Positions 1 through 64,000 of a stretch of DNA of 64,000 nt are shown in pieces. Under the pieces are notes generated by a model, which had not been told where the DNA came from, did no database searches, and saw only the letters and a program-made list of their open reading frames with translations. The translations under genes were made by a program, and so were the position numbers. Within the stretch, counting starts at the first letter, position 1; each line of letters opens with the position of its first letter. Where the stretch lies: positions 1 through 64,000 of the IMG/VR virus record IMGVR_UViG_3300025030_000038. One strand, written 5' to 3'. Source of the DNA: a virus.

Positions 1-1667
1 GATCCAATCTCAGCCAATCTCTTAATGTCCCGGCCCCCAACATCCAGATTCTCAATGATGTCGGCTGTAGGATCCTTGACCCCTTGAATCTGGGATGCCT
101 TGAGCCCTAAGATGTCGGCAATGATTGGATCACTGCCTGACTCTGAGATCAGGAAGTAGGCGGTAACGGAATCCTCTTGGCCATCTCGATACACTCTTCC
201 AATGGCTTGCTCATGGACTCCGGGGGAGTAGTCAATTTCCCCAAACACCACCAGACTGCAATGCCCCTGGAGCCCGTCTAATCCGGCTCCAGCCCGGAGC
301 GACATGATGAGGACCCTAGCATCCCCCTCAATGAAAGCTTTCTTGGAGGCTTCCTTCTGGGTGGTGGATTCACTGCCCGTGTAGAAGACGGGATTGAGGT
401 CCCGGAGCTTCTCTTTCCATATCGCGTACACGTCCCTATGCCAACCATAGAGAACTATCTTCTCGCCACTTTCAGCCAGGATCTTGACGAATTCAGCGAC
501 GTAGGCTGCTTTGGCGATTCCGGTCGCTTGCCGGAGTCTGACGGAGAACTCCTCAGCTGCAAGGAACTTCTGCCCCTTCTCAGTGAACCCCTTTTGAGCC
601 AGGATGATCTTGGCCAGTTCCGTTGCGGAGCTCGATATTTTTTGAATCTCGTCCAGGTCGGCATCGATTGTGTGGATTGCCTTGGTCAACGGGGGAAGTT
701 CCCGTCCCACCTCTTTGCGGGTCCGTCGGAGCATAAGGCCCTGTTCCCGTAGGTACATGCCAAATGCCCTGGGGTCCTTGATGGATACCTTTTCCTGATA
801 GTGGATGTTCCCTCCGCACCATTCCCTGGAAAATTCAGCGGGGGTTCCTAAGCATCCAGGTTGAAGAATCTCCATCACATTGAACATCTCTGCCCCATAA
901 TTATAGAAGGGAGTGGCCGATAACCCACCGCGATAACTACAGTTTTCGGAAATATGCCGGGCGGCAGAATACTTATTGCTACTCCCGTGCCGCAGTTCCT
1001 GGCACTCATCTAGGATAAGGCTCTTGACCCTGAACGTGGATACCAAAGTGTCGGCCCATGTGTTCAACTTGTGGTAATTTATGAGGATTACATCGGGGAA
1101 GGAACCATCCTTGGCACGGATATCATAGAGCTTCCCTGTCTGGATGATATGGGTTTTGAGCTTGGGGGCAAATTTGGCCAGCTCACTCTTCCATTGCGAG
1201 GGGAGGTGAGTCAGGGTCACGACCACTGCGGGGAGGGTTCGGGTATCCGTAAAAGCACAGATGGCGGATACCGTCTTACCTATACCTACATCGTCCGCTA
1301 AAAGTAGCCCCCCACTCTTGAGGAGGAGATCCGCGGCCCTTCGTTGGTAATCCCTGGCAGGAATGGCTAATTCGAATTGCGTTGGTTCATAGTTGAGATC
1401 CAAAGTCCGATGGATCATGGCCTCCCGTTCCCTGTGGGCGTTTGCCCTTTGGGTCAGGTATTCCGGGTCTGCTACCTCCATGGGATAGCGGGCTATGAAC
1501 CACTCTAATTCTCTGGCATTCTCTGGGGTATCCCCCAAAGTCACATACCCGTGCTGGCTCTTGGCAATGCGCTCAAACACTCGTTTGAGCCGAACCATAA
1601 CATGAGGCTCACACGCAATTTTCCAGGTCCGGTCTTTTTCCTGGTAGGATATCTGGCCGACTGTCAT
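1..1667 (-). CDS. SNF2/DEAD-like helicase (C-terminus cut by window edge)
   Basis: The open frame starts with ATG at 1667 and runs off the left edge. The translation has a Walker A motif (DDVGIGKT, about residue 125), a DEAH-box variant (LILDECQEL), a motif III-like LSATPFYN and a C-terminal helicase motif VI (QAIGRVYRDGQ) followed by the tail typical of SNF2-family proteins. It should be an ATP-driven DNA translocase or helicase acting in the cytoplasm. Its ATG overlaps the stop of the PD-(D/E)XK gene upstream, so the two are probably co-translated and may act together on DNA. The domain calls come from motifs read by eye; the exact role (replication, recombination or defence) is not shown. 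Confidence 0.85.
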   Translation of the reverse strand, partial: MTVGQISYQEKDRTWKIACEPHVMVRLKRVFERIAKSQHGYVTLGDTPENARELEWFIARYPMEVADPEYLTQRANAHREREAMIHRTLDLNYEPTQFELAIPARDYQRRAADLLLKSGGLLLADDVGIGKTVSAICAFTDTRTLPAVVVTLTHLPSQWKSELAKFAPKLKTHIIQTGKLYDIRAKDGSFPDVILINYHKLNTWADTLVSTFRVKSLILDECQELRHGSSNKYSAARHISENCSYRGGLSATPFYNYGAEMFNVMEILQPGCLGTPAEFSREWCGGNIHYQEKVSIKDPRAFGMYLREQGLMLRRTRKEVGRELPPLTKAIHTIDADLDEIQKISSSATELAKIILAQKGFTEKGQKFLAAEEFSVRLRQATGIAKAAYVAEFVKILAESGEKIVLYGWHRDVYAIWKEKLRDLNPVFYTGSESTTQKEASKKAFIEGDARVLIMSLRAGAGLDGLQGHCSLVVFGEIDYSPGVHEQAIGRVYRDGQEDSVTAYFLISESGSDPIIADILGLKASQIQGVKDPTADIIENLDVGGRDIKRLAEIG

Positions 1668-2038
1668 AGGTTGACCCCAGATATCCATGCCGATCGAATG
1701 GGCTTCTCATTCAGGAAGTCGGGAAGATTCGTGAGTCTCAGTCGGCTGGTGACCAACAGGAGCCCCTGGACGGAGGACTGCTGGGCATAGCGGTGGAGCT
1801 GCCGAGTCACCTGCGCTAAGTTCCGGTCAATCTTGACCTCTAGCCCCAATCCACCTTCAACCATGAAGTCAATTCGGTCCTTGGCGTCGAATCGGAATTC
1901 ACGAGAGAATGTGTGCCCCTGTTCTCGTAGGACTTTTTCGATCCCATCCTGGAGGTCTCGCTCGCAAACAAAATTGAACCGGATAGCCAGGAGCTGGGAT
2001 GTCACGGTTTGGATAAGGGCAAGGAGGTCGTCGTTCAC
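1664..2038 (-). CDS. small PD-(D/E)XK-type nuclease
   Basis: The product is 124 aa. Residues about 50-72 carry an Asp (RIDFMV) followed after a short beta hairpin by an E-V-K triad (GLEVKID), the layout of the PD-(D/E)XK nuclease core. An upstream Glu (REFRFD) could be another metal ligand. It is the first gene of a minus-strand pair and overlaps the helicase start by 4 nt. A helicase with a small nuclease suggests joint DNA processing or degradation of foreign DNA, which is inference. No promoter was identified with confidence in 2039-2174. Confidence 0.6.
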   Translation of the reverse strand: MNDDLLALIQTVTSQLLAIRFNFVCERDLQDGIEKVLREQGHTFSREFRFDAKDRIDFMVEGGLGLEVKIDRNLAQVTRQLHRYAQQSSVQGLLLVTSRLRLTNLPDFLNEKPIRSAWISGVNL

Positions 2039-2092
2039 ACCGTTACCCTACCGTAGTACAACCTCATATGCATACTCTTTTGTGGGGGAACC

Positions 2093-2145
2093 GATACCCG
2101 CGAAACCTCGCAAAAGGGATAGTTTGCATATAGATTGTCAACGGT
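2093..2145. repeat. relic resembling the right end of the TnpB element
   Basis: Positions 2125-2145 are identical over 21 nt to 48592-48612, which spans the stop codon of tnpB and its downstream flank. Similarity continues leftward with gaps: both copies have CGATACCCG and then GGGAT before the exact block (2093 onward versus 48564 onward). This copy lies in the gap upstream of the HNH gene with no tnpB nearby. The simplest reading is a remnant transposon right end. Confidence 0.55.
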
Positions 2146-2174
2146 ATCAACGAGGATCTACGGTAGAGTGTTAG

Positions 2175-2867
2175 ATGAAGCAAAAGGGACCCATACCCAT
2201 GGAGAAACTGTGCTCCCAATGTGGGATTTTGAAGCCAGCTGTGGAATTTGGTCCAGATAAGCGAGCAACCAGTGGCCTGAGACCTGAGTGCAAAGAATGT
2301 CGTAAAACCTACTACAGGGCAAACAAGACGAGTATTATCGCCAAGGCTACAGATTGGGCCCGGAGGAATAGGGGAAAAGTCAAAGCGAATCATTTAGCTT
2401 GGAGAAGAGCACACCCAGAAGAAATTCGTGTACGGGACCTTGCTTGGAAGGCAGCCAACCCCGAAAAGGCTAGGTCTGTGGCCCGCGCATCTGAGACTCG
2501 TTGGAGAGCCAACCACCCTGTAGCAGCAGCTGCTAAGGATCAGAGATCCCGGGATCGTAGGGACCAATGTGATGCCCATATTACGGATGAGGAGATGCAT
2601 GCCACCCTCCAGGAAGCTTTTGACCAATCCCTGGGTATTTGCACCTATTGCTTGAAACCTTTTGACAACACCCATACAGGTCGGGCAACTGTAGACCACA
2701 TTATTCCTCGGTCTTTGGGAGGCCCAACAGTCTCTGGCAATGTGGTGATCGTTTGCGGGCGCTGTAATTCCAAAAAAGGGAATAGAGGTATCTTCGGGGT
2801 GATCGGTCCCAGGCCCTTGTTGCTAGTAGCCTTGTTGGGGCCAGAAATTGAGGCAATCCCAACATGA
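2175..2867 (+). CDS. free-standing HNH endonuclease
   Basis: The product is 230 aa. The N-terminus has a CxxC...CxxC ribbon (CSQCG, CKECR) common in phage HNH proteins, followed by a basic, repetitive helical region rich in W, R and A. The C-terminal HNH core has CTYC, then a DHIIPRSLGG segment, then CGRCNSKKG. It probably cuts DNA and promotes its own spread. It sits on the plus strand between minus-strand genes, as expected for an inserted homing gene. A second ATG at 2199 (MEKLC) is an alternative start. The stop overlaps the next ATG. Confidence 0.85.
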   Translation: MKQKGPIPMEKLCSQCGILKPAVEFGPDKRATSGLRPECKECRKTYYRANKTSIIAKATDWARRNRGKVKANHLAWRRAHPEEIRVRDLAWKAANPEKARSVARASETRWRANHPVAAAAKDQRSRDRRDQCDAHITDEEMHATLQEAFDQSLGICTYCLKPFDNTHTGRATVDHIIPRSLGGPTVSGNVVIVCGRCNSKKGNRGIFGVIGPRPLLLVALLGPEIEAIPT

Positions 2868-3442
2868 TCCCACCAGCAACCATCTCTCAATCACTACGTC
2901 ATTCGGCCGGGTTTTCGGGAGGTCCCACTTATGAGATCCTCTGCCAAGCAATTGGCAATGCTTTGGTCACATGGCTGCCCACAGTGACCCTTACAGGGGT
3001 CACCACAGGAGTTATTGGGGCTGGGACTGTGACGGGCACGTTGACCTTTACTGGGTTGCTACCAGCGGTGCTGGCAGCATTGACAGGAGCTGGACTCAAT
3101 GGCCAAACCGTTCAAGGTCTAGCCACTGGGCTGGTTAACGGGTTGACCGTTCTTAATGGTCTGACATACCTGGGGACATCCACTGGCGTGGCTACAGGAA
3201 CTGATGCCACGTTCGTGACGGTGGCCAACACTACATCCCTCGCGTCTATCCTCCAGGGGGTCCACGCCTCCCTGTGCTCCCCTCAAGGGGGAACCGGGTC
3301 ATCCGTACCCGGGCTTTACACAGGGATCGCTAATGCCATTGGGACGATAGTCAGTACCGGTATTGGAACTGGGTTGGTCGCTCCCGTGGGCCCGGTAGGA
3401 CCAAGTTCGTCAGCGGGAACCTCCCTAAGCCATCCCGTTTAG
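2864..3442 (+). CDS. Gly/Thr-rich protein, possibly virion associated
   Basis: This 192-aa protein is rich in G, T, V, L and A, with repeated TG/GTG-type stretches. A helical N-terminus (about 20-45, including YEILCQAIGNALVTWL) precedes the repetitive part. It starts inside the HNH stop codon (ATGA). Such composition is common in phage structural or fibre-like proteins, but no domain was recognised and the role is unproven. Its 3' end overlaps the convergent minus-strand gene by 4 nt. Confidence 0.6.
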   Translation: MIPPATISQSLRHSAGFSGGPTYEILCQAIGNALVTWLPTVTLTGVTTGVIGAGTVTGTLTFTGLLPAVLAALTGAGLNGQTVQGLATGLVNGLTVLNGLTYLGTSTGVATGTDATFVTVANTTSLASILQGVHASLCSPQGGTGSSVPGLYTGIANAIGTIVSTGIGTGLVAPVGPVGPSSSAGTSLSHPV

Positions 3443-4101
3443 GTCTGCTTGGCCCAATACATTTCCATGCCTTGAACCAGTTGCCCAGACAGTCCTGTAT
3501 TCAAGGTAATCAGGTAGGTGGCTCGCTCGGTGTTCCCAGTGGGGACGTAGACCTGATAATGCTTGTCCTCCACCTTGTGGAGGACCTTTAGGGCATCCTG
3601 GACATCCTCAAGTGGCACTGGGGTTCCATGTGGGGGAGTTACAAGGCTGCGTCCCAATCGGCGTAGCGAAGGAGCCCGCTTGAACTGAGAGAGAAGTCCC
3701 TTTTCCCGTAGGGCGGCTAGGACCTGTTGGAAGGCTTCCTCGATAGGGTCCCGCCGCTTGAGTCTTCGGAATTCATCCGTCCAGAAATGCTCTGTCAGTG
3801 TGACGATCTTATCTGATTGGGACAGCTGGAGTGTATAGCGGTCAATGAAGGGATCTGGCCCATTGGGAGTGAAGGCTTTCCCTGGGGCTACGTCCACTAC
3901 CGTAGCAAGTAGGCCCTCCTTCCCGACTTGTACCCGATCTGGGCCAATACCAATATCCCTGCGGAGGGTCACGGTATCCCCCACTTTGAAGGGGGGCCAA
4001 GATTTCTCCCCAGCCTGCCTCAGTAGGGGCAGCAATTGGGCCCGAAGGGCGGGATTGGCATGGGCCAACCTAATGAGCCTGGAGCGGAGAGTTGGGGGCA
4101 T
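3439..4101 (-). CDS. hypothetical protein with LIRLAHANPALR N-terminal tag
   Basis: The product is 220 aa. The first 30 residues contain an amphipathic leucine/arginine helix (LIRLAHANPALRAQLLPLL) of a type I recognise at the N-termini of unrelated phage proteins. Residues 38-110 look like a beta-rich KOW/SH3-type segment (FKVGDTVTLRRD, EGLLATVVDV), followed by a helical and beta C-terminal part. The function is unknown. The N-terminal tag may be a packaging or processing signal, which is speculative. Confidence 0.65.
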   Translation of the reverse strand: MPPTLRSRLIRLAHANPALRAQLLPLLRQAGEKSWPPFKVGDTVTLRRDIGIGPDRVQVGKEGLLATVVDVAPGKAFTPNGPDPFIDRYTLQLSQSDKIVTLTEHFWTDEFRRLKRRDPIEEAFQQVLAALREKGLLSQFKRAPSLRRLGRSLVTPPHGTPVPLEDVQDALKVLHKVEDKHYQVYVPTGNTERATYLITLNTGLSGQLVQGMEMYWAKQT

Positions 4102-4124
4102 AACAGGCCCAATTGATAGAACGG

Positions 4125-4406
4125 TTAGGTAGGCTTCTTGGGAAGTGCCCCTCTGACGATTGGGGCTCCAATGCGGTCATCTCTATCGTCCAGGAAGTCC
4201 CGGTACAGTTCGGCTTCACCACAGCATTCACATTCTTCCTCGGGGAGAAGCCAGCATCGGCAGGTCGGGCATTTAGTCCGAAAGGTATCAAGCTCCTTAT
4301 TGAGCTGTTTGGATTCTTCTTGGAGCCCTTTGATGCGGTCTTGTATTTCTACCTTGATCGCTTTGAGACGGCCCTGGATCTCTGTAATGTGCTCTTTAGA
4401 CATCAT
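4125..4406 (-). CDS. coiled-coil protein with a zinc-ribbon
   Basis: The chosen start at 4406 forms an ATGA overlap with the upstream stop; 4403 is an equally good ATG. The 93-aa product has an N-terminal coiled coil (about residues 3-40, heptads of I/L with K/E) and a CPTC...CECC cysteine cluster that could bind zinc. It is part of a run of translationally coupled small minus-strand genes. The function is unknown. Confidence 0.7.
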   Translation of the reverse strand: MMSKEHITEIQGRLKAIKVEIQDRIKGLQEESKQLNKELDTFRTKCPTCRCWLLPEEECECCGEAELYRDFLDDRDDRIGAPIVRGALPKKPT

Positions 4407-4594
4407 CCATCCCCCAGGGGAGGATGGTATTCGCCAGACATCCCCGTACAATACCAATGGCAAACCAAGCACTCTTGGTAGTCGGCTGAGGAGTCCCGTT
4501 CGTGGTCACTGTCCCGACAGTTGTGCTGGGTGTCCCGTTCGCAATGGTCACAGAACCGTTCCGCCAGATAGGGGGCCTTGCGTTCCGGCGTCAT
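4403..4594 (-). CDS. small Cys/His-rich zinc-binding protein
   Basis: The product is 63 aa, with CDHC near residue 15, then C, H and D residues and a second pair CLVCHWYC near residue 43, consistent with a zinc-ribbon. Its ATG overlaps the stop of the 33-aa membrane gene and its stop overlaps the next ATG, so it lies in a coupled operon. The function is unknown. Confidence 0.7.
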   Translation of the reverse strand: MTPERKAPYLAERFCDHCERDTQHNCRDSDHERDSSADYQECLVCHWYCTGMSGEYHPPLGDG

Positions 4595-4692
4595 CGCTGT
4601 AGTTTCTTGCGATCTTCAATGTGGGCACGGACAGCCACATAGAGGGCAAGGAGTATGATGAGGATGAGAACTGATAGGCGCCCCATACTCAT
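4591..4692 (-). CDS. 33-aa single-span membrane protein
   Basis: A short frame from ATG 4692 encodes one strongly hydrophobic helix (LSVLILIILLALYVAV) and a basic C-terminal tail. ATGA overlaps at both ends with the neighbouring genes support it as a real gene. It may be a small inner-membrane peptide, possibly linked to lysis or superinfection, but nothing in the sequence shows which. Confidence 0.65.
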   Translation of the reverse strand: MSMGRLSVLILIILLALYVAVRAHIEDRKKLQR

Positions 4693-5240
4693 GGCCTAGC
4701 GGGAACGCTGAGATGAGAGGGCAGGGTGATGGTGGGGAAGATGGTGGGGTCAAGTGTGGGTTGAAGGGATTCACCCGTGACCGTGAGCCGTCTACGCTCC
4801 ATTCGCTTGGTGATCTCCTCCCGGATCAGGTCTAGCACGGGTCCCGAGTAGTGATACCGGTCCGACCCTTTCTTGCCAGCTGCCCGATAGATTTGACGCT
4901 GGTGGTAGACCGCAAGGGGGCCATTGTGGATCTTGCGGTACACCTGTCGAGAGACCGCTTGCTGTTCCCCCTGTGTGTGGAACTGCTCTGGCACCCCCAT
5001 TTCTGCCTGGAGTTCTTCGACACACATCCAACGAACAGGCGTTGGTTCCGGAGGGGCTTCATCAACAACTTCGACAGATGGGGAGGAGAGTTGGGTAAGT
5101 AGTGCCTCAACTTCTGCCTTCCAGGCCATTTTGGCCAGGGCATCATCCAACTTGAGTTTGTGGGCCCGTTCATATCGCTTCAGTGCTTCCTCTAGGGCGG
5201 TCTTGAGTTCCATGGTTCTTGTTACTCTCTTAGTCATCAT
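4689..5240 (-). CDS. hypothetical protein, 183 aa
   Basis: The N-terminal half is a charged helical region (about 10-55). A central segment (about 75-150) contains basic and aromatic residues (RQVYRKIHNG, GSDRYHYSG) that could form a small nucleic-acid-binding fold. The annotated start gives MMTKRV; an ATG at 5213 (MELKTAL) preceded by TAAGAGAGTAAC is an alternative. It overlaps genes on both sides. The function is unknown. Confidence 0.65.
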   Translation of the reverse strand: MMTKRVTRTMELKTALEEALKRYERAHKLKLDDALAKMAWKAEVEALLTQLSSPSVEVVDEAPPEPTPVRWMCVEELQAEMGVPEQFHTQGEQQAVSRQVYRKIHNGPLAVYHQRQIYRAAGKKGSDRYHYSGPVLDLIREEITKRMERRRLTVTGESLQPTLDPTIFPTITLPSHLSVPARP

Positions 5241-5478
5241 CCTGAGGGGTGGATCGTGTCGACGGTAGTTCCAGCCAATGAAGGGCTTTGGAACGGAAGG
5301 TGCCCCCCTGCCACAGCGGGCCCCAGTAGGAGCCCCACCAACCGGTCAGGGGAACCACCCCGAACAGAAATCGCCAACCAATGTGGATGTTTATGGCCGA
5401 CACCGCGGCCAGACGGATGCCAAACCATTGGAGGAGGAAGAAGTTGAGGGTGCCGAGGCGGGTGGTGGGGAAGTACAT
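5230..5478 (-). CDS. small membrane protein
   Basis: The product is 82 aa, with two hydrophobic aromatic-rich segments (about residues 9-30 and 33-55, containing LLQWFGIRLAAV and FLFGVVPLTGWW) and a hydrophilic tail. This pattern recurs in phage small membrane proteins. It overlaps the downstream gene by 11 nt. The function is unknown. Confidence 0.6.
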   Translation of the reverse strand: MYFPTTRLGTLNFFLLQWFGIRLAAVSAINIHIGWRFLFGVVPLTGWWGSYWGPLWQGGTFRSKALHWLELPSTRSTPQDDD

Positions 5479-5502
5479 GCCTGTACTCTACCGAGGTGAA
5501 TC

Positions 5503-5901
5503 TCAGTTCAGGTGGAGGCACCCGGAGCAATGCGAGGTATCGGGTTCTGACGGCAGCATCAGGGGAGCAAAGGCATCCGTGCTCAACCCGACAGGCTGAC
5601 ACTCCTCCATCAGTTCCCCCATTGGATCCCGCCCAATCATTGCAAAAGGGCTGTTGAGAAGGTTGGGGAGGATGAAAATCTCCAACATGTTGGAGACAGC
5701 AACCGAGAACCCAATTCCCTGGAAGAAGTAGTTGATCTTCTCCGGGCACACATGATCGATGGCAACCAGGATTTTTCCTTCCGGGTTGTATTGCCACAGG
5801 GTCTTGACCAGGGTCATTGGTCCTGGCACCTTCATCTGGGCAGCCTGGAGGGCGAACTTGATGGTTGAGTCAAGGATGCGACGACGGATTGAGGGTCCCA
5901 T
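5503..5901 (-). CDS. hypothetical protein, 132 aa
   Basis: ATG 5901 was chosen because an AAAGG purine tract lies about 10 nt upstream; longer frames exist. The product has an N-terminal basic segment (MGPSIRRR), a hydrophobic middle (about 55-90, ILVAIDH through FILPNLL) and cysteines near the C-terminus (HCSGC). No domain was recognised. Confidence 0.6.
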   Translation of the reverse strand: MGPSIRRRILDSTIKFALQAAQMKVPGPMTLVKTLWQYNPEGKILVAIDHVCPEKINYFFQGIGFSVAVSNMLEIFILPNLLNSPFAMIGRDPMGELMEECQPVGLSTDAFAPLMLPSEPDTSHCSGCLHLN

Positions 5902-6032
5902 AGCACAGCGCCTTTCGGTCAGAATGCACCAACTGCCCCCGGGCACTGGCACTACCCTAACGTGTGATGGCTCTTACCCCGTCTGGCAACCGGGAGGCCA
6001 GAGAATTCGAGGCTGCTGTGTCGATTATGCAG

Positions 6033-6054
6033 TTGAGGCTAGAATTCTAGCCTC
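6033..6054. promoter_or_regulatory. 22-bp perfect palindrome, possible operator
   Basis: The 22 bases equal their own reverse complement, with an AGAATTCT centre. The palindrome lies between two minus-strand genes (6069 and 5901). On the minus strand no T-run follows it, so it is unlikely to be a simple terminator. A binding site for a dimeric regulator is possible. Confidence 0.5.
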
Positions 6055-6068
6055 AGGAGGGGTGTGGG

Positions 6069-6560
6069 CTACTGTAGGTTGATGTCGCGACGCTTCGCAG
6101 CTGGGGACGGCGCAGGTGCAGGGGGGGCAGGCGGGGAGGGTGGGGTTCCCGGGTTTGCAGCCCTGAGCCTGTCGAACAGCATCTCCGCCGTTTCCCCTGG
6201 CTGTCCCACGAACCGCTTGCCCGTCTTCACATCGATCAGCATGGGGGCCTCGGCGGGGGGCACCACTGCCTTCACGGGGGTGCGGGGCTTGTGGCCCTTG
6301 GGAGGCAGGGCAATGTCCACCGTCTTGGCGGGGGCAGATGCTTCCATCCCTGCTTCCAGTGTTACTGGGGTCACGAGTTCTTCGGGCACCGTCCAGAGGG
6401 TCCCCACCGGGTATGCCTTGAAGGTTCCGCGCGACTCCAGCTGCTCGATCTTCAGCTTCTTGCGATTCTTCTTGACGACCTTGCCAAGGGTCTGCTCCCC
6501 ACCCTCGCGACCAAACTTGACCTGCATCCCAACAACAACGTTCTTCTTGTCCATTTTCAT
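6069..6560 (-). CDS. KOW-like N-terminal domain with Pro/Ala-rich tail
   Basis: ATG 6560 was chosen for its AGGAAAC ribosome-binding site. Residues about 8-60 (VVVGMQVKFG... GKVVKKNRKKLKIEQL... YPVGTLWTVP) resemble a small beta-barrel of KOW/SH3 type. A linker follows, then a DVKTGKRFVGQ segment and a Pro/Ala-rich C-terminus. The promoter at 6604-6631 faces it. The function is unknown; a nucleic-acid-binding or structural role is possible. Confidence 0.65.
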   Translation of the reverse strand: MKMDKKNVVVGMQVKFGREGGEQTLGKVVKKNRKKLKIEQLESRGTFKAYPVGTLWTVPEELVTPVTLEAGMEASAPAKTVDIALPPKGHKPRTPVKAVVPPAEAPMLIDVKTGKRFVGQPGETAEMLFDRLRAANPGTPPSPPAPPAPAPSPAAKRRDINLQ

Positions 6561-6603
6561 GTTTCCTGGTTTGTGAGGGCACATGCCCTCGTCCATCGCA
6601 ATC

Positions 6604-6631
6604 AGTATACGCCCCCCTTCGTGTGCCGCAA
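6604..6631 (-). promoter_or_regulatory. sigma70-like promoter for the 6560 gene
   Basis: On the minus strand TTGCGG (6626-6631) is followed after 16 nt by a strong TATACT -10 box (6604-6609), 44 nt before the ATG at 6560. The rest of 6632-6845 is a noncoding gap in which nothing else was recognised. Confidence 0.6.
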
Positions 6632-6845
6632 CCAAGAGGCATGAGCAGGGTCATACCGGGAAACTCGGGAGTTGTTAGAAATTTGAACAGTGCTGTGGGA
6701 TTATCAAAGCATCAAAATCGTGTCGAATTGTGATTTACCCCGATTTCTCAGTGTTTTCGAGCTTAACCGTAGAGGGGTTCAGGTACCGCCACGTACCGAT
6801 GGACCGGGATGCCACTTGGGATTTTCAGGATGGCATGTCGTGGGT

Positions 6846-7682
6846 TTAGGGGAGCGGGCCGAAACAAGCGAGAAGTGCTGGTGGGGGATCGAAGCATGCG
6901 GGAACAGGATCCGGAGAAAGGGCGAGTAGAGGGGTCACCAAGGCTACGGTCTTCATGGCTCCAACGCTGTGGAGGAGGACCCCCAGCGTGGCAGGATCAA
7001 GGAGTCCCGTGGCAGGTAGGCCCTTGCTGGTCTGATACAGCTTGCAAGCCGCCTTAGACTTCGTTCCCCACGCCCCATCGGGAGTCAGTAGGAGCAGGTG
7101 TTGGCACCACATGACCGTGAGGGTCTTGGTGATCTGGGCATGTTCGGCGATGGAAGGTGCAGGGTTGTGTTGACTTACGTCCCCTTTATACCCAGCAGCC
7201 ACCAATTCTGGGAAATAGTCCCCACCGCTCCAGAACTGTTGCCCCGTCTTCCAGTACCGGCCGTTGGGCTTCGAGGCAGGGTTCACCTTGGGGACGAAGG
7301 TCTTGAGCCACTCGTGGAAGAATTCCTCCGGGGAGGTAAAGGCCCGGTAGAAACAGGTCTGGGGGTCGTTCGAGCTCTTATTTCCCAGGGCTCGCCACCA
7401 GCGACGTGGGGTACCGTCAGAGTTCTTGGCCGAGAACTTCCAAATCTTCCACCCACCGAGGTTGAAGGCGTGGTAGAATTGCCCCCAGCCCGTTTCATTC
7501 TGAGTGTTGGCGGCCACTCCTATGGCTTGATCGATGTTGCATCCTTCATTCAGGAGAGCTTGCACACATCGCACGACAAAAGTTCCCCGATCCATCTTGG
7601 GGGGTTCCATTGCAGCGGTGATCTCCATGGTGGGGTCGAGCCAGGAGGGGGGAGGTGCTAGGGGTCCGGTCCATTTCGTCAT
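6846..7682 (-). CDS. endolysin: glucosaminidase-like domain plus peptidoglycan-binding domain
   Basis: The product is 278 aa. Residues about 35-180 contain an ETGWG motif (within AANTQNETGWGQFYHAFNLGG) typical of GH73/glucosaminidase-like muralytic domains, where the Glu is the likely acid. Residues about 210-250 (DGAWGTKSKAACKLYQ, then GLPATGLLDPATLGVLL) match a peptidoglycan-binding domain of PG_binding_1 type. No signal peptide is visible, so release would need a holin or it may be virion borne. ATG 7682 lacks a clear ribosome-binding site; an upstream TTG is possible. It is divergent from the 7749 gene. Confidence 0.75.
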   Translation of the reverse strand: MTKWTGPLAPPPSWLDPTMEITAAMEPPKMDRGTFVVRCVQALLNEGCNIDQAIGVAANTQNETGWGQFYHAFNLGGWKIWKFSAKNSDGTPRRWWRALGNKSSNDPQTCFYRAFTSPEEFFHEWLKTFVPKVNPASKPNGRYWKTGQQFWSGGDYFPELVAAGYKGDVSQHNPAPSIAEHAQITKTLTVMWCQHLLLLTPDGAWGTKSKAACKLYQTSKGLPATGLLDPATLGVLLHSVGAMKTVALVTPLLALSPDPVPACFDPPPALLACFGPLP

Positions 7683-7748
7683 GATGTATGATACCGGCGA
7701 TAGGACGATTTTTCGGGCCCCTCTCAATCAAGGGGGTAACATGGTGGC

Positions 7749-7931
7749 ATGCCAACTTACGAATACGTTTGCCCGAAGTGCGGGCACCAGTTCGAGCAAG
7801 ACCAGAAGATCACGGAAGAACCCCTGAAGGTATGCCCACAGGAAGAGTGCAAGGGGGAGGATCTCAAGAGGCTGGTAGGAAAAACGGGGTTCATCCTCAA
7901 TGGTGGCGGTTGGGCTAAAGATGGTTACTGA
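7749..7931 (+). CDS. FmdB-family zinc ribbon protein
   Basis: The 60-aa product starts MPTYEYVCPKCGHQFE and ends with a GFILNGGGWAKDGY motif, the hallmark of the FmdB/putative regulatory zinc-ribbon family. Four metal-ligand positions are partly kept: CPKC, then C and a further C (CPQEEC). These proteins are common in bacteria and phages with unclear, possibly regulatory, roles. It opens the long plus-strand block and overlaps the next gene. Confidence 0.85.
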   Translation: MPTYEYVCPKCGHQFEQDQKITEEPLKVCPQEECKGEDLKRLVGKTGFILNGGGWAKDGY

Positions 7932-8295
7932 ATTGGACCTTCTCGACCAACTCATTGAACTCAGTCAGGATGAGAGCAAAACGGATGCGTCCTTGGATTT
8001 GTTGCTCCAGCTCTGGGAAGATTGGACTGACGAACAGGTAGATAACATGCTCCAAGAGGCAGTCCCAGAGAAGCTGAGTGACACCCTGTTGGTGTGCATG
8101 TTGATGACCAGTTTGTCTCGTGCCACAACGATGGTCCACCGGGATTCATTCTACACAAGGGTAAGGTCCCACCTGTTGACGAGGATGCCCGAGCAACAGG
8201 TAGAGGGTAACCTTAGGGGGCTGATTGGGGCGAAAGCAATCCAGTCAGCAACAGAGGCCGCGGAAGTACTTAGAGGACTATTGGTGAAACGATGA
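7921..8295 (+). CDS. hypothetical helical protein, 124 aa
   Basis: Starting at ATG 7921 this gene overlaps the FmdB-like gene by 11 nt; an ATG at 7900 is also in frame. The product is predominantly helical and acidic at the N-terminus (LDLLDQLIELSQDE). No domain was recognised. Its stop overlaps the next ATG. Confidence 0.65.
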   Translation: MVTELDLLDQLIELSQDESKTDASLDLLLQLWEDWTDEQVDNMLQEAVPEKLSDTLLVCMLMTSLSRATTMVHRDSFYTRVRSHLLTRMPEQQVEGNLRGLIGAKAIQSATEAAEVLRGLLVKR

Positions 8296-9053
8296 CAACG
8301 GGATCTGAATTCATGGCCGCCCTCGGCACGGTAAAAGACACCGTGAGGGAACAAGCAATTCTCAAGGCATTCACCGAGGGAGACTACCCCTCATTCCTCA
8401 AGTCATGGGTGGATGTGACCACAGCAGGAAAAGGTCCGGACGGGAGGTCTCATACCCTGGTCTATCGAGTCGCTCCAGACTACCTTGCTGTTGGGACCAA
8501 TGAGGACTACGTCTTGATGCCTATGTACCCTGGCACGGCACAGAAGATTGCGGACCAGTGGGGGTGTATCCTTCCCACCTATCAAATGGTGAAACAGATT
8601 TGGCGTGCTGCCCCCAATAAGCTTCACCCATATCCCCAAGATCATGTCAAGTTTGACAACACTGCCAACTCATCGTACCTGACTATCAACACCAAGGTAC
8701 AGGCAGAACGAAAGGCCTTAGGGAGGCCTCTTGGGACCCTTACCGCTGGGCACAAGAAGGACATCATTCTCTCCAAGAAGATCCCCGGTAACCCGGGTAG
8801 GATTTTCATCTATGGGTGGTTCAGCCTTGCAGGTAACCCCATCCAAGGGTTGCCTCTCTACTCAGGTCACTCCAACCACTATGTGGACTACAGCCATGGG
8901 GTTAGGTTGGTGAACACACAAGCAACCCTAGATGGGGAGCCCGTAGACATACGGGAGGTTCTGGGGAATACCCCCCATGGAAAGCGGGACGTTGTTTGCC
9001 AGTTGATCAGCGAGGAAGGCCCACTTGCTGCCACCCGGTATGACGGGCCATGA
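8292..9053 (+). CDS. homologue of a bacterial DYSHG-motif protein family
   Basis: The product is 253 aa. From memory of the family, it keeps these motifs in order: DYLAVGTNEDYVLMPM, GCILPTYQMVKQIW, TAGHKKDIILSKK, RIFIYGW, a PIQGLPLYSGH stretch and YVDYSHGVRLV. I associate this set with bacterial conserved proteins of unknown function. The His/Asp/Tyr-rich motifs suggest a hydrolase-like active site, but no reaction is known to me. It is coupled to both neighbours. Confidence 0.6.
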   Translation: MTTGSEFMAALGTVKDTVREQAILKAFTEGDYPSFLKSWVDVTTAGKGPDGRSHTLVYRVAPDYLAVGTNEDYVLMPMYPGTAQKIADQWGCILPTYQMVKQIWRAAPNKLHPYPQDHVKFDNTANSSYLTINTKVQAERKALGRPLGTLTAGHKKDIILSKKIPGNPGRIFIYGWFSLAGNPIQGLPLYSGHSNHYVDYSHGVRLVNTQATLDGEPVDIREVLGNTPHGKRDVVCQLISEEGPLAATRYDGP

Positions 9054-9220
9054 CTTTCGACACGCAGTTTTTCCTCCTCCTGTTGATTCCTGTCCTGTGT
9101 CTGGGTACCCCTGCGATGCTGATGTGGTCCTCCGTTGTGGAGCATCGGAAGATTGAGGCGGACCTGGAAACCAAAAGGGTGACCTTTTTGCGGGATGTTG
9201 GGGCTGACGAGGAATCGTGA
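9050..9220 (+). CDS. 56-aa membrane protein
   Basis: ATG at 9050 overlaps the previous stop and the TGA at 9218-9220 overlaps the next GTG start. The product has an N-terminal hydrophobic span (about residues 7-28, FFLLLLIPVLCLG followed by PAMLMW) and a charged C-terminal helix. The double coupling supports it as a gene. The function is unknown. Confidence 0.65.
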   Translation: MTFDTQFFLLLLIPVLCLGTPAMLMWSSVVEHRKIEADLETKRVTFLRDVGADEES

Positions 9221-9525
9221 GTGGCCGTCCCTACCGTCCCTGCCCCCAATGTACCTTGGACTCCCTCTGTCACCCCGAGCACATCTATGCGGGTCGCTGT
9301 CCTGTAGGTAACCCATGCGACGGGATGTGCTGTGAGGACGAGCGGTGTACCTGTGTGCGGGAGGCGGACCTCCCTAACGCGGCACCTGTACCTCTGTGCA
9401 TGTGTGGGCATGTCAGGGAAGCTCATATAGGGGCTAAGTTTCGTTGCTGGGAATGCCAAGTGGCAGACCCCGAGGATGGAACTCCCTGCCAGGACTACCG
9501 TCCGAACAGCCACCCCTTGACTTAG
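9217..9525 (+). CDS. cysteine-rich zinc-binding protein
   Basis: The 102-aa product starts with GTG inside the previous stop. It has many cysteines: CPQC, then a Cys-rich centre (GMCCEDERCTC) and a C-terminal CMCGH...H...CWEC...C set ending in YRP, which resembles small phage and actinobacterial zinc fingers. The function is unknown. Confidence 0.7.
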   Translation: MSGRPYRPCPQCTLDSLCHPEHIYAGRCPVGNPCDGMCCEDERCTCVREADLPNAAPVPLCMCGHVREAHIGAKFRCWECQVADPEDGTPCQDYRPNSHPLT

Positions 9526-9545
9526 TTGCATTTCGTTACTATCCT
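9517..9545 (+). promoter_or_regulatory. sigma70-like promoter for the nicotinamidase gene
   Basis: TTGACT (9517-9522), a 17-nt spacer and TATCCT (9540-9545) lie about 110 nt before the 9658 ATG. The leader between them holds a direct repeat (ACAACAAGACCAAGAC twice, about 9597-9635) and a GGGAGA ribosome-binding site. Confidence 0.6.
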
Positions 9546-9657
9546 CTGGTCAAGCCAAGAACGGTCCCCACAAAGTGACCCGAACGGCGTAAGAAACACA
9601 ACAAGACCAAGACAACAACAAGACCAAGACTAAGAATTCTTGGCGGGAGATTGAAAA

Positions 9658-10455
9658 ATGAAGGCGCACCTACTCGTAATCGACCCTCAGCAGGATTTCT
9701 GTTCCCCCAAGGGTTCCCTGTTTGTTCAGGGTGCCGATAAGGACATGTCCCGGTTGGCCCTGATGGTCAAGCGGCTGTCCGGGAAGCTCAACGACATCCA
9801 CGTCACCCTGGACAGCCACCGCAAGGTGGACATTAGCCACCCGATGTGGTGGCGTGACAGCTCGGGCAAGCACCCGTCGCCGTTCACGATGATTTCAGTC
9901 TCGGACATGGTGAACGGTCTCTGGACCACGACACAGCCCGGCGCCTACAAGCGCAGCCTCGCGTATCTCAAGGCTCTGGAGACGGGCAAGCGATACCCCC
10001 ACGTCATCTGGCCGGAGCACTGCCTGATTGGGGACGAGGGGCACAATATCGCCCCAGAACTCTCGGAGGCAATCCACGAGTGGGAGGCCAAGCGGTACGG
10101 GATGGCGGACTTCGTGACCAAGGGTAGCAACCCCTGGACCGAGCACTTCTCGGCTGTTCAGGCTGAGGTGCCAGATCCTGAGGACCCCTCAACCCAGATC
10201 AACGTTGGTTTGATTCGGACCCTGGAGGAGGCGGACTTCATCCTGCTGGCAGGTGAGGCCCTCAGTCACTGCGTAGCAAATTCCGTTAGGGACGTAATTT
10301 CCTCCTTCTCGGACCCTAAGTATGTGGAAAAGATCGTGTTTTTGACCGATGCGAGCTCAAACGTCACTTCGTTCGAGAAGTACGGAGAGGACTTCATGCG
10401 GGACATGGTTGCCAAGGGCATGAAGACTTCCACCACCACAACCGTGCTCACCTGA
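9658..10455 (+). CDS. pncA: nicotinamidase / isochorismatase-family hydrolase
   Basis: The 265-aa product has the isochorismatase fold signatures: Asp at VIDPQQDFC (residue 9), a metal site with DSHRK and a WPEHCLIG motif, a catalytic Lys candidate in VTKGSNPW, and the nucleophile Cys in LAGEALSHCVANSV. In PncA these form the D-K-C triad that deamidates nicotinamide to nicotinate in NAD salvage. It is longer than bacterial PncA (about 210 aa). A promoter and good ribosome-binding site precede it. Together with NadE at 60226 it gives the phage two NAD salvage steps. Confidence 0.8.
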   Translation: MKAHLLVIDPQQDFCSPKGSLFVQGADKDMSRLALMVKRLSGKLNDIHVTLDSHRKVDISHPMWWRDSSGKHPSPFTMISVSDMVNGLWTTTQPGAYKRSLAYLKALETGKRYPHVIWPEHCLIGDEGHNIAPELSEAIHEWEAKRYGMADFVTKGSNPWTEHFSAVQAEVPDPEDPSTQINVGLIRTLEEADFILLAGEALSHCVANSVRDVISSFSDPKYVEKIVFLTDASSNVTSFEKYGEDFMRDMVAKGMKTSTTTTVLT

Positions 10456-10480
10456 GCGGAAACAATAGGAGATACCAGTC

Positions 10481-11221
10481 ATGCCAATCTTGAATGATGC
10501 AACGATGGAGCAGCACCACATTGGTGGTTCGAGCTTCGGATTCTCTGCCAAGAGAGTCCAGGACCTTGGGGCGACCGAATACACCCTGGTGGTGATCGCC
10601 GCCGACGCGACAGGAAGCGTTCACGGCTTCCAGGACAAGATCGAGGACGTGGTCAAGGCAGTGGTGAAGTCCTGTCGCTACTCGCCGCGAGCCGACAACC
10701 TGATGCTTCGATTCGTGACCTTCAACAGCAACGCAATCAGCGAAGTCCACGGATTCAAGCCCCTCTCGGAGTGCAACACGGACGCCTACACAGGCACCGT
10801 CCAGCCCGCTGGGTGCACCAACCTGTACGATGCCGCCTACTCATGTGCGGGTTCCCTGAACCAGTACGGAAAGGACCTCACTGCGCAGGACTTCGGGGCC
10901 AACGGGATCTTTATCGTCATCACGGACGGTGACGACAACACATCCAAGACCACCCCCACGATGCTCCGGACGGAGATCGCCAAGGGTGTGACGGGAGAGC
11001 ACCTGGAAAGCACCGTCTCTATTCTGGTGGGGGTAAACGTATCTGGGCAAATGTCTGTCCGTCTTCAGGAATTTCAGACTGAGGCTGGGTTTACTCAGTA
11101 TGTTGAAATTGACAATGCCAATGAGAAGAAGCTCGCCAAGCTGGCAGACTTTGTTTCCCGCTCAATTAGCGCACAGAGTACTGCTCTTAACTCTGGGACG
11201 AGTCAGACCTTGACTTTTTAG
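10481..11221 (+). CDS. von Willebrand factor A domain protein (TerY-like)
   Basis: The product is 246 aa with a near-complete MIDAS site: DxTxS (DATGS, about residue 41), a Thr in AGCTNLYDA and an Asp in ITDGDDNTS. Beta strands VVIAAD and GIFIVITDG bracket the fold. An AGGAGAT ribosome-binding site precedes the ATG. With the PP2C phosphatase (14035) and kinase (15222) it makes up the three partners of the TerY-P set described in bacterial Ter stress systems. The vWA protein would be a protein-binding scaffold. Confidence 0.8.
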   Translation: MPILNDATMEQHHIGGSSFGFSAKRVQDLGATEYTLVVIAADATGSVHGFQDKIEDVVKAVVKSCRYSPRADNLMLRFVTFNSNAISEVHGFKPLSECNTDAYTGTVQPAGCTNLYDAAYSCAGSLNQYGKDLTAQDFGANGIFIVITDGDDNTSKTTPTMLRTEIAKGVTGEHLESTVSILVGVNVSGQMSVRLQEFQTEAGFTQYVEIDNANEKKLAKLADFVSRSISAQSTALNSGTSQTLTF

Positions 11222-11236
11222 CCTATCCCGCCAGAT

Positions 11237-11279
11237 AAGGTACCATCTCTGCACAATAGCAGGGGTGCTGAGGTACCTT
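11237..11279. repeat. 8-bp inverted repeat before the HNH-repeat gene
   Basis: AAGGTACC at 11237-11244 and GGTACCTT at 11272-11279 form a perfect inverted repeat across a 27-nt spacer containing GCAC/GTGC. It lies between the vWA gene and the TTG start at 11278 and could terminate transcription or hide the start in a hairpin. Confidence 0.45.
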
Positions 11280-13056
11280 GCATCACAAATCCATTCTCGA
11301 CGGCAAGCAACTAGGTGACTGGGAAGTTCTTTACGAGGTTCCCTGTGACCCTGAAGCTAACACCAAATTCAGATACTACCTATGTAGGTGTAAGTGTGGA
11401 ACCGAAAAACGATTCCACGTCCCCTACCTGAACACAGGCAAGCTCACTTGTTGTGAGGGGTGTCGGGAAAAGGATCGCGAGCAGGAGCACCAACAAGTCA
11501 TCCAACAGATGGTGGGTACCAGTCGTGGTGGGTACACTATCATTGGGTTTTCTGGGTTCAATAGCGCCGGATCTCGTACTTGGGTATGCCGGTGCCGATG
11601 TGGGAAGGAAACCATCTACTCAACCGGACAGTTGCAAGGCACCAGTCATAACCGGATGCAGTGTAAGAACTGCCAGTCAGAAGAGATGGAATTATCCAAT
11701 AGGGTGACCACCTTCATTCCAGAGAGATTCTGGAGGAGGCTCAGGGACAACGCAGTACTTCGGGAAATCACCTTCAGTATTACCCAAGAGCAAGCCTATC
11801 AGGTGTTTGCCAATCAGGGGATGTGCTGTGCTTTGACCGGGGAGCCACTGTGGTTCTCCAGGCTTCGTACAAATTACAACCGGTATACAACTGCCTCCGT
11901 AGACCGTATTGACTCGGACGGCGCCTACACGATAGACAACATCCAGTGGGTTCACAAGGTGGTGAACCAGATGAAGTGGTCTTTGCCACAAAAGGATTTC
12001 ATTTCCTGGTGTTCTAAGATAGGTAGGGGGGCACAAGTACTCCCCTTGGCAGGCAACCACCCATATGAGAAGGCTTTGGTGTTAGCAAAGGCTACAGGGC
12101 TTCGGACCCCAGAGGCATACCGGGGATGGATTGCTCAGGTACATCCAGTTGGGTTACCCCCCGACCCTGATGTGGTGTACAAGGACTCTGGCTGGGAAGG
12201 CTGGGAGAAGTTCCTGGGGACCTGGATCCGTCATAGTGAATCGGGGAAACGTGGCATTGAGTTCCTGCCCTACGAGAAGGCCCGAGAGATGGCAAGGGCC
12301 TCTGGGGCTATGAATAAGAGTCTCTATCTGGAGTGGGCTAAGACAAACCGGGTAACGGGGATCCCACACAACCCAGAACATTACTACAGCCGGAAGGGCT
12401 GGGTCAATTGGGGGGACTTCTTGGGAACGTGGGTTGAGAAACAGGGATGGTTGCCCGTATTCCCGACCTATGAGGAAGCACGAAAAATTGTCCTGGGGGC
12501 AAGGATTCGTACTAGCATGGAGTACGATCGGTGGAACCCAATTTCCCACGGGATGCCATCTAGCCCTAGCTATACATACAAGGGCAAGGGTTGGCAGGGT
12601 TGGGGGGAGTTCTTGGCGACTGGGAATGTGTCTATGAGCGTGAAGACTTTTCTGCCCTATGGAGAGGCCAGGAAGGTGGCCAGAGCAGCTGGGATCCAGA
12701 CCGTGGCAGCCTACAGGCGATGGGTCAAGGCAACCCACCCAGAAGGAATGCCATACAACCCTTCCCTCATCTACGATTCTTGGACAACTTGGACAGAATT
12801 TTTGGGGGCGGAAGTTGTTGCCCCCCAAGAGAAGGTGTTCCTTCCCTACGAGGAGGCCAAGAAGGTGGCTCGGGCAGCTGGTATCCGGGGGCAGGCACAT
12901 TACCAAGAGTGGTTCAAGAAGGAAAGACCGAAGATGCTGCCCTCTAGCCCAGACCGGATCTACAAGGGCAAGGGGTGGGTCAATTGGAAGGATTTCCTCG
13001 GAACTGTACGGGTTGGCAAAGCTTCGGTGATTGTCCCTGCGGGGAGCCACGGTTGA
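11278..13056 (+). CDS. HNH-type endonuclease fused to phage-integrase repeat units
   Basis: The product is 592 aa from a TTG start (a later ATG would lose the first cysteine ribbon). Residues 35-60 and 95-135 hold two CxCG...CxxC ribbons. Residues about 180-235 contain CALTGEPL, a VDRIDSDGAYTIDNIQWVH core and NQMKWSL, typical of HNH/NUMOD-type homing enzymes. From about 260 to the end there are five copies of an approximately 55-residue unit (YEKA..A, WxxxxxPxGxPxxP, YKGKGWxxWxxFLGT), which I recognise as the phage-integrase repeat unit. It probably binds DNA through the repeats and cuts with the HNH core. It interrupts the vWA-PP2C-kinase block. Confidence 0.8.
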   Translation: MHHKSILDGKQLGDWEVLYEVPCDPEANTKFRYYLCRCKCGTEKRFHVPYLNTGKLTCCEGCREKDREQEHQQVIQQMVGTSRGGYTIIGFSGFNSAGSRTWVCRCRCGKETIYSTGQLQGTSHNRMQCKNCQSEEMELSNRVTTFIPERFWRRLRDNAVLREITFSITQEQAYQVFANQGMCCALTGEPLWFSRLRTNYNRYTTASVDRIDSDGAYTIDNIQWVHKVVNQMKWSLPQKDFISWCSKIGRGAQVLPLAGNHPYEKALVLAKATGLRTPEAYRGWIAQVHPVGLPPDPDVVYKDSGWEGWEKFLGTWIRHSESGKRGIEFLPYEKAREMARASGAMNKSLYLEWAKTNRVTGIPHNPEHYYSRKGWVNWGDFLGTWVEKQGWLPVFPTYEEARKIVLGARIRTSMEYDRWNPISHGMPSSPSYTYKGKGWQGWGEFLATGNVSMSVKTFLPYGEARKVARAAGIQTVAAYRRWVKATHPEGMPYNPSLIYDSWTTWTEFLGAEVVAPQEKVFLPYEEAKKVARAAGIRGQAHYQEWFKKERPKMLPSSPDRIYKGKGWVNWKDFLGTVRVGKASVIVPAGSHG

Positions 13057-13067
13057 GAGTAAGGATA

Positions 13068-13085
13068 TATGCTAGAGAAAGCATA
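13068..13085. other. short hairpin after the HNH-repeat gene
   Basis: TATGCT and AGCATA pair across a 6-nt loop, 12 nt after the stop codon. No T-run follows, so a factor-independent terminator is not supported. Confidence 0.35.
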
Positions 13086-13145
13086 CCGAGAAAAGACGTT
13101 CTGACATCCCATTCCCAAGCAGCCTAAAAAGGGAGTAACTTGAAC

Positions 13146-13775
13146 ATGCATCCCCACACTCACATTGAAGGCTCCCAAACAGCGTGCATTGAGTGTGGGG
13201 GGCATCGTACCCTTGTCAATCAGTACAGGGAAGCTGAGGGTCTGGATGGGCCGGTGGTTGTTCGCCGGTTCGTCTGTCTTCCCTGTTATGATGCCCTGCC
13301 CCTGGGGGCAAAGCTGTTTGACCAGAGCTTCAAGGCCCAATCGCAGGAGGAGTCTCCTGCCAAGACCCATGTGGCCAAGAGGTCCCTCCCAAAGGTTCCC
13401 AAGCAGGTCACTAAGACCACCCTCACCACGCCCCCAGAGCAGCCAGTGGCCGCAAGTCCTGCCAGGAAGCTCCTGGACTACATTCTCAAGCAGTCCAGGA
13501 AGGGCAATGCTCGTCAAGGCATCCAGCATGTACTGGAGGTCACTGACGATTGGATGCGGGAGGCCCGTTGGGGGGACTGCGGTGCTCTCCTGAATGATGC
13601 CGACCCAGCGCAATTCAGTGTCACCATGTCGCTGGGGCTGCTGGCGGCATGCTATCCCTGTCGGGCACTCACGAAGGAACCCAGACAGCGGTTCATTGAG
13701 GCTCTCCGTACGCACCTGAGTAGGACTCGGCCACAGGACATGGAGATTTTGATGCAGGGCTTGGAGGGGCCATGA
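13146..13775 (+). CDS. hypothetical protein with N-terminal zinc-ribbon
   Basis: ATG 13146 follows a GGGAG ribosome-binding site; a TTG at 13140 is in frame. The 209-aa product has CIEC (about 15) and CLPC (about 48) pairs forming a ribbon, a Lys/Pro-rich linker (about 65-100) and a helical C-terminal domain. It lies between the vWA gene and the phosphatase/kinase genes. Function unknown. Confidence 0.65.
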   Translation: MHPHTHIEGSQTACIECGGHRTLVNQYREAEGLDGPVVVRRFVCLPCYDALPLGAKLFDQSFKAQSQEESPAKTHVAKRSLPKVPKQVTKTTLTTPPEQPVAASPARKLLDYILKQSRKGNARQGIQHVLEVTDDWMREARWGDCGALLNDADPAQFSVTMSLGLLAACYPCRALTKEPRQRFIEALRTHLSRTRPQDMEILMQGLEGP

Positions 13776-14038
13776 AGTTTGCACCCCACCAAAAATACGG
13801 GTTTGAGATTCTTGACCTGTGTAGCCGGATTCACGGCTCCGTGATCCATTCTGGTAATTCCTATCCCAATGCCGCCCTCCAGTTGTGGGCTGACTGGTTG
13901 GCATGGCGAGTCCAGGATGGAGTATGGGGCAAGACAAAGCCAGATGGCAATGAACGATACGACAATGCCATACGGGCACTAGCCGAGGCCACAATGGCTA
14001 TGGCATACGACCACATTCGCAAGGAGACCACTCCGTGA
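13772..14038 (+). CDS. hypothetical protein, 88 aa
   Basis: The small, mostly helical protein is coupled to both neighbours by ATGA-type overlaps. Trp and Ala residues are frequent (ALQLWADWLAWRV). It sits directly before the PP2C gene and may belong to that unit. No domain was recognised. Confidence 0.65.
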   Translation: MKFAPHQKYGFEILDLCSRIHGSVIHSGNSYPNAALQLWADWLAWRVQDGVWGKTKPDGNERYDNAIRALAEATMAMAYDHIRKETTP

Positions 14039-14844
14039 ACACGAACGCTTACTTCGCTCTTGGTAAGTCCCACACAGTCTGTCAGGACTATGCCGAGTCC
14101 CGTCTTGAGGGGGTAGACCCTATTCAGGTCATGGCAGCGGTATCCGATGGTTGTTCATCCAGCCCTGATACGGACTTCGGGTCTCGGTTCATGGCACGGG
14201 CTGCTATGGTGGCTGGCGTGCATGGGACCCCTACGGCTATCTGGAATAGAGCCAAGGCATCGGCCCAATCGCTGATGTTGATGCCAGAGAGCCTCGATGC
14301 GACCCTCCTCACAGCGCGTGTACTGGGAGACCGGCTATGGCTCTCCGCCTATGGAGACGGGGTAATTGCGGTCCAGTTCAAGGACGGTAGCAGACAGACG
14401 TGGTCCATCTCGTTCCCTGGGGATGCCCCGGCGTACATGAATTACCTGTACAATGAGCGACGGCTCAAAGCGTACCTCAACCAGTATGGGGTGCGGGTGG
14501 TGGATTGCAGGATCACTGATCCCAAAGCTAACCCCGTGTCTTGGGCAGAGGAGCGACAGGTTACGGAGTCCGAATACTCGTGGGCTACCGACATGCCCAT
14601 GGCTGACATCCAGAGTGTCACCATCTGCTCGGATGGGGTCAGGTCATTCAGGCGGACCACCCCTACGGGGGCCACCGAGTCTGTGCCCCTCCAGGATGTA
14701 CTGGACCAGATCATGGCAATCAAGAGTTCCGCAGGGGAGTTTGTAGTGCGGCGGATGCGCCGGTTCCTGTATGACTTCTGCCCCAAGAACGGGTGGGTCC
14801 ATGACGACGACGTGGCGGTTGCTACGATCTTGAATGGAGTATAG
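14035..14844 (+). CDS. PP2C-family Ser/Thr phosphatase
   Basis: The product is 269 aa from a GTG start overlapping the previous stop. PP2C motifs appear in order: VSDGCSSSPDTDFGS (metal-binding Asp and Gly), AYGDGV, ICSDGVRSF and the C-terminal HDDDVAVATI (the usual DDxT/S metal site). It should dephosphorylate Ser/Thr residues with Mn or Mg. The kinase gene 377 nt downstream is the likely opposing enzyme. Confidence 0.85.
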   Translation: MNTNAYFALGKSHTVCQDYAESRLEGVDPIQVMAAVSDGCSSSPDTDFGSRFMARAAMVAGVHGTPTAIWNRAKASAQSLMLMPESLDATLLTARVLGDRLWLSAYGDGVIAVQFKDGSRQTWSISFPGDAPAYMNYLYNERRLKAYLNQYGVRVVDCRITDPKANPVSWAEERQVTESEYSWATDMPMADIQSVTICSDGVRSFRRTTPTGATESVPLQDVLDQIMAIKSSAGEFVVRRMRRFLYDFCPKNGWVHDDDVAVATILNGV

Positions 14845-14847
14845 CCA

Positions 14848-15219
14848 ATGCAAAAAGACTACATCAACGAAAAATCCGAATACCTTCTGGTCATGGTTCA
14901 GAGGGACCGAGAGACCGGCCAAGAGTTTGTCATTGACAGCGGGATTAAGGTGGAGTCTCTCAAAGCAACCACCCTTGAGGAAGCCGATGCGGAGGCCCAG
15001 TTGTGCCTCCTAGGGGATGAGCGTGGCTATAGGGGGTACTTGAACGATGACGGTGAATATTCTCTGGAGTCAGCCTTCCTCGTCAAGAATATTGGGCCCA
15101 TGCCAATAGCTGCCATGAAGAGTGCATACCGGCATTCCCTTGAGTTGGAACGTCGAGCCAGTCAGGAAAACAAGGAGCGGGCTGAGTTTGAGCGTCTCAA
15201 GGCCAAGTTTGGGGGCTGA
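14848..15219 (+). CDS. hypothetical protein, 123 aa
   Basis: It lies between the PP2C and kinase genes with gaps of 3 and 2 nt, so it is probably in the same operon. The N-terminal half is beta-rich (YLLVMVQRD, FVIDSGIKV) and the C-terminus is a charged helix (ASQENKERAEFERLKAKF). It could be a substrate or adaptor of the phosphatase/kinase pair. No domain was recognised. Confidence 0.65.
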   Translation: MQKDYINEKSEYLLVMVQRDRETGQEFVIDSGIKVESLKATTLEEADAEAQLCLLGDERGYRGYLNDDGEYSLESAFLVKNIGPMPIAAMKSAYRHSLELERRASQENKERAEFERLKAKFGG

Positions 15220-15221
15220 CG

Positions 15222-16907
15222 ATGAAGGTCCAAATCCAAGGCGGTAACCTAGTCTCACTGACCCAGAAGGATTTTCTGGCGTCCGGAGGTGAGGGCAACA
15301 TTTTCGTCATTGGTGGGACCACCTACAAGGTCTACTCGGATCCCACGAAGATGATTCCTGTGGGCAAGATCCAGGAACTTGCAGAGATCAAGGACCCACG
15401 GGTCATCAAGCCCGAGAAGGTCTTGCTTGACCCCAAAAACAGCAAACCCATTGGGTTCACATCGAAGTTTGTCCACAACTCGGGTGCCCTCTGCCAAGTG
15501 TTCCCCCGAGCTTTTCGGGACCGGAATGGCATCACCCCTGGAGACATTGGGGAGCTGGTCAATAAACTCCGATCCCTTGTCTCGAATGTGCACGCTGCCA
15601 AGTCCCTGATTGTGGACCTGAATGAGATGAACTTCCTGCTTGGGCAGCGGATGGAGGACATTTACGCCATTGACGTGGCGTCCTACCAGACCCCGCACTA
15701 TCGGGCTACGGCTCTCATGGAGTCAGTCAGAGACCGTCACATGAAGCCCGGGGAGTTCACGGAGGGGACGGACTGGTTTGCCTTCGGGATTCTGAGCTTC
15801 CAGATGTTCATTGGCATTCATCCCTACAAGGGGACCCACCCATCCGTGAAGGGCCTTGAGGAGCGGATGCAGAACAATCTGTCCGTCCTAAACAAGGATG
15901 TGCGGGTACCCCAGACCTGCTATGCCTTCAGTGCCATCCCCAAGGCGTATATGGACTGGTACAGGGCCATCTTCGAGAAGGGGCAGAGGGTTGCCCCACC
16001 CGGAGAGCAGGGGGTTGTGGTGGCGGTCATGGTGCCAACCAATGCAACCCTTGGCACAAAGGTACTGGACATTCAAGAGATGCACTCCTTCCCCTTCGAC
16101 GGCGATATTCTTGGTGTGTGGGATGACGTGGTGGTCACGGAGAAGACCGTGTACTACAAGGGCAGGCAGATTGGCCCCTCCGCCAAGAACACTCGTGGGG
16201 TGGGTTTCACTAAGGGGGGGAAGCCCGTGGTAGCCTCCCTCCAGGGGGTCACCCCTACGTTGTTCGATGCTGGGGCCAAGGTCAACGTGCCTTGTGGTCT
16301 TGTGGGGGATGGGCTGACATCCTATGATGGGCGCCTCTACCTGAAGAATGGGGACAAGATCGTCACGATGAGCCTCATGGAAGTAGGGGCGGACCAGAAG
16401 GTACTGGCAGCCCCAGAGATTGTCGCCCACACGTTGGAGCATGCTACCAAGTTGTTTGACGGTGTGGCAGTGCAGAACCTCCTGGGGTCTACCTACGTCT
16501 CGGTGTTCCCGACAGCGGGAGCCAGTTACCAGATTAGGATTCCGGAGCTGGATGGTACGAAGCTCCTTGATGCCAAGTTCGACCGTGGTGTGCTCATGGT
16601 TCTGTGTGCCAGAAATGGTGTCTATGAGCGGGACATTTTCCGTCTGGACGAAACGATGACATCCTATGATATCCGAGTGGTGCCCGATGTCACTCCCTCT
16701 GGATTGAATTTTGTGACCCTGGATTCTGGGGTATGTGTGTGCCTGACTGAGGAGGAGAAACTGGAAATGTTCTCGGCCCGTATGGGTTCCACAGGCATCC
16801 GAGTTGTGGAGGATGCCGTTCTCGGAGGGGATATGAAGCTCTTCAAGCGTAACGGGAAGGTCCTGTTCGCTCGTGGGAGACGTCTCTACAGCCTGTCTCT
16901 CAAGTAG
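15222..16907 (+). CDS. protein kinase-like protein with C-terminal beta-propeller-like region
   Basis: The product is 561 aa. The N-terminal third has a glycine loop (ASGGEGNIF, about 20-28), an ATP-binding Lys (YKVYSD, about 36), a catalytic-loop equivalent with Asp and Asn (VDLNEMNFLL, about 133-142), a DFG-position Asp (IDVASYQ) and the kinase motif TDWFAFGILSFQM. Residues about 265-561 are repeating beta strands that could form a propeller sensor. This architecture matches kinases of TerY-P triads (vWA, PP2C, kinase). Substrates are unknown. Confidence 0.75.
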   Translation: MKVQIQGGNLVSLTQKDFLASGGEGNIFVIGGTTYKVYSDPTKMIPVGKIQELAEIKDPRVIKPEKVLLDPKNSKPIGFTSKFVHNSGALCQVFPRAFRDRNGITPGDIGELVNKLRSLVSNVHAAKSLIVDLNEMNFLLGQRMEDIYAIDVASYQTPHYRATALMESVRDRHMKPGEFTEGTDWFAFGILSFQMFIGIHPYKGTHPSVKGLEERMQNNLSVLNKDVRVPQTCYAFSAIPKAYMDWYRAIFEKGQRVAPPGEQGVVVAVMVPTNATLGTKVLDIQEMHSFPFDGDILGVWDDVVVTEKTVYYKGRQIGPSAKNTRGVGFTKGGKPVVASLQGVTPTLFDAGAKVNVPCGLVGDGLTSYDGRLYLKNGDKIVTMSLMEVGADQKVLAAPEIVAHTLEHATKLFDGVAVQNLLGSTYVSVFPTAGASYQIRIPELDGTKLLDAKFDRGVLMVLCARNGVYERDIFRLDETMTSYDIRVVPDVTPSGLNFVTLDSGVCVCLTEEEKLEMFSARMGSTGIRVVEDAVLGGDMKLFKRNGKVLFARGRRLYSLSLK

Positions 16908-16914
16908 GAATCAA

Positions 16915-17298
16915 ATGAGTCTCATTCATGCTCGTTTTCGAGATGGCACCTGGGTATATCGACTCTGGTCTAGTACCGCCGACGCCTATTTCACTGGGGA
17001 CTTGAGTGATGTAGATGTCAAGCGCATTCTCTTGGATGACTGCACCGTTCGGGACATCCGGGAGGGTCGAGCCGATCAGGCAATCGAGGAACGGCTGGCA
17101 CGAACCCGCATAAATGGAACCTCTTCCTTCAGGGGGGACACCCAGGATATTGGTGGGTCTTGGGAGACCGAGAGATGTACCTGTGGTGATTTTCACCACA
17201 CGTTTCAACCCGGCAGCGACTTGGATGGGTTGTGCGAGCAATGTGGAGAGCAGGGAGAGGACTCCTCTCATGGCCCCCCGTGTGGGACCCATGATTGA
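16915..17298 (+). CDS. hypothetical protein with C-terminal zinc-binding region
   Basis: ATG 16915 follows a GTAGGAA ribosome-binding site 7 nt after the kinase stop. The 127-aa product has a beta-rich N-terminus (LIHARFRDGTWVYRLW) and a C-terminal Cys/His cluster (CTCGDFHH...CEQCG...C). Function unknown. Confidence 0.65.
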   Translation: MSLIHARFRDGTWVYRLWSSTADAYFTGDLSDVDVKRILLDDCTVRDIREGRADQAIEERLARTRINGTSSFRGDTQDIGGSWETERCTCGDFHHTFQPGSDLDGLCEQCGEQGEDSSHGPPCGTHD

Positions 17299-17722
17299 GG
17301 TGGTGGCAGGCATATTGATTGAAGACGGCCGGGTCCTTCTAACCCAACGGAGCCGAAACAGCCCCATGCCTTGGACCTGGAACTGCCCGGGAGGCAAAGT
17401 GGAACCTGGGGAGACCCATCAACAGGCATTGGCTCGGGAATGGTTGGAAGAGATCGGATGCTACGTGGGGGTAGGAAACTACGTTTTCCAAAGTGATTTC
17501 GAGGGCTATCGAGTTAGTCACTTCACTGTCCACCATTCTCCAGCCGGGCAACTACCCAAGGCATTGGTGGATGAGGGGATCGGGTGGTTCACGGCACAGG
17601 ATTTGGCGGGGTTAACTTGTACCCGCTCCCTAAACCACTGGAAGAAGACAGTAATCCAGATCCTGGAGACATACGGGGTCGGGTGCATCATTGGTGTTTC
17701 GGACGATTTCCCTAAAAAGTAG
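17291..17722 (+). CDS. Nudix hydrolase (MutT-like)
   Basis: The product is 143 aa with a complete Nudix box, GGKVEPGETHQQALAREWLE followed by EIG (about residues 32-55), fitting Gx5Ex7REUxEExGU. It should hydrolyse a nucleoside diphosphate linked to another moiety, such as an oxidised dNTP. ATG 17291 gives the usual MutT start (EVVAGILIEDGRVLL) and overlaps the previous stop. The substrate cannot be told from sequence. Confidence 0.85.
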   Translation: MIEVVAGILIEDGRVLLTQRSRNSPMPWTWNCPGGKVEPGETHQQALAREWLEEIGCYVGVGNYVFQSDFEGYRVSHFTVHHSPAGQLPKALVDEGIGWFTAQDLAGLTCTRSLNHWKKTVIQILETYGVGCIIGVSDDFPKK

Positions 17723-17732
17723 CAGCTTCGTG

Positions 17733-17747
17733 CCGATAGGGTGTGTA
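17733..17747 (+). promoter_or_regulatory. conserved CCGATAGGGTGTGTA element
   Basis: This 15-nt string is identical to 32840-32854 and similar to 21459-21470. In all three cases a start codon on the same strand follows closely (9-14 nt after the element). It may be part of a phage promoter or a leader with a purine-rich ribosome-binding site. Confidence 0.5.
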
Positions 17748-17760
17748 AGGAATAGGACCC

Positions 17761-18336
17761 ATGACCAAGCTCTACTCGGCCTACCCGGACATCGCGGACA
17801 TGATTGGTCCGAACACCAACATCAACGAGGTCCCGAAGTTCCCACATTCCTCTTACGAGGTGCATGTGCCGTGGACCAGCCTGGAGCGAACCATCCTGGA
17901 TCACACCACGGAGTATGGGCTCGATCTCAATCCTGATTTCCAGCGGGAGCATGTCTGGACCACACGTCAGCAGATCGCGTATGTCGAATACATGCTCATG
18001 GGGGGAGAGGTCTCCAAGACCCTGGTGTTCGGGGCGGACAACTGGACCGGGGGCAAGCTGGGTAACTACCAGCTCCTGGACGGCAAGCAGCGGCTTGAAG
18101 CCGTTCGCGCATTCCTCCGAGATGAGATTCCTGCGTTCCGCCGCACCAAGAGTGAGTTCCTGGGGAAGCTGAATTTCACCTCCCACGGTTTCAACTGGCG
18201 GGTGGTGGACCTCCGGACTCGGGCCGACGTGCTCAAGCTGTATCTGGCCCTGAACTCGGGGGGTACCCCCCATCAGCCTGAGGAACTCCAGCGGGTCCAG
18301 GGCCTCCTGGCCATCGAGCTCAAGGGGGGCAAGTAA
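17761..18336 (+). CDS. DUF262 (ParB-like fold) protein, copy 1
   Basis: The product is 191 aa. It has DUF262 motifs: LNPDFQREHVWTTRQQIAYVE (about 56-76), a GG with a nucleotide-binding-like loop, LLDGKQRLEAVRAFL (about 112-126) and a C-terminal LNSGGTPH motif. DUF262 is the N-terminal nucleotide-binding/hydrolase domain of GmrSD-type restriction enzymes. Here it stands alone, without the HNH (DUF1524) half. It is followed directly by a related copy. Confidence 0.8.
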   Translation: MTKLYSAYPDIADMIGPNTNINEVPKFPHSSYEVHVPWTSLERTILDHTTEYGLDLNPDFQREHVWTTRQQIAYVEYMLMGGEVSKTLVFGADNWTGGKLGNYQLLDGKQRLEAVRAFLRDEIPAFRRTKSEFLGKLNFTSHGFNWRVVDLRTRADVLKLYLALNSGGTPHQPEELQRVQGLLAIELKGGK

Positions 18337-19146
18337 ATGGCCAAGACCAACTTCGGACAGATTCCAGACACCCGAACCCCTACTGAGCAGTACCTTGCCC
18401 TCCTGGACCGGGAACGGATGGAACGTCGCCGTTTGGGGGATCGCCCCATCCTGAGTACAAACAAGGACTTTGCTGAGATCCAGGCAGGTTACAAAAACCT
18501 CCGGAAGCTCGTCACGGAAGATGAGTTCAAGGCCATCGAGGCTCAGGGGTGGCGGGCCATCCCTGAGGCATACGACGCCAAAGAGGCGGAGTACGATGCC
18601 TGTGGGGCTCCCCTCTCCGAGAGGGCCCCCAAGTACTTCTGGGACCTCAAGCAGTTTCCACATGCAAACTATGCGATAGATGTGGACTGGGGTTCCCTGG
18701 AGGAGCAACTTGCTCGGTGGTCCAAGTCGCACAGCCTGAACCTGGATCCGGACTTCCAGCGTGCCCATGTCTGGACCGTGGACCAGCAGAGTGCCTATGT
18801 GGGATACCAGCTACAAGGTGGGGAGGTGGGTAAGAACATCATCTTCAACTGTCCCTCCTGGGATACAACAGCTGACGGTTCCATGGAGATCGTGGATGGC
18901 AAGCAGCGCATGGAGGCGGTGCGGAAGTTCATGCGGAACGAGCTCCCGGTGTTTGGTCGCACTCTCTCCCAGTGGTCGGGTCGGTTGCGCTACATGGCAG
19001 GCTTCAAGTTCCATGTGGTCGCGTTGCATACCAGGGCCGAGTTGCTCCAGCTGTACCTCAACATCAACGCGGGAGGCACTCCCCACACGGACATCGAACT
19101 GAATCGGGTCCGGGCCATGCTGGCAAAGGAAATGGGCACCAAATGA
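18337..19146 (+). CDS. DUF262 (ParB-like fold) protein, copy 2
   Basis: The product is 269 aa and starts immediately after copy 1 stops. The C-terminal 180 residues repeat the same motifs (LDPDFQRAHVW, YQLQGGEVGKNIIF, IVDGKQRMEAVRKFM, LNINAGGTPH). An N-terminal extension of about 85 residues is new and helical. The pair is a tandem duplication. The lack of a nuclease domain suggests a regulatory or dominant-negative role, or an NTP-dependent function; this is inference. Confidence 0.8.
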   Translation: MAKTNFGQIPDTRTPTEQYLALLDRERMERRRLGDRPILSTNKDFAEIQAGYKNLRKLVTEDEFKAIEAQGWRAIPEAYDAKEAEYDACGAPLSERAPKYFWDLKQFPHANYAIDVDWGSLEEQLARWSKSHSLNLDPDFQRAHVWTVDQQSAYVGYQLQGGEVGKNIIFNCPSWDTTADGSMEIVDGKQRMEAVRKFMRNELPVFGRTLSQWSGRLRYMAGFKFHVVALHTRAELLQLYLNINAGGTPHTDIELNRVRAMLAKEMGTK

Positions 19147-19478
19147 GACTCTTCTCGTTCAAGCACACCGGCCCCATCCCGGGCCATGATGACCTGTACA
19201 AGACTCACATTGCAGGTCGCCGCTGGACTGTGGACTTGGGGTGGTGGAAGGAACGAAGAGGGTTCCTCCTTGAGGCGGCACAGGAATGCCTGTATGGGGG
19301 TCCCAAGGGGGGCCCTGATGGAGCCGGGGAATGGGGTCTTGGGGGCGGGTACTATTCCGCGGCCCTCATCCTGGACCCAAGGGAGTGGTTTCACCTATTC
19401 GGGCACGAAATGATCTACTACGATGGTGAGAACCATTGCGTTCAACTGGGGCCATTTCAGGTCTCCTGGTTGAGTTAG
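19143..19478 (+). CDS. hypothetical protein, 111 aa
   Basis: ATG 19143 overlaps the stop of DUF262 copy 2. The product is rich in Gly, Trp and Tyr (WWKERRG, GGGYYSAALIL) and seems to be a single small beta-rich domain. No family was recognised. Confidence 0.65.
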   Translation: MRLFSFKHTGPIPGHDDLYKTHIAGRRWTVDLGWWKERRGFLLEAAQECLYGGPKGGPDGAGEWGLGGGYYSAALILDPREWFHLFGHEMIYYDGENHCVQLGPFQVSWLS

Positions 19479-19489
19479 GGGCCAAGGGG

Positions 19490-19924
19490 ATGAAGCGGTT
19501 TCAAGTAGAGTTCTCGGGCGACGATGGCGAGTGTGCCGATAGCTTCGCTACGTTGCAGGGTGCAGCTCAGTATGTGGTCTCCAATTATGGGGACGAAAGT
19601 GATGACCTCAAGTTATCCGTGATGCAGGACGCGGACGAGGAGCAACGGGCCAGTTTCGCGGCTGCCCTCCAACAGGCCAAATGTGATTTGAAACGGATTC
19701 AGGGCCTGGAGATGGCTATCTACAGGAGCCGAGGGGAGTTGCAGCTGGCTACCGCTGATCACAAACACATTCAGGGGATTTTGGCAGCCGCGGGTGAGCA
19801 TATGTCCGAAACGGGAAAAGCCCATTGGGTGGATAAACTCAACAGAGCCACTGAGATACTTGCGGCCCGCAGGCAGGCAACCCAGCAACTTGAGCAAGAG
19901 CAACAGAGTTTGATCGGAAAGTGA
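19490..19924 (+). CDS. hypothetical coiled-coil protein, 144 aa
   Basis: ATG 19490 follows AAGGGG. The N-terminal 40 residues are beta-like (MKRFQVEFSG). Residues about 60-144 are a long helix rich in Q, A, E and L, probably a coiled coil. Function unknown. Confidence 0.65.
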   Translation: MKRFQVEFSGDDGECADSFATLQGAAQYVVSNYGDESDDLKLSVMQDADEEQRASFAAALQQAKCDLKRIQGLEMAIYRSRGELQLATADHKHIQGILAAAGEHMSETGKAHWVDKLNRATEILAARRQATQQLEQEQQSLIGK

Positions 19925-19946
19925 CGGAGATGGGTGTAAAGTGGGC

Positions 19947-21158
19947 ATGCCCCTCCAACTCGTCTACGCACCAGAACAGCCCCCCAAGCAGTTCACCAAG
20001 GCTATCTTCCTAGCGGGCCCCTCCCCCAGGAACCCCACGCATCCCAATTGGCGCATTGAGGCCCTCAAGATCCTGACTGCCCAAGGCTACGATGGGGCAG
20101 TGTTCATTCCCCTTACCAGGAATGGGACTGGGTATAACTACGATGCCCAGGTCAACTGGGAAACCGAGTGCCTGAACCTGTCGGATGTGATTGCCTTCTG
20201 GGTTCCCAGGGACATGGAGTCTCTTCCTGGTTTGACCACGAATGTGGAGTTCGGGTTGTGGTGTAATTCAGGGAAGGCTGTGCTGGGATACCCTACGGAT
20301 GCAGAGCATATGAGGTATCTGGCGTACCACGCAGGTCTGGAGGGCATGCCAGTACACGAAACCCTGGAAGACACCCTGCGTGCGGCCGTCAAGCGCATTG
20401 GGGAGGGTGCTACACGGGTAGGGGGGGAAAGGAACGTCCCCATCCACATTTGGAACCTGCCCCACTTCCAAAATTGGTTCCGGATGCAGAAAGCCGCCGG
20501 GAATAGGCTTGATGGGGCCAAGCTCCTATGGTCGTTCCGGACGGGCCCCAAGAAGAGCTTCACCTTCTGTTTCGCTCTCAAGGTGGATGTCCATGTGGCC
20601 ATCGAGGGGAGGAACAAGACCAACGAAATCATATTGTCACGACCAGATGTGTCCTCAGTGATTGCGTACCGAAGAGGGGCAAGTTACTTGGACACCGAGG
20701 TGGTCCTGGTACGGGAGTTCCGGAGTCCCGCCAGCACCATGGATGGGATGATCCATGAGGTTCCCTCAGGCTCTTCCAAGGTCAAAGAGGACGAGCTTGT
20801 TGTGGCCAGCCATGAGCTAGAAGAGGAGGCCGGGCTGGTTGTGGATCCTACGCGGCTTCGCCGGATTGGGTCCCGTCAGTTGTGTGGGACCTTCTCAACG
20901 CATCAAGCTCAGGTATACGCCTGTGAGCTTACGGAGGAGGAAATGGCAGCCTTGCGTCAGCAATCCCAGGACGGGGTCATGCATGGCGTGGTTGGGGACT
21001 CCGAGCAGACTTATGTGGAGATTCGCAAGGTTAGAGACCTTTGCGAGTCAAATGATGTTGACTGGTCCTGTATGGGCATGATTCTCACCACGCTCCGGGA
21101 CTCCTACCCTGCCAGTGCCAGTTCGATTGTGGCCCGGTTGCTTGGGCCTTCCCGCTAA
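19947..21158 (+). CDS. nucleoside 2-deoxyribosyltransferase-like domain fused to a Nudix domain
   Basis: The product is 403 aa. Residues about 10-130 match a nucleoside deoxyribosyltransferase-like fold: IFLAGPSPR, NWRIEALKIL, YDAQVNWETECLNLSDVIAFWVPR (read as separate motifs) and TTNVEFGLW with a Glu. Residues about 235-380 form a Nudix domain with a G-x5-E-x7-HELEEEAG box (Arg replaced by His), resembling ADP-ribose pyrophosphatases. The fusion could cleave a nucleoside-like bond and a pyrophosphate in one molecule. A GTG at 19941 is an alternative start. The link to NAD or defence signals is inference. Confidence 0.75.
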   Translation: MPLQLVYAPEQPPKQFTKAIFLAGPSPRNPTHPNWRIEALKILTAQGYDGAVFIPLTRNGTGYNYDAQVNWETECLNLSDVIAFWVPRDMESLPGLTTNVEFGLWCNSGKAVLGYPTDAEHMRYLAYHAGLEGMPVHETLEDTLRAAVKRIGEGATRVGGERNVPIHIWNLPHFQNWFRMQKAAGNRLDGAKLLWSFRTGPKKSFTFCFALKVDVHVAIEGRNKTNEIILSRPDVSSVIAYRRGASYLDTEVVLVREFRSPASTMDGMIHEVPSGSSKVKEDELVVASHELEEEAGLVVDPTRLRRIGSRQLCGTFSTHQAQVYACELTEEEMAALRQQSQDGVMHGVVGDSEQTYVEIRKVRDLCESNDVDWSCMGMILTTLRDSYPASASSIVARLLGPSR

Positions 21159-21436
21159 TGCCTGTATCACCCGAGCCGGGCATGGTGGACGAACTTCTCA
21201 CAGCCAATCAAGAACTCAGGGCCATTGTTCTTGCCCTAGCAGCCCAGAAACCCAACTGCAATGCGATGGGCTCTGAGTGCCATTTCTGTGGTGAAAACGA
21301 TTGGGACCCCGATGGGGCCATTGTTCGCCAACCACACTTGGCCGATTGCCTATGGGTAAAAGCCAAGAAAATCCTTGAGCGGGATACCACTCCCCAAGAG
21401 AAGCTGCCAGGGCCCTACGGACGGGCAGGGATCTAG
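21158..21436 (+). CDS. small zinc-finger protein, 92 aa
   Basis: The start overlaps the previous stop (TAATG). An N-terminal helix (ELLTANQELRAIVLALAAQ) is followed by CHFCG...H...C ligands, a pattern seen in phage small zinc fingers with coiled coils. Function unknown. Confidence 0.65.
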   Translation: MPVSPEPGMVDELLTANQELRAIVLALAAQKPNCNAMGSECHFCGENDWDPDGAIVRQPHLADCLWVKAKKILERDTTPQEKLPGPYGRAGI

Positions 21437-21458
21437 AGTTTGTGCTGGTGGAGTCGTC

Positions 21459-21470
21459 CCGATAGGCGTA
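21459..21470 (+). promoter_or_regulatory. variant CCGATAGG element
   Basis: CCGATAGGCGTA lies 8 nt before the ATG at 21479, followed by AGAGGGG. It resembles the 17733 and 32840 elements. Confidence 0.4.
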
Positions 21471-21478
21471 AGAGGGGA

Positions 21479-21709
21479 ATGGACCGCCAGCCCCTCAGCT
21501 ATTACCTCGCCTTGAGGTACCCCATCACGTTCACCCCATGTGAAGAGGGGGGGTTCTTCGTAGAGATTGTAGACCTTCCAGGGTGCTACTCCCAGGGGGA
21601 GACCCTCTATGAGGCATACCAGATGATCGAGAACGCACGGCACTTGTGGCTTACGGTGGCCTACGACTGTGGGGTTAAGATTCCTGAACCTACAGGTTTG
21701 CGGGTATGA
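21479..21709 (+). CDS. HicB-like antitoxin-fold protein
   Basis: The product is 76 aa. It has the HicB partial RNase H fold signature: YPITFTPCEEGGFFVEIVDLPGCYSQGET with AY...IENAR...WL (motifs at about 13-60). No HicA toxin gene is adjacent, and the DNA-binding C-terminus usual in HicB is missing. Such solo phage HicB proteins may neutralise host toxins, which is inference. An AGAGGGG ribosome-binding site precedes the ATG. Confidence 0.75.
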   Translation: MDRQPLSYYLALRYPITFTPCEEGGFFVEIVDLPGCYSQGETLYEAYQMIENARHLWLTVAYDCGVKIPEPTGLRV

Positions 21710-21993
21710 GTCACATTTTACCGGCTACGGACTGGCACGACTGTGGATTCCCCAGGACGCCAATGCATGCCAAGCAGTATGCAAATCTCGATATTGCGGA
21801 GGCCCAGGTGTATGGCATTCGCTGCCATCGGGGACCGTATTGCTGGCATGCCTCTTTTACGATTGCAGATGTCACCATTAGCCTGGACAGGCACTACATG
21901 GAGGACATTGATAAAGCTAAACAGGCAGCGGAATGGTTGGCTGCCCAGTGGTTGCGGGGGGTCGGGGCCCATGACGTACCGGTAGTGCTATAA
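21706..21993 (+). CDS. hypothetical protein, 95 aa
   Basis: ATG overlaps the HicB-like stop. The product has several His, Cys and Trp residues (DWHDCGFP, GIRCHRGPYCWHASF) and a C-terminal helix with AAEWLAAQWL. It may be a single mixed alpha/beta domain. Function unknown. Confidence 0.6.
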   Translation: MSHILPATDWHDCGFPRTPMHAKQYANLDIAEAQVYGIRCHRGPYCWHASFTIADVTISLDRHYMEDIDKAKQAAEWLAAQWLRGVGAHDVPVVL

Positions 21994-21997
21994 GCCG

Positions 21998-22144
21998 ATG
22001 ATCCTCCTTGTCGCACTGGGCCTTATTGTCCTACTCAGGACAACCTGGACCTACAGACAAGGGTACCGGTGTGGATATGATCGTGGATATAGGAACGGGG
22101 CGACAATGATGCACCACTACCAGGAAAAGGATAGCCATGAGTGA
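21998..22144 (+). CDS. 48-aa membrane protein
   Basis: The short frame starts at ATG 21998 and its TGA overlaps the next gene start by 8 nt. It encodes an N-terminal membrane span (ILLVALGLIVLL) and a Tyr/Gly/Arg-rich cytoplasmic tail. Function unknown. Confidence 0.6.
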   Translation: MILLVALGLIVLLRTTWTYRQGYRCGYDRGYRNGATMMHHYQEKDSHE

Positions 22145-22832
22145 GGTTGAAGAGATTGAACTCGATACACAGGAACAGTTTGATGCCATGGTCAAAAAGC
22201 TTCATGCGGTGTCAAGTCTGGACCGTGACAAGACCATGCTGGCACAGTCCCTTGAGTCCTTCAAAGACCACCAGATCCAGCATCAATCTGACAACCGATG
22301 GGTGATTGCCCGCAAGCATGAGGGTGGCGGATGGTCTTCCATATACCTTGCGGAGATCATTATCCTCTGGGGTGGCTCCATTCTGGTTCACGGGGATATT
22401 GACCACGTCATCTTCAGCAGCTACGGGGATAGCACCAAGCCCTTGCATGTCCTGGAGTGGATGGCCCGCCATACGGATATTCGCTCTTATGTCCACCAGA
22501 AGGCAACCATTGGGACAGGTCACCAGTTGATTGATGAGATTGATCCCTCTGTGTTCGCCTACGATGTGCTGTCTAGGGCTTTCGAATGTGTTCAGGATTG
22601 GCGGGAAACTGGGGATCACCCTGGGGAGCACTACGAAGAGAAAAACCTGTGGCTTGATGCGGTGTATGACATCTATTGTGGGAACCACCATGAGGAGGTC
22701 AAAAAGACCCTCTATGAGGAGGGGGTGGAATCAGAACTGCTGGGGGGATTGGGCGAGGTGGTGACACCCAGGGTTTATTTCGCACACGCAGCTATCAGGA
22801 AGCTATGCTCCCTTTTGGGTGGTACCACATGA
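22137..22832 (+). CDS. hypothetical protein, 231 aa
   Basis: The product mixes an N-terminal acidic helix, a beta-rich middle (WVIARKHEGGGWSSIYLAEIIIL, read at about 53-77) and a helical C-terminus with His/Tyr/Cys residues. It is coupled to the macro-domain gene by ATGA. No known family was recognised; context with ADP-ribose enzymes is suggestive only. Confidence 0.65.
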   Translation: MSEVEEIELDTQEQFDAMVKKLHAVSSLDRDKTMLAQSLESFKDHQIQHQSDNRWVIARKHEGGGWSSIYLAEIIILWGGSILVHGDIDHVIFSSYGDSTKPLHVLEWMARHTDIRSYVHQKATIGTGHQLIDEIDPSVFAYDVLSRAFECVQDWRETGDHPGEHYEEKNLWLDAVYDIYCGNHHEEVKKTLYEEGVESELLGGLGEVVTPRVYFAHAAIRKLCSLLGGTT

Positions 22833-23356
22833 TTGAGTTCATTGAGGGAGACTTGTTCGCCGACACTACTTTGGACGCAATTGGCCATGGGGTCAATTGC
22901 GAAGGTGCCATGGGCAAAGGGATCGCCGTGGAGTTCAAGAAGCGTTGGCCCACCATGTATGAGGACTATTGGAGGCTATGCCGGAATGGCTATTTGCGTC
23001 CGGGTGGGGTGTTCATTTGGGACTCGACTGACAGGCTTGTTTGGGATCAAGATGGGGAGCTGCTGCCCCCCACTACTGGCATCATGAAGAGCAGCAATGT
23101 GGATACCCGCACCATTTTCAATCTAGCCACTCAGGCATCCTGGAGGACCAAAGCGACCCTCAATGCTATTCGGGAGTCCGTCCGTAAGATGCTAGAGATT
23201 GCGGAGGGCCAGAAGTTTCACACCATTGGCATCCCACGGATAGGGGCAGGCCTTGGTGGGCTCAACTGGGAAGACGTGAAGGAAGTCCTGATTGAAGAGG
23301 CCAAGGACTCTCCGGTGCTTCTGATTGTGTTCTCGGTCCCTGGAGCCAAGCCGTGA
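22829..23356 (+). CDS. macro domain protein (TARG1/DarG-like)
   Basis: The product is 175 aa. Macro-domain motifs are clear: EGDLFADTTLDAIGHGVNCEG then AMGKGIAVEFKKRWP (about 5-42), FNLATQ (about 95) and the GIPRIGAGLGGLNWEDV loop (about 133-150). Members bind ADP-ribose and some remove ADP-ribose from protein or DNA; DarG reverses DarT modification of DNA. A phage copy could undo host ADP-ribosylation. The catalytic activity is not proven. It overlaps genes on both sides. Confidence 0.85.
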   Translation: MIEFIEGDLFADTTLDAIGHGVNCEGAMGKGIAVEFKKRWPTMYEDYWRLCRNGYLRPGGVFIWDSTDRLVWDQDGELLPPTTGIMKSSNVDTRTIFNLATQASWRTKATLNAIRESVRKMLEIAEGQKFHTIGIPRIGAGLGGLNWEDVKEVLIEEAKDSPVLLIVFSVPGAKP

Positions 23357-24201
23357 GGATCACTTGGTGCACAGATATTCACCTTGATTTGGTGTTTGAC
23401 CTTGTGGGGAACGAGAGGTTCATCTCTGAGTCCAAGGTCCAGGCATTCTGTGCTAAGGTCATGGCCACCAAGCCAGACTGCGTGGTAATCACTGGCGACA
23501 TCTCACAGGCGTCCTCCCTAGAGATTCACCTCATGTGGTTGGAGATGTATTTGCCGGGCATTAAGGTGTTTTTCGTTTTGGGGAACCACGATTTTTATTC
23601 TGGCTCCATTCTGTCAGTTAGGGCCATGGTTGACAAGTATGACGGGACAATGACCCGTACTTGCTGGCTCAACAAGATGGGCGTAGTCAAGCTGACCGAC
23701 AAGACCGCATTGGTAGGCCATGATGGCTGGTATGATGGTGGATACGCCAACTGGTTCCGATCCCTCCCCAATCTGAAGATCGGGGACTACGATTTGATTG
23801 CAGACTTCCGGTTTCAGCCCCCCCTTCTGATGCACAAGCTCATGAATGACCTGTCCCAACAAGCCGCTGACCATATTGACGAGCATGTTGTGGCAGCCGC
23901 CAAGGCTGGGTTCCCGCATGTCCTATTTGCCACCCATGTCCCCCCCTTCCGAGAGAACTCCCGGAGCCCGGACGGGTCCATGAGTCCCGAGCACTCTTGG
24001 CTCCCTGTAATGGCCTCCAGGAGGGCCGGGGATGCCCTCAAGCTCACGGCCCAGGACTTCCCCGAGACCAAGTTTCTCTGCCTCTCCGGGCACACCCACA
24101 CGGCATGGGAGCAGGACTACGGTCCTAACCTGAAGTGCCTGACGGGGAAGTCCGTTTATGGGTCACCGCACCTGTCCATCCGAGTCCTAGAAATCGAGTA
24201 G
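23353..24201 (+). CDS. calcineurin-like metallophosphoesterase
   Basis: The product is 282 aa from a GTG start overlapping the previous stop. All metal-binding blocks are present: DIHLD (D and H), ITGDIS, LGNHDFY, FATHVPP and SGHTHTAW. It should cleave phosphoester bonds, in nucleic acid or a small nucleotide, with two metal ions. Location after the macro domain suggests a nucleotide-processing unit. Confidence 0.88.
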   Translation: MRITWCTDIHLDLVFDLVGNERFISESKVQAFCAKVMATKPDCVVITGDISQASSLEIHLMWLEMYLPGIKVFFVLGNHDFYSGSILSVRAMVDKYDGTMTRTCWLNKMGVVKLTDKTALVGHDGWYDGGYANWFRSLPNLKIGDYDLIADFRFQPPLLMHKLMNDLSQQAADHIDEHVVAAAKAGFPHVLFATHVPPFRENSRSPDGSMSPEHSWLPVMASRRAGDALKLTAQDFPETKFLCLSGHTHTAWEQDYGPNLKCLTGKSVYGSPHLSIRVLEIE

Positions 24202-24205
24202 CCCC

Positions 24206-24634
24206 ATGGTACCTGACAAGCATCGCAAGCTTACCCACAAGAAACGTCGTATCCGTAAGAAATGGCGCATTCAGGAGTACCTGGAGTTGGGGTTCACGGT
24301 GGCTGGGTACATGCCTATGGAACTATCCGACTATGAGGGAGGGTTTCTGGACCCGATCATTGAGTTCGTGGAGGCCAGGAATATTGGGCTTGCAGGGGGG
24401 GCCAATGCTGCACCTAAAGATGCGGTTCTGAATGTGGAGCATGGGGTGGGTCAAGTCCTGGCCATGTTCTTCTTCTACGTCACCAAGAACGATGGCCCCC
24501 ATCCTGAACGTCAGAAGTGCCGTTGGTCCAGCATCACTGAGGAAGATCGCCTCGCTGTCATTGGGGAGCTAGAACGCCTGGGTGCCTTGTATGTGAGTGC
24601 TTCAGAATTGAAGGACAGTCACCGTGGATATTGA
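24206..24634 (+). CDS. YggL-like 50S ribosome-binding family protein
   Basis: The product is 142 aa. It opens with KKRRIRKKWRIQEYLELGF, continues with a beta strand and YEGGFLDPIIEFVEARNIGLAGG, and ends with ITEEDR...IGELERLGALYVSASEL, matching the layout of E. coli YggL (basic start, EF.E.GF, DFI.E..GL..GG). YggL binds the large ribosomal subunit. A phage copy could affect host ribosomes. The match is from motif memory. Confidence 0.65.
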   Translation: MVPDKHRKLTHKKRRIRKKWRIQEYLELGFTVAGYMPMELSDYEGGFLDPIIEFVEARNIGLAGGANAAPKDAVLNVEHGVGQVLAMFFFYVTKNDGPHPERQKCRWSSITEEDRLAVIGELERLGALYVSASELKDSHRGY

Positions 24635-25022
24635 GGACACTGAGGATAGGCTTGAGGGCTACGTCTACGATGGTGACATTGTGGAATGCCCCTGGTGCAA
24701 AGGCAAGGGAGCATTCAGACGCCATGTGCCAAGAAGGCGCCTCAAGAAGTGGCTGCGTCGGGCCAACAGGCATGCCGACCAATACGGGAAGTACCTGAGG
24801 GACAAGAGCATTCAGGGGATGGTACTCAATCATCTTGATCCCACCCGAAGCTACCCCCCACAATGTCTTCAAGAGCAAGGCATGAACCTAGCTGGACTGA
24901 CTGCTTACGCGAAGGTTTTTGCCTTTGTCTGTTGGAGAGACAAGCAGCTTTTCATCCCCTGTGCGAAATGCCACGGTGAGGGGGAGATGACAGTTCGGAT
25001 TCCAGATGGGGTGGGACAATGA
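24624..25022 (+). CDS. DnaJ-type zinc-finger protein
   Basis: The 132-aa product starts with GTG. It has two CxxCxGxG repeats (CPWCKGKGA near 22 and CAKCHGEGE near 113), the DnaJ central zinc-finger type, separated by a basic helix. No J domain is present. It may be a small zinc-binding adaptor. Confidence 0.7.
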   Translation: MDIEDTEDRLEGYVYDGDIVECPWCKGKGAFRRHVPRRRLKKWLRRANRHADQYGKYLRDKSIQGMVLNHLDPTRSYPPQCLQEQGMNLAGLTAYAKVFAFVCWRDKQLFIPCAKCHGEGEMTVRIPDGVGQ

Positions 25023-25453
25023 GTATCGGCATGGGTGGTGATTGGGATGACAATGGGGATGATGATTGGGAACCTCTCCACATTGGTATGAGCAGTTGGG
25101 GGGAAGGAGGGGAGGACGACCCCATGGGTCAAGAAACCGACGCCACCCTTCTGGCCCAATGTTACCTGGACAGTGCCAATAAGCCAATTGCTGCTGTTGA
25201 CAGGCTGGTAGATCGACTTGACAGGCTTCTATTGGTTGGCAACCTCTACCGGGCACGAAACCTACTGGACGCCCTAGATACAGATCGCTTAGCTCCCAAT
25301 GTGCTAACCGGGGTTTTGTCCATAACCTATCATGCCAAAGGGGTAGTTGACCATACAGGTTTTCTTCGGCGAGCACTCCATTCCCTCAGGCACACTTGGA
25401 AACTGGACGAGAACCGACTGCATCGGATAGAGGAAAGGTTTAGCCATGAGTGA
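25019..25453 (+). CDS. hypothetical protein, 144 aa
   Basis: The N-terminal 40 residues are very acidic and Gly-rich (GGDWDDNGDDDW). The remainder is helical, with repeated LD/RL residues (VDRLVDRLDRLLLVGNLYRA). It overlaps both neighbours. Function unknown. Confidence 0.6.
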   Translation: MSIGMGGDWDDNGDDDWEPLHIGMSSWGEGGEDDPMGQETDATLLAQCYLDSANKPIAAVDRLVDRLDRLLLVGNLYRARNLLDALDTDRLAPNVLTGVLSITYHAKGVVDHTGFLRRALHSLRHTWKLDENRLHRIEERFSHE

Positions 25454-25778
25454 CAATTCTTACGCCAAATTCTTCCTGGGGTCAATCCTCCCTACCGGAG
25501 TCCTCAGGGCCCCGGAGATGGAAGAGAAGTTCGATCAGACCATTGCGAAGATTAGGGCAGCAGGGTTCATCTGGACCTATTATGGTTACTGCCATGGGGA
25601 GATGGGGGATGCCATCTCAATTGAAGAGACCACGGTAGCAGAGGTAGAGGACCCCGTTGAGATCCTCGCTTTGGGCCACTATCCAGATAGGGTGCGTGAC
25701 TTGAAGGAATTCCTCCTCAAGGAATTCGGAATTCAGGACGCCAAAGTCGGCTGGTACCTTGCGGCGGTGTACAACTAG
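25446..25778 (+). CDS. hypothetical protein, 110 aa
   Basis: The product is a small alpha/beta protein (AKIRAAGFIWTYYGYCHGEMG) ending with KVGWYLAAVYN. It starts inside the previous stop region by an 8-nt overlap. No family was recognised. Confidence 0.6.
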   Translation: MSDNSYAKFFLGSILPTGVLRAPEMEEKFDQTIAKIRAAGFIWTYYGYCHGEMGDAISIEETTVAEVEDPVEILALGHYPDRVRDLKEFLLKEFGIQDAKVGWYLAAVYN

Positions 25779-25780
25779 CT

Positions 25781-26518
25781 ATGAAACCATACGTAGGAGT
25801 CACCGCATTTATGTCCCGGGAACAAGTCCTGGAAGCTCTTGACAATATGCCCCAGGAATCAAGTCACCTACTCATGGTAGGATTGCTAGCTAGCTCCAAG
25901 ACTCTCAGGGGAGAGACAAACAAGTACCCAAACCGGTTCCCTATCATTGGGGAGCTGCCACTCATTGCCCCGCTGGACGCAGACCCTCGGGAACTCAGGC
26001 TCATTCATTTTTCAACTGGGGATGAGGGTCAGGGACAGCTGACATCTTCCATGCGTCAGATTCGGGACATCCTGGGATGGCGTGGATTTGTTCACGGGTT
26101 CCAACTCAATATGGTTTGGCCGAATGCCAAGGCGATCAAAGATGGATCTCGTCTGGGGGACCGAATAGTCCTACAAATTGGACCGCGGGCCATGAGGGTA
26201 GGTGGGGGCTATACAGAGACCGCCAAGCGGGTGGCCGACTACGGGGATGCCATTACGGATGTACTGGTTGATGGCAGTGGTGGGAAAGGGGTTCCTCTAG
26301 ATACCGACCTGTGTTTGAGGTACCTAGAGGCCATTGCAGAACGGTCCCCGAACATTGGGCTGGGTGTGGCTGGCGGTCTCTGCCAGGAAACTCTTCACCT
26401 GATCCATCCCATCCGCGCCCGGTTCCCCGAGGTCAACATTGATGCGGAGGGGTGCTTGAGAACCAATGACCAGTTGGATAGAATGAAGGTCCAACGCTAC
26501 CTGAGGGATGCCCTATGA
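25781..26518 (+). CDS. TIM-barrel enzyme, TrpF-like
   Basis: The product is 245 aa. Beta-strand motifs read as a (beta/alpha)8 barrel: HLLMVGLLAS, GFVHGFQLNM, DVLVDGSGGKGVPLD (phosphate-binding-like Gly loop), IGLGVAGGL and VNIDAEGCLR near the end. The Gly-loop and final strands resemble phosphoribosylanthranilate isomerase (TrpF). Whether it keeps that reaction is unknown. A second, BtpA-like barrel lies at 36362. Confidence 0.6.
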   Translation: MKPYVGVTAFMSREQVLEALDNMPQESSHLLMVGLLASSKTLRGETNKYPNRFPIIGELPLIAPLDADPRELRLIHFSTGDEGQGQLTSSMRQIRDILGWRGFVHGFQLNMVWPNAKAIKDGSRLGDRIVLQIGPRAMRVGGGYTETAKRVADYGDAITDVLVDGSGGKGVPLDTDLCLRYLEAIAERSPNIGLGVAGGLCQETLHLIHPIRARFPEVNIDAEGCLRTNDQLDRMKVQRYLRDAL

Positions 26519-27033
26519 TGACCCAACAAGAGACCTTGGATACCTTCCTGCCTCTGATTGATATCAAAGGAGAGGATTACCAGAAGTTCACAATCGTGGA
26601 AGCTAGACGGGCCACTCCCGGGGAGGTCATTATCACCGAAACCTCCGATGGTGTGGAGACTACCAATACCGCCAAAGGGGATGACTATGTGGTCCGCAAC
26701 TCCACGGGGGCACAGGAACTCTATTTGCTCGGCGGGGAAAAGCTTCATGCCCGATACACGAGAATCCATGGGTCCACCTATGAGGTCACTAAGTTTCCAT
26801 GGGAAAAACCCGACTTGGGTACCGGAGTCGTCCAGACATGGTGTCATTACCAAGCTACAGGTAAGTGCCGTGCCGTCAAGTACAATGGTCGAGAGGTCCA
26901 GTTCATGGCATCCTGGGGAGAGCCCATGGCTCTCAAGCCGGGGGACATGCTCTGCACTCCTCTCCCACAGAAGGGGGAAGTCTATCGGATCGCTGCCAGG
27001 GAATTCTCAGAGACCTACCGGTTGGCCACATGA
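26515..27033 (+). CDS. PGDYG-like domain protein
   Basis: The product is 172 aa. Two related units are visible: ATPGEVIITET followed by KGDDYVVRNSTGAQELYLL and HARYTRI, and a second PGDMLCTPLPQKGEVYRI. This resembles the PGDYG family of small beta domains in bacteria and phages. Function unknown. Confidence 0.55.
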   Translation: MMTQQETLDTFLPLIDIKGEDYQKFTIVEARRATPGEVIITETSDGVETTNTAKGDDYVVRNSTGAQELYLLGGEKLHARYTRIHGSTYEVTKFPWEKPDLGTGVVQTWCHYQATGKCRAVKYNGREVQFMASWGEPMALKPGDMLCTPLPQKGEVYRIAAREFSETYRLAT

Positions 27034-27284
27034 CAATCGAGATTGTCTGTCGTGACTATGGGAATCCAGGTTGCTTAGGAGTCCCGGACGAGCGGTACAC
27101 AATGGACTTCAGTGACGTGGAGCCAGGAGCCAAGATTTATTGGTGTACCCACTGTGGACCAGAAGCCCATGCCATGGCGGACATCCTAGAGAATACCATT
27201 GCTACACGGGGCAAGGAGTTTACGGACAAGCTCGATGGGCTTATCCAAGATGCCGAGGAGGCACTGAGGCGGGAACGGAACTGA
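27030..27284 (+). CDS. small Cys-containing protein, 84 aa
   Basis: ATG 27030 overlaps the previous stop. It has a CRDYGNPGC segment, a YWCTHCGPEAH motif (possible half zinc-ribbon) and a C-terminal charged helix. Similar short proteins are common in phages. Function unknown. Confidence 0.65.
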   Translation: MTIEIVCRDYGNPGCLGVPDERYTMDFSDVEPGAKIYWCTHCGPEAHAMADILENTIATRGKEFTDKLDGLIQDAEEALRRERN

Positions 27285-27316
27285 GCCTAACGCTTCTATC
27301 CCCCTACCAGAATGAC

Positions 27317-28444
27317 ATGTCCCAAGTTCCCCAAGCCGACCGGGTAGCCTCCCGGTTCCTCCAAGCCAAAGGGGTATCCCTCCTCCCAGACTTCAAGAAA
27401 GCCCAGGAAGCCTTCGAGAAGAAGGATATGGACCCTATGGCGAAGTTTGGGAAGACCGTTCTGAGCCTGATCTTCCCAACTGATAGGACCACTGGGGATT
27501 TTGGGGCGCCAGTACCTGCGGATTGGTACTTGGCCCTTGGAACCGCCAAGCGCAATGCAATCAATGCCCTCCAGAAGGATGTCCGTGAATTCTTGGACAT
27601 GCGTCATGGGATCCTCAATTCGGACATGTTCCAATCCGTTTGGATCAGAAGGTTCGAGACCTGGGCCAAACCCCTACGCACCTTGGAAATTGCCAGTGCA
27701 GCAACGGATGAAGACCGGATCATCAAACGGGGACCTTTCGAGATCGTCCCGATGCCAGGAGTCCCAGTCTCAAAAATTGAGGGGGCCCTCAAAGCTCTCG
27801 ATGAGGCAACTGGAAAAATCCAGAGGGTCTTCCCTGAGGTTCTGTATGGTAAGGTACACCTTTCCACACACCTGAATAGCAAATCAGCGGCTTGGTATAC
27901 CCCCTCTGGAGATCAGTTCTATGTAAGTGTGAACGCCCAATCTAGGTTTGGGGATGTCCACACAATAGCTCATGAACTGGGGCACCGGTACCAACACCGG
28001 TTCCTCAGCGCAGAGCTGACCCGAGAGTTTTTTGACCTGTCCACCCGCACGGTCTACGAGGAAGTGCTGTTCGACAAGGACTTACGCAATCGGATGGCTG
28101 ATGAGGTAGTGTCGCTCACCAAGGCCCGCGGACTAGGTAAGCCCATGGTCCCCATGTCCCCAGAACTGGTCATGTGGTTGAAGTCCCCTGACGGTCCCCG
28201 AGAGGCCCGGCAACTCACCACTGAGTTCCTCTCCGGGAAGATCGATGAGAAGGAACTCCACGAAGGCATTGCTGGCAAGAAGGACGTGACCCTCATGACT
28301 GGCAAGGTCCTACGGGAACCCATTGCCGTCACACCCTATGGAGCCACCAAATGGACCGAAAACTTCGCCGAAGCCTTCGCCCATCTGGTCTTAGGAATGC
28401 CCCTGCCAAACGAGATTGTTGAATTCATGGCCAAGTTGAAGTAG
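27317..28444 (+). CDS. zincin-type metalloprotease
   Basis: The product is 375 aa. The active-site helix HTIAHELGHRYQHRF (about 220-234) contains HExxH. The N-terminus has the tag DRVASRFLQAK seen in other phage proteins. A C-terminal region (about 300-375) is rich in acidic and helical residues and includes WTENFAEAFAHLVLG, which could give the third zinc ligand. It may process phage proteins or act in the virion. It is the last gene of the long plus-strand block. Confidence 0.75.
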   Translation: MSQVPQADRVASRFLQAKGVSLLPDFKKAQEAFEKKDMDPMAKFGKTVLSLIFPTDRTTGDFGAPVPADWYLALGTAKRNAINALQKDVREFLDMRHGILNSDMFQSVWIRRFETWAKPLRTLEIASAATDEDRIIKRGPFEIVPMPGVPVSKIEGALKALDEATGKIQRVFPEVLYGKVHLSTHLNSKSAAWYTPSGDQFYVSVNAQSRFGDVHTIAHELGHRYQHRFLSAELTREFFDLSTRTVYEEVLFDKDLRNRMADEVVSLTKARGLGKPMVPMSPELVMWLKSPDGPREARQLTTEFLSGKIDEKELHEGIAGKKDVTLMTGKVLREPIAVTPYGATKWTENFAEAFAHLVLGMPLPNEIVEFMAKLK

Positions 28445-28533
28445 CCGTTTGATGAGCTGGTGAATCCGCTAGTTAGCCAATTGATAGCCCTTCGGTAGAG
28501 GCTGCCCATTGACCAAGCCCCACCGGAGGCAAA

Positions 28534-29181
28534 ATGTCAAGAACATGGACCGACACTCAGCTAATTCAGGCCGTAACCACGAAGTTTTCCATGTCAGAGG
28601 TGCTGAGGGAATTGGGGCTTTACCCCAATAGCAGTAATGCGAAGACTATCCAAACGCATATGGGGCGCTTAGGGTTAAAGTCCGAGCATTGGGCGGTACA
28701 CTTCAAGAAATGGTCAGAGGAACAACTCACACGGGCCGTGGCTACCCAATTTACCATGGCCATGGTCTTAAGGGAATTGGGGTTGTCCCCTGTTGGGGGG
28801 AACTACAAGACCATTCGGCAACATATTCTCCGGTTGGGTTTGAGTACCACGCACTGGACAGGACAGGGACACTTGAAGGGGAAAACCCACTCGTGGTCAG
28901 TTAAGATGCCATTGTCAGAGTTATTGGTTGAGAATAGCACCTATGGGACCAACCACCTTAGTAAACGTCTTGTCAAAGAGGGAGTACTAAGATATGAATG
29001 CTCTGACCCGGACTGCCTTTTGACCACATGGAAGGGGAAGCCAATTTCCTTGCACCTAGACCACAAGAATGGGGTCCCCACGGACCATCGCCTGGAAAAC
29101 CTGAGGTTACTGTGCCCCAACTGCCACTCACAGACTCCCACGTACTGTGGAAAAAATATAGGTGGCCCTACCGGGACTTGA
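28534..29181 (+). CDS. HNH endonuclease with two N-terminal repeats, ending in a tRNA gene
   Basis: The product is 215 aa. Residues about 4-53 and 60-108 are two similar units (WTDTQLIQAV / WSEEQLTRAV, SEVLRELGL / AMVLRELGL, KTI, RLGL...HW), probably DNA-binding helices. The C-terminal HNH core has CSDPDC, HLDHKNG, ENLRLLCPNCHSQ. The last 19 nt lie within the 3' end of the opposite-strand tRNA-Leu(TAA), and the TGA stop is the T-loop sequence in reverse. The same layout occurs at 61476-62096. Confidence 0.85.
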   Translation: MSRTWTDTQLIQAVTTKFSMSEVLRELGLYPNSSNAKTIQTHMGRLGLKSEHWAVHFKKWSEEQLTRAVATQFTMAMVLRELGLSPVGGNYKTIRQHILRLGLSTTHWTGQGHLKGKTHSWSVKMPLSELLVENSTYGTNHLSKRLVKEGVLRYECSDPDCLLTTWKGKPISLHLDHKNGVPTDHRLENLRLLCPNCHSQTPTYCGKNIGGPTGT

Positions 29182-29245
29182 ACCCGGATGCCTCGCGGCC
29201 TCCCGTTTTAAGTGGGAGAATGTCTGCCAATTCCATCACAGGGCC
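29163..29245 (-). tRNA. tRNA-Leu (anticodon TAA)
   Basis: On the minus strand the 7-bp acceptor stem (GGCCCTG with TAGGGCC), a loop CTTAAAA, long variable arm and T-arm with TTCAAGT are clear. The discriminator is A and no CCA is encoded. It is the 3'-most gene of the Leu array and its 3' end is overlapped by an HNH gene on the other strand. The anticodon stem has one A/C mismatch. Confidence 0.85.
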
Positions 29246-29249
29246 GTAG

Positions 29250-29331
29250 TGGGTTATAACGGACTTGAACCGATACCCCTTGCGGGACACCATTTTGAAT
29301 GGTGCGTGGCTGCCAATTTCACCAATAACCC
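29250..29331 (-). tRNA. tRNA-Leu (anticodon CAA)
   Basis: Acceptor GGGTTAT pairs with ATAACCC; anticodon stem CACCA/TGGTG encloses TTCAAAA. A long variable arm (TCCCGCAAGGGG) fits leucine. CCA is not encoded. Confidence 0.88.
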
Positions 29332-29373
29332 AGGAAATCATTGTTGTTTTAGTCTTCACCTACTTCCAGCTGT

Positions 29374-29458
29374 TGGTGCGAGAAAGGGGACTTGAACCCC
29401 TACACCTTGCGGTACCGGATCCTAAGTCCGGCGCGTCTGCCAATTCCGCCATCCTCGC
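29374..29458 (-). tRNA. tRNA-Leu (anticodon TAG)
   Basis: Acceptor GCGAGGA pairs with TTCTCGC; stem CCGGA/TCCGG encloses CTTAGGA. The variable arm is long and CCA is encoded. Confidence 0.9.
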
Positions 29459-29477
29459 GAAAACATTAAAGAAACAG

Positions 29478-29559
29478 TGCATGAGACAGGGATCGAACCT
29501 GCACGTCTTTCGACATAGGACTCTCATTCCTACGTGGCTACCAGTTACACCACTCATGC
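29478..29559 (-). tRNA. tRNA-Leu (anticodon GAG)
   Basis: Acceptor GCATGAG pairs with CTCATGC; stem TAGGA/TCCTA encloses ATGAGAG. The variable arm TGTCGAAAGACG is long. CCA is not encoded. Confidence 0.87.
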
Positions 29560-29563
29560 AGAG

Positions 29564-29651
29564 TGGCCGGGAAGGGCATCGAACCCTCACGGGAAGTTAC
29601 TCCCACTGGCTTCTGAGACCAGCATGTCTTCCAAAATTCCATCACCCGGCC
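29564..29651 (-). tRNA. tRNA-Leu (anticodon CAG)
   Basis: Acceptor GGCCGGG pairs with CCCGGCC; stem CTGGT/GCCAG encloses CTCAGAA. A long variable arm is present. With the four preceding genes it completes the set of five Leu anticodons. Confidence 0.88.
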
Positions 29652-29666
29652 AAGCTACCTACTTGC

Positions 29667-29714
29667 TGCCGGGGACCTCAGACCTACGCACGAGTGCATA
29701 AATCCACCCCGGCA
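29667..29714 (-). ncRNA. structured leader hairpin upstream of the Leu array
   Basis: TGCCGGGG (29667-29674 on plus) and CCCCGGCA (29707-29714) form a perfect 8-bp stem; the 32-nt loop contains a smaller GCAC/GTGC stem. It lies between the promoter and the first tRNA and overlaps the possible leader ORF. Confidence 0.4.
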
Positions 29715-29773
29715 CAGCTAAGCAATAGCTCTAGCTTCAGGCTCGGAATGGAGTTGGTTGCACGATCGAACAT
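29684..29773 (-). CDS. possible 29-aa leader peptide of the Leu array
   Basis: ATG 29773 lies 12 nt downstream of the -10 box and the frame reads to TAG at 29684. It has six leucines (LKLELLL), which is notable before a tRNA-Leu array. No ribosome-binding site is clear and the reading may be fortuitous. Confidence 0.25.
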   Translation of the reverse strand: MFDRATNSIPSLKLELLLSCAGVDLCTRA

Positions 29774-29785
29774 GGTGTCCTGTGT

Positions 29786-29814
29786 AGTCTAAAGACGAAT
29801 TACCGAGGTGTCAA
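29786..29814 (-). promoter_or_regulatory. sigma70-like promoter of the Leu tRNA array
   Basis: TTGACA (29809-29814), 17-nt spacer, TAGACT (29786-29791) on the minus strand, facing the tRNA genes. Confidence 0.75.
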
Positions 29815-29826
29815 GGGGTGGCTGTA

Positions 29827-30195
29827 CTATTCGATCTCCAGGGCCACCATGAAGTCAGCCAGGGCCTTCTCAAAGGCTCCCCGGGTGTACGTCTTCTGGG
29901 AGTCTGTTCCCCGGCGTCGGGCCTGCTCCATGGCCACGGCTGTTTCGAGCACCACATCTCGGAGGCCAAGGTTGAACTGGTGCCTTGCGAAGGCCCGCTC
30001 CTGTTCGATTAGGGACTGGTCCTTGATCTCCCAAGGACGAGTAATCTCATTCAATGAGCGAAGCCAGTGACGGGCCGGATCATCGGGCCCTTGTACCTTG
30101 CCTGAAGAGAACTTTCGGGACTCTCGGACCCCCACCAAATCGATAGGGATGTCCCGCTTCACATTCTCGGGCAGCTTGTTTTTGAGTTCCCTCAT
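29827..30195 (-). CDS. hypothetical protein, 122 aa
   Basis: The helical, charged protein contains a segment PDDPARHWLRSLNEI and a helix rich in R, Q and A (ERAFARHQFNLGLRDVVLE). It ends just before the Leu promoter and is coupled to the next gene upstream. No family was recognised. Confidence 0.65.
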   Translation of the reverse strand: MRELKNKLPENVKRDIPIDLVGVRESRKFSSGKVQGPDDPARHWLRSLNEITRPWEIKDQSLIEQERAFARHQFNLGLRDVVLETAVAMEQARRRGTDSQKTYTRGAFEKALADFMVALEIE

Positions 30196-30503
30196 CCTAT
30201 CCTCTTGAATTCACGCCAGTGGGCGAGGTCTTCCTTACAGAAAACGTGAACCCCTGAATGCTCAGCCATCAACCACAGGTACCCATCGTCTTCAGGATCA
30301 GTAATCAAAAAGGCGCAGGCGAGAACGAACCTAGAACCGTCCTGGTGTTCGACTGTCGCCCAATGGTTGAATCGTTTGTCAGTGGCCAACAGCACAGAAT
30401 TATACACCAATGCCCGTGCATAGGACTTCCTCATTTCCACGCTCATTCCCATCATGGCTAGCAGCCCAATTTGGGATTTGGATAGACTCCTGGGATTACT
30501 CAT
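30192..30503 (-). CDS. hypothetical protein, 103 aa
   Basis: A helical N-terminus (LSKSQIGLLAMMGMS) precedes a beta-rich region (WATVEHQDGSRFVLACAFLI, DDGYLWLMAEHSGVHVF). It overlaps both neighbours. Function unknown. Confidence 0.65.
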   Translation of the reverse strand: MSNPRSLSKSQIGLLAMMGMSVEMRKSYARALVYNSVLLATDKRFNHWATVEHQDGSRFVLACAFLITDPEDDGYLWLMAEHSGVHVFCKEDLAHWREFKRIG

Positions 30504-31092
30504 CGGGCTGAATCTCCTTCAGGTACTTCTCACAGGCGTCAATGTCCTTTTGCATCTCTTGGGCACACGAAGTGTCGCGACTGAGGTTTTTCTGAGCCTT
30601 CTCCAGGGAGGTCAGGTCTGCCTGATCCCCTGTGATAACAGCAGAAATCGTGGAAGACCAGAAGGCGTCTGAGATAGTCTTCTTGTTCTTCTCAATACTC
30701 ACCAAGGTCTCGGCCAGATCCACCTTGCACTCCTCGATATACTTGGTGAGGCTCTTGGCATAACAGCCTTTGCACCAGCACGTCCACCAACCCCGAGGGG
30801 ATTCCAGGATCTCGCCTGGAGCGCCACATTCATCACAGGTACGGGCAGCGACCTCTTCCGCTACCCGAATGCGCTCCTTGACGCTTGCGGAGGACACGCC
30901 AATATACACCCTGAGACCGCCGAATTTTTCCTTCAGCTGGTGTAGGTCCCGGTCCCATCCCAGAGCAATCATGTCAGCGAACAGCTGATCCACAAGGGGA
31001 ACCCAGCCATCTCCCACGTAGGCCCTACAACGTGGGTTGGGGATGTTGTACTTCTGGAGGAGGGCCTCTACCTTGTCGTCCTTGTCATTCAT
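30496..31092 (-). CDS. zinc-binding phage protein with KFGGLRVY motif
   Basis: The product is 198 aa. The segment VGDGWVPLVDQLFADMIALG, then DLHQLKEKFGGLRVYIG and a CDECGAPG...GWWTCWCKGC ribbon (about 88-112) is common in bacterial and phage proteins of unknown function. A C-terminal coiled coil follows. It probably binds zinc. Confidence 0.7.
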   Translation of the reverse strand: MNDKDDKVEALLQKYNIPNPRCRAYVGDGWVPLVDQLFADMIALGWDRDLHQLKEKFGGLRVYIGVSSASVKERIRVAEEVAARTCDECGAPGEILESPRGWWTCWCKGCYAKSLTKYIEECKVDLAETLVSIEKNKKTISDAFWSSTISAVITGDQADLTSLEKAQKNLSRDTSCAQEMQKDIDACEKYLKEIQPDE

Positions 31093-31098
31093 TCATCG

Positions 31099-31548
31099 CT
31101 AACCCTTCAGGGTAGGGGTGAGTATACCCATCACATCGATGACCATGAGTATCATATTGGCCACATCGATCCCCTCCCAGGCAATCGCCGCCGGGGAATT
31201 ACGGAGGGCAACCTCTCCTAGGGTGTTGGGGTTTTCAAAAGCCAGCCGGAACTCTTCCATCTCCTCTTGGACTCTCTTGAAGAGTTCTACAGGGCTGCAT
31301 TCCTTCCATCCATCCTTGTGGTCGTTAGCTCGAAGCTTCCGTTCCATCAATTGGGCAAACACCTGAACTTCAGGTCGTAGGGATCTCCATTGGGATGCAT
31401 CATGGCCCAATCCCTCTACCGTCTCACCAACCCCACGGAGCAAATTGGCTGCCTCAGTGACCCTATTGGCCGTTGTGCTGAGGGGGATTTTGGGGAGGGC
31501 AGGAACGGTCTTGTAGACGGCCCAATTCGGGTCACTTTTGGATTTCAT
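31099..31548 (-). CDS. MazG-like nucleoside triphosphate pyrophosphohydrolase
   Basis: The product is 149 aa from ATG 31548. The segment FAQLMERKLRANDHKDGW with EEMEEFRLAF and, further on, EGIDVANMILMVIDVMG matches the all-alpha NTP pyrophosphohydrolase (MazG/dUTPase-like) fold with acidic metal ligands (E-E-x-E and E/D-x-x-D). It should convert an NTP or dNTP to NMP and pyrophosphate; phage copies are common. The substrate is unknown. Confidence 0.75.
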   Translation of the reverse strand: MKSKSDPNWAVYKTVPALPKIPLSTTANRVTEAANLLRGVGETVEGLGHDASQWRSLRPEVQVFAQLMERKLRANDHKDGWKECSPVELFKRVQEEMEEFRLAFENPNTLGEVALRNSPAAIAWEGIDVANMILMVIDVMGILTPTLKG

Positions 31549-31555
31549 GGCCTGA

Positions 31556-31855
31556 TTACTCAATTTCAAGCCCCGCGGCCCGGAACATCGCTAGGCCATC
31601 GACAGGCGGAACGCCAGCTTCAAACTGACGCTTCATTTGGGTAACTGCCTTCAACAGTTCCTCAATGCTCATGGTGAGCACAGCTTTTCCTAGTTCGGTG
31701 ACTTCGTCCTGTGGGTGATGACCCACTTGGCCGACTTGAGCCATACCGTTCTTGTGCCGGTATTCCCATTTTCGGCCATCCACCGCTATCACGAGATGGA
31801 GCTGCTGGATTTGGAAGGAATGGGGCTCTTCAATTGGCGGGGTCTTGGCTGTCAT
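31556..31855 (-). CDS. hypothetical protein, 99 aa
   Basis: A small alpha/beta protein with HLVIAVDGRKWEYRHKNG and a C-terminal helical part (MSIEELLKAVTQMKRQF). It is followed by the MazG-like gene. No family was recognised. Confidence 0.6.
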   Translation of the reverse strand: MTAKTPPIEEPHSFQIQQLHLVIAVDGRKWEYRHKNGMAQVGQVGHHPQDEVTELGKAVLTMSIEELLKAVTQMKRQFEAGVPPVDGLAMFRAAGLEIE

Positions 31856-31872
31856 TCCCCTTTTACCCCAAG

Positions 31873-32073
31873 CTAGGGATTTTCGAGGGGAACAATCTGG
31901 AGATACTCATCCAGGACTTCCCAGTTCCGCTCGTCATTGTTAGGGGGTGGAGCCACGCTAGGCTGGTCAGGATGCTTCGGGTCCAGGCAATCGTAGCAAA
32001 GTCGGGTGCTTCCAACGGTTGGTGAGATCCCACAACCTGTGCAGTAGTCGAAAATGTCTAGAGTTGGCGCCAT
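31873..32073 (-). CDS. 66-aa zinc-ribbon protein
   Basis: CTGCG and CYDCL pairs lie about 15 residues apart near the N-terminus, as in small zinc ribbons. The tail is acidic. Function unknown. Confidence 0.65.
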   Translation of the reverse strand: MAPTLDIFDYCTGCGISPTVGSTRLCYDCLDPKHPDQPSVAPPPNNDERNWEVLDEYLQIVPLENP

Positions 32074-32168
32074 GTTCGTGTACCCCCTGATATTGGGTGT
32101 ACCATCGGGCGAATACCGCCAAGTGTGGCAACCTGGGACACACTGTATCTTTTCTCCTGGAAACGGGT

Positions 32169-32786
32169 CTACAGGAGTTCTGCCAAGACGGCCGGATCCG
32201 TGTAGAGGGACTTCACCCGAGCTATCCAGGCTTGGCTCTTGAGCTTGAACATGTGAGGAGGATAGCCCTTTTTGAGGGGGGCCCCCTTACAGACAACTCC
32301 CTCGAATGTCATTCCAGGTAGGGTTCCGTCCCAGACCGCTTGGGTGAGGTCCTCGGTGACATTCCCCATGTAGAGCAGCGGAGCTGTTGGAACATGCCCC
32401 TCGAAAGTCTTCACAAATTCCTTGGGCCCCATGAAGCCTCTTCGATGGATCGACACGTCAATTAGGTCTACCCGGTGCCCCGCTTCCTGGTAGTCGTGGA
32501 CTCCGGCAAACGAAGAGGGGCCCCAGAACTCGAAGAAACAGGTGGCTTCTCGTTCTCGGAGGGATTGGAAGAGGGCTGCAAAAGCTGCCTCTTGGGCCTG
32601 AATCAGTGGAAGGGCAAGTTTCCCAATAGGATCCGATAGATCCGTGAGACGGGTCCGGGTGCCGAATTTCCAGAATCCTTTCTTGGCCGAAAAATCTGCA
32701 CGCAAATTGCTGCCATCAAGTTTGTCGAAGACGTAGAAGGGGACTCCATGGATGTGGTCCTTGGAGATCGACGGATATTGTTTCAT
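32169..32786 (-). CDS. RNA ligase (nucleotidyltransferase superfamily)
   Basis: The product is 205 aa. Motif I is DKLDGSN (about residues 21-27, Lys the adenylated residue), with motif III-like FFEFWGP, motif IV EGVVCKG and motif V FKLKSQAW. It should seal RNA nicks using ATP. In T4-like phages such ligases repair host-cleaved tRNAs. A second, different ligase is at 51264. It is divergent from 32869. Confidence 0.85.
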   Translation of the reverse strand: MKQYPSISKDHIHGVPFYVFDKLDGSNLRADFSAKKGFWKFGTRTRLTDLSDPIGKLALPLIQAQEAAFAALFQSLREREATCFFEFWGPSSFAGVHDYQEAGHRVDLIDVSIHRRGFMGPKEFVKTFEGHVPTAPLLYMGNVTEDLTQAVWDGTLPGMTFEGVVCKGAPLKKGYPPHMFKLKSQAWIARVKSLYTDPAVLAELL

Positions 32787-32839
32787 GGCAGCAACCTTAC
32801 ACCTTTGGGTCGATTTTGCTAAAGATCCCCTCGCTCATA

Positions 32840-32854
32840 CCGATAGGGTGTGTA
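32840..32854 (+). promoter_or_regulatory. conserved CCGATAGGGTGTGTA element
   Basis: Identical over 15 nt to 17733-17747 and placed 14 nt before the ATG at 32869, followed by an AGGAG-like GGAGA. Confidence 0.5.
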
Positions 32855-32868
32855 GGAGATCCCTAGCC

Positions 32869-33066
32869 ATGAACATGACGGAAGAAGAGTACGAGGCGGA
32901 ATCTGGCAACTACGCCGGGTATTGCCAAGCCTGTGATGACATCACGGCGGATGGGGTGGAGCCCGATGCCCAGGGCTACAAGTGCCCCAAGTGTGGGCAG
33001 ATGCAGGTGATGGGGCTGGAGAATGCCCTGCTGGCAGGCCACATCAATCTGGGAGACGAATCATGA
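32869..33066 (+). CDS. 65-aa zinc-ribbon protein
   Basis: Starts MNMTEEEYEAESG and carries CQACDD and CPKCGQ pairs about 22 residues apart. It begins a short plus-strand operon with a lipoprotein and peptidase. Function unknown. Confidence 0.7.
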   Translation: MNMTEEEYEAESGNYAGYCQACDDITADGVEPDAQGYKCPKCGQMQVMGLENALLAGHINLGDES

Positions 33067-33707
33067 AGCCCATCGTTTTCATTACATTTCTTCTCATGGC
33101 CTGTGGGCTTCCGGAACTCCGGATCGCGGATTCCGGGACCCCGGAGGATGCCGGTACAGAAACGGGCCGTGAGGACGCCCAGCTTCCGGGAGACACTCAA
33201 GATGCTGCCTCGGAGGTTGCTTCCGAGGATGTGGTAACTCCGGATGTTGTATCCGATGCCCCCCAGGGAGAGGATGTGACTCCCGATGTGGTGGCCCCTC
33301 CGGATGTAGCTCCCCTATGCGGGGTCGAGGGTGGTGCCTGCTGTCATACCAGCCCGGTCTGCGGCCCGGCCCTCACCTGTGTAAGCGATGGGGCGGGTGG
33401 TGCCACCTGCCGTCGAAACACGACCTGCGGGGCAGGGGGTATCAACTATGGCTACCGTGTGGATAGTGGTACTGCCCAGCCTTGTTGTCCAGGCAACGTC
33501 TGCCTTGCGGGGTCCATCTGTATGAACCGCGACCTTTACGGGACCGTGTGCTCTCCTGGGTCATGTGCCGGAGCATGTTACCTGTGCGGGGGTCTCCAGC
33601 AACCTTGCTGTATGGACAACCTGGGTGCCCGGACGTGTGCCCCTGGTTTTACCTGCCATCTGAGCACAAACCCGGCTGTTGAGGAGACTGGTTTCTGTCG
33701 TCCCTGA
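33063..33707 (+). CDS. Cys-rich lipoprotein with Myxococcota-like composition
   Basis: The product is 214 aa. A lipobox L-M-A-C at residues 11-14 after a hydrophobic stretch marks a lipoprotein signal. Residues 25-95 are Asp/Val/Pro/Glu-rich (DVVTPDVVSDAPQ type), followed by Cys-rich modules (GGACC...C..LTC, PCCPGNVCLAG, QPCCMD, CAPGFTC). This resembles secreted proteins of Myxococcota. A phage-made surface lipoprotein could change the host envelope; this is inference. ATG overlaps the previous stop. Confidence 0.75.
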   Translation: MKPIVFITFLLMACGLPELRIADSGTPEDAGTETGREDAQLPGDTQDAASEVASEDVVTPDVVSDAPQGEDVTPDVVAPPDVAPLCGVEGGACCHTSPVCGPALTCVSDGAGGATCRRNTTCGAGGINYGYRVDSGTAQPCCPGNVCLAGSICMNRDLYGTVCSPGSCAGACYLCGGLQQPCCMDNLGARTCAPGFTCHLSTNPAVEETGFCRP

Positions 33708-33720
33708 AAGGAGCCTCGCC

Positions 33721-34458
33721 ATGCAAGTTGAAATCTCGGCCTACCAGAGCAAGATCCTCAATCAGGTCATTAGTTCCTTCAGGGGCAGGGGCAGCAAGCC
33801 CCCATTTCTGGATTCTCTGGCTTTAGACAGCTTGGGGAGGCTGGACGACACGTTGATGGGACGGGTCGAACGGCTCTACAGCTCCTCCTCCCAGGAGGTT
33901 GGATTCCTGGCGTCGGGGGGGAAGCTCTTCCACCATGAGCACTCACAGTGGTGGTCTGATTGTCAGCTGGTTACAGCCACCAATGCGGCAATTTTCCTGG
34001 GACTACCCACGCTCAGCCCGCACTTGGACTGCAAGGCCTACAAGGCGTGGGTCAGGTACACGGGCACCTTGAAGGATGGCACCATCAATGAAGACCGAAT
34101 TGCCCAGATGCACAGGCATCTTCGCATTCGAGCCGTGCGGGTTCCCTGTACCCTTCCCCGAATCAAGCAGGAGTTGGCGCGTGGATACCCGGTTGAACTC
34201 AGTCTCCAGTGGGAGGACGCTTACGACACTTCTCACAGCGTCCTGGTCGTGGATGTGAAGGGGAACAAGATCCAGGCCACGAATTCATGTCACGGTGCCG
34301 ATGGGTGGGAGGCATGGAGTGCTGTGTTTGCGCGAGCTAAGACCTACGGGACCAATTGCTGCCATGATGGCAAGCCTCTCGCCAGAAGCTTTCGACCCAT
34401 CGGAAAATGCAACAAGGTTAGTGCCCGGTGGCGGGACCGAACTGGATCGGTCGAATGA
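33721..34458 (+). CDS. C39-like papain-fold cysteine peptidase
   Basis: The product is 245 aa with a strong ribosome-binding site (AAGGAG) 8 nt before ATG. The DCQLVTATNAAIFLG segment (about residue 84) fits the C39-like catalytic Cys, HSVLVVDV (about 172) the catalytic His and ATNSCH the Asn/Asp position. No signal sequence is visible. The role may be in virion or host-protein processing. Confidence 0.7.
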   Translation: MQVEISAYQSKILNQVISSFRGRGSKPPFLDSLALDSLGRLDDTLMGRVERLYSSSSQEVGFLASGGKLFHHEHSQWWSDCQLVTATNAAIFLGLPTLSPHLDCKAYKAWVRYTGTLKDGTINEDRIAQMHRHLRIRAVRVPCTLPRIKQELARGYPVELSLQWEDAYDTSHSVLVVDVKGNKIQATNSCHGADGWEAWSAVFARAKTYGTNCCHDGKPLARSFRPIGKCNKVSARWRDRTGSVE

Positions 34459-34481
34459 CCTCTACGGTCTCGATTGTCATT

Positions 34482-34883
34482 TCAATCCCCCACTTGAGGA
34501 TCCTGCCATTGGCCCAACTCATCCTTGATCGTAGATAGCCACTTCGCTGAGATACGGGCATAGGTTCCAGTCAAGAGTTCCTCAGGGGTGACCCAGACAG
34601 CCTCCCCCTCAGGACCGGACTCCAGATCCCCCTCGTGGATGCGGGCCAAGTACACGTAGCACTGGTATCCATGTCCATCATCCTCCTCAACGTGCAGGCA
34701 CCGAACCAAGTAGGGGTGCACTCCCACCTCCTCGATGCACTCCCGGATTGCGGTCTCCTCCGGCTTCTCTCCGGGCTCTGATTTTCCCCCTGGCAGCTCA
34801 ATGGCCCCGTTGTGCTTCCTGGACCGGATTGCTGCGATCTTCCCGTAACGGATGAGGACCACACAAGCACTTGTAGGGAGCAT
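34482..34883 (-). CDS. Nudix hydrolase
   Basis: The product is 133 aa, coupled to the upstream stop (TGATG). The Nudix box is GGKSEPGEKPEETAIRECIE plus EVG (about 30-52), complete. Beta strands CVVLIRYGKIAAI and CYVYLARIH fit. The substrate is unknown; a nucleotide or dNTP is likely. Confidence 0.85.
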   Translation of the reverse strand: MLPTSACVVLIRYGKIAAIRSRKHNGAIELPGGKSEPGEKPEETAIRECIEEVGVHPYLVRCLHVEEDDGHGYQCYVYLARIHEGDLESGPEGEAVWVTPEELLTGTYARISAKWLSTIKDELGQWQDPQVGD

Positions 34884-35494
34884 CAAAGCACCTTCTTTTT
34901 GAAGTCCCAACCCATCCCATCGAAGGTCAGTTCAATCTCTCGGGACCACTGGGCACACCGCCGGTCATTGTAACTCCTGTAGGTCCCATCGGGTAGCATG
35001 GCCCCAAGATCCACCGGGAAGGGGTCAATTGGGGACAGGTTGGCGTCGAAGAAGTTGCGGGCACACCCATTAACTTCGCTGATGTCCCCTGCCAGTTTGT
35101 CCGCCACTCCACGTGCCCATCTGACAAACAGGTCTCTCTCAATGTCACAGTGCATTTTCCGGTATGCCTCACGGGAGGTCTCATCCGCAGTCGCATATGC
35201 CCCCTGTAGGTCGGGGCCCACTTCGGTGTAGTCGATGACTGCCTTGGGATCATCGAGGATGTCCGATATCCCCAGGGTGTGGATTTGGATCTTGAACCCG
35301 GTTCGCACATATTTGCCACCCACAACATCGTAGTAGGGGGCTTTGGCCGGGTCCCGAATCAGAACTTGAAGGGAGCCGTCGTAGTAAGCTGGGTCCTTGG
35401 AAACAAAAAAGATGTCTTGGTTCCCACAACAGCACTCTTCCTCCCCCGAGGGGTCCTGTTCCTGAAGTTGACGAACCAGTTCCTTGGTTTTCAT
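34883..35494 (-). CDS. hypothetical protein, 203 aa
   Basis: ATG 35494 overlaps the previous stop. The N-terminal ELVRQLQEQDPSGE motif is common in phage small proteins; then a Cys-rich ECCCGN and beta-rich segments follow. The C-terminal half is mixed. No family was recognised. Confidence 0.6.
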   Translation of the reverse strand: MKTKELVRQLQEQDPSGEEECCCGNQDIFFVSKDPAYYDGSLQVLIRDPAKAPYYDVVGGKYVRTGFKIQIHTLGISDILDDPKAVIDYTEVGPDLQGAYATADETSREAYRKMHCDIERDLFVRWARGVADKLAGDISEVNGCARNFFDANLSPIDPFPVDLGAMLPDGTYRSYNDRRCAQWSREIELTFDGMGWDFKKKVL

Positions 35495-36162
35495 CAGCAC
35501 GGTTCCTTCGCAGTTGTGGGTAGTTCTCGCATCTTGTCAACTCGCTCTGTCAGTACCCGGCGCATCTCGCGCCCCTCAGCCAACAGAACCCGCACCGTTT
35601 CAGGGGTGAGCGGGGGGGAGTTTTCATCGAGGATGCCCTTGTCAATGAATACGATTTCCCCGGACTCATCGGAAATGATCTCATGGGCATGGGGTTTTGC
35701 CTGACTGCACGGGGTCTCACAGATTGGGCAGAGGGACTCTGTGGGGGGCTTCACATCCACACCATGGGAGCGGCCCCCGTTGGCAGTGTAGTAATCCACA
35801 TCGAGCTCCTCAAGGGTCTCTGGAGTCGGCGGAAGCTCTGGCCAGGGTGCCAGGACGTCCTCCATAGCTGCGACCCGTCCTGGTAGGTCCAGGGCTCGCT
35901 GTTGACGGGTGGCGTCCAGATGTAGGTCTCGTGTGGAATTTTCCTCCAAATAGGCCGCGTCCAGATTCTCACGCAGCTGTAATTGGGCGTTGGTCTCTGC
36001 AACCTCTTGGGTTTGAACAGCCTCAAGTTCCGCAATCCTGGCAAGCAGGACCGTCACGTCCTCAACATACCGTTGAGCCGTCACGTTGCACTTGAACAAG
36101 GGGCCCTGATACTTGGCTAGGGTTTCCAAGATCGTCGGCTCGGTGGTGCGCTTGCGGGTCAT
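35494..36162 (-). CDS. hypothetical protein with zinc-ribbon, 222 aa
   Basis: ATG 36162 was chosen for its strong AAGGAGGA ribosome-binding site. The N-terminal part is coiled coil-like (about 35-95), a CPICETPC motif lies near residue 146 with two His residues after it, and the tail is helical. Function unknown. Confidence 0.65.
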   Translation of the reverse strand: MTRKRTTEPTILETLAKYQGPLFKCNVTAQRYVEDVTVLLARIAELEAVQTQEVAETNAQLQLRENLDAAYLEENSTRDLHLDATRQQRALDLPGRVAAMEDVLAPWPELPPTPETLEELDVDYYTANGGRSHGVDVKPPTESLCPICETPCSQAKPHAHEIISDESGEIVFIDKGILDENSPPLTPETVRVLLAEGREMRRVLTERVDKMRELPTTAKEPC

Positions 36163-36365
36163 GGTCTCCTCCTTACTCCCGGGGGCACACCCGGCGGAGC
36201 CCACCCATGCCCCTGTTTGATTTCAACATACTTCTTGAGGGCCTCGGCGATGCGAGCTCGTTCGTGTTGAGTAGGGGGAATCATTGGTCGCAGCTCAAAT
36301 GCTGCACGAACGACATCATCCATCTCGTCTTCTGTAAGGCCCCAAGCCTCCGCTGGCGTTCTCAT
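36159..36365 (-). CDS. small helical protein, 68 aa
   Basis: ATG 36365 overlaps the barrel gene stop (ATGA). The helical product has WGLTEDEMDDVVRAAFEL and RARIAEALKKYVEI and a Pro-rich end. Function unknown. Confidence 0.6.
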   Translation of the reverse strand: MRTPAEAWGLTEDEMDDVVRAAFELRPMIPPTQHERARIAEALKKYVEIKQGHGWAPPGVPPGVRRRP

Positions 36366-37108
36366 GGTCCCGGAGCCCACCCATGAATTGCTTCCGCAAG
36401 TGCTCGGGTACGTTCAGGGTCCAGGACCCCGAAGTCAGATTCAATACCGGTAGCCACCAAGTAGGCATCCACGTAGGGCAGATATTGGTGGACATTCTCG
36501 GGGGTGACGCCACTGGCCAGGGCCATCGGATGGTTCCCGATAGCCTCTCGGATTGCACGTACTTTGGATAGCTGGGCGGCAACCCCTGTCCCACGACCTG
36601 AGGTGGTCACCACATCCACGAAGCCCATTGCAGCTCTGGCCGTTTCAGCAAGGTCCGCAAGTTCAACTTCCGTCTGTGTCTTGAAGGCAGTTCCTCCAAA
36701 GTACAGGCCCCCCCAGTTGTGGCGATTCCTGGTCTCAAGGAAGGTACTCCCTGCGGCATACCGTTCATCCGCAGTTCGATGGTCTACCCCTGCATCATCG
36801 GACCAGACTCCATCAATCCCATACAGGGCTGCTAGCCCCACGGCCTCCTCGGGGGTGTACGAAAGGGCATTGAGGCCCGTCCACATCCCTGGATAGCCTG
36901 CCAGGAGGGGGAGCCGTGGCAACAGGTCTCCCATAATGGCCTTAACGGTCATCCCCTGGTTGATCAGGATGACACCATCCGCCCCTGCCTCAATGGCCAC
37001 TTCCACGGACGACAATGCCTCTTGGAGGGTAGGCGTGTGAATGACCGGTAGGAAGACCCGGGGGCGCTTGAAGACCCTCAGGATGGCGTTAGGCTTAAGG
37101 GCCTTCAT
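36362..37108 (-). CDS. TIM-barrel protein, BtpA-like
   Basis: The product is 248 aa from ATG 37108, coupled to the stop upstream. The order of strands (VFLPVIHTP, GADGVILIN, GYPGMWTGLNALS, GIDGVWSDDAGVD, GLYFGGTAFKTQTEV, VDVVTTSGRGTG, MALASGVTPENV, AYLVATGIESDFGVLD) fits a BtpA/SgcQ-type barrel. It may bind a phosphorylated sugar or base. Function in a phage is unknown. Confidence 0.6.
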   Translation of the reverse strand: MKALKPNAILRVFKRPRVFLPVIHTPTLQEALSSVEVAIEAGADGVILINQGMTVKAIMGDLLPRLPLLAGYPGMWTGLNALSYTPEEAVGLAALYGIDGVWSDDAGVDHRTADERYAAGSTFLETRNRHNWGGLYFGGTAFKTQTEVELADLAETARAAMGFVDVVTTSGRGTGVAAQLSKVRAIREAIGNHPMALASGVTPENVHQYLPYVDAYLVATGIESDFGVLDPERTRALAEAIHGWAPGP

Positions 37109-37428
37109 CCTATGACATCCAAACCAGCCGAATAATGGCCGTTTCCACCCCTCACGTCCACTAGCTTCAGGAATAGACCACCCAGGTCCTTCTGCAAAGA
37201 TGCCATCAGGTTCTCGTAGGTGATGTTCCACTCATACCACATCAAGTACACAGGCTTCCCATGCTGGAAGATAACGGTCCCATTACCCTCATTCTCAGGA
37301 CCCTCCCACCGAAGGTCCCGTGAGGTGATCCCCTTTTCGGACCACAGCTTGGCCCGAGCCTCTTTGTCTGTGGGGCCCCCATCAATTTCTGCCATCATGT
37401 CCCGGTAGGCTAGGTATCCACTAGGCAT
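37105..37428 (-). CDS. hypothetical protein, 107 aa
   Basis: The start is ATG 37428 (TGATG) or GTG 37431. The protein is alpha/beta with WYEWNITYENLMASLQKDLG. Coupled to the barrel gene. No family was recognised. Confidence 0.6.
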   Translation of the reverse strand: MPSGYLAYRDMMAEIDGGPTDKEARAKLWSEKGITSRDLRWEGPENEGNGTVIFQHGKPVYLMWYEWNITYENLMASLQKDLGGLFLKLVDVRGGNGHYSAGLDVIG

Positions 37429-37679
37429 CACTTGCCCTCGATCTGGTCCGCTACCTTGGTGAACATGGCAGCCAGCTCTCGAAGATCAGAGGCATGGACT
37501 CCACAATAGTCCCCACCCCTTCCCCCAATCACCATTTCAGTTGAGCCAAGCCCAAAAAACCCGCTCTCTATGTATATCTCGTGACCTATGGCCCCTTTAC
37601 GGTCTCGGACCCCGATGGTGGTTCCACTGTTGCAGACGTGGATGTAGTAGGAGCCCAAAATCTTGTCCTTTTTGTTCAT
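37428..37679 (-). CDS. hypothetical protein, 83 aa
   Basis: A small beta-rich protein with GSYYIHVCNSGTTIGVRDRKG and GGRGGDYCG, ending in a helix. Gap of 4 nt to the next gene upstream. Function unknown. Confidence 0.6.
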   Translation of the reverse strand: MNKKDKILGSYYIHVCNSGTTIGVRDRKGAIGHEIYIESGFFGLGSTEMVIGGRGGDYCGVHASDLRELAAMFTKVADQIEGK

Positions 37680-37683
37680 GGTC

Positions 37684-38463
37684 TTACGATACCTTGGGGT
37701 TCTTGAGTTGTTCTCGCTTCAGGTCCAAGAAACGGCGGATCGTAGACATAGTTTGTGGGGGCACCGTGGCGGCCACCCTAATCAGGGCTTCCTGATATGT
37801 GTCATCCTGTAAGCCTTCCATAGTGGCCAGGACATTGACCAGCAGGGCAGAGTAACCCGCACGGGTCTGATAGTCAGTCTCACTGCCCCTCGCGGACGTT
37901 GGGGCGGCCAACAGGAACTCAAGTCTCTCCCTGACCACACCTTGGAGGACCTTTTGACTGGCTGGGGTGAGCACATCATGGGTAGTCCTCCCCCCCAAGG
38001 TGTTCTGGATGCCCTGTAGGACACATTGCTGAATGGAGTAGACCCCACTTGCAATACCAGACTGAAGGACGGGCAGAAAATCAGTGAGGCGGTCTATTGG
38101 GTCTACAATAGAGGCTGCCCGGCGTACTGCTGACCAGATTAAAGTCTCCCGTCCTCGTAGGCGTTCCAGATCCTCACATACCCACAGGGCTTGACGCAAT
38201 AGGCCCTGATAGAGTTGCATCCTGGCATAGGGGTCAAATACTTGAGTGGTCTCTGCAATGTACAGCAGGTGCCTTAACCAAGTATCTTCTGGCTCATCCT
38301 CGAAGTCCTTCGAGAGTTCCCGGATCACATATTGAAGGGCTTCCTGGTTCGCGGGATCCGCATCAAGAATTTCGTCCAGGGCATCGCATTTAGCCTCCGT
38401 AGAAGCCTTGGGCTTGTTCAAGACGCCTCCGTAGAAGCCTTGGGCTTGTTCAAGACGGTCCAT
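37684..38463 (-). CDS. hypothetical helical-repeat protein, 259 aa
   Basis: The product is mostly helical, with LRHLLYIAETTQVF, RETLIWSAVRRAASIV and TYQEALIRVAATV segments. The first 20 residues come from an out-of-frame tandem duplication. ATG 38463 is the only ATG that keeps frame. The older start was probably ATG 38468, coupled to the previous stop. Function unknown. Confidence 0.6.
   Translation of the reverse strand: MDRLEQAQGFYGGVLNKPKASTEAKCDALDEILDADPANQEALQYVIRELSKDFEDEPEDTWLRHLLYIAETTQVFDPYARMQLYQGLLRQALWVCEDLERLRGRETLIWSAVRRAASIVDPIDRLTDFLPVLQSGIASGVYSIQQCVLQGIQNTLGGRTTHDVLTPASQKVLQGVVRERLEFLLAAPTSARGSETDYQTRAGYSALLVNVLATMEGLQDDTYQEALIRVAATVPPQTMSTIRRFLDLKREQLKNPKVS
38393..38457. 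repeat. 32-nt exact tandem duplication at the start of the 38463 gene
   Basis: 38394-38425 and 38426-38457 are identical (period 32, not a multiple of 3). The duplication shifts the reading frame of the gene start. Confidence 0.9.
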
Positions 38464-38467
38464 GGCA

Positions 38468-38674
38468 TCAGAGAAACTCCCGGTAGCCCTGCTTGTCCAG
38501 GACCTTGCAGAGCCGTTGGATCTTGATCTCTGCCCTCTTGTAGTCAGCTTGGACCGCCTTGAGAGCATCCGGGCTAAGGCTGGCGCCATAGTAGATAAGG
38601 GCAGCCTTCAAGTCATCCGTCTTCTTGGCCTGCTTGGAAAACTCAGGGTGGTTCGCGATGTTCTTGTACCGCAT
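38468..38674 (-). CDS. small helical protein, 68 aa
   Basis: The helical protein has KKTDDLKAALIYYGASLSPD. ATG 38674 was chosen as the first ATG. No clear ribosome-binding site is present. Its stop overlaps the old start of the next gene (TGATG). Function unknown. Confidence 0.55.
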   Translation of the reverse strand: MRYKNIANHPEFSKQAKKTDDLKAALIYYGASLSPDALKAVQADYKRAEIKIQRLCKVLDKQGYREFL

Positions 38675-38756
38675 AGAGGACGTTACACCATGAGGGGGCA
38701 GCAGAAGGTGGAAAACGAGAACGGGCAGCGGAACCTTTTCGGATCCTGCCCCCAAA

Positions 38757-38830
38757 TGGAGTGACTGGCTGGTTACGATCCAGCACTTCCGGGTTCACAG
38801 CCCAGCGGGCAACCACTACCCCACAGCCAC
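38757..38830 (-). tRNA. tRNA-His (anticodon GTG)
   Basis: Acceptor GTGGCTG pairs with CAGTCAC; stem CTGGG/CCCGG encloses CTGTGAA. The T-arm is GCTGG/CCAGC with loop ATCGTAA. CCA is encoded. The usual extra G at -1 is not evident. Confidence 0.8.
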
Positions 38831-38933
38831 AAACAAAGAGCCAGGGATTAACCGCCGGGTGCTCGTTACCGGCGGCAGGTCCTATGGGGTCGATGGGGGT
38901 TCGTGGTCTTCATGGTCGTCTTTCAGAAACACT

Positions 38934-39007
38934 TGGAGAATCCTGTGGAAGTCGAATCCACTTAGAGAGCTTTGCAGGCTCCTCCCTGGCCGTTCGGGCA
39001 AGGATTC
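38934..39007 (-). tRNA. tRNA-Cys (anticodon GCA)
   Basis: Acceptor GAATCCT pairs with AGGATTC; GGAGC/GCTCT encloses CTGCAAA; T-arm GTGGA/TCCAC with TTCGACT; CCA encoded. The tRNA-His to Cys gap (38831-38933) contains a CCGCCGG/CCGGCGG hairpin (minus strand). Confidence 0.88.
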
Positions 39008-39009
39008 AT

Positions 39010-39094
39010 TGGTGGAGTGTCCGGAAATCGAAGCCGGGCTGGCAGTGCCTCCCGGTTTACAGCCGGGACCCTTTCCACTCAGGTGCAACACTCC
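39010..39094 (-). tRNA. tRNA-Tyr (anticodon GTA)
   Basis: Acceptor GGAGTGT pairs with ACACTCC; CCCGG/CCGGG encloses CTGTAAA; long variable arm and CCA encoded. The T-arm inner pair is mismatched, so it may be slightly degenerate. Confidence 0.8.
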
Positions 39095-39468
39095 GTATAT
39101 CGCGAAACTCGGCCGTCAGCCGACGCGATCAATAACAGTGGTGATGCAGATGCTGGTTCATTTGAGGCTTGTACCTATACTACGCTTCTAGAGGACGATT
39201 AGCCAGGGAAATCGACAGGGGGCTAACGATTGGTCATGGGACCGCTGTAGGAGCACACTGCCCTACCTGAGCCCCACCATGCTCTATGAGCTCACGTCGA
39301 GCCCAGCAACTTGTCTGGGTGGGCTCACATACCCGCACTTCGGCCCGTTGCAAGACTGTGACGAAACACCATAAATGTCTGACCCTCGGTGGTGGCCTAT
39401 GTGAGACATGATGGTTGTTGGGAAGAGAGGCAAGGAAGAGAAGGAAGCCTGTAAGGAACGTCATACCA
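39095..39468. other. 374-nt noncoding region before the methyltransferase gene end
   Basis: No convincing gene was found. The 149-aa frame across 39234-39683 lies mostly opposite to and beyond the methyltransferase end and has unusual composition. On the minus strand there is a GAGCCCA/TGGGCTC hairpin (about 39313-39340), and weak -10-like boxes near 39100 and 39180 that could serve the His-Cys-Tyr array. Confidence 0.4.
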
Positions 39469-40095
39469 CTACTGTACCAAGAGGTCACACACATTGAAGG
39501 GAACCTCATAGTCTGCCATGTGGAAAGGCTTCCTGTTGGCAGGGGGTACGGGATCCAGGACATGCAGGATACCTCGGCGCCGATTTTGATTGGCATGCCA
39601 GACAAACCAAGCATAGTCACTGCTATCTCGATTCGTTCCTGCGAATTGGGGTCGGTCGGGTAGGACATACATATCCGGGGCATTGTGGCCCATCAAGTGA
39701 AACCGTCCTTTGGTGCTCACGAATGACAGGCGCAGCAACATGACTACGATATTGGCAAGACCCAGAGATCGTTCAACGAATTGGGGAGCCTTGGAAAACG
39801 GTGGGTTCCCAATGACCACATCGAAGGTGCCAAGTTGGGTTTCCAAGAAGTCACCCATGTAGACATTGGCCACTAGGGGGCGAAGGGTGGCCTCATGGGT
39901 CGGGTCGATCTCCACCGCGGACCAGTGCACATCACTTCGGTTGACAGCTCGAATGATGGCCCCTTGCCCGGCTGAAGGCTCTAGCCAATTCCCCGGTGGC
40001 AGGGAGAGGGCACCTGTTAGGGATTGGACACACCAGGGAGGTGTTGGATAGGTGTCTAGAGAGGTACGGTCCCCACCCCTAACAGTCGCCGTCAT
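39469..40095 (-). CDS. N6-adenine DNA methyltransferase-like
   Basis: The product is 208 aa. Motif I is WLEPSAGQGAI (about 37-47) and motif IV is NPPF (about 96-99), the signature of amino-methyltransferases acting on adenine. The AdoMet-binding acidic residue VEIDPTHE follows. It could protect phage DNA from restriction or regulate it. A restriction partner is not adjacent. Confidence 0.85.
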   Translation of the reverse strand: MTATVRGGDRTSLDTYPTPPWCVQSLTGALSLPPGNWLEPSAGQGAIIRAVNRSDVHWSAVEIDPTHEATLRPLVANVYMGDFLETQLGTFDVVIGNPPFSKAPQFVERSLGLANIVVMLLRLSFVSTKGRFHLMGHNAPDMYVLPDRPQFAGTNRDSSDYAWFVWHANQNRRRGILHVLDPVPPANRKPFHMADYEVPFNVCDLLVQ

Positions 40096-40319
40096 CTATC
40101 CGTCCTATTGTCATAGTCCTCTAGGTGTTTTCTGGCAATGGGTAGGGTCTCGATGATTTCCCTCTCTCGGGACTCCTTGGAGGGCTGTTCCCAGGGGATG
40201 CCATTCGCTCGGAACATTCGTTCAAAGATGACGTGGTCCGCGTCCACCCACACTTCAGCCATCATCCGAACCCGTAGGTCGAACCACTCCTCAGGGGTAT
40301 AGCCGTTTGCTCCTGACAT
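40092..40319 (-). CDS. hypothetical protein, 75 aa
   Basis: ATG 40319 follows the HNH stop by 1 nt. The product has EEWFDLRVRMMAEVWVDADH and a charged helix. Coupled to the methyltransferase start. Function unknown. Confidence 0.6.
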   Translation of the reverse strand: MSGANGYTPEEWFDLRVRMMAEVWVDADHVIFERMFRANGIPWEQPSKESREREIIETLPIARKHLEDYDNRTDR

Positions 40320-40320
40320 G

Positions 40321-40632
40321 TCACCAGCCCCGCCTCCGTTTGGATTCTCGGGACCTGATTGTCTCGCCGGGTTTGACCTTCTGGATGAACTTCCTGGCAG
40401 CCAAGAACTTCTCATTGGCCAGGAGTCCCTCAACGCTATCTAGGTTGAGAGCTTCGTTCCTCAGGTCCCGCTGGGGGAACAGGGCATGAATTTGTTTGTG
40501 GCACTCCTTACATATCAGCTCAATCAGGTCCTTGTCCTCACGACGTGTCTTGAGGTGGTGCCTCTCCAGGACCAGTTGAGGACCCACTCGGTCACAGAGG
40601 GGGCAGGGTGTTGTGGGTTGGGTTGAGTTCAT
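40321..40632 (-). CDS. small HNH nuclease-like protein
   Basis: The 103-aa product has CPLCDR, a VLERHHLKTRREDKDLIELI core with paired histidines and CKECHKQIHALF, the HNH pattern with zinc ligands. It is shorter than homing enzymes and is inside the operon rather than in an inserted position, so it may be a resident nuclease. Confidence 0.75.
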   Translation of the reverse strand: MNSTQPTTPCPLCDRVGPQLVLERHHLKTRREDKDLIELICKECHKQIHALFPQRDLRNEALNLDSVEGLLANEKFLAARKFIQKVKPGETIRSRESKRRRGW

Positions 40633-40638
40633 TCTAGG

Positions 40639-41019
40639 TTACTCCCAATCCACATCTTCCACGTCTTCCTCATTGCTGAATCCAAAGGCCCCGAACTGTC
40701 GCTCCCGGGCCTTCCAAGACCAGTCTGGATCCCTTCCACGTCGTGCACTGATCACCATGCATGTCAAGCAGGCATATCCCTGCCATTCGGGCATACACCC
40801 GTAGTCCGCAACAATGAGCACTTTTGTGGTGGGCTTCCCACAGGTGCAAGTAACTTTGCCTTGATCCTTACGCCAACAGGCAGACATCTCATCCTGGGTG
40901 GGGAATATCTTGGGCCGAGCAAAATCGCTGGTCCCGTCATACTCAAACCAGCCAACCAGCTCCCGTTCCGGATCTGGCTGGTCCGTATCCAAATAGACGC
41001 GTCCGCTTGAATGGCTCAT
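40639..41019 (-). CDS. zinc-binding hypothetical protein, 126 aa
   Basis: ATG 41019. A CTCGKPTTKVLIV and C..C (CLTC) set forms a likely ribbon near the middle, with Trp- and acidic-rich regions around it (FSNEEDVEDVDW). Function unknown. Confidence 0.65.
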   Translation of the reverse strand: MSHSSGRVYLDTDQPDPERELVGWFEYDGTSDFARPKIFPTQDEMSACWRKDQGKVTCTCGKPTTKVLIVADYGCMPEWQGYACLTCMVISARRGRDPDWSWKARERQFGAFGFSNEEDVEDVDWE

Positions 41020-41049
41020 GGTACCTATGGATTCTGGATCATTTGAGGG

Positions 41050-41122
41050 TGGAGCCAGCGAAATTCGAATTCGCAACTTCCAGCTTGCAAGGCTAGCACT
41101 CTGCCAATTGAGTTATGGCCCC
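41050..41122 (-). tRNA. tRNA-Ala (anticodon TGC)
   Basis: Acceptor GGGGCCA pairs with TGGCTCC; CTAGC/GCTGG encloses CTTGCAA; T-loop TTCGAAT. No full CCA. Confidence 0.88.
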
Positions 41123-41145
41123 AAACGAAACGAGAAACGAAACAG

Positions 41146-41220
41146 TCGGGGAGACTGGATTCGAACCAGCGACCCTCCGGTTCCAAGCCGGATACTCTAA
41201 CCAGACTGAGCTACTCCCCG
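41146..41220 (-). tRNA. tRNA-Pro (anticodon TGG)
   Basis: Acceptor CGGGGAG pairs with CTCCCCG; TCCGG/CCGGA encloses CTTGGAA; T-arm CTGGT with TTCGAAT. No CCA encoded. Confidence 0.9.
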
Positions 41221-41270
41221 TGAGTCAAACCTGTTTTCAGTCGCATCCACTGGTTGAGGGTGCAACGACG

Positions 41271-41366
41271 TTAGGCTGCGGGCGGGGCGGCTGGACCCAC
41301 GCACGCCACCACGCAAGCGGCTGTCGCCGCTGGTGCTGTGTTGGTGCTGTGGGTCGAGAGGTTCAT
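41271..41366 (-). CDS. possible 31-aa leader peptide upstream of Ala/Pro tRNAs
   Basis: ATG 41366 lies 9 nt after the -10 box, so the transcript would be almost leaderless. The product is Ala/Pro-rich (APAATAA, VGPAAPPAA), in front of tRNA-Ala and tRNA-Pro genes. No ribosome-binding site. Low confidence. Confidence 0.3.
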   Translation of the reverse strand: MNLSTHSTNTAPAATAACVVACVGPAAPPAA

Positions 41367-41375
41367 GGTCCGTTC

Positions 41376-41403
41376 AGTATAGTGACAGGTTATAGGATGT
41401 CAA
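41376..41403 (-). promoter_or_regulatory. sigma70-like promoter of the Ala/Pro tRNA array
   Basis: TTGACA (41398-41403), 16-nt spacer, TATACT (41376-41381). It overlaps the end of the 41390 gene. Confidence 0.75.
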
Positions 41404-41734
41404 GTGGACTCCCCCCTACCTTACCCCCTCTGAGCCCCTCCGTGGAAGAAATCGTCCTTGTCGAACGTTCTTTGACAGGGCGGGTGTCTGGGTCTGCCTG
41501 CCCCAACTCGATCCTCTCCACCCGAAGATCCCGGGGCTCCACGCCTTCCTGGAGTCCTACGGCCAACCGAAGATCCGGGAGGTCCTGTACCGCCTCACCG
41601 TGGGTGTGGTAGTTAGCCGGGGTCCTTGTTCGCGGGTCCACGATGGGTGCCCAGATGTCCAGGCCTTTGCAGTTACAGACGGTGTGCCCACAACGGTGTT
41701 CCTGGTGGCCCATGAATCGCCGGATCTGGTACAT
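41390..41734 (-). CDS. hypothetical protein, 114 aa
   Basis: ATG 41734 is coupled to the upstream stop (TAATG). It contains a CGHTVCNCKG cysteine group and a DPRTRTPANYHTHGEA segment. The stop lies within the downstream tRNA promoter. Function unknown. Confidence 0.6.
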   Translation of the reverse strand: MYQIRRFMGHQEHRCGHTVCNCKGLDIWAPIVDPRTRTPANYHTHGEAVQDLPDLRLAVGLQEGVEPRDLRVERIELGQADPDTRPVKERSTRTISSTEGLRGGKVGGSPLDIL

Positions 41735-42210
41735 TATCTTCCCCATCCAATTACACCTTGGCTAAGATCGTTGGCTAGTTCCAGCCTGGATTCAGGAGAC
41801 CGGAACCTAGAAGCGTAACGGCGGGATTCCTTGACCGCACTCATGGTGGTCCACCACTCCTGGCCTGTTTCCACGCACCGGAAACCAAACCGACGGGCGA
41901 ACACGTCTTCTAGAGGCTCAATTCGGCAACCATCGTGGTTGGTATCCTCATAGGCGGACACCTGTTCCAGGATCGTATCTAGCATGTCGCTCACATCGGA
42001 GTAGGTAGGGTTCCCGGAGCCCGGCTGCCTGTCCTGAACGGACTCGATGACGGGCTCATAGATACCGGCCCGGATTTCCAAAGTACGGATGTTGCCATCT
42101 CGGCTGAGGGTGAGTTTGGCTGGACCCCCTTCCCGTCCCCTCCCAGGCTCCACATTGGTGATGGCCCATCCCACCGTAAGGGATGCTAGTGTCTCATGGA
42201 AGGTCTTCAT
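41734..42210 (-). CDS. hypothetical protein, 158 aa
   Basis: The product has a beta-rich N-terminus (TVGWAITNVEPG, KLTLSRDGNIRTLEIRAG) and helical later part. Coupled at both ends by TAATG overlaps. No family was recognised. Confidence 0.6.
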   Translation of the reverse strand: MKTFHETLASLTVGWAITNVEPGRGREGGPAKLTLSRDGNIRTLEIRAGIYEPVIESVQDRQPGSGNPTYSDVSDMLDTILEQVSAYEDTNHDGCRIEPLEDVFARRFGFRCVETGQEWWTTMSAVKESRRYASRFRSPESRLELANDLSQGVIGWGR

Positions 42211-42371
42211 TAGTTTTCCTTACACGGATGCCGGAATGTCCTACATGCCTCAGCATTGAGAGACTCGGATACCTTGGCCGGGGTAACCCCTACTACAACG
42301 CCCGCAATGGAGTTCACGTTGTAGAAGGGTCCATGCTCTACTTCTACCTGCCGCCACACGACCTTTTTCAT
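42210..42371 (-). CDS. 53-aa protein (VWRQVEVEHG)
   Basis: Starting at ATG 42371, which overlaps the methyltransferase stop (ATGA), it reads to a TAA that overlaps the next ATG (TAATG). A GAGGAG ribosome-binding site precedes it. It begins MKKVVWRQVEVEHGPFYN. The double coupling and RBS support it. Function unknown. Confidence 0.75.
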   Translation of the reverse strand: MKKVVWRQVEVEHGPFYNVNSIAGVVVGVTPAKVSESLNAEACRTFRHPCKEN

Positions 42372-42892
42372 CCGAGTCTCCTCAATGCTCCACAGATGAC
42401 CCTACCCCTGCGTTCAACCAGTTGGAACACCTGTTCGACTTCGGGCATGTAGGAGGCAGTTTTGCGGTTCTCTTGCCAGCCATCCCGGGTAGGTTTGCCA
42501 ACTCCAGACATGTCCCCACAATGGACCCAGATGTAAACGGCCCCTCCAGGCTTCACGGCATTGGCTGCTCGACGCAAAACATCCAGTCGCTCTTCCAGAG
42601 TGGGTATGACGTTCAGGACATTGGCGATAGTGGCGGTATCGGCCCCCGCTGTTCTTCCGTGGCTATCATCAAGGATTGCCCGAAGGACAGCCCTGTTGTG
42701 ATCTTCACTTCGATTGCCGGGGTCCCAGACGTAGTTGGTGACCCCGTGTTCGGCCAGATACTCGGTGGCAATGTCGTACTTGCCCCCGCCGATATCGGCA
42801 TTCACGTCACCGGGCTTCCAGACACCATGCTCCATAAGGTAGCGGTGCAGCTGGGGGCGGATTGGGCGGGTAGTCCTAGCAGAGTATGTCAT
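42368..42892 (-). CDS. SAM-dependent methyltransferase-like protein
   Basis: The product is 174 aa. Motif I VNADIGGGKYDIATEYLAEHG (read in parts at about 29-49) and a WDPGNRS acidic loop fit a class I Rossmann methyltransferase. The N-terminal PIRPQLHRYL is seen in some DNA phosphorothioation-associated methyltransferases. The target is unknown. ATGA overlap with the gene upstream. Confidence 0.65.
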   Translation of the reverse strand: MTYSARTTRPIRPQLHRYLMEHGVWKPGDVNADIGGGKYDIATEYLAEHGVTNYVWDPGNRSEDHNRAVLRAILDDSHGRTAGADTATIANVLNVIPTLEERLDVLRRAANAVKPGGAVYIWVHCGDMSGVGKPTRDGWQENRKTASYMPEVEQVFQLVERRGRVICGALRRLG

Positions 42893-43224
42893 TTTCGTAG
42901 GTCCCTGTAATGCTCGGTAGCCCAATGAAAAGGGGCCCCTTCCAGGGCATACCTCATCATGTCTGACATCTCTTCCTGGCGCTTGAACGCGCACCAATGA
43001 CATGAGCCAGAAGACATGCCAATCAGGTTCTCTACGATGACCCACAGTGCAGGTTTCCCATCAATCGTTGGGTGCTCCTTGTGGCCTGCCTCACAGTAGG
43101 ACAGCCCATCCTTGTTGAGCGCCAGTATATCGCAGGACCCCACGATGATGTCCCCATACCCAGCCTCACGGCACCTATGCCTCAATTCGTTTGAGAGTAT
43201 GGTGAACGCTAGGGATTGGCTCAC
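42889..43224 (-). CDS. hypothetical Cys-rich protein, 111 aa
   Basis: The protein has an N-terminal helical part and cysteines spaced C...C...C..C (GSCDIL, YCEAGH, SCHWC). It is in the same coupled operon as the methyltransferase. Function unknown. Confidence 0.6.
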   Translation of the reverse strand: MSQSLAFTILSNELRHRCREAGYGDIIVGSCDILALNKDGLSYCEAGHKEHPTIDGKPALWVIVENLIGMSSGSCHWCAFKRQEEMSDMMRYALEGAPFHWATEHYRDLRK

Positions 43225-43490
43225 GATACGATCCTTGGTTCACCGATAGGAACTGTTTCATCCGTGAAGATACGAGCACCCAGGAACAGAAACTCATCTA
43301 GGGTGATGCGTGACGTGAAACTCCAGATGTGTGGGTCCCCATAGAGGCGGAACCAATCTGTTGGGTTAACAAAAATCGTCATCCCTCCCCGGGGGTAGAA
43401 ATGATCGATTATCTGGGCTAATTTGTGCGCGGTCAGAGGTTCGGCTAGGGGTCCTGGATCCCCGAGCTGCCTGTAGTTGGGTTCAATCAT
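43221..43490 (-). CDS. hypothetical protein, 89 aa
   Basis: ATG 43490 overlaps the previous stop. It includes MTIFVNPTDWFRLYGDPHIW and a C-terminal beta/alpha part. The first 30 residues may form a helix. Function unknown. Confidence 0.6.
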   Translation of the reverse strand: MIEPNYRQLGDPGPLAEPLTAHKLAQIIDHFYPRGGMTIFVNPTDWFRLYGDPHIWSFTSRITLDEFLFLGARIFTDETVPIGEPRIVS

Positions 43491-44059
43491 GCTATGACCC
43501 CCGTAGGACAGGGACTGATGATCTGGTTTCCAAACACCTTGACTCCGGCATCTGCAAGTCGACGCCCCCATGCCCATTCATAGCCAATTCGTTTGGTATC
43601 GCAGAACAGCCCCAGGTCCTCAATAGTTCGGGTTATGGCCGCAAACTCCTCATAGCGGGGGTGATCCTTGGCGAGGAAGAGTTCCTTACGGTGAAGGATT
43701 GGCTTGTTGGTGTACTTGGAGTAGTCTCGCTCTTTGACCGTTCCTGCCTTCAGGTCCACCGTGTAGGCATGGTTGATGGCCGGGAAGGCATCCTCGAAAA
43801 ACGTAGGGTAGCACAGCAAAGAGACCACAGGCTTCCGCTGTGAAAATTTCACGATGTCAATGACCCTCTCCTGGGAGGCCGGGAGTTGGCGGTCAACAAA
43901 CCCCATTGCTTGGTCCACAATGTCCCCAAGAGGTCTCCCCTCTTGGGCTGGCCACAAGGCTGAGTTGTGTAAGTACACGGACTCCCCTACCCGCTTGCCA
44001 ATGGGGATGGCTTTGATGGTGGCCTTCCACACAGAGTCAGAGGGGACCCGCCTAGTCAT
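43487..44059 (-). CDS. hypothetical protein resembling part of phosphorothioation-associated methyltransferases
   Basis: The product is 190 aa. A central region (VVSLLCYPTFFEDAFPAINH, then VDLKAGTVKERDYSKYTNKP and ILHRKELFLAKDHPRYEEF) resembles, from memory, the C-terminal domain of DNA phosphorothioation-associated putative methyltransferases. The Rossmann half would be the gene at 42368, giving a split version. Similarity is weak. Confidence 0.4.
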   Translation of the reverse strand: MTRRVPSDSVWKATIKAIPIGKRVGESVYLHNSALWPAQEGRPLGDIVDQAMGFVDRQLPASQERVIDIVKFSQRKPVVSLLCYPTFFEDAFPAINHAYTVDLKAGTVKERDYSKYTNKPILHRKELFLAKDHPRYEEFAAITRTIEDLGLFCDTKRIGYEWAWGRRLADAGVKVFGNQIISPCPTGVIA

Positions 44060-44624
44060 GGTCGCTCTCTTTGGGCTGTTCGTAGCCTACCGCCAGCAGT
44101 AACTGGTTGGTGGACTCAATGCAGGCGTCACAGGTGCTGGACACCACATCCAGGGCGGCATCCTTGGACTCGTGGGTGGAAGCTTCTTCCCATGCTCTAA
44201 TGGCCTCATGGTGTACCTTGGTGTCATCTCGATACCGGAGGACACGCAACTCAATGAGTCTGAGGCGCATGTTCTCGTCCTGAAGCCTCTCGTTCTCTTG
44301 GGCAACATCCTTCAGGTTCTCGTAGTTCAGTTCGAGGACGTGAGCATCAAAAGCCCAGGGGTGGCGGTCACACTTCCGGGGGTGGGCACCACTGCCACAA
44401 TGACAGGGGACATCCTTGGCTCCAATGGAGCTCATGTATGCCTGTAATCCAAGGAGCTTGTTCAGGCTCTCCATTGAGGGGGACGCCTTCAACCCCCGTT
44501 GGTATGCCTCATGGAGGGCATCTTTGATGTCTTCCTCGTAGTGCTCTGGTTTCTCAACCAAGATGTCTCGGGCTTCCTGGAGGGCCCAGTCTTCTCGGTT
44601 GGCATATATGTATCGGTCAGTCAT
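44052..44624 (-). CDS. hypothetical coiled-coil protein with zinc site, 190 aa
   Basis: A CHCGSG with later CDRH near the middle and a coiled coil (about 100-135, ELNYENLKDVAQENERLQDE) are visible. ATG 44624 overlaps the 21-aa ORF upstream. Function unknown. Confidence 0.65.
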   Translation of the reverse strand: MTDRYIYANREDWALQEARDILVEKPEHYEEDIKDALHEAYQRGLKASPSMESLNKLLGLQAYMSSIGAKDVPCHCGSGAHPRKCDRHPWAFDAHVLELNYENLKDVAQENERLQDENMRLRLIELRVLRYRDDTKVHHEAIRAWEEASTHESKDAALDVVSSTCDACIESTNQLLLAVGYEQPKESDHD

Positions 44625-44682
44625 CGTAGAACCAGGGCCCCCAGTCCTCTTCGGGCTGTGGTTCGGGTTGCTTCGTGGTCAT
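44617..44682 (-). CDS. 21-aa acidic peptide ORF
   Basis: ATG 44682 forms ATGA with the upstream stop and its TGA overlaps the next ATG. A GAGGAAACC ribosome-binding site precedes it. The peptide is MTTKQPEPQPEEDWGPWFYD plus D. The two coupled junctions make a random ORF unlikely. Confidence 0.5.
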   Translation of the reverse strand: MTTKQPEPQPEEDWGPWFYDD

Positions 44683-44936
44683 GGTTTCCTCGCCTTAATC
44701 CGGTCCGCAATTGCATGGGCGGCGACTTCTTTGGCTAGGTTGATTAGGGCAGCTTCCATTGTCGAGTGGGTTTTGTTCTCACTACAGGCTAGGGCATACT
44801 CTGTTGCAATCTCGGCACAGGCCTCTCGTTCCCTGAGACCTTGTGAGCGTATGGCAATGGCGAGATTACTGGCCCGTTCTTTCGGGTCGCCGATGTCGGC
44901 AATGGCGTTTGCCACCTCGTCGATTAGATCACTCAT
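44679..44936 (-). CDS. small helical protein, 85 aa
   Basis: ATG 44936. The product is alanine-rich and helical (IDEVANAIADIGDPKERASN, NLAKEVAAHAIADRI). It is coupled to both neighbours. Function unknown. Confidence 0.65.
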   Translation of the reverse strand: MSDLIDEVANAIADIGDPKERASNLAIAIRSQGLREREACAEIATEYALACSENKTHSTMEAALINLAKEVAAHAIADRIKARKP

Positions 44937-45504
44937 TGGAGTCTTCCCAAACCTGCTCATAGGGGGCGAGGGCCTGTTTGCATTTCTGACAGGTAACTTC
45001 GCGGTTGTGGCTCAGGGTATAGCCATCCCGACGGTCTGGGTTCATTTCCGAGTGCTTACCACAGGCAGTGATATAGTGCCCAGTAATGTGATTGGCGGAT
45101 ACTACCGCATGGCTCTTATAGGTATGTCTCCGGCGGCTCCATTGAGTGTTGGTAATCCCACCGATGCTGATGGTCAGAAGATGTTTGCATGAGATGGGGC
45201 ACCATGGGGTTCTGCTGGGATCCGAGTCCACAAATTGGTACTGTGGTTTCTTGGTTCCCTTTGACTTGGGGGCACCACTCACCTCAAGGTCCTCACCGGA
45301 TAGTTCCTTACGAATATCCTCTGCCCCAATCCTACGATCCGCGGTATGGGTGGCTTTTTTGATCCCATGCCTCTCATGCTGTTTTTCCCGCTGGGACATA
45401 CAGGAGCCCCAAGAGCTGCCTTTTCTGGCACTGGGTAGGGAGTTGGCCATACTCCCGGTCTTTTTTCGACGGGCTGCTGTGTCCGTAGCAAACTTGGCAC
45501 TCAT
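44929..45504 (-). CDS. hypothetical protein with C-terminal zinc ribbon
   Basis: The 191-aa product has a basic, Ser-rich N-terminus (RRKKTG, KSKGTKKP), a region with SRRRHTYKSHAVV and a CGKHSEM...TCQKCKQ ribbon near the C-terminus. It starts in an ATGA overlap. Function unknown. Confidence 0.6.
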   Translation of the reverse strand: MSAKFATDTAARRKKTGSMANSLPSARKGSSWGSCMSQREKQHERHGIKKATHTADRRIGAEDIRKELSGEDLEVSGAPKSKGTKKPQYQFVDSDPSRTPWCPISCKHLLTISIGGITNTQWSRRRHTYKSHAVVSANHITGHYITACGKHSEMNPDRRDGYTLSHNREVTCQKCKQALAPYEQVWEDSNE

Positions 45505-46223
45505 CGTCCCCCCAGCCTATCCCAGAGTCCATCTATGGCCCTCTGGAGTAGGCCCCGTTCCCTAGTGGCCTCTGCCAGTTGGGTAACCGCCACATCCCGT
45601 TCCTTCTCGGCTTTGATGGCAGCCTTCGTGAGAAATTCGGAGTTGGCAACCAGTCTTTTGATGGCTTCCATGGGAGGGTCTCCATGCTCCAAGAGCTCGG
45701 CAACTATTGCCTCACACTCTACCGGGGTGAGGGTGGCGGGGACATTATGGCGGGATAGGACGACCCGAGGCCTCGCTCGCTCCCATTCGAGAACTGCTAT
45801 TGCGGCATTGCGGTAATTGCGCGCCATAGAAGGATCCTCTTGGACAAGATCCTCCCACTCAGCGTCAATTTCTGCTATGCTGTCATGCGCCCCCGTCTGG
45901 CACCAATAGCCCCTATAGGCCATCTTCGATGCCTCCATGATCTCTGGGGTACACTTCTGGGCGAGCTGGGCCCGTTCACGGAGGATGAGTTGGGCAACCC
46001 GTGGGGTAGTCTCCCAGCAATGGAACACCTCATTGCGATCTACGTGTAAACAGTCACCTGAGATATAGTCATTGATTCGACGTATCCATGACTCCCGGGT
46101 CCCCCAAGCAGCTCCAATATTGGCCAGCCAATCGGCAAGGCTCTCAATGGTATCCTCCTGTGGTGGCTGAGAAACGTAGTTGTGCTTCCCGCCGGGCTCC
46201 CCGTCATCCATTCCCCCACTCAT
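45501..46223 (-). CDS. hypothetical protein, 240 aa
   Basis: ATG 46223 overlaps the previous stop. The protein is largely helical, with SLADWLANIGAAWGTRESW, an Asp/Glu-rich centre and a C-terminal coiled coil (AAIKAEKERDVAVTQLAEA). No family was recognised. Confidence 0.6.
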   Translation of the reverse strand: MSGGMDDGEPGGKHNYVSQPPQEDTIESLADWLANIGAAWGTRESWIRRINDYISGDCLHVDRNEVFHCWETTPRVAQLILRERAQLAQKCTPEIMEASKMAYRGYWCQTGAHDSIAEIDAEWEDLVQEDPSMARNYRNAAIAVLEWERARPRVVLSRHNVPATLTPVECEAIVAELLEHGDPPMEAIKRLVANSEFLTKAAIKAEKERDVAVTQLAEATRERGLLQRAIDGLWDRLGGR

Positions 46224-46717
46224 TTGATTCCGTCCATTTGATTGGGTAGCTCTTCCATTGGGATGCCTAGAGATCGGGCCAGGACCACAAATGCACATCC
46301 CCATTCGTGGTTTCCCTCTGTGTCAAGGCAGAAGGTACACTGGTAGCTGCCTCCGTCCTGTGAGAACTCAAAAGGTGATTCCTTGCAGAGGGCACGCGCA
46401 GCCTTCTCGATTCCCTGGAGCCTCTCGGTCTCATCGAAGGACAAGGCACGAGCGGCCTGTTCGATTTGCTGTAACCGGTCCAGTTCATTGAGGGCGGCAC
46501 ATATGGTCCTGCCATTGGCGTCCATCTGTTCCATGCTGGGGATTCCACTTGAACGGCTGCCTCCGTTTTCATCCCCGTAGAGTTCCGCAACAAGTACCGA
46601 CCCAATGTAGATGGAGGGCGGTTTACCGCGCTCCTCCCCATCGGTGCGGCCATCATCATACGCCGCCTTCCCTGGGGTTCTGGCATCATTGAGGGCACTC
46701 AATTCCTCAAGGGTCAT
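46220..46717 (-). CDS. Ead/Ea22-like phage protein
   Basis: The product is 165 aa. The N-terminal MTLEELSALNDARTPGKAAY and GRTICAALNELDRLQQIEQA pattern resembles Ead/Ea22-like phage proteins (repeated A/L helices after a TPG motif). A C-terminal C..C (CTFCLDTEG) follows. Function unknown. Confidence 0.5.
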   Translation of the reverse strand: MTLEELSALNDARTPGKAAYDDGRTDGEERGKPPSIYIGSVLVAELYGDENGGSRSSGIPSMEQMDANGRTICAALNELDRLQQIEQAARALSFDETERLQGIEKAARALCKESPFEFSQDGGSYQCTFCLDTEGNHEWGCAFVVLARSLGIPMEELPNQMDGIK

Positions 46718-47058
46718 TCAGGGTCCTGCGCGAATGCCTGCCACCAAGCCCAGTGACCTGACACAACTCTTAGCAGACACCAAGTGGTGGCTACAAACGA
46801 AGTGTATAGGATCACCGAAGTCCACCAGGGGGCGCTACCTGTGGTAATCCCAGCCGCAGCAATCAGGACAATACTCGTGAGTCCAAGGAGGATGCTCAGG
46901 AATATATGAGCCGCGTCCCGTTGGTCTTCTGTCCAGGGCTTGGGGAGCTTTGCCTTCTTGGCCTCAAGGGCGGTCAGGGCCGCTTGGAGCCTTTGGTTTT
47001 CGGCCTCAAGGTTTGGTTTTCGGTAGGGGTAGCCTACAGCTTGTTGTTGAAGCATCAT
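46714..47058 (-). CDS. membrane protein with N-terminal coiled coil
   Basis: Residues about 15-40 form a coiled coil (LEAENQRLQAALTALEAKKAK) and two membrane spans follow (FLSILLGLTSIVLIAAAG, SVILYTSFVATTWCLL). The GAGGA ribosome-binding site lies just upstream. The TnpB element lies directly upstream of its start. Function unknown. Confidence 0.65.
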   Translation of the reverse strand: MMLQQQAVGYPYRKPNLEAENQRLQAALTALEAKKAKLPKPWTEDQRDAAHIFLSILLGLTSIVLIAAAGITTGSAPWWTSVILYTSFVATTWCLLRVVSGHWAWWQAFAQDPE

Positions 47059-47059
47059 A

Positions 47060-48612
47060 TTTTGTCCTCATCCACACTCGATTGGAAGAAATCGACCTGG
47101 AGTATCCGCTAACGACCTTATGGGTGGTACTATAAGGTATACCCTATGAAGTCGAGGCTTACATTACCGGATCCGGAAACCAACTTGGGGAAGTTGGCTC
47201 AGTTGGACTTACTCCACAGGGAGTACATCAAGTACCTACAATCGTGTATTGAGAAGATGGTCTCCGACCGGATTATCAGCCTCGCCCCATCAGCTCGACG
47301 GACATACTTCGCTAAATCGGAGTCCCTCTCGTCACAAATCGTCAAGAATGCTCAAATGCAGGCTCAAGCGATGATGCTTACTTGGGCTTCTGGGGTCTAC
47401 GGTCGAGTCCTCAAAGGAAAGATCTCCTCGGAGAGAGTCACTGAAAAGAACCCTGATGGCATTTACAGTGAATTGGAGGCTATTCAGCTCTACACGATTG
47501 GGAAGTACCATCTGACCCACGGAGGGAAATTCGGGAAGGGGTCCATCAGCCAAGAATTGGTTGACCTATATTGGTCGTGGATGTGGGATCCCGAGTTGGT
47601 GGGAAATCCTCCAACGATCAGTGAACGGTTTCCCATGCAACTCTCGGAGATGACTTGCTCTATCGAGGAATCCAAGTCCTTACACTTCAAGGGTTGGTGG
47701 CTCCGTTTCTCCACCCTCACTCGATACAAAACCGTCGTAATACCACTCAAGGCATCTCCGTTCCTTCGTAGTCCCAAGGATGTCCAGTTGACGGTCATGG
47801 CCCAAAAAACGCCAGTTGGGAGTTGGGTCTTCCAGTTCTCCGAGAAGTCTGAGGACCCTATCTTCGATGGTTCGGCCGGTAAGTTGGGGGTTGACGTTGG
47901 ACTGAATGTCTTAGCGGCCACTTCAAGTGGAACCCTTTATGGTCAACGGTTTAAGACCAAGTTCAATAGGCTCCACAAACGAGTTCAGTCTATTCGAGCT
48001 AACAGGAAACGACAGGGCTTCTTGGAGGACTCCAGGCGTCTTTGGGCCTTGGAGCGAAGGCTCTCTGGCCAGATCAAGACGGCCACTAATACAATAGCCA
48101 ATCAGCTAGTTAAGAGCCACCCGAGCACGACCTTCGTGGTTGAGGACTTGGACCTATCGGAAACCAAAGGGTCGAAGAGGTTTGCCTACCGAGCCCTCCA
48201 ATTAAGCCTCGAATGCAAAGCAGTCACCGAGAAGGTGAACCCGGCTTACACGAGTCAGGAATGCCCCTCGTGTCACTATGTCTCCCGGAGTAACCGCAAG
48301 GGAGTCAAGTTTGTCTGCCAGAGTTGTGGCAGGAAGAGTCATGCGGATTTCATTGGAGGATCCAATCTGCTCGGACGTTCCGAGGACAAACAGATTGGGT
48401 TGAAAACCCCAGTGAAATCGGTGAAAGCGATCTTGGAGGAAAGGCACCGCTTGCGGTTCAGATCACCAAGATCCCTGTTAGTTGGAGCTCAAACCGATGA
48501 GCCCGGAGCTTACTGTGGGGGTATTGATCGAAAGGTCATCACCCGCATAGCTCCAAAACAATCGATACCCGTTCGTCCCTCACGGGATGGATGCATATAG
48601 ATTGTCAACGGT
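47060..48612 (+). mobile_element. solo TnpB element of IS200/IS605 type (boundaries approximate)
   Basis: The element consists of a left part with a perfect 6-bp hairpin (TCGATT/AATCGA at 47078-47095), the tnpB gene and a right end whose last 21 nt (48592-48612) recur at 2125-2145. No tnpA was found. A CCCGT/ACGGG stem near 48570-48585 may be the right-end or omega-RNA hairpin. The true left edge was not located. Confidence 0.6.
47146..48600 (+). CDS. tnpB: TnpB RNA-guided nuclease (IS605 family)
   Basis: The product is 484 aa, longer than many TnpB (about 400). RuvC residues are present: D in GVDVGLN, E in FVVEDLDL and D in HADFIGGSNLL. A zinc finger CPSCHY...CQSCGRK lies in front. It is the ancestor type of Cas12 and cuts DNA with an omega-RNA guide that reads from the 3' end of the gene. 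It is on the plus strand between minus-strand genes. An imperfect palindrome (GGGTGG...ATACCC) overlaps the start. The protein appears intact. Confidence 0.85.
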   Translation: MKSRLTLPDPETNLGKLAQLDLLHREYIKYLQSCIEKMVSDRIISLAPSARRTYFAKSESLSSQIVKNAQMQAQAMMLTWASGVYGRVLKGKISSERVTEKNPDGIYSELEAIQLYTIGKYHLTHGGKFGKGSISQELVDLYWSWMWDPELVGNPPTISERFPMQLSEMTCSIEESKSLHFKGWWLRFSTLTRYKTVVIPLKASPFLRSPKDVQLTVMAQKTPVGSWVFQFSEKSEDPIFDGSAGKLGVDVGLNVLAATSSGTLYGQRFKTKFNRLHKRVQSIRANRKRQGFLEDSRRLWALERRLSGQIKTATNTIANQLVKSHPSTTFVVEDLDLSETKGSKRFAYRALQLSLECKAVTEKVNPAYTSQECPSCHYVSRSNRKGVKFVCQSCGRKSHADFIGGSNLLGRSEDKQIGLKTPVKSVKAILEERHRLRFRSPRSLLVGAQTDEPGAYCGGIDRKVITRIAPKQSIPVRPSRDGCI

Positions 48613-48850
48613 CCTGTTCCTCACTGCATTGGACAGAGCAATACAGATACCGTCTCAAGACGGGTTTGCAGCAATAGCCACAGAGATAGTCTTCATTGTG
48701 GTCCCACTCCTCAACGAACAGGGGCCGGATGATATCGTAGAACCGGGACAACAACCTATATCGGAGAGAGGAGTCAGGGTGGTTGGGCATCCTGGGGTCA
48801 TGTTTGGGCCAGGGTCGGGATCGGAACGCGAAGCTGAGATGGCCAATCAT
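48605..48850 (-). CDS. small protein with CxxC zinc-ribbon
   Basis: ATG 48850 lies 6 nt after the upstream stop. The product ends with CGYCCKPVLRRYLYCSVQC, a zinc-ribbon. Its last codons lie within the right end of the TnpB element, so the C-terminus may have been changed by insertion. Function unknown. Confidence 0.6.
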   Translation of the reverse strand: MIGHLSFAFRSRPWPKHDPRMPNHPDSSLRYRLLSRFYDIIRPLFVEEWDHNEDYLCGYCCKPVLRRYLYCSVQCSEEQDR

Positions 48851-48855
48851 GGTTC

Positions 48856-49266
48856 TCACGTGAACTCCCAACCTTCAATACGGTCCTTGGATTTGGGTCT
48901 TGACAATTCCAGGATCTTGGTCAAGGAGGCATCTGAAAGCCTGTAGGCCCCTTCCTTCCAGTGACCCAAGCACCCATACAGCAACCTCCCACGGTTATCC
49001 CACACAGCATAGCAGCACTCGTAGATGGTCACTGCAATGTAGCCATCTGTGTAGATCAGGGCATGGGTCTCTTCCCCCATGGGGTTGACATCAAGGTTCT
49101 GTGTGGGAGCCACGTCCACCGGGAACTTGTAGTCCGGGTGGTCCGCATGCTCATCTTCCAAGAGGAGGTTCCCTCTAATGCAACGAACGGGTAGCCCATT
49201 GGGGGAGATGACAATCCCACCTTGGGCAATAGCCTTGGCGACAATTACCTCCCAAGTATCATACAT
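48856..49266 (-). CDS. hypothetical protein, 136 aa
   Basis: ATG 49266 follows the previous stop (GAGAAGTAAC). A beta-rich protein with IVISPNGLPVRCIRGNLLL and YIAVTIYECCYAVWDNRG. No family was recognised. Confidence 0.6.
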   Translation of the reverse strand: MYDTWEVIVAKAIAQGGIVISPNGLPVRCIRGNLLLEDEHADHPDYKFPVDVAPTQNLDVNPMGEETHALIYTDGYIAVTIYECCYAVWDNRGRLLYGCLGHWKEGAYRLSDASLTKILELSRPKSKDRIEGWEFT

Positions 49267-49267
49267 G

Positions 49268-49495
49268 TTACTTCTCAGAGACCAGCTGTTCAATGACCCA
49301 ATTGACGACCCATCCCACTAGCCCAATCAGGACGGACAATCCCCAAACCTGGAGGAATGTGTAGGGGCCATGAAACGAATGGGGCATTAGCGTGGTCAGG
49401 ATCATCCAACAGATTAGGGCTGTAAGGGCGGACACCCCTACAATATAAGCCAATATGAGGAGGATCATTACGAGACCTGCGAAGATATCAGCCAT
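49268..49495 (-). CDS. membrane protein, 75 aa
   Basis: From ATG 49495 the product has two or three membrane spans (IFAGLVMILLILAYIVGV, ALTALICWMILTTL, GLSVLIGLVGWVVNWV). Function unknown. Confidence 0.6.
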   Translation of the reverse strand: MADIFAGLVMILLILAYIVGVSALTALICWMILTTLMPHSFHGPYTFLQVWGLSVLIGLVGWVVNWVIEQLVSEK

Positions 49496-49500
49496 GGTGC

Positions 49501-49833
49501 CTAGTCCTCTCGCTTCGACAGAGCCGCACAGGCCACATAGCCCGGAACCCCGTCCACAAATACCACCCAATCCTGGTCAGGATAGGGCTGGAAGGGAGTG
49601 TCCCTGACCGTCACCTCGCTGGTTACAGGTCCGCCAATCATGGCGTGGTAGTTGGCTAAAGCCCCGAGTTTGATCCAAGGGGCAGGCTTCTTGACCTTGT
49701 GCTTCTTCATGTCCTCTTTACTCTCACGGGCAGGTTTGGGTCCCGCCATTAGGTAGTCCACCAATATCGAGTAGCCGTTGGGGTCGTACAGTTCCAGGGT
49801 GAATCCCGGAAGCAACTTCTTGGCAGACTTCAT
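49501..49833 (-). CDS. hypothetical protein, 110 aa
   Basis: The small alpha/beta protein contains LELYDPNGYSILVDYLMAG and ends with WVVFVDGVPGYVACAALS. It directly follows the CYTH gene. Function unknown. Confidence 0.6.
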   Translation of the reverse strand: MKSAKKLLPGFTLELYDPNGYSILVDYLMAGPKPARESKEDMKKHKVKKPAPWIKLGALANYHAMIGGPVTSEVTVRDTPFQPYPDQDWVVFVDGVPGYVACAALSKRED

Positions 49834-50316
49834 CTAGATGTCCAAAGGAAGTACAAGCGTCTTCGCCAGATTGCTGTTGGTGAAGCGTTTGTCTGCGGTG
49901 ACCTCATTCCCAAGCCATGTCGGGATCTCAAAGGTCTCTTGTTCGTGGGTGAGTTCGATCTCGGCCAGCCACAGGCCAACGTGTGCCCCCGTGAACTGGT
50001 CGATCTCCCAGGTATGCTGGCCCACTTGGACTTTGCGACGGACTTTCGTGAGAGACGTGGGGCACAGCTTCAGCAGCTCCTCAGCATCTCGGGGTGGGAT
50101 CTCATACTCGAATTCACTTCGTGTCATAAGCCCAGGCCCCTTGATGGTGATCCATGCCTTGGCGTGGTCCGTTCCCCCATCGGCAAGTCTTACCCGCACT
50201 GCGGGTTTCGATGACAAGTACCCCTGGGCAAAACAGGACCCGCCCGTTTTGGCTTCCGGTGGGAGCCTGTCAATGTGAACCAGGAACTTGCGCTCAATCT
50301 CTTGGGGGATAGTCAC
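49834..50316 (-). CDS. CYTH-domain triphosphatase (TTM family)
   Basis: The product is 160 aa. CYTH motifs: EIERKFLV near the start, VRVRLADGG, KAWITIKGPGL, SEFEYEIP, KVRRKVQ, WEIDQF and LAEIEL. These Lys/Arg/Glu residues line a tunnel for triphosphate. Possible substrates are inorganic triphosphate or a nucleotide 5'-triphosphate such as an RNA end. Neighbours include an RNA ligase downstream in the same operon direction. Confidence 0.85.
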   Translation of the reverse strand: MTIPQEIERKFLVHIDRLPPEAKTGGSCFAQGYLSSKPAVRVRLADGGTDHAKAWITIKGPGLMTRSEFEYEIPPRDAEELLKLCPTSLTKVRRKVQVGQHTWEIDQFTGAHVGLWLAEIELTHEQETFEIPTWLGNEVTADKRFTNSNLAKTLVLPLDI

Positions 50317-50648
50317 TTGGGGTCTCTATTCTTGTGGCAAACCATGTGCAGAAGTCCCTGGTCCTCCAAGATACGGAGTTCTTGCTCCTCCCATGTAGGA
50401 CCGGATTCAACGTACCACTTGAAGGGCTGTGGCTCCTTGGGCCACACCTTTGATTTCTGTGGGGCCTGGAAGGAGTCATGTAGGAGTAGCATCTTGACAG
50501 GATATTGTTTGAGTGTTTCTTGGATGTCCTCAAGCACCTTCTGAAGATGGGCAGGGTCCACCAATGGGACCTTCACTGGTTCCTCACGTGCTGTATGGTC
50601 CAGGAAGCATATGATTTTGCCCGTGGGGTGTTTCACTTGGACCACCAC
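50313..50648 (-). CDS. hypothetical protein, 111 aa
   Basis: The protein has a VKHPTGKIICFLDHTA beta region, helices (LQKVLEDIQETLKQYPVKML) and a basic/aromatic end. ATGA-like overlap with the CYTH gene. Function unknown. Confidence 0.55.
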   Translation of the reverse strand: MVVQVKHPTGKIICFLDHTAREEPVKVPLVDPAHLQKVLEDIQETLKQYPVKMLLLHDSFQAPQKSKVWPKEPQPFKWYVESGPTWEEQELRILEDQGLLHMVCHKNRDPK

Positions 50649-50839
50649 TTCGCCAGATAGCGAACCACTCTACGCCAAAGGGTGACCTTACCGTACTCCT
50701 CTTGGCAGTACCTCTCCAACCGGGCTATCTCCCGTTTGGAGAGAGCCCGGTTGAACACCATGACTTCGTGGATCTTAATGTCTTGGTGGGTGCTCACCTG
50801 GATACCCACTTGGTCAATGTGATGGTTACTAGGCGCCAA
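50633..50839 (-). CDS. LamG/concanavalin-like C-terminal fragment
   Basis: The 68-aa product has IHEVMVFNRALSKREIARLE, the end motif of LamG/concanavalin A-like domains, followed by a basic Trp tail. The rest of the domain is missing, so it is a truncated or relic gene. Confidence 0.5.
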   Translation of the reverse strand: MAPSNHHIDQVGIQVSTHQDIKIHEVMVFNRALSKREIARLERYCQEEYGKVTLWRRVVRYLAKWWSK

Positions 50840-50882
50840 TAGAATGCTAGTGTATCATGGATACGAGAACTGAGACTGCGTT

Positions 50883-51260
50883 TCATTTGAGTCCGCGTTC
50901 CCTTGTAGCCAATTCCGTTGACACCGCCAACTTGTATGGGATGACCCGGTCGCAATCCCACCGGTCTTTCGTCACTGTCGCGGATCCATCAGGATGGACC
51001 ATCTCCAAGTACCCGGCCGTGTGAAGCACCTGTACTGGAAAATAACGGTCATTCGGAGTTTTTAGGGGGGTATCTCGATAGATGGCGAGCTCGTAACAAC
51101 CCGCCCGTTCAATCAGATACACACGAAGATGGTCCCCCCACTCCTCACGAAATGTGTCCCGTAGCTTCTCAAGGTATCCCTTGAGTTTGTCTGGCCGGTC
51201 TGCGTTCTGACCAATGGCCGAGCATAGCAGGCCTATCGTTTGGGCCCAGTTAGCACTCAT
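50883..51260 (-). CDS. hypothetical protein, 125 aa
   Basis: An alpha/beta protein: helical N-terminus (IGLLCSAIGQNADRPDKLKG), strands LRVYLIERAGCYELAIYR and VQVLHTAGYLEMV. It directly follows the RNA ligase stop by 3 nt. Function unknown. Confidence 0.6.
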   Translation of the reverse strand: MSANWAQTIGLLCSAIGQNADRPDKLKGYLEKLRDTFREEWGDHLRVYLIERAGCYELAIYRDTPLKTPNDRYFPVQVLHTAGYLEMVHPDGSATVTKDRWDCDRVIPYKLAVSTELATRERGLK

Positions 51261-51263
51261 AGC

Positions 51264-52421
51264 TCAATGACCATCCTTGGCATCCTTGCGTTCAAGGTAG
51301 GCGTCCGAGATGTACTTGAGGATCTTGCGGCCCTGGAAGCCAGATGCCAGCTGCTGGCCCTGATAGAAGTCCACTCTGGTCTCCGGTTCAGAGGTCACAA
51401 CCACACCTTCCCGGACATGCTTAGCCCCAGGAAGGGTAGAGGCGCCGTCCCGCAATGCCTGGACAGATTCCTTGTTGAAGGGACCCCGGTATAGGACCGG
51501 GACTGTCTGAAGACCCAGGACCTCGGCCACCTTCTCAATGACCTCCCGTCCCTGGTACCGCCCATCAACTAGAACGTCGATGATCCGGACCTGCTGCACA
51601 TTGGCTTCACAGCCATAGGTCAGATCCTGAATGCCACTTCCAAAAAGCTCGGCGAAGATGATGTAGTGCTCCGTCATCGGCCATGAGCCATTATCGTTCT
51701 GGACTAAAGCACGAACCTTGTCCTCAGGAAGGAACTTGGCAGCCGCCAATGAATAGGCATTGGTTCCCTTGGGGTCCCTGGCCGTGTTGTGGGTTCCCAC
51801 CATGTAGGTTGGCGTAGCCACCCCATCGGTGACCATGCCATCAACTACCAGGGCCACCCTGAAGTTGGTTCCATGAATCTTCTCGGTCACACGCACCGGA
51901 TCCCCTTCCGCAAACACGTCGGGGAAGTTCTTGGCATTCTCGATGTGGGTGTAGGACTGGAATGCCCCGGGACACCGGATCATGTCTCCAGACATGTTCG
52001 AGGGGATCGGTGGCTCATACCGCTCAATCCCAAGAGCCTCTGTCCAGGTCCCCCAATGTCCCCCAAGAGGGGCAATCTCCACCCCTGTTTCGCCTGGAAG
52101 CATACCGGGCAGGGACTCGGGAACCGGGATCAGAAGACCCTGGCTCAACGCACCCCGGAGGCGGATTGTCTTGAGCTTGTGTGCAGGGCGACCATTAGAA
52201 AGCTTCTTGGTGGCTTTGTCCTTGAGGAAATCAAAGCTGGGAAGCGACACGTCAAGCAGCGCGTCAATGGCGATGTAGATGCCCTCTCGGACATCCCCCC
52301 ACTGTTCCGTCTGGGTCACGCACTGCCAATCCATCCCATCAATTGTGGCGATGGACAGCTTGTCCGCGTTCGGGTGCTTATTGAGGGTGAATTTGACTTG
52401 TCGTGCTAGTTCTGTGGCCAT
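51264..52421 (-). CDS. RNA ligase, DraRnl (Rnl5)-like
   Basis: The product is 385 aa. Residues about 1-110 form an OB-like domain (HPNADKLSIATIDG, YIAIDALLDVSLPSFDFL), then the ligase core: motif I TEKIHGTNFR (Lys about 184), VGTHNTARD (motif Ia/III area), FAELFGSGI (motif III), EGVVVTS (motif IV) and KILKYIS (motif V). This matches the Deinococcus RNA ligase type that seals 3'-OH RNA to DNA/RNA. A second, smaller RNA ligase is at 32169. Confidence 0.85.
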   Translation of the reverse strand: MATELARQVKFTLNKHPNADKLSIATIDGMDWQCVTQTEQWGDVREGIYIAIDALLDVSLPSFDFLKDKATKKLSNGRPAHKLKTIRLRGALSQGLLIPVPESLPGMLPGETGVEIAPLGGHWGTWTEALGIERYEPPIPSNMSGDMIRCPGAFQSYTHIENAKNFPDVFAEGDPVRVTEKIHGTNFRVALVVDGMVTDGVATPTYMVGTHNTARDPKGTNAYSLAAAKFLPEDKVRALVQNDNGSWPMTEHYIIFAELFGSGIQDLTYGCEANVQQVRIIDVLVDGRYQGREVIEKVAEVLGLQTVPVLYRGPFNKESVQALRDGASTLPGAKHVREGVVVTSEPETRVDFYQGQQLASGFQGRKILKYISDAYLERKDAKDGH

Positions 52422-52438
52422 GATGGGTTACCTTACTC

Positions 52439-52963
52439 TCAGACTGGGGCAGGTTCGGGGGAATACAACAGCTCTTCGATCTTCCGGTCAAACCCCTCCC
52501 ACTTCGGAATCCACACATCAAATCCCCGCTTGATCTGCTTGGCCTTGGCATACGGAAGCAAGAAGGGGGCATCCTTGTGGTAGTCAATATGCCGGATCTC
52601 AATGAAGCCCTTCTTGGCCAAGTTGTTGTGGATCCGCTTCTCCATAGGATGGACTGTTTGGTCCAGGCGGAAAGGAACAGCCTGCTGGCTGACGGTCCAC
52701 TCCTGAGCATCCTCGATGGTAGGTTGCGCAATCCCTCTCCAACTCCGTACATGGATCATGGAATCAATAAGGTGGTGCCGATGCCACCCCACCATCGTGT
52801 ATAGCAATAGGGCCTGAGGGTGGGTGAGGTTGAACTTAGCCCGGAGTTTGAAGAGGTCATAGCGAATCTCCACCTCTTCCCAGGGAGGGTCGAAAGGCGG
52901 GAGCTTCTCGTAGGGCAATTGACGCGGTGGATACTTGGCGACGTACTCTTCCCAAAGGGTCAT
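52439..52963 (-). CDS. hypothetical protein, possible winged-helix
   Basis: The 174-aa product has a helical, basic middle (FKLRAKFNLTHPQALLLYTMV, KKGFIEIRHIDYHKDAPFLL) that could be a winged-helix DNA-binding fold. GAGAGTAA follows its stop before the next ATG. Function unknown. Confidence 0.6.
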   Translation of the reverse strand: MTLWEEYVAKYPPRQLPYEKLPPFDPPWEEVEIRYDLFKLRAKFNLTHPQALLLYTMVGWHRHHLIDSMIHVRSWRGIAQPTIEDAQEWTVSQQAVPFRLDQTVHPMEKRIHNNLAKKGFIEIRHIDYHKDAPFLLPYAKAKQIKRGFDVWIPKWEGFDRKIEELLYSPEPAPV

Positions 52964-52977
52964 GGTTGGTGTTACTC

Positions 52978-53082
52978 TTACAGGAGACCCTCCCGTGCCC
53001 GCACGATTTTTTTCACGGCTGCCCCGGATATCCCAAACTCCCTACCCACAGCTTCGTAGTTGTATAGTTCGAGGTACCGCAA
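52978..53082 (-). CDS. possible small HTH protein (34 aa)
   Basis: From a TTG at 53082 the product reads LRYLELYNYEAVGREFG and SGAAVKKIVRAREG, a helix-turn-helix pattern (sigma-like). The frame opens upstream into a tRNA-Gln gene. No clear ATG or RBS. It may be a remnant. Confidence 0.35.
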   Translation of the reverse strand: MRYLELYNYEAVGREFGISGAAVKKIVRAREGLL

Positions 53083-53118
53083 CCGTACCGCGTCATGGTT
53101 TGATATTGAACCCACATT

Positions 53119-53192
53119 TGGTTCGTGGCGCGGGTATCGATCCCGCCTCTCTAGGGTCAAAGCCTAGCGTCTTGCCAATGGACCAGCCACGA
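53119..53192 (-). tRNA. tRNA-Gln (anticodon TTG)
   Basis: Acceptor TCGTGGC pairs with GCCACGA; CTAGG/CCTAG encloses CTTTGAC; CCA encoded. Confidence 0.87.
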
Positions 53193-53196
53193 ATAG

Positions 53197-53267
53197 TTCG
53201 CGGGCGTGGAGTCGGACCACGATACGAGGCTTCAGAGACCTCTGCTCGGCCGTTGAGCTACCCGCGA
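53197..53267 (-). tRNA. tRNA-Gln (anticodon CTG)
   Basis: Acceptor TCGCGGG pairs with CCCGCGA; GAGGT/GCCTC encloses CTCTGAA; T-arm CGTGG with loop TCCGACT. CCA not encoded. Confidence 0.83.
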
Positions 53268-53319
53268 AAAACTAACAGTCAGAACCGGTTAAGGTCACTG
53301 CTGCTGTTGCTGGGGTTGC

Positions 53320-53391
53320 TGGCGGGGTTGTAGGGTGACGATCCCTAGCGTAGCGGATTTGGAGTTCGCACGGTGCCCTGCACCCAACCCC
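53320..53391 (-). tRNA. tRNA-Trp (anticodon CCA)
   Basis: Acceptor GGGGTTG pairs with CAACCCC, discriminator G and CCA encoded, as for bacterial Trp. The loop is CTCCAAA. The anticodon stem has an A/C mismatch and the D-arm is short, so it may be degenerate. The opposite strand also folds but lacks a T-loop. Confidence 0.68.
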
Positions 53392-53442
53392 GTAAGGGAG
53401 GCATCGGTGCTGCACCAAAGTGGACCAAGGGAATTCATTGAG

Positions 53443-53515
53443 TGCGCCGGACCTGGATCGAACAGGTATGTCTCCCTCTTCAGGGGAGTGCATGGACCAC
53501 CACTGCCACCGACGC
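53443..53515 (-). tRNA. tRNA-Phe (anticodon GAA)
   Basis: Acceptor GCGTCGG pairs with CCGGCGC; CTCCC/GGGAG encloses CTGAAGA; T-arm ACCTG/CAGGT with TTCGATC. Confidence 0.87.
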
Positions 53516-53566
53516 GAACGCCAAGGCGCCGCCCGGTAAACTTGTCTGTGGATCCAGTGCTCATAG

Positions 53567-53638
53567 TGCGCGAGGCCGGGTACGATCCGGCGACTTCTCG
53601 ATTATCGGTCGAGTATTCTTCCACTGAATTACCCGCGC
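53567..53638 (-). tRNA. tRNA-Ile (anticodon GAT), C at position 33
   Basis: Acceptor GCGCGGG pairs with CTCGCGC; CTCGA/TCGAG encloses CCGATAA. The normally universal U33 is C. T-arm GCCGG/CCGGC. CCA not encoded. It is first in its array. Confidence 0.75.
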
Positions 53639-53732
53639 ATGCTGCGTCAGCTGCCATCGTCGAAGCGATGGCGCCGGTAATGCACGGGCTAGCAATGTGG
53701 AGGGAGGGGTTCATGTCAGGTCACTTAGCGGA

Positions 53733-53761
53733 TGTATAGGGACTCTACCGTGGGTTGTCAA
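53733..53761 (-). promoter_or_regulatory. sigma70-like promoter of the Ile-Phe-Trp-Gln-Gln array
   Basis: TTGACA (53756-53761), 17-nt spacer, TATACA (53733-53738). Confidence 0.75.
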
Positions 53762-54087
53762 GGCTTGGATTCGGAATCGACAGGAATGGACGCTATGGGA
53801 TGTTTTTGCAGGATCATCAGGACGGCGGTTTCACCTTCGGCAACCCACACCCAATCGTATTGGTCGCCATTGAGGGAGCCGTTGATGGCTTCCCGAGCTT
53901 GGTCCCAAGACTGATCCAGGATGACCCGGCTCTTCTCTTCACGGCTCTTCCAGGAGGAGGTTTTCCTCTTGACAAACCTGGAAAGGATAATGTAGGCCGT
54001 TCCGTAGGCTACCGCGAACACGATCAATGTGTAGGCGGCGATCCAATTGGGAGAGCCCGTTCCAAGGATGGTGGTGAGCCAGTTCAT
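53758..54087 (-). CDS. membrane protein, 109 aa
   Basis: One membrane span near residues 16-37 (AAYTLIVFAVAYGTAYIIL) is followed by a charged cytoplasmic domain. Its last codons overlap the promoter at 53756. Function unknown. Confidence 0.6.
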   Translation of the reverse strand: MNWLTTILGTGSPNWIAAYTLIVFAVAYGTAYIILSRFVKRKTSSWKSREEKSRVILDQSWDQAREAINGSLNGDQYDWVWVAEGETAVLMILQKHPIASIPVDSESKP

Positions 54088-54242
54088 GGCGTTCCCTCGC
54101 TCGTCAGGGAGTGCCCGGATGTCATGTACCGGTAGGCCCAGCGGAGTCTTTGGACCAGGGGTAGGCCCCCTTGCTTGCTTGTTAGCTGGAAGTGTCGGTA
54201 CCCGGCCACCAACATTTTCCAGGCTGAGATTCTTGATGCCAT
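54084..54242 (-). CDS. small protein, 52 aa
   Basis: ATG 54242 follows a GAGAGTAAGCTAACC leader. A basic, aromatic peptide (KMLVAGYRHFQLTSKQG, RLRWAYRYM). It overlaps the next gene by 4 nt. Function unknown. Confidence 0.5.
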   Translation of the reverse strand: MASRISAWKMLVAGYRHFQLTSKQGGLPLVQRLRWAYRYMTSGHSLTSEGTP

Positions 54243-54267
54243 GGTTAGCTTACTCTCCAAACAGTAG

Positions 54268-54346
54268 TAGGTGGACGGGAATTGAACCCGCACGACCGGG
54301 TGGCTTTCAACCTCGCCCCGGCGCTCTATCCAACGAGCATCCACCT
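54268..54346 (-). tRNA. tRNA-like gene with enlarged anticodon arm, anticodon uncertain
   Basis: Acceptor AGGTGGA pairs with TCCACCT, D-arm GCTC/GAGC and T-arm CGGG/CCCG with TTCAATT are normal, but the anticodon arm is about five nt too long (CCGGG...CCCGG around a GC-rich region containing TTGAAAG). If TTGAAAG is the loop the anticodon would be GAA (Phe) with two stem mismatches. It may be a pseudogene or carry a small insertion. No promoter was clear. Confidence 0.5.
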
Positions 54347-54449
54347 TGCCACCCCATTGTCACCCTGGGGGCCGGGCTCGCAAACCGTGTGGGACTCCGT
54401 CAATGGGTCAACTCGCAAACCCATTTGACTTAGACCCTTCGGCCTGACA

Positions 54450-54701
54450 CTAAGACTTCGATTCCTCCCTGGCCTTGTCCGCTAGGTACCTCATTACCGC
54501 CCAATCCATGGTGTAGATGGGGTCCCCTTGGGCAGGGCGTTTGTCACAGTCCTCAGGAGGAAGACCTGCCTGCATGGCCTCAATGAAGGCCCAGTTCTCA
54601 TCGGTGTTGGGCATCTTGAAGTCATTGCAGCCATGGTTGCTGAATTGGTCCGCTGCCACATCCAGCATCTGGCCAACGAGTTCAAGTTCCTTCTTGGTCA
54701 T
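54450..54701 (-). CDS. hypothetical protein, 83 aa
   Basis: The helical N-terminus (KKELELVGQMLDVAADQFSN) precedes an acidic region with CN and CDKR. Function unknown. The 54702-54860 gap before the Thr array shows only short frames (16-18 aa) without a ribosome-binding site. Confidence 0.6.
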   Translation of the reverse strand: MTKKELELVGQMLDVAADQFSNHGCNDFKMPNTDENWAFIEAMQAGLPPEDCDKRPAQGDPIYTMDWAVMRYLADKAREESKS

Positions 54702-54860
54702 GCTACAAGTTACCCCTGGCTCTGACCTTGGGGGAGGAAAAAGCGGGTCACAGGATCCTCCTGCATCTCAGGGGGGAAGGGCTCCCACAGGCCCACCCGT
54801 GGCTTCGGTCCCCTGCATACTACTTGTACGACACCCGCAAGGTACAGTACCCAGAAAATT

Positions 54861-54935
<75 letters not shown>

Positions 54936-54939
54936 CTAG

Positions 54940-55010
54940 AGCCCGCGAAGGGAGTCGAACCCTCTCAGGCCTGCTTACGATGCAGGTGCCTTCCCCAAGG
55001 CGACACGGGC
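54940..55010 (-). tRNA. tRNA-Thr (anticodon CGT)
   Basis: Acceptor GCCCGTG pairs with CGCGGGC; CCTGC/GCAGG encloses ATCGTAA; T-arm with TTCGACT. CCA not encoded. Confidence 0.87.
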
Positions 55011-55015
55011 AGGGA

Positions 55016-55088
55016 AGCTGAGGATCCGACTTGAACGGACAACCCCCGCATTACAAGTGCGGTGCTCTACCAGTTGAGCTACCCCAGC
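55016..55088 (-). tRNA. tRNA-Thr (anticodon TGT)
   Basis: Acceptor GCTGGGG pairs with CCTCAGC; CCGCA/TGCGG encloses CTTGTAA; T-loop TTCAAGT. No CCA. Confidence 0.88.
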
Positions 55089-55115
55089 AAACTACGATCA
55101 GTACAAGGCGCGTGA

Positions 55116-55172
55116 TTAACCCTTTCGGGTCAATCCGGCGGTACGTGTTCGCGTCGTGGTGAAGAATCTCAT
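55116..55172 (-). CDS. possible 18-aa leader peptide of the Thr array
   Basis: ATG 55172 lies 21 nt after the -10 box; the product MRFFTTTRTRTAGLTRKG is Thr-rich, in front of three tRNA-Thr genes. No clear ribosome-binding site. Low confidence. Confidence 0.35.
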   Translation of the reverse strand: MRFFTTTRTRTAGLTRKG

Positions 55173-55193
55173 CGTGGTTACTCTAGAGCGGGC

Positions 55194-55222
55194 AGTATAG
55201 GGATTCCAACGGGACCTGTCAA
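55194..55222 (-). promoter_or_regulatory. sigma70-like promoter of the Thr tRNA array
   Basis: TTGACA (55217-55222), 17-nt spacer, TATACT (55194-55199). Confidence 0.8.
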
Positions 55223-55232
55223 GTCAGTCAAG

Positions 55233-55463
55233 TTACCAGGATACAAGATAGGCGGGCCAGTTGTGAACTTGGGAAGGGGTGCCGCATTTCAAACAGAACT
55301 TGCCAAACCATGGCCTCTCTGGATTCAAGTTTAGGCATTTGACCTGATCCAACGAGAGTGGTTCCAGGCGTTGACTGCGTGTACTGAAGGTATGACCTAG
55401 CAGCCAGCACCAAGTTCGTGTGCGTTTTGAGCTAGTAGGTGGGGAGGGGTGGCGATAGGGCAT
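55233..55463 (-). CDS. hypothetical Cys-containing protein, 76 aa
   Basis: ATG 55463 follows the upstream stop by 4 nt. The product has a VKCLNLN...FCLKCG zinc-ribbon-like end and a basic N-terminus. The stop lies just upstream of the Thr promoter. Function unknown. Confidence 0.5.
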   Translation of the reverse strand: MPYRHPSPPTSSKRTRTWCWLLGHTFSTRSQRLEPLSLDQVKCLNLNPERPWFGKFCLKCGTPSQVHNWPAYLVSW

Positions 55464-55467
55464 GGTC

Positions 55468-55671
55468 TCAGCCGCTTCGGCTGAAGCTCGGGATTTCCTG
55501 GCCCGCACGTAGAGCCGCAAGGGCGACCTGCATTTCCTGCTCATCATATGGATTGAACCAGCCTGTTCGGGCCATATCCTCAAGCTCTGTTTGCCAGAGC
55601 GTTCGGGTAGGAGCATCCAAGTTCTCCTCCTCGTCAAGGGCAGCCTGGATTGGTTTCCTGTCTGTTACCAT
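55468..55671 (-). CDS. hypothetical acidic helical protein, 67 aa
   Basis: ATG 55671 overlaps the end of the frameshifted gene upstream. The product is helical with QAALDEEENLDAP and EDMARTGWFNPYDEQEMQVA. Function unknown. Confidence 0.5.
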   Translation of the reverse strand: MVTDRKPIQAALDEEENLDAPTRTLWQTELEDMARTGWFNPYDEQEMQVALAALRAGQEIPSFSRSG

Positions 55672-56089
55672 CCGGAGGAACTCGTTCTTGTGCCATCTGG
55701 GGTTATGACTTCCAGGTCCACACTCGTGGAGTAGTAGCCATTGGAGGTTCCGTACCAGCGTACGGTGACGGTACCTTTGGATGTTCCGAAGCGGTAGAAT
55801 GTCCACTGGTAGCTAGCCGGAGCATCTGTCAAATGGTTCTGACATTTGCATGGGAGCTCTTCGTCTGAGGAAACCTCTTCGGCCAAGACAAAAGGGGACC
55901 CAAGAGAAGATCTTGAACATCACCAATGATGTCCTCAATACCGACTGATTCACAACATCTCTGACTGTGGTAGAACCGGAAGGTTGTGCCATCGGTGGAC
56001 GTGAATAGCATCCCACCATCCAGGCTCTCCCCATCCAGAATGGAGACCATTGTGTGACCAATCATTGCGGACAGGATATTGACTTCCAT
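55665..56089 (-). pseudogene. DUF7448-like phage protein with a frameshift
   Basis: Two minus-strand reading frames join to one gene. The first (ATG 56089) reads MEVNILSAMIGHTMVS... FTSTDGTTFRFYHSQRCCESVG, a motif I recall from a conserved phage family. It continues in the -1 frame after about 55890 as LAEEVSSDEELPCKC... YQWTFYRFGTSKGTVTVRWYG ... NGYYS, the C-terminal half of that family. The break lies at a CTTCTCTTGGG run, where an extra CT would explain it. It could be a mutation, an assembly error or a programmed frameshift. Confidence 0.65.
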
Positions 56090-56094
56090 TGGCT

Positions 56095-56562
56095 TCACTT
56101 CGCTGGCTTGAATCCGGAACACTCACAAGGATCCCCATTAGGGGCAGTAAGAGCATCACAATGCAGATGACTGAGGAGCCTGTGCCCACAGGTACAAAGG
56201 ACCATGTTGTCCGGGGGAGTCAAACGGCGAAGGGCCTCCATGACTACATCATCACCCCCACATCGGCGGTCCTCGTACCTTGATTGACTGTAATGGTCAT
56301 CGGCACACGCCCTGTCCTTTTTGCGTCGCAATCGGTCTGGCTTTTCTGGGTCGTCCTCCATTGTGTTACATGCCCACACGGTTGGGCCCCCACCGGAGCT
56401 AGCGATGCTGAGTTCCCCACCGCATACCCGACATGGGGGGATGACGGTTGGGGCATACCTCTCTGTGAGGATTAGGACAAGTTCGTCCAGGGTCCAGTCT
56501 GTGACTTCCTTCCCATACAGGGCAGCTCGGGCCTCCCGTTTGCTTTTCGCAGTTGTGGTCAT
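56095..56562 (-). CDS. zinc-binding phage protein, 155 aa
   Basis: A CRVCGGELSIASSGGG motif, an ADDHYSQSRYEDRRCGG stretch and a CTCGHRLLSHLHC...CECSGF C-terminus are visible. The CRVCGG-to-DDHY-SR pattern is frequent in phage proteins of unknown role. Coupled to neighbours. Confidence 0.7.
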   Translation of the reverse strand: MTTTAKSKREARAALYGKEVTDWTLDELVLILTERYAPTVIPPCRVCGGELSIASSGGGPTVWACNTMEDDPEKPDRLRRKKDRACADDHYSQSRYEDRRCGGDDVVMEALRRLTPPDNMVLCTCGHRLLSHLHCDALTAPNGDPCECSGFKPAK

Positions 56563-57173
56563 CCGAATGTTCCTGGTTGGCTATCATTCTCAGACCAGGG
56601 GGACTTCCCTGCCCGGATGGCCACCCACTCTTCCTCGGTAGGCTTCCGGAAGGCTCCTTTGGGGTCAGGCTCAATATCGCAGTCGGTATCGTCGCCCGCA
56701 CTGCGAATTGGTATGATCACGTAGTAGCCCTCCCAGATTGAAATTCCATGCGGGGCATCGTCGAGACAGATCTCGTGGAGCATGCAACCAAAGCTATCAA
56801 TCATGTACTCCAGGTCCCTACCCGTATACCAGATCACAATTCCATTATAGGTAGAATCCTTGGCGATGACTGCCTTGGAATGGCCCTCTAGCTCATTCAA
56901 GAGGACTTCTGGGAGTGGGGTCCATGTCCATCCATGGGGTGGGGTCCACCCTTCCTGTATTGCCCGCTCAATCTCGTCCCGGCTACCAATGGCATTGGCA
57001 TTGAGATACGTGTTCTTGGTTATGGCCGATTCCATGTCCTGGAAGAGGATCCGGACTTCCCCCACCCCGGTATCATCCGATACCAAGACAAGATAGCCTT
57101 CCTGGGGGCGCCATGCCCAAATGGGGCCACAGAATACGCGCCCATCCCTCATTCGCACTGTTGTGTCATGCAT
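56559..57173 (-). CDS. hypothetical protein, 204 aa
   Basis: Beta-rich N-terminus (MHDTTVRMRDGRVFCGPIW, GEVRILF), then a middle with EVLLNELEGHSKAVIAKDS and an acidic C-terminal (GDDTDCDIEPDPKGAF). ATGA overlap with the gene before. Function unknown. Confidence 0.6.
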   Translation of the reverse strand: MHDTTVRMRDGRVFCGPIWAWRPQEGYLVLVSDDTGVGEVRILFQDMESAITKNTYLNANAIGSRDEIERAIQEGWTPPHGWTWTPLPEVLLNELEGHSKAVIAKDSTYNGIVIWYTGRDLEYMIDSFGCMLHEICLDDAPHGISIWEGYYVIIPIRSAGDDTDCDIEPDPKGAFRKPTEEEWVAIRAGKSPWSENDSQPGTFG

Positions 57174-57993
57174 GGCTGGGCCCCTTTAGGAGAGCCAGGA
57201 ATTCATTCCAGTGTTCGTCCTCTTCGCGCTTCCTTTTCTGGGTGTAGCTCTCTCGTTCCCGCCTGTCCTCCTCCTGGAATTTCTTCTTGAGGGTCGTGAT
57301 CAGTTCCTTGGGGCCATTGTCGGGAAGCGACTTCACAATTGTGTAGAAGAACAGTACCTCATTGAGGGCCATGGTGTGGCGATGGGGTTCCGTGGGGACC
57401 TCTGGCATTTTGAACTCATGGAGGAGAACCCCATAGGAGTGATGCCCAAAATCAGCCCCGGCTACCATGAGAGGCTGCCCGTCCTGTGCAGGTGTAGCCC
57501 GGCTCTCGACAAGTCCCTTAACGGGGTGGTGCTGGAGGGTGCTTTCAAACATCCTTTTTCGTTCCTGGTAGAAGGCTTCCTTATCGGGAACATCTATCTG
57601 TATCATGTCCCGGCAGTTTTTGCACCCATAGTGGTACTCAGTGTCTGACTCCCCATTGGGGTCAAGGGGCTCGAATCCCGGACAGGGCTTCAATGGTGGG
57701 GGCAGTTTTCGTCTGGAACTAAACCGGGCTGTGGAGACGATGTGCTGCCAGAAGTCCTCCCGGGCTTCCTGTTCCTCAATGGCGATGGCGCGGGCCTGAA
57801 TCTCCGGTGAAGGCCCCCACACGTCAATCTCCCAATAGCCTTTTATTTCGGCAGCCTCATGCTTGGAGAGTACAGCCTTCATGGCCGCCAGAATACCTTC
57901 AGGACGCTTGGCCATTAGCAGCTGGTGCCCCTCATCCTGCTCATACCACTGGAGCATCCGCCAACGGCCACCGTGTGGGAAGAAGACTTTCAT
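57166..57993 (-). CDS. hypothetical protein with CxxC motifs, 275 aa
   Basis: Mostly helical. A YHYGCKNCRDMIQID ribbon lies near the middle, and a C-terminal coiled coil (KKFQEEDRRERESYTQKRKR). A HHSYGVLLHEFKMPEV stretch is distinctive. No family was recognised. Confidence 0.6.
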   Translation of the reverse strand: MKVFFPHGGRWRMLQWYEQDEGHQLLMAKRPEGILAAMKAVLSKHEAAEIKGYWEIDVWGPSPEIQARAIAIEEQEAREDFWQHIVSTARFSSRRKLPPPLKPCPGFEPLDPNGESDTEYHYGCKNCRDMIQIDVPDKEAFYQERKRMFESTLQHHPVKGLVESRATPAQDGQPLMVAGADFGHHSYGVLLHEFKMPEVPTEPHRHTMALNEVLFFYTIVKSLPDNGPKELITTLKKKFQEEDRRERESYTQKRKREEDEHWNEFLALLKGPSHA

Positions 57994-58001
57994 TGGGTGT
58001 C

Positions 58002-58280
58002 CTAGTAGGAGTTGTAGAACCGGATGATTTTTACACCGGCCGGGAGCTTGGCCATATCAACCTCATAGCCAGCCCGACCCTCATCATTCCATTCCTTGAG
58101 GCAGTCTTTTCCCAGAACAACCTCTACGCCAGCATCATCTGGTGCTTCCCCGTTGAAGAAGCGATCCACTTCGAGGGGTGGTGCTACCCCTGCTACCTTG
58201 CACGCATACCACACGTTCTTCATCTTCTTCCAGGTCTCGTCGGCGGGCTTGAACCCTACCACATGTGTGGACATTCCCAT
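58002..58280 (-). CDS. conserved phage protein (STHVVGFKP family)
   Basis: Starts MGMSTHVVGFKPADETWKKM and ends LPAGVKIIRFYNSY, a small family I recognise from many phages. The product is 92 aa; ATG 58274 is also possible. Function unknown. Confidence 0.75.
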   Translation of the reverse strand: MGMSTHVVGFKPADETWKKMKNVWYACKVAGVAPPLEVDRFFNGEAPDDAGVEVVLGKDCLKEWNDEGRAGYEVDMAKLPAGVKIIRFYNSY

Positions 58281-58282
58281 GG

Positions 58283-58591
58283 CTACAGGGCCGCCCATCC
58301 ACGCTGATGACGACGCTTACCCAGGCTGCGTCGAACGATCTCCATGCCGATCTGGGCATCGCGACCGGCCACCAGCTTGGCTTCGGGCGAGACCACCACA
58401 ACGGGTGTCACCACAACCACTGGGGGGGCCACCGGGGTGGGAGCTGCCTCCGCGTCGGTCACCATGGGTGCTGCCACCATCGTGGTCTGCACGGGTGCCT
58501 GGGGGGCCTTCCCACGCTTGGACGCGGGGGTCTTCTTCTCGGGGGCCGTCATTTCCACAACCACATGCTTCGTATTCTTGGGGGTAGCCAT
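58283..58591 (-). CDS. Ala/Pro/Lys-rich low-complexity protein, 102 aa
   Basis: ATG 58591 follows a CAGGAGA ribosome-binding site. The product is rich in A, P, V, K and T (KKTPASKRGKAPQAPVQTT), probably disordered. It resembles histone H1-like or linker proteins in composition only. Function unknown. Confidence 0.55.
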   Translation of the reverse strand: MATPKNTKHVVVEMTAPEKKTPASKRGKAPQAPVQTTMVAAPMVTDAEAAPTPVAPPVVVVTPVVVVSPEAKLVAGRDAQIGMEIVRRSLGKRRHQRGWAAL

Positions 58592-58639
58592 TTTCAATCT
58601 CCTGCTTTCTCTTGGTGGTTGTTACCCCACCGGGTCATA

Positions 58640-59005
58640 TTAGGAAGGCATATTCTTGGGAAACTTCTCGATGGACCCATCAGGATGACGAACCTCAAGG
58701 TCCCCAACCGACCGCAGCTCTTGAAATTCATCCCCCAAGGTCAAGGGGACGTTTCTTGGAAGTTGGGGCCGGATAGCCCCGAGGATTCCTGTGAGGGCCC
58801 GTTTTGAGTCTGCATCGAAGTTCTTGCTGGCATAGTTCGATGCCCAGATGGTCAGGCAGCGCAACTCATGAAGGTTGATCTTGAGAGTGAAGTCATCCTC
58901 AATGGCCATGGGAACCCCAGTAGTGCCACAAGAAGGACAACAATCCCTAGGGAGATCATCGAACTCGGCCCGACAGGAAGTGCAACGAATGGCGGCAGAC
59001 GGCAT
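58640..59005 (-). CDS. zinc-ribbon phage protein, 121 aa
   Basis: CTSCRAEF and CPSCGTTG form an N-terminal ribbon, followed by DDFTLKINLHELRCLTIWASNYA, a pattern seen in many phage small proteins. Function unknown. Confidence 0.7.
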   Translation of the reverse strand: MPSAAIRCTSCRAEFDDLPRDCCPSCGTTGVPMAIEDDFTLKINLHELRCLTIWASNYASKNFDADSKRALTGILGAIRPQLPRNVPLTLGDEFQELRSVGDLEVRHPDGSIEKFPKNMPS

Positions 59006-59329
59006 CTACCGGACCTTGGCCTTCTTACACACGTTGTCCAGGGCGCTCCGGTATCCTAGTGCAAACTCAAGCATTCTCGTGTAGTCCTGCTGGGTCAGCC
59101 AGGGAGCACTCCCATCGGTAGACAACTGGACCCCTTCCGACTTAGTCACAAATAGCCGGATGCCCATCCCTCCCCCCAAGTAGAACCTGGGGAAGACCGA
59201 GTAGGAGGGGAACCTGTCCTGAAAAGACCGGATGAACCCTCCAATTTTGGCCACAGGAATGGTCACATCAATAGAGGCCACGTCCAAAGTGGTATGCCAA
59301 GTATTGGCCTTGTCATAGGGATCAGTCAT
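59006..59329 (-). CDS. hypothetical protein, 107 aa
   Basis: ATG 59329 overlaps the upstream stop. Beta-rich start (DVASIDVTIPVAKIGGFI) and a Trp/Gln helix near the end. Function unknown. Confidence 0.65.
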   Translation of the reverse strand: MTDPYDKANTWHTTLDVASIDVTIPVAKIGGFIRSFQDRFPSYSVFPRFYLGGGMGIRLFVTKSEGVQLSTDGSAPWLTQQDYTRMLEFALGYRSALDNVCKKAKVR

Positions 59330-59699
59330 GAACTTGGGTTTCCGTGAGCAGGTCCATTGCCGCGTCGATGTGCTCAATTAAGGTCTCACTCGACGTGCTG
59401 TGGTGCCAGTACCCACCAAGCATTCGCTGTACCTCAATCAGTGTTGCTTTGCGGGCTACCAGCTCATCCTTGAGGGCTTTGATGGTGGCGCGATCTGCGT
59501 TGATGGCCTCCAATAGAATGCTCAAGGAGTTAGCAATGGGGTCCCCACAACCGATTTCCCGCATGCGCTCCACAGTGGAGTTGTGTTCTTTGGCATGCCT
59601 CTTGTGCGCCTCTTCATTGAAAAACTCAATGACCTTTGGCAACTCTGCAATTGTGGCTTCTCGGATCTGCTCGCGGGTGTAGGGCTTAGGTTTGCTCAT
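59322..59699 (-). CDS. hypothetical helical protein, 125 aa
   Basis: A helical protein with coiled-coil features (ATIKALKDELVARKATLIEV) and a Cys (GCGDP). Coupled on both sides. Function unknown. Confidence 0.65.
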   Translation of the reverse strand: MSKPKPYTREQIREATIAELPKVIEFFNEEAHKRHAKEHNSTVERMREIGCGDPIANSLSILLEAINADRATIKALKDELVARKATLIEVQRMLGGYWHHSTSSETLIEHIDAAMDLLTETQVHD

Positions 59700-59923
59700 G
59701 GGTTCTCTGCCATTTCCAATGCCTTCGTGATGAGTTCAGACTTCACGGACTCCATGCCATCGCACAGCTGCCAGGGGTTTTCGGTGCCACCCCCATCAAG
59801 CCACCGCATTGCCCCACAGTCAGCACACCACTGCACCCCAGAAGTGGACGAGAGCAACTGGGACCGACGCTGGATGGGGTGTTTGCAGAGGAGCATGGCC
59901 CGCAATGATTCTGTGAGGCTCAT
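59696..59923 (-). CDS. small zinc-binding protein, 75 aa
   Basis: ATG 59923. The product has an N-terminal helix, WCADCGAMRW and a later LCDG, giving a possible ribbon. Function unknown. Confidence 0.6.
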   Translation of the reverse strand: MSLTESLRAMLLCKHPIQRRSQLLSSTSGVQWCADCGAMRWLDGGGTENPWQLCDGMESVKSELITKALEMAENP

Positions 59924-59927
59924 GGGG

Positions 59928-60221
59928 CTACTTCCTCTTCTTAGGGGCTGGGAGGCTCTTCTCGACGAACTGCTGGAGTGCCAGATAGGACAGGTCACCG
60001 AGTTCGCGGGCCTTCTCAATCTTCGCCCAATGGGCCTCTCGATCTTTGAACTTGGGCAAATCCGTGTACCGCTTATTCCACTCCAGGATAAGTCGGTCTG
60101 ACATTTCACGTGCCCGCCAAAGATCATACGAAAGCCTGTGAATCGTCTCAAAAGGCGTTTCTCTGGCTCCGGTAACGGGATTGTGTTGAAGAGTGGCTTT
60201 AGGATGCCCGGTTACGGCCAT
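59928..60221 (-). CDS. hypothetical protein, 97 aa
   Basis: A basic/aromatic protein (IHRLSYDLWRAREMSDRLIL, KRYTDLPKFKDREAHWAKIE) ending in a Lys/Arg tail. It may bind nucleic acid or protein. Function unknown. Confidence 0.6.
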   Translation of the reverse strand: MAVTGHPKATLQHNPVTGARETPFETIHRLSYDLWRAREMSDRLILEWNKRYTDLPKFKDREAHWAKIEKARELGDLSYLALQQFVEKSLPAPKKRK

Positions 60222-60225
60222 GGAA

Positions 60226-61098
60226 CTACTTCCACCACGTGTCGGTTGGGGTCACGGGAGCCGCTCGCTTGTGGCGAGTTGCCAGGAACCGGGCCTCAAT
60301 GATACGGGCTGCCTCCTCCCCTACGTGGGCACCGGGGCAACCATTGCTAATGGGATACCCCTCCAGGTAGTTGTCGATCTCATCGTAGGAGATGCCCAGC
60401 TCGGTCTCGTCAGCCTGTGCGGGGTTGCCGTCCAGGAGGTCCGCTGTGGGGACCTTCAGGTAGATGGCCGGGTCTGCCCCAAGTTCCTTGAGGAGTCGGG
60501 CACCCTGCCTCTTGGTGAGGCCAGCAAGGGGAAGGATGTCTGCCCCACCGTCACCGAACTTAGTGAAGAACCCAGTTACGGACTCAGCCGCATGGTCCGT
60601 ACCAATGACCAGCAGGTTCTTCTGCCCCCCAATAGCATATTGGGCCACCATTCGCATTCGGGCCTTGATGTTGCCCTTGTGATAGTCGGTCAGGTCTTCC
60701 CCCATGGACTTCTGGAAGGTTAGCGTGGCAGAATCCACTGCATCTTTGATGTTGTAGGTGACGGTCACATCGGGCCGGATGAACTGGAGTGCCCGCTGGG
60801 CATCTACTTCATCCTTCTGGGTCCCGTGGGGGAGCCGGACAGCGACGAAAAATGCCTCATAGTCTTTCGTGGGCCCCTGATAGGCTGGGTGGTCAATGAG
60901 GAGGTTGACCGCCATCTGGGCAAGCCTGCCAGCCAGGGACGAGTCCTGGCCTCCGCTGATACCGAGAACGTACCCCCTGGCCTTCGAGGCCACCAAGTAG
61001 TCCCTCAAGAACTGGACTCGCTCCTTGATTTCGGTTGCTGGGTCAATTGTGGGCTTGACCCCGAGTTCTTGGATGATCCGTGCTTGCATTGTTGTCAT
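60226..61098 (-). CDS. nadE: NAD+ synthetase (NadE)
   Basis: The product is 290 aa, typical of ammonia-dependent NadE. The PP-loop is [16 protein letters not shown] (about 44-58), with [21 protein letters not shown] (ATP and NaAD contacts) and [11 protein letters not shown]. It converts nicotinate adenine dinucleotide to NAD with ammonia and ATP. No glutaminase domain is present. With the nicotinamidase (9658) the phage encodes two steps of the deamidated NAD salvage route. Confidence 0.9.
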
Positions 61099-61106
61099 GG
61101 CGGTAC

Positions 61107-61388
61107 TTACTCCTCTACCTGGAGGATCCGCTGGAACACTGCTTCGATTTCCGCCCGCCCCTCAGCGTTGGAAATGGGGCCCTTGAACTCGTTCATGAAG
61201 TTCCAGACGGCTTCGTGGACCTCCCGCATCGTCATTGGCGGCTGCCACGTAGCCTTGTTGGCCTGTAGCTCCTCCAAGCAGTCTCGACAGATGTAGAGCT
61301 GGTAATGGGTGCCATCTACCTTCAATCTCAACAGGCTGTCGCACAAGATATTGTCGCAACCATCACGCTCGCACGCCATAACGCCCAT
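61107..61388 (-). CDS. small zinc-ribbon protein, 93 aa
   Basis: [11 protein letters not shown] and CRDCLEEL ligands form a ribbon; the remainder is helical ([15 protein letters not shown]). It follows a GAGTAAC leader with an AGGAG ribosome-binding site. ATG 61379 is an alternative start. Function unknown. Confidence 0.65.
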
Positions 61389-61475
61389 TGTAAGGTCTCC
61401 TGGGGAAGTTACTCTCGTGGTAGCCTAAAGGGTGCAGAGCCGTGTTGGCTATTCTGGCTATGCTACCCACAGGGT

Positions 61476-62096
61476 ATGAAACTCTGTCAAAAATGTGGTT
61501 CCAGAATCCCAGCCCATATCGTGATTGAGGGTAAGAAAAGGAACCTCAAGAACAGGCTGTACTGCTTTGAATGCTCACCCTTCAAGGCTCACAATACCAA
61601 AGTGTTGGCTCCTAGCCCACACTCTCCTACCCCCACCCCCACGGATAAGCGGCGGCATACATCTGACCACCAACCAATCCAGCAACTTACCTGTGAACGA
61701 TGTGCCAGAGTCTACCTCCACAATGTCAAGCATAGATCCGGGCATACTCTCCGTTACTGTAACAGTTGTATGGTCAACACACGTCGGTTTGAGCGCAAAC
61801 TCAAGTGTATTGAGTATATGGGAGGTGAGTGCCAGAAGTGTGGGTACTCAAAATGTTCACGAGCCTTCCATTTCCACCACCTCGACCCCTCTTTGAAGTC
61901 CTGGCAAATTAGCGGGGGCCATTGTAGAAAATGGGAGCGAGTCAAAGAGGAGCTTGATAAGTGTGTTCTCCTATGTTCCAATTGCCACATGGAGCTTGAG
62001 GAGGAACTGGAGGTACTCAAGCGAGGCCCACGTACAACAGTTCTCAATGCCCTAAAAAAAGCGATCTCTGAAAAAAGTGGGCACACTGGAACTTGA
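61476..62096 (+). CDS. HNH endonuclease ending within the tRNA-Ile(TAT) gene
   Basis: The 206-aa product has three ribbon-like C..C sets (CQKCGS, CERCARV, CNSCM) and an HNH core (CQKCGYSKCSRAFHFHHLDPS..., LLCSNCHMELEE). Its last 19 nt lie inside the 3' end of the opposite-strand tRNA-Ile(TAT), whose T-loop supplies the TGA stop. It could be a homing endonuclease linked to the intron in that tRNA. A weak promoter is possible near 61440. Confidence 0.85.
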   Translation: MKLCQKCGSRIPAHIVIEGKKRNLKNRLYCFECSPFKAHNTKVLAPSPHSPTPTPTDKRRHTSDHQPIQQLTCERCARVYLHNVKHRSGHTLRYCNSCMVNTRRFERKLKCIEYMGGECQKCGYSKCSRAFHFHHLDPSLKSWQISGGHCRKWERVKEELDKCVLLCSNCHMELEEELEVLKRGPRTTVLNALKKAISEKSGHTGT

Positions 62097-62363
62097 ATCC
62101 AGGACCTTCCGCTTATCTTCCTACTCCCAATTTCGTGGGCCGGGGCTCCCCGTTGTAGGCTGGACTATATCTTCACCATCTCAGGTGCCTGGGTATCTAG
62201 TCTCTACGGCGCTCTCCCTTTTCGGAAGTTCCCTCGGTATTGTCTCCAGCATGACCCGCTGAGAGTTCCACCGATATCCCCAGATCCACCTACAGGATTC
62301 ACGTTCCCCTGTAGGGCTCATACACTAAGGCGGATGCTCTGACCAAAACTGAGCTATGTGCCC
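62078..62363 (-). tRNA. tRNA-Ile (anticodon TAT), interrupted by a group I intron
   Basis: The exons 62327-62363 (37 nt) and 62078-62116 (39 nt) join to a full tRNA: acceptor GGGCACA/TGTGCCC, D-arm GCTC/GAGC, TCCGC/GCGGA enclosing CTTATAA, T-arm CTGGA/TCCAG with TTCAAGT. The intron is placed after U34 (CTT|intron|ATAA), consistent with the usual last exon U and a final intron G. CCA is not encoded. Confidence 0.8.
62117..62326 (-). other. group I self-splicing intron (about 210 nt)
   Basis: The minus-strand intron carries the conserved core AAGATATAGTCC (62162-62173) and a P7 partner GACTAG (62197-62202). It starts with AGTG after exon U and ends with G. It has no ORF. Small size and position in an anticodon loop are typical of tRNA group I introns. 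Splicing is inferred from structure only. Confidence 0.8.
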
Positions 62364-62382
62364 GAATTAAGCTAAGAAATCG

Positions 62383-62461
62383 CGCTCCGGGTGGGGCTCG
62401 AACCCACATATAGAGACCTCTTAGAAGGAGGTTGCCTGACTTCCAATTAGGCTACCGGAGC
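62383..62461 (-). tRNA. tRNA-Arg (anticodon TCT)
   Basis: Acceptor GCTCCGG pairs with CCGGAGC; ACCTC/GAGGT encloses CTTCTAA; 8-nt variable region; T-arm GTGGG/CCCAC with TTCGAGC. No CCA. Confidence 0.87.
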
Positions 62462-62494
62462 AAAGTACTCAGACAGATATTCGTCTGAGCCTAG

Positions 62495-62561
62495 TGCCGG
62501 TAGCGGTAACCGAAACCGCGGTGTGCTCCTTATGAGAGAGCAACCCGCCCTGTGTACCGGC
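62495..62561 (-). tRNA. tRNA with CAT anticodon (Met or Ile), D-arm reduced
   Basis: Acceptor GCCGGTA pairs with TACCGGC; GCTCT/GGAGC encloses CTCATAA; T-arm GCGGT/ACCGC with TTCGGTT. Only about 13 nt separate acceptor and anticodon stems, so no D-stem can form. The CAT anticodon could be Met or, if modified to lysidine, Ile. Confidence 0.65.
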
Positions 62562-62596
62562 ATTCAGCAATGCATCGGTGCACATTCGATTTGAGG

Positions 62597-62668
62597 TACG
62601 AGTAGAGAGGTTCGAACTCCCGACGCGCGGGGCGTAGGCCCGCCGCTCTTCCGCTGAGCTATACTCGC
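62597..62668 (-). tRNA. tRNA-Val (anticodon TAC), C at position 33
   Basis: Acceptor GCGAGTA pairs with TACTCGT (G-T first pair); GCGGG/CCCGC encloses CCTACGC, with C in place of U33. T-loop TTCGAAC. CCA not encoded. Confidence 0.72.
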
Positions 62669-62743
62669 GTACAAAACCTTGCTGCCCACCGCACGGGTGA
62701 GCGGGTCGCACGACGAGACCAGCAGTTGAGGTGTAGTGATTCA

Positions 62744-62818
62744 TGGTGCATGCAGAGAGAATCGAACTCTCATTTCGCAGATTAAGAGTCTGGCGACCTG
62801 CCGTTGGCCCATGCATGC
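62744..62818 (-). tRNA. tRNA-Lys (anticodon CTT)
   Basis: Acceptor GCATGCA pairs with TGCATGC; CAGA/TCTG encloses CTCTTAA, with one C/C mismatch; CCA encoded. Confidence 0.83.
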
Positions 62819-62827
62819 GTGTTTGCT

Positions 62828-62846
62828 CCCGAGGTTTTCCCTCGGG
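62828..62846 (-). other. 7-bp hairpin in the leader of the last tRNA array
   Basis: CCCGAGG and CCTCGGG pair around a GAAAA loop, 10 nt upstream of the tRNA-Lys 5' end. It may be a processing or attenuation structure. Confidence 0.45.
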
Positions 62847-62896
62847 GCAACGCTTGAGCATGGATGTGGTCAGGTGGTTCATGGGGGTGATCGCAG

Positions 62897-62925
62897 AGTA
62901 TGGTACGGAATCTATAGGCTGTCAA
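62897..62925 (-). promoter_or_regulatory. sigma70-like promoter of the last tRNA array
   Basis: TTGACA (62920-62925), 17-nt spacer, CATACT (62897-62902). Confidence 0.7.
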
Positions 62926-62995
62926 TTGCCTGCTTGGTTGTTGTCTCTATCTTACGCTCGTGGGGGCTGGGTTGGGGAGGAAATCGACCAGGGAC

Positions 62996-63319
62996 CTACT
63001 GAAACTGGTGGGCCAACCAACCGAGGAGCAGGCTTAGAGTAGATGTAAAAGCTCCCAGCACAAGGATTTCAATCACCCTCTCGGTGGAACCTCGCTCTCG
63101 CTGCTCTTTGGTGGTATTGGGCGTTGGATGCATCATCCCAGCAAGGAGGAGTATCCCATAGGCTACGGGCATGCTGAGTGGTCTCACCCCAAATTGAGGC
63201 ACCGCAAACCACCCCCACAGGACGGTCATGACCCAACTGTTCCACAGGGCCAGAGGAACCCCAATCACCAACCCTAGGAGGGGTGCCATGCAACCAGATT
63301 CCTTGTCGTCAGAACTCAT
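62996..63319 (-). CDS. membrane protein, 107 aa
   Basis: Several hydrophobic spans (LGLVIGVPLALWNSWVMTVLW, AYGILLLAGMM, LGAFTSTLSLLLGWLA) with a W.F.VP.FG.P pattern that is frequent in phage membrane proteins. It ends just downstream of the tRNA promoter. Function unknown. Confidence 0.65.
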   Translation of the reverse strand: MSSDDKESGCMAPLLGLVIGVPLALWNSWVMTVLWGWFAVPQFGVRPLSMPVAYGILLLAGMMHPTPNTTKEQRERGSTERVIEILVLGAFTSTLSLLLGWLAHQFQ

Positions 63320-63343
63320 TGATATCTCCTAAATTGGCGCTCT

Positions 63344-63709
63344 TCACTCTGTCTTTGACCGCTTCCCGGAGACCAAACCTGTTACCTCCAAGTAGTCCGA
63401 GTAACAGTAATCACACATAGCCTTACCATTTATGATGTTTTCATTCCCAGGGGTGCCACCTCGCAGGCCATGACAGACCTCGCAGGCGTCCTGCCTCATC
63501 TCCTGGGACTTTTTCACTCGCTTCGCTGTTAGAGCCGCTTCCAACTGTCCCAGGACCTTGTGTTCCATATCCTGGAGGAGGACCCCAGCTAGGTAGAGGG
63601 CATCATGATCTGGACTTGGCAGGGAATTGACCATCTTCCAGAACTTCTTGGACTTGGGTCCTGAGTAGTGTTTGTGAATCAACACTGGCTTCTTCTTCTT
63701 CTTGGTCAT
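63344..63709 (-). CDS. zinc-binding hypothetical protein, 121 aa
   Basis: A basic start (KKKKKP), a middle helical part, then CEVCHGLRGG and CDYCYSDY forming a ribbon near the C-terminus. Function unknown. Confidence 0.6.
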   Translation of the reverse strand: MTKKKKKPVLIHKHYSGPKSKKFWKMVNSLPSPDHDALYLAGVLLQDMEHKVLGQLEAALTAKRVKKSQEMRQDACEVCHGLRGGTPGNENIINGKAMCDYCYSDYLEVTGLVSGKRSKTE

Positions 63710-63993
63710 GGTTCTTGTCCTGTTAGCCCAGGTGAGGGGTCAACTGGCTTCGTTGGTTTCGATGGCTCCCAATCTGGGGCGACCCACACATAGCCCGTCT
63801 TACGGCCGAAGTTGTGGGTGTCTACGCCTTCTTCAGGGAAAAGGTCGCGCTGGAGGAGGAAGCTGTCTCGCTTGGTGGGCCAGGACCCGTTTTCAACCTG
63901 AAACCCGAGAGCACATACCTCCTTGATGGTCTTACCAATCAGGTCTTCAATCTTCATCCCCCGATCTTCACATTGCTCAGCTAGGGTCATCAT
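63706..63993 (-). CDS. hypothetical protein, 95 aa (may extend beyond window)
   Basis: From ATG 63993 (7 nt from the edge) the product has a helix (IEDLIGKTIKEVCALGF) and beta-rich part (GYVWVAPDWEP). The true start may lie past the edge. It overlaps the next gene by 4 nt. Function unknown. Confidence 0.6.
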   Translation of the reverse strand: MMTLAEQCEDRGMKIEDLIGKTIKEVCALGFQVENGSWPTKRDSFLLQRDLFPEEGVDTHNFGRKTGYVWVAPDWEPSKPTKPVDPSPGLTGQEP

Positions 63994-64000
63994 CCCCGTA

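What the first reader, a model, noticed from the sequence alone, without database searches (positions are those of the whole stretch)
62078..62363. Group I intron in a phage tRNA-Ile(TAT) gene
The exons form a textbook tRNA only when about 210 nt are removed. The removed part has the group I core AAGATATAGTCC, a P7 partner, an exon U before it and a final G. Group I introns in phage tRNA genes are rare. The TAT anticodon reads the minor AUA codon, so splicing could control a specialised tRNA.
Basis: partly seen in the sequence, partly recalled or inferred. Interest (0 to 1): 0.75.

Follow-up and report, generated by a model that had tools for sequence, protein, structure and literature searches.

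The report
Group I intron in phage tRNA-Ile
A 485-kb phage carries a gene for the tRNA that reads the isoleucine codon AUA, and that gene is interrupted in the middle of its anticodon by a small intron predicted to splice itself out; such introns were thought to spare phage tRNA genes, yet I found dozens more in other phage sequences.

Summary
On the minus strand, 62363..62078, a tRNA-Ile(UAU) gene is split after U34 by a 210-nt intron (62326..62117). ARAGORN with introns allowed finds it; without, it is missed. Rfam's group I model gives only a sub-threshold score (23.3 bits; cut-off 50). However, a covariance model I built only from other phages' tRNA-Leu/Lys/Arg introns finds it at 74 bits, E=3e-16, as the only hit in 485 kb. 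P3, P4, P6, P7 and P8 show strong covariation, and the 5' splice-site U, terminal G, P1, P10 and P9 are all present. Another viral contig has the same intron in its own tRNA-Ile(UAU): introns 85% identical, exons 72%. So it is very probably a functional ORF-less group I intron. Splicing itself is inferred.

'Rare' needs correcting. A 2014 review said all known phage introns lie in protein genes, and papers I could search report none in phage tRNAs. Yet one pattern scan gave about 30 distinct intron-split tRNAs in viral contigs, nearly all after U34, plus one in cultured phage Atu_ph07. Close cellular relatives occur in tRNA genes of CPR bacteria. Nothing supports a splicing switch. The adjacent HNH gene belongs to a family common in phage tRNA arrays without introns.

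The parts
62078..62363 (-). tRNA-Ile(UAU) gene split by an intron
   Evidence: ARAGORN -i c[62077,62363] tat i(38,210); own splicer, one solution
62327..62363 (-). 5' exon, 37 nt, ends at U34 (...CCGCCUU)
62117..62326 (-). ORF-less group I intron, 210 nt, last base G (62117)
   Evidence: R2 leave-out model 74.3 bits, E 3.1e-16; Rfam 23.3 bits sub-threshold
62078..62116 (-). 3' exon (AUAAGCGGA...GUGUGCCCA), begins at A35
62317..62322 (-). internal guide sequence UAUGAG: pairs with C32-U33-U34 (P1, with a U34-G wobble) and with A35-U36-A37 (P10)
   Evidence: 6/6 complementarity to the joined exons in both Ile introns; about 0.2 (window) and 0.1 (L062) of shuffles also reach 6/6 somewhere in 45 nt, so supportive only
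62289..62315 (-). P2 hairpin
   Evidence: MFE fold; compensatory change against L062
62279..62284 (-). P3 5' strand (UCUGGG); partner 62188..62193 (CCCAGG)
   Evidence: covariation in all six P3 columns; in the MFE fold
62234..62274 (-). P4-P5 (P4 UCGGUG/UACCGA)
   Evidence: P4 98.6% paired, two pairs with double changes
62208..62233 (-). P6 region
   Evidence: covariation G-C to C-G; hairpin tip differs in a compensated way from L062
62198..62202 (-). P7 5' strand (GACUA)
   Evidence: 100% paired with 62163..62167, two columns with double changes in L122; P7 was left out of the CM structures
62174..62187 (-). P8 hairpin (CACC...GGUG)
   Evidence: covariation in three of four pairs
62163..62167 (-). 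P7 3' strand (UAGUC) within AAGAUAUAGUCC
62120..62159 (-). P9 domain (CCUAC/GUAGG enclosing two hairpins)
   Evidence: MFE fold; compensatory change of the inner hairpin against L062
61476..62096 (+). free-standing HNH endonuclease gene (206 aa), convergent, overlaps the tRNA 3' end by 19 bp; possible but unproven mobility partner
   Evidence: phrog_2255 HNH E 6.5e-32; relatives annotated HNH in phages

Best explanation
This is a functional, ORF-less group I intron in the anticodon loop of a phage tRNA-Ile(UAU) gene. After transcription of the tRNA array (Lys-Val-Arg-Ile, minus strand), the intron folds into the group I core. Its guide UAUGAG pairs with C32-U33-U34 and later with A35-U36-A37; exogenous guanosine attacks after U34, then U34 attacks after the terminal G (62117). 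This gives an intact tRNA-Ile(UAU), the one recognised tRNA of the phage that reads AUA without lysidine. The intron belongs to a lineage of tRNA introns shared by phages and CPR bacteria, best seen as a mobile or near-neutral element tolerated because it splices. Shown: gene anatomy, core covariation, homology to other tRNA introns, conservation in a second virus. Inferred: self-splicing chemistry, tRNA function, mobility.
For: ARAGORN -i and own splicer give one solution with exon U and terminal G. The joined tRNA folds perfectly. Leave-out model R2: 74.3 bits, E 3.1e-16, the only hit in 485 kb. Covariation: 93.4% of cells paired against 30-38% when slid, score 0.516 against at most 0.10, 0/500 shuffles, P7 included though it was never part of the model. 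Rfam RF00028 also points there, sub-threshold. Sister intron in L062's tRNA-Ile(UAU): introns 85% identical, exons 71.6%, with compensatory changes in P2, P3, P6 and P9. Guide complementarity 6/6 in both. Same position, after U34, in most of about 30 other phage tRNA introns. Some of those pass Rfam's cut-off.
Against: Rfam score is below the curated cut-off. No RNA data and no splicing assay. The fold energy of the intron alone is only modestly better than shuffles (z -1.96). P5 does not align cleanly between the two Ile introns. No promoter or terminator evidence beyond chance.
Confidence: 0.9

Rival explanations
1. Collaborative homing: the convergent HNH endonuclease (61476..62096) cuts intronless tRNA-Ile genes of competing phages near the anticodon, and repair copies intron plus endonuclease; the intron protects its own gene from the cut.
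For: HNH gene overlaps the tRNA 3' end by 19 bp; HNH-domain relatives lie 3 bp from an intron-split tRNA-Leu (L023) and, antisense, inside a tRNA-Met intron (L097). PDDEXK_5 enzymes occur inside one phage tRNA-Arg intron (L063) and free-standing 78 bp from another (L026). Collaborative homing is a described idea (PMC2988022).
Against: The same HNH family sits between ordinary intronless tRNA genes in many phages, so closeness to a tRNA is not specific to introns; a crude HNH-motif count shows no enrichment by intron tRNAs (2 of 26 against 32 of 196, biased set). Cleavage site unknown.
Confidence: 0.2
2. Splicing is a regulatory switch that controls supply of the AUA-reading tRNA.
For: AUA is the rarest Ile codon in the window and no other AUA reader was recognised, unless the CAU tRNA at 88286 is lysidine-modified.
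Against: No sensor, alternative fold or condition-dependent element was found; the same intron family sits in unrelated tRNAs; the two Ile introns differ mostly in ways that keep the core.
Confidence: 0.05
3. A dead insertion: a decayed intron in a tRNA pseudogene.
For: Low Rfam score; host tRNAs might suffice.
Against: All core elements, exon U, terminal G and guide intact; exons a perfect tRNA; 100% P7 pairing and compensatory changes against L062.
Confidence: 0.04
4. Assembly artefact or chance: no intron, only a spurious split tRNA.
For: Metagenome-derived genome.
Against: Identical in the deposited record LR745208; independent homologue in another virus; R2 E 3.1e-16.
Confidence: 0.01

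Closest known systems
Group I introns in bacterial/plastid tRNA genes: cyanobacterial tRNA-Leu(UAA), Azoarcus tRNA-Ile(CAU), Agrobacterium tRNA-Arg(CCU), cyanobacterial tRNA-fMet
   Same: Small group I intron in the anticodon loop; Leu(UAA) introns likewise lie after U34 (from memory); ORF-less size about 200-250 nt
   Different: Phage genome; tRNA-Ile(UAU); core signature GAGACUA/UAGUC with J8/7 AAGAUAU rather than the AAGAGAGAGUCC that I recall for cyanobacterial Leu introns; not aligned here
CPR/Patescibacteria tRNA group I introns (mentioned in passing, PMC8172020)
   Same: Share the exact core GCCGTAGAGACTAGATAC...AAGATATAGTCC; in tRNA anticodon loops, mostly 185-250 nt; weakly placed as sister group (support 52-56)
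   Different: Sit in Asp(GUC), Thr(UGU), Tyr, Asn, not Ile(UAU); most lie elsewhere in the loop; the pattern scan favours look-alikes
Phage group I introns in protein genes (T4 td/nrdB/nrdD, SPO1, Twort, crAss-like, Jug phages)
   Different: Host genes are protein genes; many carry an endonuclease ORF
Free-standing tRNA-array homing endonucleases (T4 SegB; HNH family phrog_2255)
   Same: The window HNH belongs to phrog_2255 and sits at a tRNA gene
   Different: Here the neighbouring tRNA carries an intron; target unknown; SegB is GIY-YIG

Membership tests
Group I self-splicing intron | Core helices P3-P8 with P3/P7 in pseudoknot relation | tested here: met
   Covariation of P3, P4, P6, P7, P8 over 12 introns, 93.4% paired, 0/500 shuffles; leave-out CM 74.3 bits
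Group I self-splicing intron | U at the end of the 5' exon in a U-G wobble pair of P1; G as last intron base | tested here: met
   U34 pairs with G8 of the intron in CUU/GAG; last base G62117
Group I self-splicing intron | Internal guide sequence complementary to both exons (P1/P10) | tested here: met
   UAUGAG 6/6 against CUU|AUA; weak alone by shuffle
Group I self-splicing intron | Two-step splicing with guanosine | not testable with these tools
   Needs RNA
Rfam RF00028 at curated cut-off (a detection threshold, not a defining trait) | Score of at least 50 bits | tested here: not met
   23.3 bits, E 0.0016; relatives L017 (68.6), L023 (61.5), L097 (50.3-51.2) do pass
tRNA-Ile(UAU) | Cloverleaf, UAU anticodon, Ile identity elements after splicing | tested here: met
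   identity elements from memory
Mobile group I intron with collaborating endonuclease | Endonuclease that cuts the intronless allele | not testable with these tools
   HNH neighbour present, target unknown
IC3 subgroup of tRNA introns | Subgroup-specific peripheral domains and core motif | tested here: inconclusive
   No P5abc and no room for P7.1/P7.2 seen in the sequence; subgroup models not on hand

The most novel reading that the evidence does not exclude
Phage tRNA genes host a widespread, overlooked class of group I introns that target the U34 position. Together with tRNA-linked free-standing endonucleases (HNH, PD-(D/E)XK) they form trans-acting homing pairs by which huge phages compete at each other's tRNA arrays, and they are exchanged with CPR bacteria.
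Probability: 0.2. Interest if true: 0.75.

Novelty: new member of a known kind. Interest (0 to 1): 0.5.

Why it matters
A 2014 review states that phage group I introns occur only in protein genes despite many phage tRNA genes (PMC3984707). This case and about 30 relatives show that tRNA genes are hit too, mainly at one site, and that default tRNA and Rfam scans miss many of them. Phage tRNA repertoires are therefore undercounted: Atu_ph07's tRNA-Leu(UAA) intron is not mentioned in its genome paper, and tRNA counts in the huge-phage survey came from tRNAscan-SE. Because Atu_ph07 is cultured, splicing of a phage tRNA during infection can be tested directly.

Tried and rejected
Default ARAGORN and Rfam at gathering threshold: miss the gene. 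Strict pattern for the Ile junction in IMG/VR: no hits, too strict. Pfam on the HNH gene: nothing convincing; PHROGs resolved it. BLAST of the intron in INPHARED: only the phage itself. Intronless tRNA-Ile(UAU) homologue as an empty site: the best exon matches inspected (L250, L251) are CAU tRNAs by ARAGORN, so no clean empty site. HNH enrichment at intron tRNAs: not found by a crude motif test. Promoter/terminator scan: at chance level. Tree of intron cores: window and L062 beside CPR tRNA introns, support only 52-60, and the CPR set was chosen by shared core, so no direction of transfer is claimed.

Full report
OBSERVATION. The window is the first 64 kb of a 485,040-base virus record, matching the deposited uncultured huge phage LR745208. 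The feature lies on the minus strand. Default ARAGORN and Rfam see 20 and 17 tRNAs and miss this one. With introns allowed ARAGORN reports tRNA-Ile c[62077,62363], anticodon tat, intron 210 nt from position 38. My own exhaustive splicer, which demands near-complete stems, an exon-final U and an intron-final G, gives exactly one solution: exon 1 62363..62327, intron 62326..62117, exon 2 62116..62078. The joined tRNA folds as a perfect cloverleaf (z -3.5). It is the last gene of a tRNA run Lys-Val-Arg-Ile; the parts of the genome scanned hold about 35 further tRNAs.

IS IT A GROUP I INTRON? Rfam's general model reaches 23.3 bits (cut-off 50), E 0.0016 in 1 kb, so Rfam alone would leave doubt. 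I therefore looked for relatives. A pattern linking the P7 3' strand to a T arm gave 97 IMG/VR stretches, of which 41 carried an intron-split tRNA by ARAGORN; after refinement and removal of duplicates about 30 distinct cases remain. Aligning 12 cores, the named structure P3-P4-P6-P7-P8 pairs in 93.4% of cells (slid controls 30-38%), covariation score 0.516 (slid at most 0.10; shuffled 0.185; 0/500 shuffles reach it), with double changes in 15 of 24 pairs, including two in P7. A covariance model from eight tRNA-Arg/Lys/Leu introns only, with both Ile introns left out and P7 not modelled, finds the window locus at 74.3 bits, E 3.1e-16, the single match in the genome. That settles homology to other phage tRNA introns.

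THE SISTER. IMG/VR contig 3300009181_000073 (L062) has a 210-nt intron at the same place in its own tRNA-Ile(UAU). Introns are 85% identical, exons 71.6%. P2, P3, the P6 tip and P9 change on both sides. In both, the guide UAUGAG complements CUU|AUA, that is P1 with the U-G wobble plus P10. This is the pattern of a working ribozyme under selection, perhaps with horizontal movement.

HOW IT WORKS (inferred). Guanosine attack after U34, then exon ligation after G62117, restores the anticodon loop CUUAUAA. The phage also has tRNA-Ile(GAT); the UAU tRNA reads AUA, the rarest Ile codon in a rough ORF set.

WIDER CLASS. Intron-split tRNAs seen: Arg(UCU), Leu(UAA), Ile(UAU), Lys(UUU), Thr(UGU), Asn(GUU), Met(CAU), and UCA-anticodon genes. 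Most lie after U34. Several contigs carry two or three (L097, L101, L039, L052, L030; huge phage LR756508 carries Lys and Arg, the Arg one only 175 nt). Cultured Agrobacterium phage Atu_ph07 has one in tRNA-Leu(UAA); its paper does not mention introns. IMG/VR contigs can include host DNA, so not every case is certainly viral, but LR756508, Atu_ph07 and very long contigs such as the 467-kb one of L045 are unlikely to be anything else.

CELLULAR RELATIVES. The core GCCGTAGAGACTAGATAC...AAGATATAGTCC occurs in 93 stretches of the GTDB genomes, nearly all CPR/Patescibacteria; 77 of the 93 fall in tRNA genes, mainly Asp(GUC) and Thr(UGU), none in Ile(UAU). A tree puts the two Ile introns beside these with weak support. 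Group I introns in CPR tRNAs are mentioned in passing in the literature.

THE HNH NEIGHBOUR. The convergent ORF 61476..62096 is an HNH endonuclease (phrog_2255, E 6.5e-32). Its relatives sit in tRNA arrays of Vibrio, Xanthomonas and Cronobacter phages and of IMG/VR contigs, usually beside intronless tRNAs. It is thus a tRNA-array homing-type endonuclease first; collaboration with the intron is possible, not shown.

KNOWN OR NEW. A 2014 review: all phage introns observed are in protein genes in spite of many phage tRNA genes (PMC3984707). Ten searches of the open-access library brought up no report of a group I intron in a phage tRNA gene in the listed papers and passages that I read. Subscription papers, most preprints and a 2025 group I database were not readable. 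The element itself is a standard group I intron; the host gene and genome type are what is new.

Noticed in passing
L122 1362-2012; L253 2080-4500 (LR756508): Another 484-kb huge phage has two intron-split tRNAs, Lys(UUU) 193 nt and Arg(UCU) 175 nt, the latter with compensatory P7 change (GGCCA with UGGCC in place of GACUA with UAGUC), followed by a HEARO RNA (RF02033) and an IscB-like 440-aa protein.
   Followed up: partly
L125 1251-1612 (MF403008, Atu_ph07): Cultured Agrobacterium jumbo phage has a 278-nt group I intron in tRNA-Leu(UAA) that its genome paper does not mention.
   Followed up: partly
L094 8908-9186, L100 2524-2918, L013, L098: tRNA genes with a UCA (opal-reading) anticodon split by group I introns: possible intron-bearing suppressor tRNAs in viral contigs.
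   Followed up: no
L152-L244: 77 of 93 stretches, nearly all CPR/Patescibacteria, have closely related group I introns in tRNA genes (Asp, Thr, Tyr, Asn, a few others).
   Followed up: partly
L026 4184-4801 and L063 1047-1499: PDDEXK_5 endonucleases occur both free-standing beside an ORF-less tRNA-Arg intron and inside another tRNA-Arg intron.
   Followed up: partly
G000:C1 about 87763-87837 and 222464-222540: In the same phage, a tRNA that ARAGORN reads with a four-base anticodon (ttta) and a tRNA-like gene with a UUA (ochre-reading) anticodon.
   Followed up: no
L062 979-1884 (-): A 301-aa zinc-finger (zf-FCS) protein of unknown function lies 56 bp downstream of the sister intron-tRNA; possible endonuclease.
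   Followed up: no

Follow-up and report, generated by a model that had tools for sequence, protein, structure and literature searches.

Bacterial tRNA genes may be interrupted in the anticodon loop by ORF-less group I introns, such as that of cyanobacterial tRNA-Leu(UAA), and some tRNA introns encode endonucleases aimed at the tRNA anticodon region, including I-Ssp6803I, a PD-(D/E)XK endonuclease. Group I introns of phages tend toward conserved protein genes, as stated in a review of bacterial group I introns (PMC3984707) and again in 2025 in a study of group II introns in phages (PMC12350094). Collaborative homing pairs, composed of an ORF-less group I intron and a free-standing endonuclease gene beside the host gene, have been described in T3/T7-like phages, a cyanophage, and the ICP1 terminase, in which the host genes are protein genes (PMC10448857). 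SegB of T4 and T6 is a free-standing GIY-YIG homing endonuclease of the tRNA region that lies beside tRNAs in many phages and spreads or amplifies tRNA regions, with no favoured tRNA type reported (PMC13096335).

The locus described here (site 1) lies in a window comprising the first 64,000 bases of a 485,040-base huge-phage record, to which the public record LR745208.1 is near-identical. We consider it probable (about 0.7) that this locus represents a free-standing HNH homing gene with a tRNA gene as its home, probably paired with an intron. Similar to bacterial tRNA introns, the intron at site 1 is ORF-less and located in the anticodon loop, at a position comparable to that in cyanobacterial tRNA-Leu(UAA); unlike the bacterial ones, the introns of this study occur in phages, where tRNAs for Ile, Asn, Gln, Arg, and Leu carry them. 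The predicted nuclease resembles I-Ssp6803I and other tRNA-intron-encoded endonucleases in being putatively aimed at the anticodon region, whereas it is an HNH and not a PD-(D/E)XK enzyme and its gene lies outside the intron, that of I-Ssp6803I inside. Site 1 shares the layout of collaborative homing pairs, an ORF-less intron adjoining a free-standing endonuclease gene (window 61476-62363), but differs in that the host is a tRNA gene, that the endonuclease gene overlaps this tRNA and takes its stop from it, and that cleavage is a prediction. Like SegB, the HNH gene is free-standing and adjoins phage tRNA genes; however, the nuclease folds differ, as the site-1 protein is an HNH and not a GIY-YIG enzyme, HNH families each favour certain tRNAs, and the SegB study includes no intron partner. 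No description of the HNH/tRNA/intron triad was found in the literature searched, which includes only a minority of subscription papers, and our claim of novelty is limited accordingly.

The site-1 HNH gene and the split tRNA-Ile(UAU)

The last six codons and the stop of the site-1 HNH gene are the antisense of the 3' end of tRNA-Ile(UAU) (Table 1). Because the TGA ends at 62096 and the discriminator base of the opposite-strand tRNA is at 62078, the overlap (62078-62096) is 19 nt, exactly as the sequence-only reading had described it. The encoded protein matches phrog_2255 across residues 1-192 (E=6.5e-32), and the CxxC, HH, and CxxCH residues are invariant in the family-1 alignment, which together indicate an HNH nuclease domain with intact active-site residues; a Pfam search of this protein gave no match at E<=0.001.

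Table 1. Positions of the HNH genes and of the tRNA and intron parts that adjoin them; window coordinates unless G000 or L005 is given.
Feature	Position	Strand	Description	Basis
Site-1 HNH gene	61476..62096	+	free-standing endonuclease gene, 206 aa, family 1 / phrog_2255	
Stop codon of site-1 HNH gene	62094..62096	+	TGA, antisense of T-loop T55-C56-A57	
3' exon of tRNA-Ile(UAU)	62078..62116	-	19 nt overlapped by the HNH gene	ARAGORN, spliced-sequence check
Group I intron	62117..62326	-	ORF-less, 210 nt, between U34 and A35	covariance model; P1/P7/P10 from sequence
5' exon of tRNA-Ile(UAU)	62327..62363	-	last base U34	ARAGORN and sequence reading
Site-2 HNH gene	28534..29181	+	free-standing, 215 aa, family 2 / phrog_10822, stop codon within the T-loop of the adjoining tRNA	
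tRNA-Leu(UAA)	29163..29245	-	preferred neighbour of family 2, without intron here	
Site-3 HNH gene	G000 86718-87803 (L005 2818-3903)	+	two HNH domains, paralogue of site 1	

The site-1 tRNA was not reported by default ARAGORN and Rfam tRNA searches because an intron interrupts it. With introns allowed, ARAGORN called tRNA-Ile(tat) at c[62077,62363] with an intron of 210 nt, and the two exons, once joined, scored as tRNA-Ile(tat). From the sequence, P1 is formed by CUU of the 5' exon and GAG of the intron with the usual U34.G pair at the splice site, P10 by AUA of the 3' exon and UAU of the intron, and P7 by GACUA/UAGUC. A covariance model (R1) based on 20 phage tRNA introns from outside this phage, with the window sequence excluded, scored the intron at 67.9 bits (E=8.7e-19) as its sole match in the window and had no match in the rest of the huge-phage genome; the score with RF00028 was 23.3 bits, under the gathering score of 50. 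By the covariance model, the group I conserved core and secondary structure are present. The U.G at the 5' splice site, P10, the terminal G of the intron, and an intact spliced tRNA are likewise all present, suggesting that the intron may splice. At site 1, gene and intron occur side by side as a pair. The sequence-only reading had included neither this intron nor the third HNH site and the tRNA preferences of the HNH families described below.

Two further HNH genes occur in the same phage. At site 2, the protein matches phrog_10822 (E=2.7e-54), and the TGA at 29179-29181 and the discriminator base of tRNA-Leu(UAA) at 29163 give the same 19-nt overlap, in agreement with what had been noted previously. 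Common ancestry of the site-1 and site-2 genes was ruled out, as their proteins have no meaningful similarity. The site-3 gene continues past the T-arm and has its stop 41 nt into a tRNA called at 87763-87837, to which ARAGORN assigns an odd 4-base anticodon (ttta). Adjoining this gene, at about 87900-87975(-) of G000, a tRNA-Asn(GUU)-like sequence that ARAGORN did not report is recognizable by eye; tRNA-Asn is the favoured neighbour of the family of this gene. The paralogous genes at sites 1 and 3 have a similar leader right before the ATG, TTGGCTATT ... CAGGGTATG (window 61460-61478; G000 86690-86720), which is possibly a promoter or ribosome-binding region.

tRNA preference and stop positions across phages

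Scans of IMG/VR yielded 80 relatives of family 2 and 87 of family 1, of which 145 were retained after sequences at least 90% identical had been dropped. Of these 145 HNH genes, 48 (33%) have their stop within a tRNA, compared with 51 of 842 (6%) other ORFs in the same stretches (odds ratio 7.7, P=9e-18); when a tRNA lies within 100 nt downstream, the proportions are 48/86 and 51/160 (P=4e-4). The stops of other ORFs in tRNAs agree with the idea that HNH genes insert by chance wherever insertion is non-lethal, tRNA arrays merely offering gaps, in which case the cleavage target would be unrelated to the tRNA and the intron an independent passenger. Against such chance insertion, the two HNH families prefer different tRNAs within the same arrays: family 1 adjoins tRNA-Asn(GUU) at 33 of 89 flanks (12.6 expected) and family 2 adjoins tRNA-Leu(UAA) at 27 of 76 (8.8 expected; P about 2e-4 in both), where the expected counts, taken from in-locus shuffles, are about a third of those observed. 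Among loci that have the respective tRNA, tRNA-Asn(GUU) adjoins a family-1 gene in 32 of 39 and tRNA-Leu(UAA) a family-2 gene in 27 of 32, and family 1 is found beside tRNA-Leu(UAA) in 0 of 16. The preference persists among proteins with less than 60% identity; at less than 50%, where the loci of family 1 are too few, the preference of this family has P=0.05. Many family members adjoin intronless tRNAs, and the tRNA-Ile(UAU) of site 1 is not the favoured tRNA of family 1. At tRNA-Leu(UAA), HNH genes occur on both sides and in both orientations, a pattern that favours repeated insertion over a single event passed on by descent. HNH genes placed against specific tRNAs look like a recurring tRNA-targeting mobile unit and not a one-off oddity.

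The codon antisense to T55-C56-A57 is always 19 nt from the discriminator base because the lengths of the T-arm and acceptor are fixed, so that any stop there gives an overlap of 19 nt; the equal overlaps at sites 1 and 2 are tRNA geometry plus chance. Across 3,141 tRNA-phase combinations (1,047 phage tRNAs in three phases), the first antisense stop is located at this codon in 193 (6%), and the tRNAs of this phage give 7 of 102; two T-loop ends out of three within one genome are therefore mildly unusual. In relatives, convergent HNH-tRNA overlaps (n=6) measure 4, 17, 25, 27, 32, and 68 nt, none ending at the T-loop, and a convergent overlap at a tRNA-Gln (L085) measures 13 nt. In co-directional cases, the commonest stop is U8-A9-G10 at the tRNA 5' end, with 20 of 42 overlapping stops exactly 10 nt in. 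The HNH gene ends at whichever stop its open frame reaches first in the tRNA. The earlier proposal that homing genes repeatedly insert beside the T-arm therefore holds for tRNA genes, in many phages and with two unrelated HNH families, and fails for the T-arm, since the overlap on whose conservation it depended is not conserved; insertion specific to the T-loop is ruled out by the 4-68 nt spread and by the geometric explanation of 19 nt. The TGA is antisense to T55-C56-A57 as that reading implied, but the TTCAA that it regarded as conserved is not universal, being carried by only 209 of 1,047 phage tRNAs.

Co-transfer and intron-bearing tRNAs

Searches with the neighbouring genes and DNA of site 1 found no close relative of the huge phage, and an empty allele of site 1 was not found for this reason. 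In isolated Pseudomonas phages, the suggested comparison of genomes with and without the gene gave a presence/absence difference at an otherwise collinear site. In phages M5.1 and KoPa-4, tRNA-Cys and tRNA-Gly flank a family-1-type HNH gene that ends in tRNA-Gly; VCM and Kremar have these two tRNAs only a few bases apart, without the gene, and in REC they are separated by a tRNA-Phe. Between M5.1 and KoPa-4, tRNA-Gly is identical (74/74) and the HNH genes are 90% identical, while the flanks are 70-76% identical; between M5.1 and VCM, the flanks are 85% and 93% identical (93% downstream), and tRNA-Gly only 78%. The shared tRNA-Gly and HNH gene of M5.1 and KoPa-4 despite their divergent flanks indicate that the HNH gene and the overlapped tRNA moved together, which speaks further against insertion by chance into array gaps.

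IMG/VR was scanned for a 16-base intron motif independently of any HNH genes; of the 81 matches, 62 are located in tRNA genes. Nine of these tRNA introns have a family-2 HNH gene within them, and for 15 the tRNA is adjoined by a gene of family 1 or 2. HNH genes adjoin 14 of 44 short-intron tRNAs, compared with 16 of the 197 tRNAs of these loci that lack an intron (P=1e-4); the corresponding counts are 9/30 and 15/189 after de-duplication at 90% (P=0.0016), and 4/17 and 15/178 at 80% (P=0.067). The site-1 arrangement, in which a convergent HNH gene overlaps a tRNA with an intron, is also found at the tRNA-Gln mentioned above and in a tRNA-Leu cluster (L234/L236/L259/L269/L285); an intron-bearing tRNA-Asn followed by a family-1 gene is present at L133 and L160, and L252 and L270 are further loci that combine an intron-bearing tRNA with an HNH gene. 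Family 2 also resides within introns of tRNA-Leu(UAA) (L058, L062, L225, and L346). Chance insertion gains from the weaker intron-HNH link after strict de-duplication and loses from the residence of family 2 inside tRNA-Leu introns; we regard it as unlikely.

Several calls were revised in this survey. The ARAGORN assignment 'Thr(tgt)' at L133 was rejected, as the re-read exons are those of tRNA-Asn(GUU), and ARAGORN introns without a core match (e.g., L152 and L140) were not accepted. The intron of L160 is a strong match in two analyses, yet was not listed by one cmscan. At L245, L250, and L257, the tRNA-Leu introns contain family-2 genes that are antisense to the intron.

Proposed homing of the gene and its intron

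The preferred reading, homing of a free-standing HNH gene whose home is a tRNA gene, has support from the HNH homology, the placement of the gene, the tRNA preference, the occupied/empty polymorphism and co-transfer in relatives, and the presence of the intron. The nuclease would probably recognize and cut its cognate tRNA gene in a co-infecting phage, and repair would then copy the HNH gene together with the overlapped tRNA, a transfer of the kind seen in relatives. Lying flush against a functional tRNA and often lacking a stop of its own, the HNH gene borrows the first in-frame stop of the tRNA, of which the T-loop TGA is one example. At site 1, collaborative homing is the most likely form of this process: a single HNH cut in a tRNA lacking the intron would spread both the gene and the intron. 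That one cut site serves both the HNH gene and the intron is a possibility that we place slightly below even odds.

Alternatively, the nuclease may have been recruited to a phage function, e.g., the amplification or renewal of tRNA genes to counter anticodon nucleases of the host, as reported for SegB in T6. Cleavage by SegB drives the amplification of tRNA-Tyr against Septu (PMC13096335), and the flush overlap binds gene and tRNA as one cassette; nevertheless, SegB is a GIY-YIG enzyme and the site-1 protein an HNH enzyme, sites 1-3 showed no tandem copies of tRNA and HNH gene, and the patchy presence and absence suggests selfish turnover, which makes recruitment rather unlikely. Insertion in the manner of an integrase, at an attachment site in the tRNA whose end the element would restore, is highly improbable: tRNA 3' ends are classic integration sites, yet the tRNA 3'-end sequences occur only once in the window, without a duplicate fragment, and in relatives, the empty and occupied junctions place the HNH insertion between intact tRNAs.

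Beyond site 1, homing at tRNA genes leads to a broader and more tentative proposal. HNH lineages specific to tRNA types (tRNA-Asn and some others in family 1, tRNA-Leu(UAA) in family 2) might team with, enter, or leave anticodon-loop group I introns of the same tRNAs; tRNA arrays might then be a main arena of the joint spread of introns, endonucleases, and tRNAs, with site 1 as a caught intermediate. The origin of mobile group I introns from an intron and an endonuclease that were once separate is a long-standing question. Three stages are found around one kind of tRNA gene, with the HNH gene beside an intronless tRNA, beside an intron-bearing tRNA, and inside the intron, and such loci would make this origin directly testable in phage crosses. 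These loci may also help to account for the strong mosaicism of phage tRNA arrays.

Intron-split tRNA genes escape default annotation, for example in the cultivated jumbo Agrobacterium phage Atu_ph07 (L345, 111574-114744), in which a tRNA-Leu(UAA) at 1494-1855 carries a 278-nt group I intron (181 bits) and no annotated feature covers the tRNA-Leu exons and intron core. The family-2 HNH gene of this phage (AUZ95219.1) stops 1 nt short of a convergent tRNA-Leu(UAG). In a viral tRNA array, an RNase P RNA-like match was observed at L155 4480-4797(+), scoring 84.6 bits with RF00010, under the gathering score of 100. The tRNA intron of another phage contig (L043 4964-5740(-)) encodes a different protein that, by eye, resembles PD-(D/E)XK endonucleases of the I-Ssp6803I type.
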